A stretch of 25,849 nucleotides of DNA from positions 1 to 25,849 of IMG/VR virus record IMGVR_UViG_3300037191_002105, one strand, 5' to 3'. The position numbers and the translations under genes were made by a program. Below the pieces are notes generated by a model. The model worked only from the letters and a program-made list of their open reading frames with translations. It was not told the DNA's origin and did no database searches. Positions 1-25,849 of the stretch are shown piece by piece; the first letter of the stretch is position 1, and every line of letters begins with the position of its first letter. Source of the stretch: a virus.

Positions 1-449
1 AAATTAAAGAAATTCATCAAACCTTCTTCACTACTTGTAACAATTACCTTATGCCACATAAAAGGTTCTAAGAGCCTATTACATAGTTGTTTCGTTACTC
101 CATCTTTATTAATAATTTTAGAAGTAGTTAAAGCTTGATTTCTTGATAGTAACCAATTTTCTTTTAAGTTATTATATTTAACTTCTTCCTCTGTAAAATA
201 TTCATTTCCTTGCATCCCTTTATGGTCTTTTTGCCAAGCAATGGGGATGAAAGGATTATCCATCACCATTTTAACCATTTTCTTAAATGGTATAGCTCTA
301 CTACTTGCAGAGTTTCTACTGAACATCCTGTGCGTATTAAATTCTGCCAATACAATTCTTGGTAATTGTATTACGAAAGTAATTAACCTGTCTCCTTGCG
401 GAGACAAGCTATCTGCTACTATTTTTGAACTATACTTTGTATGTTCCAT
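1..449 (-). CDS. thyX: FAD-dependent thymidylate synthase ThyX, N-terminal part (cut by window edge)
   Basis: ThyX methylates dUMP to dTMP using methylenetetrahydrofolate, FAD and NADPH. The visible 149 residues start at an ATG three bases after the upstream stop and run off the left edge. Residues 39-54 (THRMFSRNSASSRAIP) match the ThyX signature, in which His/Arg, Ser and Arg residues bind FAD and dUMP. A later stretch, NRLLEPFMWHKVIVT, is also typical of the long ThyX form found in phages and Bacteroidota. The C-terminal part is outside the window, so completeness cannot be judged. With dUTPase at 4875-5429 it would supply dTMP for phage DNA synthesis: dUTPase makes dUMP and ThyX methylates it. 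Confidence 0.88.
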   Translation of the reverse strand, partial: MEHTKYSSKIVADSLSPQGDRLITFVIQLPRIVLAEFNTHRMFSRNSASSRAIPFKKMVKMVMDNPFIPIAWQKDHKGMQGNEYFTEEEVKYNNLKENWLLSRNQALTTSKIINKDGVTKQLCNRLLEPFMWHKVIVTSSEEGLMNFFN

Positions 450-452
450 AAC

Positions 453-1151
453 TTATAAGTTTTTTTTAATCCACTCTTCTGGAATATCTATGTTTTTATA
501 ATATCCATCTCTGCCATAATATAAAGTATCTTCTTCATATTTATTAATCAATACTTCAACTTCCTTTCTGCTGTACATCTTCTTTTTAACAGCCTTAATA
601 GAAACAGTATTGTATTTGTTTAATTTAAGTACATTCCAACTTTCTCTACCTAAAGGAGTATCATCGTAGTCTTCTTCATACTCAACTTCCCACTTTCCAT
701 CAGGATTAGCAACAAACTCTTCTAAAAAGGCTTGTTGTAATTGTGGTATTTGTTTATGATAACCCTGTTTCATATTATAAGGTTCTACTTGGTTAGTCAT
801 AATCCTAATGTCAGTAGTTGCTATGATTTTTCTATTACTATCATGAGCCAACCCTTCTTCTATGAACTGGTATATTTTTGTAGTAAGTAGTTTTGGGTTG
901 TAACACCAATCACCTTTTCTAATAGGTTCTACATCTTGTGATACTGTGATGTATATATGTTGATACATCTCTTTAGAGTAATTAGAAATAGAATATCCTT
1001 TATTAATTTTTAATTCTCCAACTGTTCCTCTTGTTCTAACTCCCCACATTAATGTTTTAATAATACATCCTTTGGGAATATATTTACTATAAGGCATTTT
1101 ATATGGCTCTACTGCTGTTGGTAGCATTACTACCTCTATTTTGTGTTTCAT
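453..1151 (-). CDS. Conserved phage hypothetical protein, 232 aa
   Basis: Function unknown. The ATG at 1151 lies two bases after the stop of the upstream gene; a longer reading would need a TTG at 1175 and would overlap that gene. The N-terminus (MKHKIEVVMLPT), a central HIYIT...GDWCYNP block, a KIIATTD block and a C-terminal LKLN...EVEVLINKY segment recall a hypothetical family I associate with Bacteroidota phages and prophages (from memory, not searched). There is no signal peptide or membrane segment, and the acidic stretch around residues 155-165 looks like a linker. It sits directly upstream of thyX and is likely co-transcribed with it. Confidence 0.75.
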   Translation of the reverse strand: MKHKIEVVMLPTAVEPYKMPYSKYIPKGCIIKTLMWGVRTRGTVGELKINKGYSISNYSKEMYQHIYITVSQDVEPIRKGDWCYNPKLLTTKIYQFIEEGLAHDSNRKIIATTDIRIMTNQVEPYNMKQGYHKQIPQLQQAFLEEFVANPDGKWEVEYEEDYDDTPLGRESWNVLKLNKYNTVSIKAVKKKMYSRKEVEVLINKYEEDTLYYGRDGYYKNIDIPEEWIKKNL

Positions 1152-1153
1152 TT

Positions 1154-1594
1154 TTAAGGTTTTAATAGTTCCCAAGCATAATTTAACTGCTCTTCAGCTA
1201 AATCTTTAAGCTCTAAATACTTTTCATTACTTTTCAATTTATCCTTAAAAGGATTAGTAGTCATGTGAGCTCCTCCTCTATTGTAGATTTCCATCATCTC
1301 ACAAAGAGCATTAGCTGTTTGCATACACTCTAAAAATTCCCATCTTTCTTTATTACTTAAAGTAATGGAATTTTCTTCAATACTAGTTAATGATGTAAAG
1401 TAACCTTTTAAGTGTTTATGAGAACTGATATCTTTAGCTCTTACAGGTTGTTTTTCATTACTATATGTAACTATGAAGCCTTTCCCCCAATACCAACCAC
1501 AGTCCCAAGAATGCTTTTTAAGATAGTATTTAATATTATCTTTTTTAAACAATAACCTATGTTTACCAAACTTGTTTATTTCTTTCTTTTCCAT
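1154..1594 (-). CDS. Hypothetical phage protein with WDCGWYWG motif, 146 aa
   Basis: Unknown function. The first third is basic and ends in an aromatic block, HSWDCGWYWGKGF (residues about 28-40), then an RAKDISSHKHLKGYF segment, so a folded aromatic-rich domain is likely. The C-terminal half is mostly helical and charged. The ATG shares one base with the upstream stop (TAATG), indicating translational coupling. No catalytic motif is evident. Confidence 0.7.
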   Translation of the reverse strand: MEKKEINKFGKHRLLFKKDNIKYYLKKHSWDCGWYWGKGFIVTYSNEKQPVRAKDISSHKHLKGYFTSLTSIEENSITLSNKERWEFLECMQTANALCEMMEIYNRGGAHMTTNPFKDKLKSNEKYLELKDLAEEQLNYAWELLKP

Positions 1595-2013
1595 TACTTA
1601 GTTTTAATTTTATTATAATAAATAATAAAGCTGACAGTTAATTCGTAAACTGCTTCTAAATTGGTGTCAAACCAGTAGCCTGAGTCTTTTCTGTCTTTGT
1701 TTATAGTGTAAGATTCTTTACCATAGCAATATCTTATTCCATTAAACCTGTAACTATGAGTTTCACTATTGTCATAAACTAAAGAAGAAGAAGGAAACCC
1801 TATGTCAAATTTTTTTGTATGTGGTAGTTGTGTTATCCTTTCTACAACTATCATAAGCCAATTCCATGAATTATCAAATCTAACTTCACTGATTAATACC
1901 CAAGTGTCACTAATTAAACCTGATAATTCAGGAAAAGTAAATAGGTCTTCATCAACATTACCTTTTCTTCCTAAGAACTCTAATATTAATTGATTTTTAT
2001 CTCCTGTCGTCAT
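1594..2013 (-). CDS. Hypothetical protein with FDxSWxWLM motif, 139 aa (relative of the 5426-5788 gene)
   Basis: Unknown function. Residues about 46-60 (FDNSWNWLMIVVERI) and the C-terminal YYNKIK match the corresponding parts of the 120-aa protein at 5426-5788 (FDKSWDWLMPVVEKI, YYNKIK), so the two are diverged paralogues. It is probably a compact alpha/beta fold with the tryptophans in the core. The start overlaps the upstream stop by one base (TAATG), and the stop is coupled in the same way to the following gene. Confidence 0.72.
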   Translation of the reverse strand: MTTGDKNQLILEFLGRKGNVDEDLFTFPELSGLISDTWVLISEVRFDNSWNWLMIVVERITQLPHTKKFDIGFPSSSLVYDNSETHSYRFNGIRYCYGKESYTINKDRKDSGYWFDTNLEAVYELTVSFIIYYNKIKTK

Positions 2014-2459
2014 TACTTAATACATTTTTTAATATAAACTAAACAAGCTTCATATACACATTTTAACAATGTGTCTTCACTATATTTAGCTTTTGGGTTC
2101 ATATTTTTAACCCAAAATGCAGTGCATATAGGCTGAGAGTCTATCCAAACCCTACTTGGATGAACAACTATCCCTGAATAACGAGCAGGAGAGTTGTATT
2201 TGATATGGTGATTGCATAAAGCTAGTAAATCCATGCACATATTCCAATCTTTATCATAATCAAACATAGAGTCTTTAAACATTTTAAAAGACTTTATCCA
2301 TGCTCCTTCTACAGTGAAATCTGAACCAAGGACTCTATTCCCATTTTTAATTTCAAAGTAAGTAGTTTCTCTTCTAATGACTTTAGAAGCAGGCTTGTAC
2401 CCTATAAATTCTTGGATTGTTTTCCAATCTTCAAATCCTATTAATTTATCTTTATTCAT
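2013..2459 (-). CDS. Hypothetical protein, 148 aa
   Basis: Unknown. The ATG at 2459 is chosen because the in-frame codon six bases upstream is TTG. The start overlaps the end of the preceding gene by eight bases. The sequence is rich in Trp, Tyr and Cys, with a central LALCNHHIKY segment and YSGIVVHPSRVWIDS, and ends in a basic KKCIK. The Cys/His residues are not arranged as a recognisable zinc finger. Confidence 0.68.
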   Translation of the reverse strand: MNKDKLIGFEDWKTIQEFIGYKPASKVIRRETTYFEIKNGNRVLGSDFTVEGAWIKSFKMFKDSMFDYDKDWNMCMDLLALCNHHIKYNSPARYSGIVVHPSRVWIDSQPICTAFWVKNMNPKAKYSEDTLLKCVYEACLVYIKKCIK

Positions 2460-2919
2460 TTTCAATTAATTTTAAAGCTTGCTCTAAACCTATCTCAAGA
2501 GCTTCTTCATAAGTTTTATAATGAAATCCAGCAGATGCCCCTTTATAATGTCCTTTTTTCATATTATAAGCTTGTTGTCTCCAACCTCTGCTTAAATGCA
2601 TTGGACTTACACTTACATGGATATCATGGACATCTCTCAACCATTTTTGAAGTAATGATTGTGTTGGTCTAAGTAACCACAAATCATCAGATATATCTCT
2701 TCTATGTAAATAATTTTCTTTAGCGTCAGCACCCCTATAATTTTTATAACCATGCAAATCTTTTACAAATCCATCAAAAAATTCAATTGCTGTTTCATCT
2801 TTAATGTTTTCTGAAATATTTTTATCCTTATAAACATCAAAAGCGTTTTCACAATATTCATTAAACCCTTTATCTTTAGCTAATTTAGCTAATTCAAAAC
2901 TAACTAATTCATCTTTCAT
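2452..2919 (-). CDS. Conserved phage hypothetical protein with PTQSLLQKWLR motif, 155 aa
   Basis: Unknown function, but of a type I associate with Bacteroidota phages: it begins MKDELVSFELAKLAKDKGF, has PTQSLLQKWLRDVHDIHVSV at about residues 85-104, and ends in an amphipathic helix YEEALEIGLEQALKLI. The helical ends framing a central aromatic/basic stretch suggest a small soluble protein. The ATG overlaps the upstream stop (ATGA type). Confidence 0.75.
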   Translation of the reverse strand: MKDELVSFELAKLAKDKGFNEYCENAFDVYKDKNISENIKDETAIEFFDGFVKDLHGYKNYRGADAKENYLHRRDISDDLWLLRPTQSLLQKWLRDVHDIHVSVSPMHLSRGWRQQAYNMKKGHYKGASAGFHYKTYEEALEIGLEQALKLIENE

Positions 2920-3239
2920 TTTACAGATTTATACCTTTTAATAAATTCGAGTAACCCATTAAAGATTACTTCATTAAAATTATTTTCAAAATTAGACCCA
3001 GTTTTATCTACGACAATAGTCTTGCTTTCATTAATCATACTAAACCCATTCTCTGCGTAAGCTAGATTTATGAAAATGTCAGGATATTCATTTGATATTT
3101 TAAATAAAACATCAGAGACAATCATACTGTGTACAACTTTTTTATTTTGTGTATCTCCAAAAGATACTCCAGAGAACTCAGAAATCTGCTTACAAGCAGA
3201 TTCCCAAGTGTCAAATAAATCTTCATTAAAGTTTACCAT
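2916..3239 (-). CDS. Hypothetical protein, 107 aa
   Basis: Unknown. A small acidic soluble protein with no membrane segment and no recognised motif. Its start shares one base with the stop of the 69-aa gene (TAATG), and it begins MVNF, much as that gene begins MVNL. It belongs to the run of small accessory genes between dUTPase and thyX. Confidence 0.6.
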   Translation of the reverse strand: MVNFNEDLFDTWESACKQISEFSGVSFGDTQNKKVVHSMIVSDVLFKISNEYPDIFINLAYAENGFSMINESKTIVVDKTGSNFENNFNEVIFNGLLEFIKRYKSVK

Positions 3240-3448
3240 TATTTTATGATTATTTTTATTTCAGTTAAATTATCTTCTAAAGGGTTACAATTTGGATAAT
3301 GATTACAAATTATAGTTTTCACCTTTTTAAAAATATTTCCTTTAGTGTGCAAAATTGCTTTTTGAAAAGTAGGTAAACATAGTCCATTAATAGATAAACT
3401 ACTAAGATTAATTACTTCTTCTTTGTCTATTTTAAATAAATTTACCAT
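3239..3448 (-). CDS. Small hypothetical protein, 69 aa
   Basis: Unknown. The sequence is Leu/Ile/Lys-rich, with a CNHYPNCNP stretch near residues 48-56 that might bind metal but is too short to assign. It starts two bases after the upstream stop and is coupled to the next gene by TAATG. Support comes mainly from its fit in the packed operon. Confidence 0.55.
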   Translation of the reverse strand: MVNLFKIDKEEVINLSSLSINGLCLPTFQKAILHTKGNIFKKVKTIICNHYPNCNPLEDNLTEIKIIIK

Positions 3449-3450
3449 TA

Positions 3451-4218
3451 TTATTTTCTTTTGATTAGTTCTTTTAAATTATTAACTAAAGTTTCTTGAT
3501 TTTTATCATAGCAACTGATGACTTCATTTATAGATAGATAATGTTTATTCATCTCTATATATTGCAATACTGCTTCTTTACGAGAGAAATACAAATTAGA
3601 AGTAGATACAGTGTGCTTTTCTCCAATAATACCATTAACATAAGTATAATGAAAAGATTTGTCTACCCACCAATAAATATCATTCTTAAATATATCAACA
3701 CCATCTTCTGTTGTGAGAAATGGTGTCAGTTTTACACAATCTTTAAGAGATTTCCAATGGTTTATCTCAGAGCAAGAGTATCTCTCAGTACGTATATCTA
3801 ACCTTTTGATTATACTATAGGACTGGAAGTCAATACTATTATAAGATTGTGAAATATTTGGCATAGAGACTCTGTCTCCTATAGTTATAATTTCATTATC
3901 TGAAGTTCTTTTCAAAGAATATACTCTGAAAAGGGATGAATCATAGTTGTCTTTGACTTTTTCAAAAAGGTCTGCATCTAACACCTCTCCTTTTTTATCT
4001 GATTTTATAAATACTAACTTTAATAGTTGGTATTTTTCTTCAATAATTTCTTCCCAGAATTCAGAATGTTTTTGGCACTCTTCTAAACTTAAATTGCATT
4101 TTATTCCAGCTCTTATTACTGCTGGAGATACATGTGAAAAACCTAGTTTAAATTCCACTGTAAATTCTAATTTAGGACTTCCTGGATACTTCTTAATTAA
4201 TTTAAATTTCTTACTCAT
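3451..4218 (-). CDS. Conserved phage hypothetical protein (TTEDGVDIF / YFSRKEA type), 255 aa
   Basis: Function unknown. Features recall a family I associate with phages of Bacteroidota: an N-terminal KLIKKYPGSPKLEF, a middle VYSLKRTSDNEIITIGDRV block, and a C-terminal TTEDGVDIFKNDIYWWVD followed by YFSRKEAVLQYIEMNK and LSINEV. The repeated IGD/IF-D beta motifs look like small beta-barrel units of the kind that sense or bind a surface. No catalytic motif or membrane segment is seen. Confidence 0.75.
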   Translation of the reverse strand: MSKKFKLIKKYPGSPKLEFTVEFKLGFSHVSPAVIRAGIKCNLSLEECQKHSEFWEEIIEEKYQLLKLVFIKSDKKGEVLDADLFEKVKDNYDSSLFRVYSLKRTSDNEIITIGDRVSMPNISQSYNSIDFQSYSIIKRLDIRTERYSCSEINHWKSLKDCVKLTPFLTTEDGVDIFKNDIYWWVDKSFHYTYVNGIIGEKHTVSTSNLYFSRKEAVLQYIEMNKHYLSINEVISCYDKNQETLVNNLKELIKRK

Positions 4219-4259
4219 ATTCTTTTCTTTATTAGTTTAAGTTTGTAACAGAAAAATAA

Positions 4260-4490
4260 CTACAACCCTAATGTCAACGTATCTCCTACACTATATTCTT
4301 CTTTTAAAGGAATCCAAAATATTTTACTTGTAAGGTTAGTAGGAATTTCTTTTACTTTACAAGAGTTTGATTGAATTTCAACAACTTTAAAGTTGTTGTT
4401 GTGAACTGCATGATTGTCTAATAACATATATACTGCTACGAAAGCGAAATATATGTATGTTATCACAATAAGTAAGTCTCCTCTATTCAT
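4260..4490 (-). CDS. Small membrane-anchored protein, 76 aa
   Basis: Residues about 5-24 (DLLIVITYIYFAFVAVYMLL) form one hydrophobic helix, followed by about 50 residues that look like a small beta domain ending EYSVGDTLTLGL. The 76-aa protein at 20075-20305 has the same length and layout (one helix, then a beta domain with VGDTINFT). The ATG overlaps the upstream stop. It probably sits in the inner membrane; function unknown. A perfect 20-bp palindrome lies inside the gene at 4379-4398. Confidence 0.68.
   Translation of the reverse strand: MNRGDLLIVITYIYFAFVAVYMLLDNHAVHNNNFKVVEIQSNSCKVKEIPTNLTSKIFWIPLKEEYSVGDTLTLGL
4379..4398. repeat. Perfect 20-bp palindrome inside a coding region
   Basis: CAACAACTTTAAAGTTGTTG equals its own reverse complement. 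It encodes the NNNFKVVE part of the small membrane protein. It could be a dimeric protein-binding site or chance in repetitive AT-rich codons; no second copy was noticed. Confidence 0.5.
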
Positions 4491-4710
4491 ATTCTTCTTT
4501 TAGTTTAACTTCTTCCCCATTAAGTATCTCTGTGTAAGAATCCATTTCATGAAAATTAAATCTTTCTTTCATTTCAGATAACATTTTCAAAGATGAACCC
4601 AACAAGGTTTCATTCGGAGAAATATTTCTTTTATCTCTTTGTGGAGATTTGTGTCTAGCTTTTTTACCCTTTTGGGTACCTTTCTTTCTTTTATTGTTTG
4701 ACTTAGGCAT
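4483..4710 (-). CDS. Small basic protein, 75 aa
   Basis: Unknown. The first about 30 residues are extremely basic (KSNNKRKKGTQKGKKARHK...), followed by a short acidic helical C-terminus. This layout fits a nucleic-acid-binding tail on a small helical module, but no named family is recognised. It overlaps both neighbours by a few bases. Confidence 0.6.
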   Translation of the reverse strand: MPKSNNKRKKGTQKGKKARHKSPQRDKRNISPNETLLGSSLKMLSEMKERFNFHEMDSYTEILNGEEVKLKEEYE

Positions 4711-4939
4711 AATATTCTTCTTTTGTTATTTCAATATAATTTGTTACCATATTATTTTTAGTATTAGTACCAGAGCTATGTCTCATTTCTGCTTCCTCTA
4801 AATTAATATGTCCTTTAAATCTAAATCTAGACCTGCCAAGAGTTTTACCTGAGCTAAAAAAGACATCATAGTACTTAAACTCCTGTACTTCCAAATCCTC
4901 CTGTTCCTCTTTTTGTTTCTCTTGTTGTTCCTGATACAT
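4703..4939 (-). CDS. Small hypothetical protein with Gln/Glu-rich N-terminus, 78 aa
   Basis: Unknown. The likely folded part begins near residue 22 (FKYYDVFFSSGKTLGRSRFRF...), followed by a short helix NLEEAEMRH and a strand NYIEITKEEYYA. The first about 21 residues (MYQEQQEKQKEEQEDLEVQE) are encoded in another frame over the last 65 bases of the dUTPase gene. A TTG inside that overlap could be an alternative start that removes most of the Gln/Glu stretch. Confidence 0.6.
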   Translation of the reverse strand: MYQEQQEKQKEEQEDLEVQEFKYYDVFFSSGKTLGRSRFRFKGHINLEEAEMRHSSGTNTKNNMVTNYIEITKEEYYA

Positions 4940-5429
4940 AATTAATTTCTATTTTTAAAGATTTTTTAAATAAGACTTGGGCAATCCTTTGCCCTCTTAC
5001 TATTTTTACAGGTGTAGAAGATGTATTTATTAAGCTAACCATATACTCACCCAAATAGTCATTGTCCATGGTTCCTACTCCGTTGGCAACAATTAACCCT
5101 GAGTTAAGTGGTAGAGAACTTCTACTTCTTATCTCTGCTTCATACCCTTTAGGTAGGTTTATTTTTATTCCTGTACCTATTAGTATTCTATTCTGAGGAT
5201 TGACCATAAATGGTGTACCTTCTTTAAAATACTCATTAAATGTATCTACTTTATCAATACCTACTAAAGCCCCATTACTCTTTAAAACCTTTTTTATAGA
5301 AAGAGCTTTTATATCATACCCTGATGCTCTTTGTGTTCCTTTGTAAAGGAGAGGACCTAAGTCCTTTCCTTTATATAATAATTCTATCTCAATTTTAGGT
5401 CTACTAAACCAATTCAATAAGTTCTTCAC
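4875..5429 (-). CDS. dut: dUTP diphosphatase (trimeric dUTPase)
   Basis: Hydrolyses dUTP to dUMP and pyrophosphate, keeping uracil out of DNA and feeding ThyX. All five motifs of the trimeric family are present: ASGYDIKAL (35-43), RSRSSL (101-106), GVGTMDNDYLGE (117-128, with the catalytic Asp in MD), RGQRIAQ (145-151) and the C-terminal P-loop-like RGTGGFGSTG (174-183). At 184 aa it is longer than the usual about 150 aa, because of an insert between motifs 1 and 2. The start is GTG, overlapping the upstream TGA as GTGA; the frame has a stop shortly upstream and no earlier ATG. Its last 65 bases also encode the start of the next gene. Confidence 0.95.
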   Translation of the reverse strand: MKNLLNWFSRPKIEIELLYKGKDLGPLLYKGTQRASGYDIKALSIKKVLKSNGALVGIDKVDTFNEYFKEGTPFMVNPQNRILIGTGIKINLPKGYEAEIRSRSSLPLNSGLIVANGVGTMDNDYLGEYMVSLINTSSTPVKIVRGQRIAQVLFKKSLKIEINYVSGTTRETKRGTGGFGSTGV

Positions 5430-5788
5430 AGTTCTTTATTTTTAATTTTATTATAATATTTAATAAATTCTACTATTGCATTATATGTACATAATAATTT
5501 ACTATTATCAGTCATTGAATAAATTTCTGTTAAGTCTTCTTTCCAATCATTTTGTATTAAACAAAATGTTCCTGTTCCAATAGTAACTCCATAACCTAAA
5601 TTCTCAATTTTCTCTACTACAGGCATAAGCCAGTCCCAAGATTTATCAAACTTAAATTGCTGTCTTGGGTAAGTAATTTCACAAATAGCAGTTGGTACAA
5701 CATACATTACTCTACTGTCGTTAATAATTTTCTTACTCAACTTTAAATTAAGAAATTCTACAAACAAATTACTTTCCTCTATTGTCAT
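5426..5788 (-). CDS. Hypothetical protein with FDKSWDWLMPVVEKI motif, 120 aa
   Basis: Unknown function. The SWDWLMPVVEKIE block and the C-terminal AIVEFIKYYNKIKN are typical of a small protein type I recall from many Bacteroidota mobile elements and phages, still uncharacterised. It is paralogous to the 139-aa protein at 1594-2013, with the same FDxSWxWLM and YYNKIK elements. It ends in TGA overlapping the GTG start of dUTPase. Confidence 0.74.
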   Translation of the reverse strand: MTIEESNLFVEFLNLKLSKKIINDSRVMYVVPTAICEITYPRQQFKFDKSWDWLMPVVEKIENLGYGVTIGTGTFCLIQNDWKEDLTEIYSMTDNSKLLCTYNAIVEFIKYYNKIKNKEL

Positions 5789-5816
5789 TTTTTATTATTT
5801 ATACGTTTAATAAATT

Positions 5817-6254
5817 TCATTTCAGTCTAATAGTTATTATAGTTTTAATTTTGTTTGTATCAATAGTTGTGATATCAATTTCTTGACCTTTAAAACTACA
5901 GCTAAACAAGTTTTTTTCTGACAAGTAAATATTAGCTATCGGAAATTCAATTTTTGTAAAAGATTTAGTCACTTGATTCCAAAAGTCTCTTTTTTCATCA
6001 TAATCACCATCTAATTTATCTATAACATCATGTAATGTTTCCTTGAAGTTAGAAATAATACTACCTTCTTCGTCAGTATTATACATATCTAAAGTAGTAT
6101 AGAACTCAAATAGTCCCCAAGAAGTAGTTTTTATTAAGACTTCAGCTTCAATTGACTTTTGTAAAAGGAATCCTCCAATTTTAACACACGCAACTTTATT
6201 ATTTAGAATACTTATTAGGTACTCCACTAATTCACTTTTTAATGTCTTTGTCAT
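5817..6254 (-). CDS. Hypothetical protein, 145 aa
   Basis: Unknown. A soluble alpha/beta-looking protein with no recognised motif. The ATG overlaps the TGA stop of the helicase gene by four bases (ATGA), so it is translationally coupled to it and may be an accessory factor. That link is positional only. Confidence 0.62.
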   Translation of the reverse strand: MTKTLKSELVEYLISILNNKVACVKIGGFLLQKSIEAEVLIKTTSWGLFEFYTTLDMYNTDEEGSIISNFKETLHDVIDKLDGDYDEKRDFWNQVTKSFTKIEFPIANIYLSEKNLFSCSFKGQEIDITTIDTNKIKTIITIRLK

Positions 6255-7747
6255 TGTTCAAATTTTATGTTTAAATAAGAGAAATTTTCACTACTCCTTG
6301 ATACAGCTACAAAAAATAAATTCTTTTCTTGAATCCTGCTCTTTTCATTCCTAGCCATCTTAGAAGGCATTAATTTTCTTTTGTTTATCAAGTATACATT
6401 AGGGTTTTCTAACCCTTTACTTTTATGAATAGTACTTAAAACTATACTATCTTCAGAAGCTACAAAGAAGATTGTAGCTTTAGCAAAGTAATGTGTTAAT
6501 TTTGTTCCATAAGGAAAAACAAAATTACTACTAAGAGAAGATACTATATCTATAGCTTCTTTAAGCATGAAAAACCTAATCCTGGTTGTTTCACTTTTTA
6601 AATTTGCACTTAATTCTAATAACTCTTTTCTAGAGTTAGTCAGTGCTGTATCTATATCTAAGTACAGATATTCTCTCATTACTTTCTTAGCACTGTTAAA
6701 AGTATCCTTGCCTAGTATGTAACATTTCTTTCCTTCAGCAGCTAATAAGAACAAAGTTGAAACTAAAGGAGCTGTATTTCTACAAAGTATCAAAGATTTT
6801 TTAGGGATGCTGCTCAAATCCCTTTCTGTCTTAATAGACATACTCCCTCCTTCACTTTTAAAAGGAATTACTCCTTTATATATTTTGTTTAACTCATCAG
6901 TAATTATAGGTGGACACCTGTAACTTATATCTAAAGGTAATTCCACTACATTAGCATAAGATTTAAACATTTCAAAAGATTCTGCACTACTTCCTGCAAA
7001 AGCATTTATTGCTTGTCTATCATCTCCAACAGCAATGAATTTAACATGTTGGTCATCATTACAAATGATTTCAAACAACTTGTGTTGAAGTACTGAGAAA
7101 TCTTGACACTCATCTGCAAAAACATGAGTATAACCTTCAGTACATTTTAAATCAAAATAAACTGGAAAATACAGCATATCTGTAAAATCCACTAGTTTAT
7201 AACTTCTGTTATTGAATCCTTCTCTTATTTCTAGAAAAGTAATCCAATAGCTTTGTAGTAAAGTATCTTCAGTGATTTCCCAAACTCCTAATTCAATAGA
7301 AGCTTCCTTAATTTCACTAAAGTCATCAGTTAAAAATATCCTAGAGAATTGATCTAAAAATTTTAAAGAAAACTTTAATACGTTTTCCTCCTTTCTGGAC
7401 AACAGTTTAATATCTGATGTATTATACAGGTCTTTATATAATATATAAAACTTATTTTTATCTACTTTAAAAGTAAATTTTTTTGCCACCATTTTTAATC
7501 CAAAAGTGTGTAAAGTAGAAGCTTCCACACTACTTGTTAAGACAAAACTACTTAGTTTGTCTTTTAATTCCTTCACAATCTTGTTATTAAAAGCTAACAT
7601 TATCCCTTTGTCAAAAATATTTAAATCTTTGGCTAAAGATAACATAGTCGTGCTTTTTCCTGTTCCTGGACCAGCTTTTACTAATACAGAGTTGCTTGTA
7701 TCAAAGAATTCTTCTCTGATTTTTTTCTGTCTATAATTATCTTTCAT
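6251..7747 (-). CDS. Superfamily 1 UvrD/PcrA-like DNA helicase
   Basis: An ATP-dependent DNA helicase of the UvrD/Rep/PcrA group, likely acting in replication restart or recombination of phage DNA. Visible motifs, in order: Walker A AGPGTGKST (25-33), TLHTFG (78-83, motif Ic-like), DECQD (212-216, motif II), GDDRQAI (241-247, motif III), SYRCP (275-279, motif IV), STIHKSKGLE (438-447, motif V) and FFVAVSRS (478-485, motif VI). At 498 aa it is much shorter than cellular UvrD (about 720 aa), so the 1B/2B subdomains are reduced. It begins one base after the upstream stop. A YqaJ-type nuclease lies about 0.9 kb upstream in the same operon, so the pair could work like a small helicase-nuclease team; that is inference. 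Confidence 0.92.
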   Translation of the reverse strand: MKDNYRQKKIREEFFDTSNSVLVKAGPGTGKSTTMLSLAKDLNIFDKGIMLAFNNKIVKELKDKLSSFVLTSSVEASTLHTFGLKMVAKKFTFKVDKNKFYILYKDLYNTSDIKLLSRKEENVLKFSLKFLDQFSRIFLTDDFSEIKEASIELGVWEITEDTLLQSYWITFLEIREGFNNRSYKLVDFTDMLYFPVYFDLKCTEGYTHVFADECQDFSVLQHKLFEIICNDDQHVKFIAVGDDRQAINAFAGSSAESFEMFKSYANVVELPLDISYRCPPIITDELNKIYKGVIPFKSEGGSMSIKTERDLSSIPKKSLILCRNTAPLVSTLFLLAAEGKKCYILGKDTFNSAKKVMREYLYLDIDTALTNSRKELLELSANLKSETTRIRFFMLKEAIDIVSSLSSNFVFPYGTKLTHYFAKATIFFVASEDSIVLSTIHKSKGLENPNVYLINKRKLMPSKMARNEKSRIQEKNLFFVAVSRSSENFSYLNIKFEQ

Positions 7748-8020
7748 TTATGTAGTTAGATTATTATTTTTTAAAAAATTATTGTAAAACTCGTCAAATT
7801 CCTTGCTAAACTGTAAATATATCTGAGTATGTTCTATAGCAGAGTCAGAATTCAAAGCTTTGAATCCTGCACCAGGTATCTTTTCTAACTCCTTTTTAAG
7901 GGAGTTAGTTTTAGATTTTAATTTCCTCTTAAAAAAAGAGGAAAAGTCAAGCTCATCAAGGTTTTCTAAAAACAATAATGAGAGAAGTAAATTTTTAACT
8001 AATACATATGTATCTTCCAT
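7748..8020 (-). CDS. Small hypothetical protein, 90 aa
   Basis: Unknown. A Leu/Lys/Phe-rich, probably helical protein (SLLFLENLDELDFSSFFKRKLKSK...). The ATG at 8020 is one base after the upstream stop; an in-frame TTG at 8035 would overlap that gene. Its coding DNA contains three closely spaced perfect inverted repeats (7850-7944). Confidence 0.55.
   Translation of the reverse strand: MEDTYVLVKNLLLSLLFLENLDELDFSSFFKRKLKSKTNSLKKELEKIPGAGFKALNSDSAIEHTQIYLQFSKEFDEFYNNFLKNNNLTT
7850..7944. repeat. Cluster of three perfect inverted repeats
   Basis: Three elements lie within 95 bases: a 16-bp palindrome ATTCAAAGCTTTGAAT (7850-7865), an 8-bp-stem hairpin CTAACTCC/GGAGTTAG with an 8-base loop (7885-7908), and a 9-bp-stem hairpin TTTCCTCTT/AAGAGGAAA with a 5-base loop (7922-7944). 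All are inside the 90-aa gene. Role unknown: mRNA structure, a replication-linked site or chance. Confidence 0.4.
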
Positions 8021-8021
8021 T

Positions 8022-8603
8022 TTATCTTTCTTCAAATAGCGTGTATAGATACTTACTAGTATCCATGTTAAATAAGCTTTCTTCCTTAAAAGTAAAAGGA
8101 AGTAATAGTTCTAAATTAGAAGACTTAATTTCTTCTGTTGACAAGAAAGTCCCTGTCTCTCTTAAAAGAGACTTTTGAAACCTGTTTACTGCTTTTTCAT
8201 CTCTTTCAACTATCTTATGTATGTGAGAAATATCCCTATGATATTGGTGTTCAATATAGGTAGGATTACTTCTCAATTCTGACAACTTCCCTCTAATTAC
8301 AGAGGAAAGCAAGTCAGGATATGGAAAAGATAAAGCAACTATTTTATCACTTCCTGAATCATATATTTCTAGAACATCAGGACAAGCATCTAATTTCACA
8401 AAAATGCTACTTGAGTTCACTGATTTAGGACATTTTAAAAGTATTGCTTTTCCAAAGTATTCTTCTCTCAACTCATCATGACAATAAAACTGAGTGGTGA
8501 GCAAGTTACTTCTCCTAATCAATCTTTTTGTCTCTGTGTCATACAAAAGACTTATCCAGACTGCTAAATAAGCAGCAGTTTTGTTTAAAATAAGGTTATT
8601 CAT
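8022..8603 (-). CDS. Hypothetical protein between exonuclease and helicase, 193 aa
   Basis: Unknown. The N-terminus (NKTAAYLAVWISLLYD) is mildly hydrophobic but not a convincing membrane helix. The middle is beta-rich (GKAILLKCPK...SIFVKLD...IVALSFPYP) and the C-terminal third is charged and helical. It overlaps the nuclease gene by eight bases. Its position suggests a role in recombination, but no motif supports a specific one. Confidence 0.62.
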   Translation of the reverse strand: MNNLILNKTAAYLAVWISLLYDTETKRLIRRSNLLTTQFYCHDELREEYFGKAILLKCPKSVNSSSIFVKLDACPDVLEIYDSGSDKIVALSFPYPDLLSSVIRGKLSELRSNPTYIEHQYHRDISHIHKIVERDEKAVNRFQKSLLRETGTFLSTEEIKSSNLELLLPFTFKEESLFNMDTSKYLYTLFEER

Positions 8604-9504
8604 AGATAAGTTTTTCTAATGTTAATGTGTTGTAGTACATTGCTAGCATGTAAACTCTTTTTAACATTTGTTTTATTGACTTATCTACTTCTTCTACTGG
8701 TATAGTAAAACTTTTTAATCTCTGGTCCAAAGGTATTTCTAAGAGACTACTATTAAAGTCTCTAACTTTTTGTTTATTTTCATCGTTAAAGTTTGCATAC
8801 ACTTCAAAAGGTGTAGGCATTAAACAGAAATCTAAACTCAAGTTTTTCGCACTCCATAAAAAGGAATACGTAATTAGTTGCCAATAGTAATTTATACTTA
8901 TACCCTTGTGATTAGTATAAGTTCTAAAATCTTGTGGACATTTAATGTCTCTTACAAGATTTTCATATTCTGAATAAATATCACACTCTCCTGTAATAGC
9001 ATGTTTAAACTCAGGAGCACTTATAGCTTTCGGATTATACCTAACTATAGTTTTAGATTTTAAATCATAAATAGCTCTAAGATTATTTTTTGCATAATCT
9101 TTTAACTTAAGATCGTTAACAAGTTCTATAGCTTCATCTTCCATTAAATTACCTTTTTGAATTTGATGAGGCATAAAACCTTCCATTGTTAAGTCTAATC
9201 CTTTTTGCTCTATAAACAGAGTGTGAGCATAATTCTTTGCTCCTTCTGGTAGTTCATCAGGAGTATTGATTTTGTCTAGTATCTTAATATAACTATCATA
9301 CTCTTTTTTACACCCTTTTGGGTAAGAAGGAGATACATAATTCTTTTGTAAGAATTCAGACATCTCTTCGTCATTTACTTCTATATTCTTAGCTTCAAGT
9401 TTGTCTCTTAGTAAACTTTCTGCTTTATCTAATTCTACCTTGAGACTGTCGTAGTCTATAAGATAACCCATTATCTTGCTCATGCTGCTAGCTCTTATTA
9501 ACAT
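8596..9504 (-). CDS. YqaJ/lambda-type PD-(D/E)XK exonuclease
   Basis: Probably a phage recombination exonuclease that resects double-stranded DNA. It opens IRASSMSKIMG (residues 3-13), the usual RaSs start of YqaJ-like proteins. KGNLMEDEAIELV (117-129) supplies the early acidic helix. GECD (172-175) with DIK (186-188) forms the metal-binding D...DxK core, and NYYWQLITYSFLW (205-217) gives the conserved Gln helix. At 302 aa it is within the usual size range. Residues 15-100 are an inserted helical region. No ssDNA-annealing partner is plainly recognised nearby, though the 15447-16394 gene is a candidate. Confidence 0.82.
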   Translation of the reverse strand: MLIRASSMSKIMGYLIDYDSLKVELDKAESLLRDKLEAKNIEVNDEEMSEFLQKNYVSPSYPKGCKKEYDSYIKILDKINTPDELPEGAKNYAHTLFIEQKGLDLTMEGFMPHQIQKGNLMEDEAIELVNDLKLKDYAKNNLRAIYDLKSKTIVRYNPKAISAPEFKHAITGECDIYSEYENLVRDIKCPQDFRTYTNHKGISINYYWQLITYSFLWSAKNLSLDFCLMPTPFEVYANFNDENKQKVRDFNSSLLEIPLDQRLKSFTIPVEEVDKSIKQMLKRVYMLAMYYNTLTLEKLIYE

Positions 9505-9515
9505 ATTTTAATTTT

Positions 9516-10079
9516 TTAAATATTATTTGAATTTATTTTATGACTCTCAAGCATTATCATGAAATTTTCATAGTCTTCTAATTCAATTTTTTTTTCTATG
9601 AATCTTTTAGTAACTTTAAAATCACTAGAAATTATTACTTGAATATCCTTCCTTTCTGTTTTGTACTCTCCTATCTTTAACAATGATTTTTCAAGAATCA
9701 CTAATTTTGTAGATAATACAACTAATAATGTATTTTCTATAATTTTTATACAACCTAGTATTTCTTTAGTAGGATGGTAATATAGTAACCCATTATCAAA
9801 GAGTATATATAAACTTTTCTCTCTTACATTATTTATTGTTTGAAGTTTATTCCACCTGACAATAACAGTATCAAATCCATAATAATGAGATTCTATAACC
9901 TTTTCTATAAAGGTTTTGTAACCTCCACAGAAAACGACTCCGAGACCAAGTTTGTAATTAATTGGAGCTAATTTAAGTAATGGACTGGCTTCTACATTAT
10001 AGTAAAAGCCAGAATTATAACTTCTTGTATTCCAATACCTAGGTGTGTGAAAGTTTTTATTTTCCGTAAGTTGTAACAT
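9516..10079 (-). CDS. Hypothetical protein overlapping the E1-like gene, 187 aa
   Basis: Function unknown. It starts inside the last 23 bases of the E1-like gene, so it is probably translated with it and is a candidate extra component or substrate of the Ub-like cassette. The sequence is beta-rich, with regular hydrophobic strands (KLGLGVVFCGGY, GFDTVIVRWNKL, KSLYILFDNGLLYY, NTLLVVLSTKLVILE), compatible with a small beta-sandwich or propeller fragment. The C-terminus is charged and helical. No catalytic motif or membrane segment was found. Confidence 0.65.
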   Translation of the reverse strand: MLQLTENKNFHTPRYWNTRSYNSGFYYNVEASPLLKLAPINYKLGLGVVFCGGYKTFIEKVIESHYYGFDTVIVRWNKLQTINNVREKSLYILFDNGLLYYHPTKEILGCIKIIENTLLVVLSTKLVILEKSLLKIGEYKTERKDIQVIISSDFKVTKRFIEKKIELEDYENFMIMLESHKINSNNI

Positions 10080-10851
10080 CTTGATTTATCTCTTTGGTTA
10101 ATAAATTACAATCCTCTCTATAGTAAAAAGGAACTGGAAAAAAGTCTACATTAGTTCTCACTGAATCTTTTTCACCTTTATTCAAAGCAATATTAGTTAA
10201 ATAATTAGTGTAAATAGTAACCAACTTACTAGCCAAAGCACTAGCTACATGAGTAGTCTGCTTAAAACTACAAGACAACCCTGTAGCTTGTTCATCCGTA
10301 AACAAACAATTTTCTAAATAGAAATCAATTTCTGATTCTTTATCATTTCTTAGGCAAAATATCTCAAATCCTGTTGGACTTAACCTGCTTTCAAAATAGA
10401 TTTTATCTACAGATACTCTTGAGTTATTATTAGTAACTCCCTCTAGTTTTCGTTTAAAGTCTTCTGCTAATTTCCTTCTTGAAGTCATATTGTCTACACA
10501 ACAAAACAATGACGAGTTACTAAATCTTTGAAACATCGGACTAAGAGTTTGTCTGACATTTGAATATATCTTAGTTCCCTGTTCAGGGCTTACCAGCATT
10601 TCTATTATTTGTTTTGTTGCAAATACTTTTGAGTCTCCTACTTGTTGAGAAGAAAATAATTGACCTCCGATATTATGGTTTTCTACCATATCATCATCGT
10701 ATAGAGATAAGTTCTTAGCACCTGCTCTCGCAAGTTGAAAACTTAAGTGAGAACCTATTCCACCTAATCCAATGATTGAGTGACTAAAATATTCCATTTC
10801 TTTAAGCCAATCAGCTCCTTTAAATCTGTCATTGTACGGTAATACTTCCAT
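10057..10851 (-). CDS. ThiF/E1-like ubiquitin-activating enzyme
   Basis: Predicted to adenylate the C-terminus of a ubiquitin-like protein and pass it to an E2. The Rossmann ATP-binding loop IIGLGGIGS is at 26-34, acidic YDDDMVE at 51-57, HNIGGQ at 59-64, VGDSK at 71-75 and CVDNMTSR at 118-125, in the order seen in ThiF/MoeB/E1. Cys194 in GLSCSFKQTTHVAS is the best candidate for the catalytic thiol. The Arg normally in N-x-x-R-Q is Gly63, and there is no CxxC zinc pair. At 264 aa it is a minimal single-domain E1. It begins directly after the JAB stop (TAAATG). Biosynthetic ThiF/MoeB is unlikely given the E2-like and JAB neighbours. Confidence 0.87.
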   Translation of the reverse strand: MEVLPYNDRFKGADWLKEMEYFSHSIIGLGGIGSHLSFQLARAGAKNLSLYDDDMVENHNIGGQLFSSQQVGDSKVFATKQIIEMLVSPEQGTKIYSNVRQTLSPMFQRFSNSSLFCCVDNMTSRRKLAEDFKRKLEGVTNNNSRVSVDKIYFESRLSPTGFEIFCLRNDKESEIDFYLENCLFTDEQATGLSCSFKQTTHVASALASKLVTIYTNYLTNIALNKGEKDSVRTNVDFFPVPFYYREDCNLLTKEINQDVTTYGK

Positions 10852-11691
10852 TTAATATTCTTTTATACTGTTAAGAATTTGTTTTAATTTTTCAGGAATT
10901 ATAAAATTATGTTCTACTTCTTCTATTTCTTCTTGTAAAGTTTCCCAGTCTTCTAGTGGAATTTCAATAACTCCTCTATCATCTTGAAATTGAGGCAAAT
11001 ATCTTTCTACTCTTTTATCAGGAGAATAACTTCTTCCAGACATAAAGTCTTCATAAACTGGAATTTTAGTGACAACTTTTTTTTCATTGTCTTCAAGTAT
11101 TTTTAGTAACTTATTAAATTCTGAGTCACTTTCAGTCACTGGTAGTTTAATTGTACAATCATATTTCTTACAAGAAAATACTTCTTTTTTAGAAATACTG
11201 TTGTGTACATACTTTCCTCTACTTTTTATGTATGTGGAATCACTACTAATTATTTTAGTAGCAACGCCAATTTTAGCAACTATATCTCCAGCATAATTTA
11301 CTATAATTGAAAGGTAGAAACTGTAATGTTGTGAATTCTCGTTCAATTCACTTATATCTGTAGCACTAAAATATGCTTCCATACTATGATGAGTATGCAT
11401 CAAGCCTGTACTAAAGTCTGCTTGATTTTCATCTCTCATTATATACTCTGTGAATACAGGATTTGTCCCTATAGATAGGGATGTAAACACACTTGACCCT
11501 CTGTCCATAGGAATTATGTCTTTAACATAAATCTCTTTGGGTAAGCCATCATCTGTTGTTTCCTTACTTTGTGTAAAAACTGTCACTGAAGACCACTCAG
11601 TATTAAGTTTAGTGAATTTATTCATTAAACTTATTTTATGTAGTACTTCCTCAGTAATAAAAACTACTGGTTTGTTATCTTCTACTTTCAT
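10852..11691 (-). CDS. JAB/JAMM metalloprotease (deubiquitinase-like)
   Basis: Predicted zinc isopeptidase that removes or matures a ubiquitin-like protein. The JAMM motif is intact: Glu32 (NTEWSS), His99 and His101 (LMHTHH), then Ser109 and Asp112 (FSATD), giving H-x-H-x7-S-x-x-D with correct spacing. The JAB domain covers about residues 10-150. The remaining about 130 residues form a C-terminal extension with basic and acidic segments and no recognised fold. ATG overlaps the stop of the E2-like gene (ATGA). It resembles the JAB partner in bacterial Ub-like operons more than phage tail JAB proteins, as no tail genes are nearby. Confidence 0.88.
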   Translation of the reverse strand: MKVEDNKPVVFITEEVLHKISLMNKFTKLNTEWSSVTVFTQSKETTDDGLPKEIYVKDIIPMDRGSSVFTSLSIGTNPVFTEYIMRDENQADFSTGLMHTHHSMEAYFSATDISELNENSQHYSFYLSIIVNYAGDIVAKIGVATKIISSDSTYIKSRGKYVHNSISKKEVFSCKKYDCTIKLPVTESDSEFNKLLKILEDNEKKVVTKIPVYEDFMSGRSYSPDKRVERYLPQFQDDRGVIEIPLEDWETLQEEIEEVEHNFIIPEKLKQILNSIKEY

Positions 11692-12929
11692 AATATATAC
11701 TTTTTTAATAAAGTCTTAGCATCATCATTAAGACTTAATTCACTTTTATCAAAATGTTCTACGGTGCTATCTTCGTTAAAATAAACTTCAAACTTAACTT
11801 CTTGACCATTAAATATAAAATGGTCTAAATCAGGTATTGATTCTTCATAAAGATTTAATTGTAACTCAAACATTGCTTTTTCTCTACTAAGAGAGAGAAG
11901 AGTTTTTAAATTATTTTCCCCAATTTTTAAATTAGATTCTAAAAAACCCCCTAACCAGGAGCCAGAGTATTCTTCTCTGTTGTTAATAAAATGCTCAGTT
12001 AAGTCTTTGTAAAAAGTATATATTATAACAAGCTCTCCATAATAGAATTTAAAATACTTAGTAGAAAAATCAAAAGTTGTTTTTTTAATTTCTCCAACTA
12101 TCTGTCTTAAATTATCATGAATATCTGTCACTTCTAATATACTAGTTTTAGTAAGATTCTCACAAGAAACTAAAGAGGGTATTTTTTTATAACAGTCATC
12201 ACTGTTATATTCTTTTATATAGTTAATGAGTCTAAGCATAAAGAAGTCATACTCCTCTTGGTTTACTGCTATATACTTTAAGTTATCAGATAACCTTGAA
12301 TCCCCCAAGCATAAACTGTTTTTATAAATGTCGTGATTTAATTTTTTTCCAAAAAGTTCTGAAGATGTTACATTTGGTTGCAACATATTAAGACCAATCT
12401 TATTTGAGCAATGAGGGTGATTAAACCCATTTATTAATCCTAATACATCATATTTTCCGAAGAATAATGACATATTATAACTATCAATGTGCAACCCTTC
12501 TCTTTGGAACCCTACTTGAAAATAGAAGTAAGGCTCCTTATAAGCCCATACTTTTTTGTTATTTTTTCCAATTAAATCAAAATCTTTCAATTTAATTACA
12601 AAATGAAATTGACATCTATAATGAAGATGTTTACTGTCTTTAAAATAAGGATACACATCCCAACTTAATCCATGTCTTTCACAATAATTTTTAGTGTGAG
12701 TAATTATTTTAGAAAATTCTTTAAAAAAAGAATTAGTAATTGTCGTAGCTTTTTTTCTGTCTAAAGAGTTTATAACCTCTTTATAAACAGGTACAAGATT
12801 AAGCCAAAAAGGGTCTCCTTCAACCTTGGCATCTACACCTTCATTCCACCAATGCTCTCTAGCTTTAGTAAATTGGTCATATAAAAAAAAGGGATCTCGA
12901 AAGACCCCTTTAGTTTGTAATTCATCCAT
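11688..12929 (-). CDS. E2-like ubiquitin-conjugating protein with C-terminal extension, 413 aa
   Basis: Proposed E2-like enzyme that takes the Ub-like protein from the E1 onto a cysteine. Residues 90-165 contain successive beta strands (YRCQFHFVIKL, YFYFQVGFQ, YNMSLFFG). These are followed by FNHPHC (169-174) and, about 30 residues later, SLCLGD (205-210). The HP(N/H)...CL(G/D) arrangement is the E2 signature, making Cys207 the likely active site; Cys174 is an alternative. About 90 N-terminal and 200 C-terminal residues, mostly helical, lie outside the E2-like core, much more than in a minimal E2 (about 150 aa). The identification rests on this motif plus the E1 and JAB neighbours, so it is less certain than theirs. 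Confidence 0.65.
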   Translation of the reverse strand: MDELQTKGVFRDPFFLYDQFTKAREHWWNEGVDAKVEGDPFWLNLVPVYKEVINSLDRKKATTITNSFFKEFSKIITHTKNYCERHGLSWDVYPYFKDSKHLHYRCQFHFVIKLKDFDLIGKNNKKVWAYKEPYFYFQVGFQREGLHIDSYNMSLFFGKYDVLGLINGFNHPHCSNKIGLNMLQPNVTSSELFGKKLNHDIYKNSLCLGDSRLSDNLKYIAVNQEEYDFFMLRLINYIKEYNSDDCYKKIPSLVSCENLTKTSILEVTDIHDNLRQIVGEIKKTTFDFSTKYFKFYYGELVIIYTFYKDLTEHFINNREEYSGSWLGGFLESNLKIGENNLKTLLSLSREKAMFELQLNLYEESIPDLDHFIFNGQEVKFEVYFNEDSTVEHFDKSELSLNDDAKTLLKKYIL

Positions 12930-12977
12930 AATTAGTTAAATTTAATACTCAAAAACTTTATCATCAAAATCATACTA

Positions 12978-13619
12978 TTAATCACGATATGCCTCTTCAT
13001 CATCATTAAAATCATCATCTTCTTCTTCCGCATCATAATAATCCTCATCATAACCTTCATCATCTTCGTCTTCTATGTCTTCTTGACACTCATCTTCTTG
13101 ATGTTGTAATGCTTTTTGAAACTCTTGTTCCTCTTTTGCTGCCCACAATTTGTGAAAGAGACTTTCCACTTCTTCCATTGTAACAACATTAACCTGAACA
13201 GGTAAAATTTCTTCTTTTTTATTTTCCATACACTCTGAGAAAGCAACATTCATTTCTTCAGTACTTAACTGAGTCCAATTTTTGTTTAATTTTTTTGCTT
13301 TCGCAATAAAACATTCTTTTACAATGTGGAATCTTTTTGCTTTTGCTCTTAACTCGACAAAAGTAAGAGAAGCACCTGCTTTGTTTCTTTTAGGAGACAA
13401 CACTAAGAGACCTTTGCCACTTTTAGAAGACAGTCTTTGGCTGTCTGAAGACAATATTTTCTGACTTAAGCTGTCAGAAAAAGACAACCCTTCATATTCA
13501 ATACCTGCTTCCTCTAAAGCAGTTTTTAACTCTAATCTAGTGGGATTGTCAACCACTTTAATGTTTGGTCTACTTGACAATCCTGTTGAAAAAACTATTA
13601 CTGTTATTAAATTTTCCAT
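12978..13619 (-). CDS. Ubiquitin-like beta-grasp protein with acidic tail, 213 aa
   Basis: Probable ubiquitin-like modifier or its precursor. Residues 4-76 have the order of a beta-grasp fold: strand LITVIVFS, turn, strand NIKVVDN, helix TRLELKTALEEAGI, then strands near LSFSDS, QKIL and GLLVLSP. It then runs into a basic, flexible KRNKAG (77-82). A helical domain (about 86-170) and a very acidic tail of about 40 residues (176-213, Asp/Glu/Tyr-rich) follow. The C-terminus does not end in Gly, so processing would be needed if it is conjugated through the beta-grasp domain. The ATG abuts the upstream UDG-like stop (TAAATG). The fold is judged by eye from strand/helix order. Confidence 0.55.
   Translation of the reverse strand: MENLITVIVFSTGLSSRPNIKVVDNPTRLELKTALEEAGIEYEGLSFSDSLSQKILSSDSQRLSSKSGKGLLVLSPKRNKAGASLTFVELRAKAKRFHIVKECFIAKAKKLNKNWTQLSTEEMNVAFSECMENKKEEILPVQVNVVTMEEVESLFHKLWAAKEEQEFQKALQHQEDECQEDIEDEDDEGYDEDYYDAEEEDDDFNDDEEAYRD
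13457..13481. repeat. Intragenic hairpin with 9-bp perfect stem
   Basis: TTTTCTGAC and GTCAGAAAA are separated by a 7-base loop, inside the Ub-like gene. It is an example of the frequent intragenic inverted repeats in this window. It has no U-tract in the transcribed direction, so it is not read as a terminator. Confidence 0.4.
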
Positions 13620-14360
13620 TTAAAAGTTTACTTTAGATAATCTACTCTTTTCGAGTATTTTATTTGTTATTAAAAAATGATTTTTATTATAAAAACCACC
13701 ATTTCCCCAATATTCTGACATTGGAGATTCTGAATGTAATATATAATTTTTTCCTTTATAGATAGGAATATTTTTAATATTCTCTAAATTATAAGGATTT
13801 ACATCAAATTTATTAGCTATTTGAGGTATAAAACTTTTTGCTCCTCCCCATAACAACCACACAATATTTTGACCTTCTTGTGAAGATATATGCCTTATTA
13901 TTTGATTTGTAAATTGTTTCCAATAACTTAAATGACTTTCATCATTTCCTCTCTCCGATGTAAGAGAAGAATTTAATAGAAAGACTCCTTGTTTTTGCCA
14001 AGTATTAATTCCCTGATAATCAGGGAAATTATTCTTTAGCTCTTTTTCAAGAATTATTAATTCTTGTGGAGTTAAGTCGGACTTTAAATTATTACCTACT
14101 TTTTCATCAAGAGATTCCCAATTATTTTGGAAGGCTAATCCTGTAGCCATTTTATAATTAGGATAAGGAGATTTACCAACAATAACTAATTTAATATCTT
14201 TTGGATGTGTTTCAAACACCTTAAAAATATTGTTTTTGTTAGGTTCATAAGCTATTTTAGGTAATACACTTTTAAAAAAGTATTTAAGTTCTTTATAATC
14301 CATGTACTTTTTTAGGTAAGGTTTCCAATACCTTATAGCTTCTTCCTTTGAATATCTCAT
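13620..14360 (-). CDS. Uracil-DNA glycosylase-like protein without the usual catalytic Asp
   Basis: Belongs to the UDG family 1-like fold. VIVGKSPYPNY (59-69) stands where GQDPYHG is expected. MATGLAFQN (71-79), INTWQKQGVFLLNSSLT (118-134), NIVWLLWGG (165-173) and ILHSESPMSEYWGNGGFYNKNHF (207-229; compare HPSPLS...GFFG..HF) follow in the right order. Ser64 replaces the catalytic Asp and Pro67 the His of the motif. The GVFLLN Asn (130) is retained. It may be a weak or altered glycosylase, or a DNA-binding or processivity factor, as vaccinia D4 is in part. The start overlaps the primase gene by 68 bases; this ATG is kept because the N-terminal YWKPYLKKY helix fits the family. Confidence 0.8.
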   Translation of the reverse strand: MRYSKEEAIRYWKPYLKKYMDYKELKYFFKSVLPKIAYEPNKNNIFKVFETHPKDIKLVIVGKSPYPNYKMATGLAFQNNWESLDEKVGNNLKSDLTPQELIILEKELKNNFPDYQGINTWQKQGVFLLNSSLTSERGNDESHLSYWKQFTNQIIRHISSQEGQNIVWLLWGGAKSFIPQIANKFDVNPYNLENIKNIPIYKGKNYILHSESPMSEYWGNGGFYNKNHFLITNKILEKSRLSKVNF

Positions 14361-15432
14361 AAGTCAGTTTTCCTTGATTAAAAATTTGATTAAAAGTCTT
14401 TGGTTTTTCTTTTATCATATCTGAAGAGTCTTTGATACCTTGTTTTAAAAAGTTCCTGTTTAAACATATAGCAATTATTTTAAATCCTGCTTTACTTATA
14501 GTATCTCTAACATGAATAGCAGCTTTAATTCCTGCTTTATCATTGTCAAATAATATGATAAAATTTCTATGTTTAAATTCTTTTAACAACTTTAAATCAG
14601 GAATCATTCCTTCATTTTGAAACCAAATAACTTGAAATCCTGCATTTTTAAGTACTCTGAAATCCTTATAAGATTTCGTAATAATTACATCAGATTCAGA
14701 GTCAGAGTCATCTAACCCCCACAATCCCCCAATACAATCTTCATCTACATTACCAAAGAACCTAAGAAACTTAGAGAAGGGTTGATAACCTTTCATTCTA
14801 CTTCCCCAAGAATCATCATTGATAATATAAGAACACCAATGGCTGCAAATAAATTTTCTCCATTCAGAAGAACCTTTACTCTTGACTCCCCAAGCATCAA
14901 TAGGAATTATATTATCAGATTCTAACTGAGATTTAGTAATTCCATAAGAAGACCAATACTTCTTATCATACTTGTTCCAAGTTCTCGTCCAATAATATAT
15001 TAAAGTTTTCTTATTTCCTTTAGATTTATTAGATGTCTTTATAACTTCTAACTTAGTGAAACCTAAGTCTAAGCCTTCTAACTTACCTACATTAATGAGC
15101 TCTTGAATCTTAGATAAACACAAACCTAAATCAATTCCTTTTAAAATCATTAAGCTTTGAAAACAATCTACATTCCAAATACCAATACCACTAACTTTTG
15201 AACCTATTGCAGCTCCATCATATAAACATAACAGTCCTTCCTTGTTTCTAATAAACTTGCACCCAGGACTATTATCTTTTCTATAAGGACTGGTAATAAT
15301 ATCACTATCATTAGGTTCAAAACCTAATGAAATATTCCAAACTTTTTCTTCACTTATTTGAGATAATATTATCTCTTTAGACAAGTGAAGCCCTGGACTA
15401 ACCAAGGCTTCAAATACATTTTGGAATTCCAT
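14293..15432 (-). CDS. DnaG-like primase with TOPRIM domain
   Basis: Makes RNA primers for phage DNA replication. SPYRKDNSPGCKFIRN (48-63), followed by LLCLYDG, matches the N-terminal primase fold seen in phage DnaG-like proteins, without a full zinc ribbon. The TOPRIM core is near 248-310: DVIITKSYKD (248-257), where the usual Glu is Lys253, and ILFDNDKAG (293-301) with the metal-binding D-x-D. No helicase domain is fused; a separate DnaB-like ATPase is encoded at 17703-18866. At 379 aa it is compact. Its 3' end overlaps the UDG-like gene. Confidence 0.84.
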   Translation of the reverse strand: MEFQNVFEALVSPGLHLSKEIILSQISEEKVWNISLGFEPNDSDIITSPYRKDNSPGCKFIRNKEGLLCLYDGAAIGSKVSGIGIWNVDCFQSLMILKGIDLGLCLSKIQELINVGKLEGLDLGFTKLEVIKTSNKSKGNKKTLIYYWTRTWNKYDKKYWSSYGITKSQLESDNIIPIDAWGVKSKGSSEWRKFICSHWCSYIINDDSWGSRMKGYQPFSKFLRFFGNVDEDCIGGLWGLDDSDSESDVIITKSYKDFRVLKNAGFQVIWFQNEGMIPDLKLLKEFKHRNFIILFDNDKAGIKAAIHVRDTISKAGFKIIAICLNRNFLKQGIKDSSDMIKEKPKTFNQIFNQGKLTYEIFKGRSYKVLETLPKKVHGL

Positions 15433-15446
15433 GTAATATTATTTTA

Positions 15447-16394
15447 TTATTCCCAGCCATCAGTACCAGCAACAGCACCCCAATCATTAGTACTAGTTTC
15501 TGTGCTCATCTCTTCAGTTACAACAGAATCTTTTTGTTGAGAACCAAATTTCGAGGACATAAACCAATCACTTCTTGTTAAAGGGTGTTCTACTACTTCT
15601 ATAATAGGGTTACCTTTCTCATCAATTTCTCCTGTTTCAATTTCTGCAATAGCAACATAAGAATTACCTTCTACAACAGTAAATACTCCTTCTTGAACAG
15701 AAGAAAATACTTTCCCCTGCTTAATATTCTTGGGTAACTCTAGATATGTCATCTTATTACCACTCTTTAATACCCATTGCCATTGAGTAAAGCAATCCAC
15801 TTTAGCAGGAGCTGTCATCATGTGCCCACAAATATAACTTTTAGCTCTTTTCTCATTCCCTTTTCCATATTCATTTACTCCTTTAGGGAATAATTTGATA
15901 TAAGCTAATAGCATTTGGTCAAAGTCAAACATCTTGACAATGTTCTTCCACTTGTCCATTACTTGGACAAGTCTCTCTTCTTTTGATGCATAAAAGGATT
16001 CAATAATATTTTGTAAGTAAGCTTTAACTTTTATAAAGTCATCTTTGTAAGTAGAAAAATAAAGGATATCGTCTTCAGTAGCTTTTCCTGCTTTTCCTCT
16101 TTGAATAATAGCTTTTATATCATCAGAAGTAAAGATTTTCTGTGGGTCATTATCCATACCCTTTCTTGATAATCTTAAAGGTTCTTGTAGGAAAGCCATA
16201 TAATCTTTACCCTCTACAGTTTTAACATGTAATATTAATTGCTTAATTGTCTTTTCTTTGTCATCTCCATAAGATAACTTTAATGCTGACCCTTGATTAA
16301 TTCCAAATTTCCCAATACTTCCTTTCGGAGCATTCACTGCTGTTACTGACTCTTGACTTCTTAACTCATTAAATAAATCTGCAAAATTACTCAT
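15447..16394 (-). CDS. Candidate ssDNA-binding/replication protein, 315 aa
   Basis: Not firmly recognised. It lies between the AAA ATPase and primase genes, where phage single-strand DNA-binding or annealing proteins often sit. The N-terminal KGSIGKFGINQGSALKLSY (24-42) resembles starts of phage ssDNA-binding-type proteins. The centre has a lysine- and Cys/His-rich stretch (KSYICGHMM...CFTQWQW), and a beta-rich part ends in EIETGEIDEKGNPIIEVVEH. The tail (about 290-315) is Thr/Glu-rich and ends in WGAVAGTDGWE, an acidic aromatic tip like partner-docking tails. Function is inferred from position and tail only. Confidence 0.6.
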   Translation of the reverse strand: MSNFADLFNELRSQESVTAVNAPKGSIGKFGINQGSALKLSYGDDKEKTIKQLILHVKTVEGKDYMAFLQEPLRLSRKGMDNDPQKIFTSDDIKAIIQRGKAGKATEDDILYFSTYKDDFIKVKAYLQNIIESFYASKEERLVQVMDKWKNIVKMFDFDQMLLAYIKLFPKGVNEYGKGNEKRAKSYICGHMMTAPAKVDCFTQWQWVLKSGNKMTYLELPKNIKQGKVFSSVQEGVFTVVEGNSYVAIAEIETGEIDEKGNPIIEVVEHPLTRSDWFMSSKFGSQQKDSVVTEEMSTETSTNDWGAVAGTDGWE

Positions 16395-16422
16395 CTTTCT
16401 TAGTTTTTATAATTATAAAAGA

Positions 16423-16443
16423 CAAGGACTTGCCTTATCCTTG
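16423..16443 (-). terminator. Weak hairpin between 141-aa and 315-aa genes
   Basis: CAAGGA and TCCTTG form a 6-bp stem with a 9-base loop, followed in the minus direction by TCTTTTATAATT. It lies in the 85-base gap between two genes and might attenuate transcription; it is marginal. Confidence 0.25.
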
Positions 16444-16479
16444 ATACCTCTTTTTTGAGTCATATATTAGCTAATTAAT

Positions 16480-16905
16480 TTATCCTATTGTTTCTCCCAT
16501 TGTTTCCCAAGGGTCTAATTGAGATTCTTCAGTAACAACTTTCTCTTCTTGAATATCAAAATCTACTTCATCTTCTTCCTTAATTGAATATTCATGAACA
16601 ATTTCTTCTGTTGGTTCAGCTTGAGGAACTTGTTGTGAGTTTGCTACTAATCCCCAAGAAAATACTTTTCTTACTACTTTCTGAGTTCTTTTACCCTTTA
16701 AAGGGGCTTCAGAAAACATCAAAGCAATTTGTTCTTTTATGTTACTTGCTTTAAAAGTTTCTGGAAACTTTTCTAACAAGAAATATTCAATACTTTCATT
16801 TTCAAAAGTATCTTCTGTCTGAAATCTTGTGTAACCACAAGATAGTAATTCCATAATTAAATCTGTACTCAATACTAATTGTGTTGCAAATCTTAATGTA
16901 TTCAT
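16480..16905 (-). CDS. Hypothetical acidic-tailed protein, 141 aa
   Basis: Unknown. The N-terminal about 60 residues are a helical domain (LRFATQLVLSTDLIMELLSC...). A short basic segment KGKRTQKVVRKVFSWG (72-87) is followed by a disordered acidic C-terminus ending LDPWETMGETIG. The DPWE tip recalls the DGWE end of the neighbouring 315-aa protein, suggesting a shared partner. An A-rich leader (TTAAAATTAAGAAAA) precedes the ATG, and an 83-base gap lies upstream. Confidence 0.65.
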   Translation of the reverse strand: MNTLRFATQLVLSTDLIMELLSCGYTRFQTEDTFENESIEYFLLEKFPETFKASNIKEQIALMFSEAPLKGKRTQKVVRKVFSWGLVANSQQVPQAEPTEEIVHEYSIKEEDEVDFDIQEEKVVTEESQLDPWETMGETIG

Positions 16906-16988
16906 TTTTCTTAATTTTAATATAAAGTTAAAGTTAATAACTTCTTTTTAAATAATTGATTTTTTATTTAGATAATATTTAATATAGA

Positions 16989-17699
16989 TTAACTGTAATA
17001 CTCATTAATCTTATCTTTAATGAACCCTAAATCATTAGGGATTTCTAATTCATTAAACATTCCTACCCAAGACTTAGCTCCTGAGATTAACTCGTGTTCA
17101 TTGGTAATAAATAATTTCTTAGCTTTATTCTCGATGTCATCCCAGACAGCTAGACCTAAGAAGATTTGGTCAAAATTACCTTCGGGAGTAATCGCATCCC
17201 GTGTCATTTTTCCTACCGTTTTCATAATCCACTTCTCTCTCATGCCCTCTGAAGTTACTTCAGGGTGAGCCATAACCCATAAATTCTTTTCAGGACCTTC
17301 AAAGTGACTATTTAACACCTCATAAATTGCATATTGTTCTTTGCCAATAGTTTTAAAAGCATCAAACCCACCACTTAATCCATTCTTCATGTAGTAGTCT
17401 TGCATTGTGAAGTTAAAGTCATCTATTACTACATCTGTGATATGACTTTTAGGGTTAGATAAATATTTTAATATCCTTGCTATCATTAAGGGATTATTAG
17501 TAATCATTCTATTACCCTCTTCGTCAGGCTTGTTGATTACTTTATAATTCTTATGACCACCTTTAAAAGGTAATCCTCTTGCTCTTGTTGAAATAACAAA
17601 AGTAGTTTTAGGGTCTAGACCCTTAATTCCTAATTCAGGGATTTGACCCATACTTGTAGTTTTACCAAAACCACTGTGTGCTAATATTAGATTCTTCAT
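16989..17699 (-). CDS. Phage RecA/AAA-like ATPase (AAA_24 / Sak4-like)
   Basis: An ATPase of the type commonly found in phage replication regions, thought to help recombination or replication. Walker A is AHSGFGKTT (7-15), with Ala in place of the first Gly. RGLPFKGGHKNY (41-52) is characteristic. Walker B is DVVIDDF (89-95), and LWVMAHPE (about 134-141) resembles the sensor strand. GKMTRDAITPEGNFDQIFLG follows, as in related phage proteins. It is 236 aa with no extra domains. It starts three bases after the DnaB-like gene. Assignment to Sak4 specifically is tentative. Confidence 0.8.
   Translation of the reverse strand: MKNLILAHSGFGKTTSMGQIPELGIKGLDPKTTFVISTRARGLPFKGGHKNYKVINKPDEEGNRMITNNPLMIARILKYLSNPKSHITDVVIDDFNFTMQDYYMKNGLSGGFDAFKTIGKEQYAIYEVLNSHFEGPEKNLWVMAHPEVTSEGMREKWIMKTVGKMTRDAITPEGNFDQIFLGLAVWDDIENKAKKLFITNEHELISGAKSWVGMFNELEIPNDLGFIKDKINEYYS
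17610..17623. repeat. 14-bp palindrome in the AAA ATPase gene
   Basis: AGGGTCTAGACCCT is a perfect palindrome in the coding region for residues about 26-31. Function unknown; it may be chance. Confidence 0.35.
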
Positions 17700-17702
17700 A
17701 TC

Positions 17703-18866
17703 TTAATCGTTTTTAATGTTTGCTTTTTTATATTGTTTAGTAGCTCCATTCATATTTAATCTGTAATGCACAGGAAACTGTACTTTCCTTGCACTTACTA
17801 AATGCAAAGTTCTTAAGTAAGGATAGAGGACTTTTCCTCTATTGTCTTTAATAGTAGCCCCAAAATGCTTTTTAATCTGATACTTATCATCATTAGGATT
17901 AAAAGTAGTCCAAAATAAATCACAATCTTCTTCAAAATTAGAAGAATCTTTAGAATCATCAGGTGTTGGATACAGAAATTCAGGGTTCTTCTTCCTTTCT
18001 GTATCTGCTAAATTTCTATTAGAATGAACTATGTCAATAAAAGTCCAACCTAACATGTTTCTTAATATTACATGGTAATCCAAAGCCTTGTCAATAGTCT
18101 GTTTAAGACTAAAGCCTCTTTCTATATTCCACTTTCTCATATGGTCTGTGACGACTAGCGTCACTTTCTCAGGGTCATTAGGCTTGTAACCTATTGTTTT
18201 TTCCCTTTTAATCCCGTCTTTATCTGTATATTCCTCTTTAATAAATTGCCCTTCTTTTTTTGCTTTCTTCTGGAGGTCTTTAAACATCCCTGTAGGATTT
18301 ATCCTATTTTCAATAAAGTCAATTATACCATCTTTCATTTTCTTTCCATTTTTATTATATTCTCCAAATATTGGAATAATATATTTAGGATAGATAACTT
18401 CAAACAAAAATGTAAAATATTCCTTATTGATAGTTATCAGACTATCTTGGTCTGAAATTAGTTCAGAAGCTAAATAATCTGAGCTAATTATGACTTTAGT
18501 ACTACCTTGAAATGTTACTCCATCAGGTAATAAAGCATAATTACTATTTTTTTGCTCTAAAGCGATAAAATGAGCTGCATACTCCAATTCTTTTGAAATT
18601 CTATCTATCTCAAAAGAATAATATACTATAGAATTTACCCTCTTACTTAATAAATTGTGCAATATATAATGTTTACACAAAGATAAAACATAAGCAAAGT
18701 CACAGAATGTAGTTTTACCACTTTTTGAAGGACCAAGAATGACAATAAGCTGTTTCTTCTTAATCCCTCTTACATACCTACTGATATGCTTTATCGCTGG
18801 ATCCATAGGAATCCCCATGTTTTTTCCTGTAAGTCCTTGGCTTACTATGGATAATAAGTTGCTCAT
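17703..18866 (-). CDS. DnaB-like replicative helicase (RecA-fold ATPase)
   Basis: Likely the replicative helicase. Walker A is LGPSKSGKTT (44-53) and Walker B LVVTD (237-241). HSNRN (281-285) stands in the place of the DnaB QxNR segment, and DSKDSSNFEEDCDLFW (304-319) corresponds to the DnaB motif with SG..I..D.D. The N-terminal domain of cellular DnaB is missing; at 387 aa it is an ATPase core with an insert (about 175-230, charged). It lies in the operon between small unknown genes and the AAA ATPase, with the primase about 2.3 kb downstream. Confidence 0.8.
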   Translation of the reverse strand: MSNLLSIVSQGLTGKNMGIPMDPAIKHISRYVRGIKKKQLIVILGPSKSGKTTFCDFAYVLSLCKHYILHNLLSKRVNSIVYYSFEIDRISKELEYAAHFIALEQKNSNYALLPDGVTFQGSTKVIISSDYLASELISDQDSLITINKEYFTFLFEVIYPKYIIPIFGEYNKNGKKMKDGIIDFIENRINPTGMFKDLQKKAKKEGQFIKEEYTDKDGIKREKTIGYKPNDPEKVTLVVTDHMRKWNIERGFSLKQTIDKALDYHVILRNMLGWTFIDIVHSNRNLADTERKKNPEFLYPTPDDSKDSSNFEEDCDLFWTTFNPNDDKYQIKKHFGATIKDNRGKVLYPYLRTLHLVSARKVQFPVHYRLNMNGATKQYKKANIKND

Positions 18867-18870
18867 AAAA

Positions 18871-19092
18871 TTACCTATCTAATTCTGCATCAGCAAATTG
18901 AATTAATCTTTTTGCAAGTAACCTTGCATTATCTGGGCTTATGACCACTACAGCTTGGTTATTATCCCAAGCTGCTAATAAACAAATATTATTATTATTC
19001 GAGGGTTCATCAAAAACTAATTCAATGTTCCCTCCATTTTGTCCAGGGATATCGAAATCTGAATCTCTATTTACTTTAAAAATGTCTTTCAT
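18871..19092 (-). CDS. Small hypothetical protein, 73 aa
   Basis: Unknown. A beta-rich start (NIELVFDE, ICLLAAWD, AVVVISP) followed by one C-terminal helix (DNARLLAKRLIQFADAELD) gives a compact beta-beta-beta-alpha protein. The ATG is preceded by AAAATTAAGAAATATT, an A-rich leader with no Shine-Dalgarno. It stops four bases before the DnaB-like gene. Confidence 0.62.
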   Translation of the reverse strand: MKDIFKVNRDSDFDIPGQNGGNIELVFDEPSNNNNICLLAAWDNNQAVVVISPDNARLLAKRLIQFADAELDR

Positions 19093-19121
19093 AATATTTC
19101 TTAATTTTATGCAATAATATT

Positions 19122-19679
19122 TTATTGCATTGTTATATTAGTAATAGAATCATCTGAGGATTCTTCTGTTTTTTGTTTTTCTTCTCTGATTTTCAGGATG
19201 TAATCTAATAAATCAGATTCATCTACTTTACCTTTGAAGATAAAATACCTTGGTTCTCTAATACCAAAGAGATTAGAATCAGCTTTTACTCTACAATAAA
19301 GATTAGTAGCTGTGATTATCTCTAATGGAGTTATAAAATTCCCTTCTTTAGCATGACTAACCATAAACTTCTTCATTCTCCCAACTAATTGAGATTTGTA
19401 ATACTTACTTGAAGATAAATTTACATCAATAAATTCTTGAAGAAACTTAGTAATAACCCACTCCCAAGTTCCATATTTAGTGATTTCTTGAGATTCTCCT
19501 AATGGAAAATAGAAATCCCCTTTTTTAATAATTAAATTAGCTCTGAGGCATAATTCAACTATTACTTTAGGTGTATGCCTAGGTTTCAAGCCTTGTGATA
19601 AGGCTAGTAAAAAACTTAGACAATCATCTAAGTAGGAGTAATATTTCTCTCCCAGTGATTTAATTAGTTTTTCTTTCAT
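19122..19679 (-). CDS. Hypothetical protein upstream of helicase, 185 aa
   Basis: Unknown. Mainly helical, with two segments that resemble winged-helix style helices (residues about 35-55 and 110-130) and a disordered, Ser/Glu-rich C-terminus from about 165. The ATG overlaps the upstream stop (ATGA). Position before the DnaB-like gene could fit a helicase loader, but no ATPase motif or loader signature is visible, so this is only a thought. Confidence 0.6.
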   Translation of the reverse strand: MKEKLIKSLGEKYYSYLDDCLSFLLALSQGLKPRHTPKVIVELCLRANLIIKKGDFYFPLGESQEITKYGTWEWVITKFLQEFIDVNLSSSKYYKSQLVGRMKKFMVSHAKEGNFITPLEIITATNLYCRVKADSNLFGIREPRYFIFKGKVDESDLLDYILKIREEKQKTEESSDDSITNITMQ

Positions 19680-20062
19680 TTTTTTATTTTTAATGAAAAT
19701 TCTTCAGCTACTTCTTTTAAAGAAATTTCCCAGTCTTCAACATCATGATTGTCATGTACAGCTTGGAGAGCCATTAATAAACTCATGTTCTTTAGTTCCT
19801 TGACTTTGTTCTTTAAATGATTGTAGTCTTTTTCAAAAAAAGATATGAATGTTGGACCATCAATGTTCTCCTCTTCCATATTAGGGTCGTATTCCTCCTC
19901 TGTAATAAAACAACCTATTGCACAGGTAAGACCATTATCATCTCTGTATAAACATCCTACAGATTCGGCTATAGATTTTCTATTTTGTTTTAATAAGTGC
20001 TCTGAACACTCGTCAAAAATCTCTTGTTGAGGAGAGCTCATTATGTTTGTTAATGTTATCAT
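19676..20062 (-). CDS. Conserved phage/bacterial hypothetical with CAIGC motif, 128 aa
   Basis: Function unknown. The pattern QQEIFDECSEHLLKQNRKS, then CLYRDDNGLTCAIGCFITEEEYDP (37-60) and LMALQAVHDNHD, is one I recall from many uncharacterised phage and bacterial proteins. The Cys residues (37, 47, 51) may bind a metal or be structural. The encoded N-terminus could be MITLTNIM or the internal Met8 (MSSPQQEIF), which matches the usual family start better. Confidence 0.72.
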   Translation of the reverse strand: MITLTNIMSSPQQEIFDECSEHLLKQNRKSIAESVGCLYRDDNGLTCAIGCFITEEEYDPNMEEENIDGPTFISFFEKDYNHLKNKVKELKNMSLLMALQAVHDNHDVEDWEISLKEVAEEFSLKIKK

Positions 20063-20074
20063 ATTTTATAGTTT

Positions 20075-20305
20075 TTAGTTATTAACTTTAATAGTAGTAA
20101 AATTAATTGTATCACCAACTTCAAATTTTTCATTAGTATACAATCTCAATCTTTCACCATCCACTTGAATCTTAACTTTATAAGCGTAGTCATTAGCCTT
20201 AGCTATGGATTTTACTACTCCGTACTCATATATAGTTGCAGGTCTTACAGCTAAAAACAGTAAGAATCCCAAACTAGCTACTAACATTATTGTGTTTTTA
20301 ATCAT
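20075..20305 (-). CDS. Small membrane-anchored protein, 76 aa
   Basis: One hydrophobic helix (about 4-20, NTIMLVASLGFLLFLAV) is followed by a small beta domain with YAYKVKIQVDG, ERLRLYTNE and VGDTINFTTIKV. The layout matches the 76-aa protein at 4260-4490. It likely lies in the inner membrane with the beta domain on one side. Function unknown; it is downstream of the polymerase gene. Confidence 0.65.
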   Translation of the reverse strand: MIKNTIMLVASLGFLLFLAVRPATIYEYGVVKSIAKANDYAYKVKIQVDGERLRLYTNEKFEVGDTINFTTIKVNN

Positions 20306-20331
20306 TTTATTTAAAATTTATTGTTTATAAA

Positions 20332-22212
20332 TTAGTGACAATCAGCATAGTTAAAGCCAATATCCACACTTACAGAAAAATTAACATTCATTTTTAATCT
20401 TTTATTAACTCTATCCATAGCTTGTTGGAATAGAGGTTTATTTTTTTCTAAATCCTCACTAGGAAAGTAAGTTACAAATTCATCATGATATTGAAGTGTG
20501 AATTTCATATCAGATATGTTTTTGACTTCTATTAACCAATTATCAAATACCCAAACACCACTACCCTGATTTAATGTAGAAAATAAATCTTTCTTATTAG
20601 CTACATAATACCAAAACTTAGATAGTGGGTTATAAACCCACGTTTGATTATCTACTTCTTTAGTTTTAAGGTTCTTGACTACTTCTTTAATAGCCCAATT
20701 CCTTTCCCAATAGATGTCAAATAGTAATTTACCCTCTGCTTCACTAATCTTAGCTGTTTCAGCTATTTTCTTATAACCTGCATTGTAGGTAGCACTAAAG
20801 TTTGTGGTTTTAGCTGTGTGTCTAACTTTTTTGAGTCTTTTAAACTCTTTTAAATCATCTTGAGATGGTTTATTGTAGGGTTTATCACACCATTTATAAA
20901 ACTCTTCTTCTTCAATAGTCATCAATCCTGCTAAAACCCCAATATCAATATGTGGGTCAAAACCTGGTTTGTTCATTTCTTCAACATATTCAGGGTCAAA
21001 GAAATATAACCAATGTCTTTTAGTTCCATCTTCTAAAGATGAAACATCGCTTCCTATCATAGTAAATCCTTGAGGAGCTGATAATACCCCTCTAATCTCT
21101 TCTCCATAAGGTGAACCTACTTTAGGTAGGTTTTGAATATTAGCATGTCTTAGTCTTAAAGTATTAGTAAAACCATGAGCTGAACTATGGATAGTTCTTT
21201 TCTTTTGATTTTCTAAAAAACCTACTAACACTCCTTGTCTATGCCTAAGCATATAAAGACTTTCAATATTCTTCAAGACAGGGTGTTCTTCAAATAAATC
21301 TTTAACACTTGGACACAATCCTTGTCCAAATGGTAAGCTAATTTGTTCTACTTTCTCTCCTTTAACATTATCTTTAAATGTAATTGGTTCCCAACCAAAA
21401 CTAAATAACCATTCTTTAATTTGGCTACTTGACAATGGATTCGGTTCTTCTCTAATAATCTCTGTATCTTCAGGTAATCCCTTGTCTTTCAACAAGTTAT
21501 ACCATCTTTCTCCATTTACGGAGAAATTACCATTCTTTTTGTGAGTTACTTTTGGTTTCTCTTTAAGAACTTTACCTAAAGAATTAGGCATAGACTTAGA
21601 CAACAAATCAACTTTGTCGTAAATCTTAGTTCTTATCTCGTTAATTGATTTCTTAGACCATTTAATATCTAAGAGAAAAGGGTTCTCTTCTTGTTCTTTA
21701 AGACATTCAAACTTGAATGCCAAGTATTGAGTTAATCTTAATATTCTACTCTCCATTAAGTATAATGATGTAAGATAATTTCTTTGCTCAAACCAAACTA
21801 AGATATTTAGTTCAACATCTCTCCTACATCTTTTCAAATAATCCTCTGAAGATAAATTCTCCCAATCCTCGATAGCTACTTTAGGGAGCTTGTATTCAAC
21901 TCCATAAGATTCTAAGCCATGCTTAGGTCTTTGAGGTTGAAGATACCAACTCAAAGATAAAGTGTCTATCGGTTTACTTGTAATTTTATTACCACTAATT
22001 ATTTCTAATGCAGGTATGTCATATCTTATAATATTATGACCTATAATATAATCAGCACTATTTAAAATGCTAATCATTTCAGAAATATTAGTAGTAGTCC
22101 CAAAAGATACAGATGGACCACTGATTTTAGCATACACCATACAGTGTATCTTGCTAAAATCTTCTAGTAATCCATCTGATTCTATGTCAAATACTAGATA
22201 TTTCATCTTCAT
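20332..22212 (-). CDS. DNA polymerase I family (family A) with 3'-5' exonuclease
   Basis: The phage replicative DNA polymerase. Exonuclease domain: Exo I FDIES (8-12, Asp9/Glu11), Exo II GHNIIRYDIPA (58-68) and Exo III RCRRDVELN (128-136, Asp132; the usual Tyr four residues before is Arg). Polymerase domain: QNLPK (360-364), motif A GSDVSSLED (387-395, Asp389), GFDPHIDIG (417-425), motif B RHTAKTTNFSATY (464-476, with Phe472 at the nucleotide-selecting position) and motif C YHDE (575-578). At 626 aa it is shorter than T7 gp5 (704 aa) and has no 5'-3' exonuclease domain. ATG overlaps the stop of the HNH gene; a second ATG lies two codons later. Confidence 0.94.
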   Translation of the reverse strand: MKMKYLVFDIESDGLLEDFSKIHCMVYAKISGPSVSFGTTTNISEMISILNSADYIIGHNIIRYDIPALEIISGNKITSKPIDTLSLSWYLQPQRPKHGLESYGVEYKLPKVAIEDWENLSSEDYLKRCRRDVELNILVWFEQRNYLTSLYLMESRILRLTQYLAFKFECLKEQEENPFLLDIKWSKKSINEIRTKIYDKVDLLSKSMPNSLGKVLKEKPKVTHKKNGNFSVNGERWYNLLKDKGLPEDTEIIREEPNPLSSSQIKEWLFSFGWEPITFKDNVKGEKVEQISLPFGQGLCPSVKDLFEEHPVLKNIESLYMLRHRQGVLVGFLENQKKRTIHSSAHGFTNTLRLRHANIQNLPKVGSPYGEEIRGVLSAPQGFTMIGSDVSSLEDGTKRHWLYFFDPEYVEEMNKPGFDPHIDIGVLAGLMTIEEEEFYKWCDKPYNKPSQDDLKEFKRLKKVRHTAKTTNFSATYNAGYKKIAETAKISEAEGKLLFDIYWERNWAIKEVVKNLKTKEVDNQTWVYNPLSKFWYYVANKKDLFSTLNQGSGVWVFDNWLIEVKNISDMKFTLQYHDEFVTYFPSEDLEKNKPLFQQAMDRVNKRLKMNVNFSVSVDIGFNYADCH

Positions 22213-22496
22213 CTTCCTTCATATTGCCACAATACAGCATTACAGTAGGCGTGAACTGCCCCCTCTGTCATGTCTGTATCATGATTATGTTGTAGGTGTA
22301 TTGGATGTTTTAAAAAATTAGGTGGAAATAACTTCCAATTAATTTTTTTATCTGTAATAGCTTTAGGAGGTTCTCTATTTAAAAGTTGTTTACACCAATA
22401 ACAACTACCTTTTTGTAACTTAATATATCTATTTCTGACTTGAGCCTTTTCTCCTTTTCTCCAATCTAATTTTGAATACTTTGTAGGTAATTCCAT
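22209..22496 (-). CDS. Endonuclease VII-like HNH nuclease
   Basis: Resembles recombination endonuclease VII, which cuts Holliday junctions and branched DNA. SCYWC (31-35) gives one zinc pair and VHAYCN (81-86) the second (His82, Cys85 instead of two Cys). HLQHNHDTD (68-76) contains the HNH-type catalytic His. At 95 aa it is only the nuclease core; T4 endonuclease VII is 157 aa and has a dimerisation region absent here. It sits immediately upstream of the polymerase with a four-base overlap. Confidence 0.82.
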   Translation of the reverse strand: MELPTKYSKLDWRKGEKAQVRNRYIKLQKGSCYWCKQLLNREPPKAITDKKINWKLFPPNFLKHPIHLQHNHDTDMTEGAVHAYCNAVLWQYEGR

Positions 22497-22513
22497 AATT
22501 ATTTTTAGTTTTG

Positions 22514-22819
22514 TTATTCAAAATCTTCATCTTTAAAATCAAAATGTTCAGATAAGTCTATTTCTGTTTTAGCTTGATGTAGATCTCCATCGTTTTCACC
22601 AAGAACTTTTTCTAACTCTTGATAAAGGGTTTTAGCTTCTAATAAATTTTCCAAATTAATAAGTCTAAATAATTCATTAATTTTAAACTGCATAGAAGAT
22701 AGTCTTTTGGTTATACCAAATTGGTATAACACATCTACTACAGAGATACCTTTGTTATATTGATTTTCCATTTCATCAATATTTTCTAAGATAATTTCTT
22801 TAAAAGTTTGTTCTTCCAT
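22514..22819 (-). CDS. Hypothetical helical acidic protein, 101 aa
   Basis: Unknown. Predicted to be mostly helical, possibly a coiled coil around residues 46-72 (ELFRLINLENLLEAKTLYQELEKVL), with an acidic tail ending HFDFKDEDFE. A small partner protein of the replication machinery is plausible but unsupported. Confidence 0.6.
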   Translation of the reverse strand: MEEQTFKEIILENIDEMENQYNKGISVVDVLYQFGITKRLSSMQFKINELFRLINLENLLEAKTLYQELEKVLGENDGDLHQAKTEIDLSEHFDFKDEDFE

Positions 22820-22822
22820 GAT

Positions 22823-23257
22823 TTAATCTTGTTTATAAGGTTTGCAATGTTTAAAATTAGCTAAATTTTCGTCATCATCTTCTGTGTGGTACTGTTTGAC
22901 TTCATGGCGAGACCAACCACTACTGTCTTTAAAAGATATATATTCCTTTAGAAACCATCTTTCTTGGTCATTGGAAACCAAGACTATATCTCCTTCATTA
23001 GGAATCCAAGGTCTTTCTTGAGTAAAACCTTTGAGTAATAATCCTTCTGAGGTCTGTTCTAGTGTGTATGGTTTAAAAGATAAAACAGGAGTCACAGCAT
23101 TACAATTAAATCTTTCTTCAGAGTTGTCTGAAAAAGTTACGTGTACCCAATCTTCATCTTTCTTTGTTTCACTGTTACACCTTACGAATGTATTTTTGAC
23201 TTTGCCTTTTAGTTTCACGTAATAAACAATGTCCCCTTTTTTAAAAATATCTTTCAT
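22823..23257 (-). CDS. Conserved phage hypothetical with KGDIVYY / FKPYTLE motifs, 144 aa
   Basis: Unknown function. It is built of two small beta-barrel-like segments: FKKGDIVYYVKLKGKV (5-20) and WIPNEGDIVLVSND...RWFLKEY (about 84-106). A middle LSFKPYTLE joins them, before GFTQERP. This layout recalls a hypothetical family I associate with Bacteroidota phages, similar to KOW/Tudor-like barrels. It follows a hairpin at 23297-23320 and starts what may be the main replication operon. Confidence 0.72.
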   Translation of the reverse strand: MKDIFKKGDIVYYVKLKGKVKNTFVRCNSETKKDEDWVHVTFSDNSEERFNCNAVTPVLSFKPYTLEQTSEGLLLKGFTQERPWIPNEGDIVLVSNDQERWFLKEYISFKDSSGWSRHEVKQYHTEDDDENLANFKHCKPYKQD

Positions 23258-23296
23258 GCTTTAATTTAATTTTAGTCAATTAAAATTTTTATAGAG

Positions 23297-23320
23297 TTAG
23301 GGAGTATTTCTACTCCCTAA
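23297..23320 (-). terminator. 10-bp hairpin with GAAA loop after the 213-aa gene
   Basis: TTAGGGAGTA and TACTCCCTAA form a perfect 10-bp stem with a GNRA-type GAAA loop on the transcribed (minus) strand. A weak T-rich/A-rich tract (CTCTATAAAAATTTT) follows. It may terminate or stabilise the transcript of the 213-aa gene. Confidence 0.55.
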
Positions 23321-23339
23321 TATAAATTTGATATAATAC

Positions 23340-23981
23340 TTACATATCAAAAGCACTTGCTCCAATAATTTGGACAGCATCTATTTCTTCCTCTTCCACA
23401 TCAATCAACAATGGTTCATATTTACCATTATGAAGAGATTTAATACAATTATCAGCATCTACTTTCTCCCCTCCAAATGCTTTAGCAGTTGCTAATTGTT
23501 TCATAGAATATAAAGGTACTCTTTGTCCTTTATAGTCAACAAATGTAGGAGTTAAATTATCTTTGTCTCCTTGCATTTTAAGATTATTAGAAATTACTTT
23601 ATCCAAAGTAATCTGTCCTTTCTCAATGGCATAGTTGTAGCCTTGATTCATACCAATAGGATTCAATCCATATATTTCTTGGATGAAATAATCAGTTTGT
23701 GAACTGATGAATGTTTGAAAACTTGCTATTGTTGGAAACTTTCTTTTAGGAACTGATTGCCAAGCTACTCTTGTAGAGTCATAATATTCTGTCTGCTTGT
23801 CTTCTTCTTCAAAGAAGTTTAATCCTCCATCAAATTTAGGTTCTTTGTTTCCTTTTGTATATTCTAAGGAAACTACTTGTCTCAATTGGTATGTAATAGT
23901 GGTTGCATCTTCTTGAGATACTTTCTCAACAATAATTGCTGTAGGAAATTTTACTGTTTTTAAATTTACAATATTATTCAT
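23340..23981 (-). CDS. Hypothetical protein in its own transcription unit, 213 aa
   Basis: Unknown. It is bounded by a strong terminator and structured leader upstream and by a 10-bp hairpin downstream, so it is probably transcribed alone and possibly strongly. The sequence is mixed alpha/beta, with PKRKFPTIASFQTFISSQTDYF (79-99) and a C-terminal acidic VEEEEIDAVQ followed by GASAFDM. An acidic tail with a final aromatic residue is common in ssDNA-binding proteins, but no OB-fold signature is visible. Confidence 0.65.
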   Translation of the reverse strand: MNNIVNLKTVKFPTAIIVEKVSQEDATTITYQLRQVVSLEYTKGNKEPKFDGGLNFFEEEDKQTEYYDSTRVAWQSVPKRKFPTIASFQTFISSQTDYFIQEIYGLNPIGMNQGYNYAIEKGQITLDKVISNNLKMQGDKDNLTPTFVDYKGQRVPLYSMKQLATAKAFGGEKVDADNCIKSLHNGKYEPLLIDVEEEEIDAVQIIGASAFDM

Positions 23982-24018
23982 AACTTTACTTTTTATACTT
24001 TTTAAATTTAACTTAATT

Positions 24019-24074
24019 AATCATAGATTATTCTATGATTATATCAAACATTAGTGAGGGTTGAACTAATGTTT
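24019..24074 (-). promoter_or_regulatory. Two stem-loops and a TTTGATATAAT element upstream of the 213-aa gene
   Basis: Reading toward the gene, a 10-bp stem AAACATTAGT/ACTAATGTTT (24046-24074) is followed by an 8-bp stem AATCATAG/CTATGATT (24019-24040). Between and across them on the minus strand is TTTGATATAAT (24048 to 24038), a possible -10 element about 57 bases before the ATG. No convincing -33 TTTG was seen. Either a promoter or a structured 5' leader. Confidence 0.3.
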
Positions 24075-24087
24075 ATTTTTAATAAAA

Positions 24088-24117
24088 AAGAGTAAGACAA
24101 ATTAATGTCTTACTCTT
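24088..24117 (-). terminator. Strong intrinsic terminator
   Basis: A 12-bp perfect stem (AAGAGTAAGACA/TGTCTTACTCTT) with a 6-base loop is followed on the minus strand by TTTTTTATT. This is a classic hairpin plus U-tract, ending transcription of the 68-aa gene just upstream. Confidence 0.85.
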
Positions 24118-24137
24118 ACCCACAATCAATAATTTAT

Positions 24138-24344
24138 TTAACGTTTCTTTCTTGGTTCAGGAATTACAGGTGTTACTGAAAACCCTTGGGTCTTCAAGTA
24201 ATCAAGTTTACCCAATGTTTTTAAACCTACTTCTCCCCTTGGGTCGAAGCTGATTTGATTTTTACTTACAAAAGAAACCCCAAAATTTCTTTTAATACTT
24301 GCTACTACATTTTCTACTGTCCACTTATTTGATTTCTTACTCAT
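24138..24344 (-). CDS. Small hypothetical protein, 68 aa (paralogue of 24373-24540)
   Basis: Unknown. A basic protein whose core, ISFDPRGEVGLKTLGKLDYLKTQGFSV (about 31-57), aligns with the neighbour's IFYVDRSKNIGKTTWGEIDSLKFIGYT. Conserved Arg, Gly, Thr, Asp and Leu-Lys positions suggest duplication of a small fold. It ends in a basic PRKKR tail and is followed by a strong terminator. Confidence 0.65.
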   Translation of the reverse strand: MSKKSNKWTVENVVASIKRNFGVSFVSKNQISFDPRGEVGLKTLGKLDYLKTQGFSVTPVIPEPRKKR

Positions 24345-24372
24345 AACTTATTTAGTTTTTAATTATTTAAAT

Positions 24373-24540
24373 TTAATTCCCTTGTGTATAACCAATAAAC
24401 TTTAAGGAGTCAATTTCTCCCCAAGTTGTTTTACCAATATTTTTACTTCTATCTACATAGAAGATATTATCATTATTTCCTGATAATGTGATAACACCTC
24501 TTTCCAAGAGGTTTTCAAGAGTTTTCATATTTGCAACCAT
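24373..24540 (-). CDS. Small hypothetical protein, 55 aa (paralogue of 24138-24344)
   Basis: Unknown. The ATG at 24540 is chosen because an extended reading would need a TTG at 24600 and would place a transcription terminator (24568-24585) inside the coding region. The C-terminal half matches the 68-aa neighbour. Met5 (24528) is a further alternative start. Probably co-transcribed with the neighbour. Confidence 0.55.
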   Translation of the reverse strand: MVANMKTLENLLERGVITLSGNNDNIFYVDRSKNIGKTTWGEIDSLKFIGYTQGN

Positions 24541-24567
24541 TTCAGTATTTTTAATATTAACTAAAAA

Positions 24568-24585
24568 GAGGGTATTTCTACCCTC
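24568..24585 (-). terminator. Hairpin plus T-tract after the hydrolase-like gene
   Basis: GAGGGTA and TACCCTC form a 7-bp stem with a GAAA loop on the minus strand, followed by TTTTT. It lies 45 bases after the stop of the 251-aa gene. The TAGAAATA core is shared with the hairpin at 23297-23320. Confidence 0.65.
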
Positions 24586-24629
24586 AAATTTAAAAACCAA
24601 ATTATGAAATTATAGTAGCTTCTACTATG

Positions 24630-25385
24630 TCATATCACTATGTTTTTTCTCCACTTGTAATACCCCTCGGGAACTAAATCTAAAGGCAATTCATAAAAGT
24701 TATGAATTAAATCTTTAGATTCAATTTTTACTAGTAGTTTTTTATCAGCTTGTTTTTCAACATAACTGATATGCTTCCAATTTATCTTTTTCTTACTACC
24801 ATTTAAATTAACAGATTTTAAATCTGTTCTATGGTAATATTTTACAGGTCTTGGAGAACCTGTGTTAATCCTGCTTTTTACTATACTACTAACTAAAGTA
24901 GTCCTTCTTTTGCATCCTGGGCAAGAAATCTGCCTGTTGTTCTCTACCCAATCTCCTTTTACTGCATGGTAGTAATCTTTCCTATTAATCCACCCTTGAA
25001 ATACCATAGGGTTTTTGGTTACATAATTTTTTAGACTATTTTCTCCTGATTCAAAATATCTTAACATGATACATTCTAAAACAAGTTGGTATTCAAAACT
25101 GTTAGCTCTTGCAACAGTTTCTGTATAAACAAGTAAGTTTAAAATTTCTTCATCTTCTTTAGACATAGATATTTTATTAATTTTTTCTAAAGTCATTTTT
25201 AAACTGTCAACACTTGTAACAGTTTTAACTGAAGAATCAATTGGTATGTTACTGTCATCATTTGATAAATTAAATGACACCAATAATAGCAATAAAATTG
25301 TGGAAATAACCCACAAATTTTTTAACAAGTAATTACTAATCTTATTAGTAATTACTTTTTCTTTATCTGAAAATGTAATTTTCAT
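24630..25385 (-). CDS. Membrane-anchored protein with SleB-like cell wall hydrolase core (candidate), 251 aa
   Basis: One membrane helix near residues 24-39 (LWVISTILLLLLVSFN) follows a basic N-terminus, so the rest is probably periplasmic. Residues about 81-134 (LNLLVYTETVARANS...QLVLECIMLRY...VTKNPMVFQGW) resemble the SleB/hydrolase-2 pattern yaEar...GQ.aVa.VvlNR.....v...p.qF, with Glu89 as possible catalytic residue. A CPGC pair (155-158) and a basic C-terminus are extra and are not usual. It could be a signal-arrest-type lysis protein or an inner membrane accessory; hydrolase identity is moderate at best. It is bounded by terminators on both sides. Confidence 0.55.
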   Translation of the reverse strand: MKITFSDKEKVITNKISNYLLKNLWVISTILLLLLVSFNLSNDDSNIPIDSSVKTVTSVDSLKMTLEKINKISMSKEDEEILNLLVYTETVARANSFEYQLVLECIMLRYFESGENSLKNYVTKNPMVFQGWINRKDYYHAVKGDWVENNRQISCPGCKRRTTLVSSIVKSRINTGSPRPVKYYHRTDLKSVNLNGSKKKINWKHISYVEKQADKKLLVKIESKDLIHNFYELPLDLVPEGYYKWRKNIVI

Positions 25386-25412
25386 AATATTGATTTAAAA
25401 TGTGAATAAAAA

Positions 25413-25439
25413 AATCCCTGTCTCTAAATAACAGGGATT
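25413..25439 (-). terminator. Intrinsic terminator downstream of tRNA/37-aa ORF
   Basis: AATCCCTGT and ACAGGGATT form a perfect 9-bp stem with a 9-base loop, followed on the minus strand by TTTTTTT. It ends transcription coming from the tRNA region. Confidence 0.85.
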
Positions 25440-25455
25440 GTAAAAAGAATCTGCT

Positions 25456-25569
25456 CTACTCTCTCAATAGTCTGAGAGATTTCTTTTTCTCATACTCTTC
25501 TTTTTGAGTATGAGTTGTTTTCTTAGCTATTTTATTAGCTAAATTAGCTTTGATAGTTGTCCAATTCAT
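25456..25569 (-). CDS. Possible 37-aa Lys-rich small protein
   Basis: An ATG one base after the tRNA opens a 37-codon frame (MNWTTIKANLANKIAKKTTH... ending SLRLLRE) that stops at TAG just before a terminator. Lys/Glu-rich and helical. The frame contains two inverted repeats (25461-25478 and 25489-25514), so it could instead be an untranslated structured RNA. Length and position are the only support. Confidence 0.35.
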   Translation of the reverse strand: MNWTTIKANLANKIAKKTTHTQKEEYEKKKSLRLLRE

Positions 25570-25570
25570 G

Positions 25571-25644
25571 TGCTCCCTACAGGGCTCGAACCTGTGACCC
25601 CCTAATTATGAGTCAGGTGCTCTAACCAACTGAGCTAAAGGAGC
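25571..25644 (-). tRNA. tRNA with anticodon CAU (Met, or Ile2 if lysidine-modified)
   Basis: The minus strand folds as a cloverleaf of 74 nt: acceptor GCTCCTT/AGGGAGC, D stem GCTC/GAGC, anticodon stem CCTGA/TTAGG with loop CTCATAA (anticodon CAT), variable GGGTC and T arm ACAGG-TTCGAGC-CCTGT, discriminator A. The 3' CCA is not encoded. The arms resemble elongator tRNA-Met; identity as tRNA-Ile2, where C34 is modified to lysidine, cannot be excluded. Confidence 0.93.
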
Positions 25645-25672
25645 ATTAAAAGTTTAATTTAATATAAATATA

Positions 25673-25849
25673 TTACTTAATCAAGTTTATTTCTTCTAAC
25701 AAACTTTCAGGAATGTTGAATTCCTTTACCAAGCCAATTTTTTCTCCACCATCACAATCTTTTTTAATTAATTTAAAAAGATTGTTACCAATTGGTTTCC
25801 AATATTGATAATATGGCTTGTAATAATCATAAAAACGTTCTTCTTTATA
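25673..25849 (-). CDS. C-terminal end of an unknown gene (cut by window edge)
   Basis: An open frame enters from the right edge and runs 58 codons to a TAA at 25673-25675. The visible part is Tyr/Lys-rich (FYDYYKPYYQYWKPIGNN...), followed by a short helical end (IPESLLEEINLIK). No family recognised. The tRNA begins 28 bases downstream. Confidence 0.65.
   Translation of the reverse strand, partial: YKEERFYDYYKPYYQYWKPIGNNLFKLIKKDCDGGEKIGLVKEFNIPESLLEEINLIK

Follow-up and report, generated by a model that had tools for sequence, protein, structure and literature searches.

A predicted ubiquitin-like conjugation cassette in the replication operon of crAss-like phages

Work on ubiquitin-like (Ubl) conjugation in prokaryotes has up to now dealt chiefly with host defence and plasmid cassettes, and a phage locus that appears to encode the whole pathway among its own replication genes raises the question of what such a set would do for a virus. 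Here we analysed a window of 25,849 nt, the whole of IMG/VR record IMGVR_UViG_3300037191_002105, which is a fragment of a crAss-like phage with the cassette inside its DNA-replication gene block. The original prediction placed four consecutive Ubl-type genes at 10057-13619, and all four open reading frames are present there on the minus strand, encoding a Ubl, an E2-like protein, an intact JAMM protease and an E1/ThiF enzyme, with UDG and primase genes on one side and exonuclease and helicase genes on the other. The features are as follows.

6251..7747, minus strand: SF1 (UvrD/Dda-like) helicase (Pfam UvrD-helicase 1.5e-21, phrog_1967 4.6e-79)
8596..9504, minus strand: exonuclease, downstream of the cassette (phrog_5715 5.2e-30)
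9516..10079, minus strand: gene of unknown function at the position after ThiF, which annotated relatives also fill
10057..10851, minus strand: E1/ThiF-like activating enzyme, 264 aa (Pfam ThiF 1.9e-15)
10852..11691, minus strand: JAB/JAMM metalloprotease, 279 aa (family HMM, catalytic set)
11688..12929, minus strand: E2-like protein, 413 aa (hhalign, conserved residues, topology of the crAss001 homologue)
12978..13619, minus strand: Ubl-tail protein, 213 aa (AF2, family HMM built without the window)
12981..13373, minus strand: C-terminal tail of that protein, residues 83-213, helical with an acidic end (homologue stand-alone in sister phages)
13374..13619, minus strand: Ubl domain, residues 1-82, ending PKRNKAG (Gly82 codon at 13374-13376)
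13620..14360, minus strand: UDG-superfamily protein adjoining the cassette (Pfam UDG 1.2e-6, phrog_12143 2.7e-45)
14293..15432, minus strand: Toprim primase, upstream of the cassette (phrog_12622 1.7e-42, Toprim_2 3e-5)

Two details of this layout had to be adjusted. Tight junctions at UDG/Ubl, E2/JAB (a 4-nt overlap), JAB/ThiF and ThiF/next gene fit the proposed translational coupling, from which the 48-nt gap between Ubl and E2 departs; the downstream gene described as a YqaJ exonuclease is an exonuclease by PHROG only, with no match to YqaJ in Pfam.

The four components

The Ubl has no Pfam domain and returned nothing useful in NCBIfam or PHROG, nor did its profile HMM give a relevant match among PDB sequences; a family HMM built without the window recognises it at E=1e-13. 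In the AlphaFold (AF2) model of the Ubl-tail protein (pLDDT 81 overall), residues 1-79 lie mostly above 90 and adopt a ubiquitin fold, for which Foldseek returns the Dsk2 UBL (E=3.8e-4) together with ubiquitin, SUMO, NEDD8 and FAT10, and VIA alignment to ubiquitin-fold domains gives Z 8-10.7. The 213-aa product had been described as one beta-grasp protein; the fold occupies residues 1-82, to which a 131-aa tail is attached as a separate part. Gly82, just past the last strand at the tail junction, is the sole invariant column (50/50 Ubls), and the residue pair at the Ubl C-terminus is SG or AG, not GG. The Ubl/tail junction falls a few residues past this Gly, and natural Ubl C-termini extend 1-6 residues beyond it: naturally tail-less Ubls end in KSGK, KSGR, KSGNKN or KSGNEKKH, and in cr106 an HNH endonuclease gene separates the Ubl (ending KSGKF) from the tail ORF. 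Tail-only ORFs follow the primase in 15 loci of sister phages; these were considered as “Ubl only” loci and the reading was rejected, as the HMM coordinates cover the tail alone.

The E1 carries the ThiF adenylation site GLGGIGS, and D52, D54, N60, Q64, K75 and D120 are present in 92/92 homologues. A catalytic-type cysteine, Cys194 (10270-10272), is found in 91 of the 92, and the usual Arg of the NxxRQ motif is replaced by Gly in most copies. The JAB matches Pfam Prok-JAB under the curated cut-off (E=7e-4) and a family HMM built without the window at 6e-40; its E...HxH...SxxD set is complete (E32, HTH at 99-101, S109, D112), and this catalytic set (ExHxHSxxD) is kept in almost all copies long enough to include it. 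No E3 was found alongside Ubl, E2, JAB and E1.

The E2-like protein is the most difficult member to place. It has no match in Pfam, in NCBIfam or by an ordinary HMM, PHROG gave nothing useful, and its profile HMM found no relevant match among PDB sequences. When compared with the E2 family by hhalign, it scores 40.8 against 21.0 for the best control (28 other window proteins, 20 shuffles and 1 reversal), with HxH and CxG aligned. The motif comprises His171-Pro-His173 (12411-12419) and Cys207 (12309-12311); His173, Cys207 and Gly209 are present in 57/57 homologues and His171 in 54/57. The window protein is very divergent, with 33 residues from HPH to Cys, about twice the usual spacing. For the crAss001 homologue (model pLDDT 85), the topology is UBC-like, running helix, meander, HxH/Cys loop and two helices, and the best, weak matches by VIA alignment are the UEV protein FTS/AKTIP (Z 4.7), the RWD proteins Ctf19/Mcm21 (Z 3.8) and UFC1 (Z 3.1); Foldseek gave no PDB match to this model below E=1. 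By the terms of the original prediction, the set would shrink to a ThiF and JAB pair if neither a beta-grasp nor a UBC fold could be found. The former was found, and the latter is weakly supported by the motif and, for the modelled crAss001 homologue, by the topology and the UBC/RWD structure matches.

Distribution and exchange of the module

The suggested survey of related phage genomes bore out the four-gene order: of 93 loci, drawn from Flavobacterium FpV phages, Steigviridae such as crAss001 and IMG/VR contigs, 75 keep Ubl-E2-JAB-E1 unbroken, and because the order repeats in this way we exclude chance as its cause. In crAss001 the four genes are gp79 (Ubl-tail), gp78 (E2), gp77 (JAB) and gp76 (E1), and the predicted cut in gp79 follows KIKSG. 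The loci that depart from the order are cut off by a contig end or have a gene split by an insertion, and one belongs to an unrelated jumbo phage, where the Ubl already ends in GG and the E2-like and E1 genes lie beside ligase and topoisomerase genes, with no detectable JAB. The insertions cut the HxH region of JAB in six loci and that of E2 in one, at the codons of the catalytic histidines; four of them match a group I intron model, and in L038, L068 and L081, whose JAB genes are split, no intron was detected with Rfam. When viral contigs were scanned with the single window ThiF or E2 protein nothing was found, and an alignment query was required.

The surroundings are equally regular, with the primase upstream of the cassette in 84 loci and the exonuclease downstream of ThiF in about 80. 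A gene occupies the position after ThiF in 11/11 aligned phages, and the window gene at this position shows no significant sequence similarity to those of relatives. Among 42 primase-anchored loci, Ubl, E2, JAB and E1 occur together in 18 and are all missing in 24, with zero partial cases. Sister phages without E2, JAB and E1 thus also lack the Ubl domain, yet they mostly keep the tail as a gene of its own. In 17 of the 24, a GHKL ATPase and a partner gene fill the same slot. Since these 24 related loci do without the module, it is not essential to the crAss-like group, and the primase tree forces at least three changes, meaning that the module has been exchanged at least three times. The cassette and the primase and exonuclease on either side of it co-evolve (r 0.73-0.82, 0/500 permutations). 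A search of genome contigs returned three small MAG contigs only, and therefore no cellular source was found.

Comparison with known Ubl systems

The closest parallel in content is the Bil operon (BilABCD), a bacterial ISG15-like anti-phage system whose JAMM protease trims the modifier to expose its Gly (PMC11354881). It shares all four activities with the phage cassette, and the gene order is also equal if the Bil genes follow their letters A-B-C-D. However, BilA consists of two Ubl domains, whereas the phage modifier is one Ubl plus a tail; the E1 of Bil, BilD, is large and pseudodimeric and includes a Cys domain, whereas the phage E1 is a single-domain core of 230-264 aa; and BilB carries its histidines after the Cys, in a CEHH motif, whereas the phage E2 has HxH before it. 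Bil is moreover encoded by the host against phages, and the present cassette by the phage itself. With the PADLOC Bil models, the crAss001 E1 weakly matches BilD (2.6e-5) and neither Ubl, E2 nor JAB gives a match at E<=0.1.

PRTRC, or type 6d, plasmid operons have separate genes for Ubl (C), E2 (B), JAB (A) and ThiF in the same order as the phage, and their replicon-maintenance neighbourhood (ParB) can be likened to the setting of the cassette. Profile comparison limits the links to E1 (E=5e-16) and the JAB motif (1e-5, 18 columns). Membership in PRTRC was rejected, as the order fits but Ubl and E2 are dissimilar (hhalign E 0.35 and 0.25, four PRTRC loci). Type 6d E2s lack the upstream His that the phage E2 has; ParB, E and F are not annotated in the relatives of the cassette, and in the window E2 is the next gene after Ubl, with none in the place of F. 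Against plasmids, the window ThiF found no match at E 1e-3 and the crAss001 ThiF gave remote matches only.

For type II CBASS, two reports describe E1/E2 conjugation and JAB deconjugation by Cap2 and Cap3, with Cap2 being an E1-E2 fusion that conjugates a CD-NTase (PMC10097602, PMC11153139). Conjugation and deconjugation are common to the phage cassette, which differs in its separate E1 and E2 genes, in the presence of a separate Ubl and in having no effector; no CD-NTase was found among the window proteins scanned. Phages themselves provide a further likeness in TAPI/TAPK of lambda and T1, where a Ubl domain with a C-terminal Gly precedes a further domain and JAB is predicted to cut there (PMC1779556). 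This is again a phage-encoded Ubl-Gly-domain fusion with a JAB, although TAPI/TAPK are tail-assembly genes without E1 or E2.

Proposed pathway and alternatives

The prediction of a full Ubl conjugation cassette in a phage replication operon is well sustained by the computed Ubl fold, the catalytic residues and the synteny, and by a set that is inherited all or none and in company with primase and exonuclease. We consider it probable that the cassette is a dedicated, phage-encoded pathway of reversible Ubl conjugation, which crAss-like phages and related phages of Bacteroidota inherit as one module within the replication operon. The steps from cleavage to deconjugation, as well as the target, we infer as follows. 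The Ubl would be made as a precursor, usually fused to the helical tail protein, and JAB would cut after the invariant Gly (KSG|A in relatives, KAG82|A in the window) to release Ubl and tail. The freed tail would be close to the stand-alone form of sister phages, much as in the release of eukaryotic ubiquitin-ribosomal protein fusions, in which the modifier lies N-terminal to an independent protein and a protease frees it at Gly; the partner there is ribosomal, whereas here it is an uncharacterised protein of the phage replication operon. E1 would then adenylate the Gly and hold the Ubl as a thioester on Cys194, E2 would receive it on Cys207 and pass it to an amine of a target protein, from which JAB may also strip it again.

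The tag would most likely be placed on a protein of phage replication or recombination, or else on the tail protein, and would regulate phage DNA replication; a phage replication protein is our best guess, offered tentatively. The original prediction had likewise put forward a PCNA-like tagging of replication proteins as one possible role, beside an inactivation of host defence. More doubtful still is that the cascade is a core regulator of replication, in which the fused modifier, freed by the JAMM protease, tags the replisome reversibly and the whole is interchangeable with the GHKL ATPase module of the same slot.

Alternatively, the Ubl may be conjugated to proteins of host defence or stress, or to those of competing phages, its site in the replication operon being a matter of timing. 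Bil, CBASS Cap2/Cap3 and possibly Bub do use this chemistry in phage-host conflict (PMC11354881, PMC10097602, PMC13373217), and the module is dispensable and swapped for the GHKL ATPase module as accessory modules are. We hold counter-defence to be rather unlikely, given the long-term co-inheritance with primase and exonuclease, the fixed place among replication genes and the fusion of the Ubl to a protein that sister phages retain in their replication operon. Less likely again, the tail could be the real product and the Ubl a cleavable or regulatory domain that sets its dose or activity through E1 and JAB, with little conjugation in trans. The tail kept without Ubl in 15 loci and separately encoded in cr106, together with a junction located at the invariant Gly, would suit such an arrangement; against it, E1 and E2 would be superfluous, and tail-less Ubls accompany a full E2/JAB/E1 set in L057, L067, L068, L075, L076 and L085. 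That the E2-like protein is not an E2, and that ThiF and JAB merely process or thiolate the Ubl as a sulfur carrier like ThiS, MoaD or CysO/Mec, recalls the best NCBIfam match of E1 (ThiS adenylyltransferase ThiF, 2e-16), the weak E2 fold evidence and the SG or AG ending in place of GG, but appears very improbable when the E2 is never lost separately, its HxH and Cys-x-Gly persist in 54-57 of 57 homologues, its topology runs helix, meander, HxH/Cys loop and two helices, UEV, RWD and the E2 UFC1 are among its better structural matches, and the annotated neighbours contain no sulfurtransferase or thiamine or cysteine pathway gene.

The full set is long-inherited equipment of the replication operon in crAss-like phages, which are among the most abundant human gut viruses, and the data suggest that these gut phages tag proteins during replication. 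The literature on crAss/Crassvirales with ubiquitin, ThiF or JAB, in a search whose scope took in few subscription papers, held no earlier description. The minimal E1-E2-JAB-Ubl set offers natural tailed, tail-less, split and absent versions to compare, and cultured, tractable carriers make protein tagging testable as a control of DNA replication in bacterial viruses. These carriers are crAss001, DAC15/17 and the FpV phages, whose cassette genes are annotated as thiamine biosynthesis, metalloprotease or hypothetical proteins.

The cassette and its place among replication genes

The window is a 25,849-base viral sequence recorded in IMG/VR, in which genes for a ubiquitin-like modifier (Ubl), an E2-like protein, a JAB/JAMM protease and an E1/ThiF enzyme stand among the neighbours listed here.

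Cassette and neighbouring genes in the window, the minus-strand block in transcription order
14293-15432, minus: primase, first in transcription order and upstream of the UDG gene
13620-14360, minus: UDG-superfamily protein, between primase and cassette
13619 to 10057, minus: Ubl, E2, JAB and ThiF genes, the four-gene cassette
9516-10079, minus: gene of unknown function, directly after ThiF
8596-9504, minus: exonuclease, downstream of gene 9516-10079
6251-7747, minus: SF1 helicase, downstream of the exonuclease
20332-22212: DNA polymerase A, farther from the cassette
4875-5429: dUTPase, farther from the cassette

These coordinates agree with the original prediction of primase and UDG genes upstream of the four-gene set and exonuclease and SF1 helicase genes downstream. 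A tRNA-Met (CAT) gene also lies at 25570-25644 on the minus strand, close to the contig end. The ThiF assignment is certain from its Pfam sequence match (1.9e-15); the JAB is sub-threshold in Pfam and holds every JAMM residue, as predicted for an intact metalloprotease, and neither the Ubl nor the E2 has a match among the curated families of Pfam, PHROG or NCBIfam.

The cassette is real and widespread. ThiF tblastn matches came from Flavobacterium phages FpV and crAss-like Steigviridae (crAss001, DAC17 and cr-phages), where Ubl, E2, JAB, ThiF and a further gene follow one another in the window order, adjoining primase/UDG genes. A ThiF alignment used to scan IMG/VR brought up 80 loci, which together with annotated phages and the window form a set of 93, in which the window counts twice, one locus being its own piece. 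Iterative HMMs recovered ThiF in 93/93, JAB in 90/93, E2 in 88/93 and Ubl in 85/93 loci, and the predicted four-gene order is kept exactly in 75 of the 93; nearly all others are contig ends or insertion-split genes, the two further exceptions being the window, whose E2 was missed by the HMM, and an unrelated jumbo-phage locus, PhiXhv-12. Family HMMs made without the window recovered its ThiF (7e-61), JAB (6e-40) and Ubl (1e-13), and not its E2.

Fold and catalytic residues of the cassette proteins

The beta-grasp fold proposed for one of the four proteins was borne out for the Ubl by an AlphaFold model from a 50-sequence alignment with the window sequence first (mean pLDDT 81, mostly >90 over residues 1-79), which has the beta-grasp element order. 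Foldseek against the PDB retrieved UBL domains, ubiquitin, SUMO, NEDD8 and archaeal Ub, and VIA-align gave Z 8-10.7 against ubiquitin-fold domains. Gly82, six residues past the last strand and commonly in the context KK-I/V-K/R-S-G, is the sole invariant column in the 50 sequences (~20% identity to the window).

In cassette phages the Ubl gene continues into a C-terminal tail, often ending in an SEIDxMF-like motif. Six loci hold tail-less Ubls ending KSGK, KSGR, KSGNKN or KSGNEKKH, and in cr106_1 (L004:2692-3895) an HNH endonuclease gene, lying two residues past the conserved SG, separates a 92-aa Ubl (ending KSGKF) from a 130-aa tail ORF, as expected for a precursor cut after Gly. The tail also occurs as a stand-alone protein of 84-125 aa directly after primase (L166:10965-11339, L149:10942-11193), with the motif SRKELYxxIKxLGLQEEV...YGKNYT and no Pfam domain. 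Within a few residues of Gly, fusions read as the start of this protein (for example KIKSG-AMSRAEAY vs MSRKELY), and Met falls within the first six residues past Gly in 16 of 50, versus 9.7% for windows of six residues taken from the rest of the tail.

The E2-like protein is probably an E2, the structural basis being a predicted model of its crAss001 homologue. Residues 135-413 of the window protein align with the E2 family in hhalign (score 40.8; at most 21.0 for 28 other window proteins, 20 shuffles and one reversal), and His173, Cys207 and Gly209 occur in 57/57 homologues and His171 in 54/57. The crAss001 model (pLDDT 85, pTM 0.77) runs through a long helix, a beta meander, an HSH/Cys loop and two helices, which as modelled is how the elements of a UBC domain would follow one another if it carried a helical insert. 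Its best VIA-align matches among preselected chains included FTS/AKTIP (Z 4.7, 138 residues), Ctf19/Mcm21 (Z 3.8) and UFC1 (Z 3.1), which are a UEV protein, RWD proteins and an E2, respectively. Foldseek gave no significant match for this model.

All JAMM residues are present in 87-88 JAB copies, the remainder being gaps in truncated pieces; the E1 ATP-site residues occur in 92/92 homologues and Cys194 in 91/92. Seven loci have an insertion that splits JAB (L016, L026, L038, L049, L068, L081) or E2 (L027) either within the catalytic HxH or next to it. Four of the insertions (L016, L026, L049 and L027) match group I introns in Rfam, and the JAB insertions of L038, L068 and L081 have no Rfam match. 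Codons unable to vary are favoured sites for mobile introns, and the positions found here fit the predicted activity of these enzymes. The E1 of crAss001 (L003:7542-8693) and many Steigviridae relatives has an N-terminal extension of ~150 residues, absent from the window E1, and public records name the Steigviridae protein "thiamine biosynthesis protein". Fpv1 (NC_031914) has a second weak match to window JAB residues 1-96 at 67335-67583 (E=3e-3); several FpV phages have such a match ~2 kb upstream of their ThiF gene, and it may mark a JAB-N-like domain at another place in the operon.

Inheritance and an alternative module

Distances of all four cassette proteins correlate with those of primase and exonuclease (r 0.73-0.82; 0/500 permutations), compared with 0.89 between primase and exonuclease. 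With primase as a neutral anchor, 42 loci with at least 6.5 kb downstream were counted; the queries were Steigviridae-like primases, and the frequencies hold for that neighbourhood and not for crAss-like phages at large. Ubl, E2, JAB and E1 occur jointly in 18/42 and are all absent from 24/42, with no partial cassette in the 42, counts that are not independent because the loci share kinship. At least three changes of Ubl label are forced on the primase tree, which argues that the Ubl domain and the enzymes are gained or lost together. Among the 24 cassette-free loci, 15 carry the stand-alone tail gene directly after primase, and 17 fill the cassette slot with a GHKL ATPase of ~700 aa (HATPase_c_3, 4e-12) and a partner of 330-400 aa (L166:11432-14740, L117:11367-14656 and 15 more). 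This module and the Ubl set never co-occur and are mutually exclusive among primase-anchored loci.

Known systems, mechanism and a jumbo-phage parallel

Judged from its genes, the cassette would work like those of Bil or PRTRC, and it shares its gene order with PRTRC. Bil protein models match neither its Ubl, E2 nor JAB, and its Ubl and E2 do not resemble the C and B proteins of PRTRC; the phage cassette is therefore a member of neither system. It goes unmentioned in the non-subscription Crassvirales literature searched and, within the reach of that search, is undescribed. Its biological setting is unusual and testable.

Computation shows the Ubl fold, the catalytic residues, the gene order and co-inheritance. 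On these features, JAB would cleave the Ubl precursor after Gly, E1 would hold Ubl as a thioester on Cys194, E2 would take it as a thioester on Cys207, and isopeptide transfer would pass it to a target; JAB would also reverse conjugation. A phage replication protein is the putative target, a tentative choice at somewhat under even chances, favoured by the fixed replication-operon place, the fusion to a tail that sister phages retain in their replication operons, and the parallel in a jumbo phage. Its main rival is counter-defence.

That parallel is Xanthomonas jumbo phage PhiXhv-12 (PV764601, L011:3760-7636), a second phage lineage with a Ubl-like/E2-like/ThiF set, here flanked by genes for DNA ligase and DNA topoisomerase. 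By motif and position, its 140-aa protein ending ASGG is a candidate Ubl and its 892-aa protein (IHPH...SLCLG) a candidate E2, whose Cys-rich ends may form an E3 of treble-clef or RING-like type. No Prok-JAB was found across its 227 kb; a modifier whose end is already GG has no need of a protease to process it, in agreement with the role proposed for JAB. The same ThiF match occurs in Erwinia phage Ep032.
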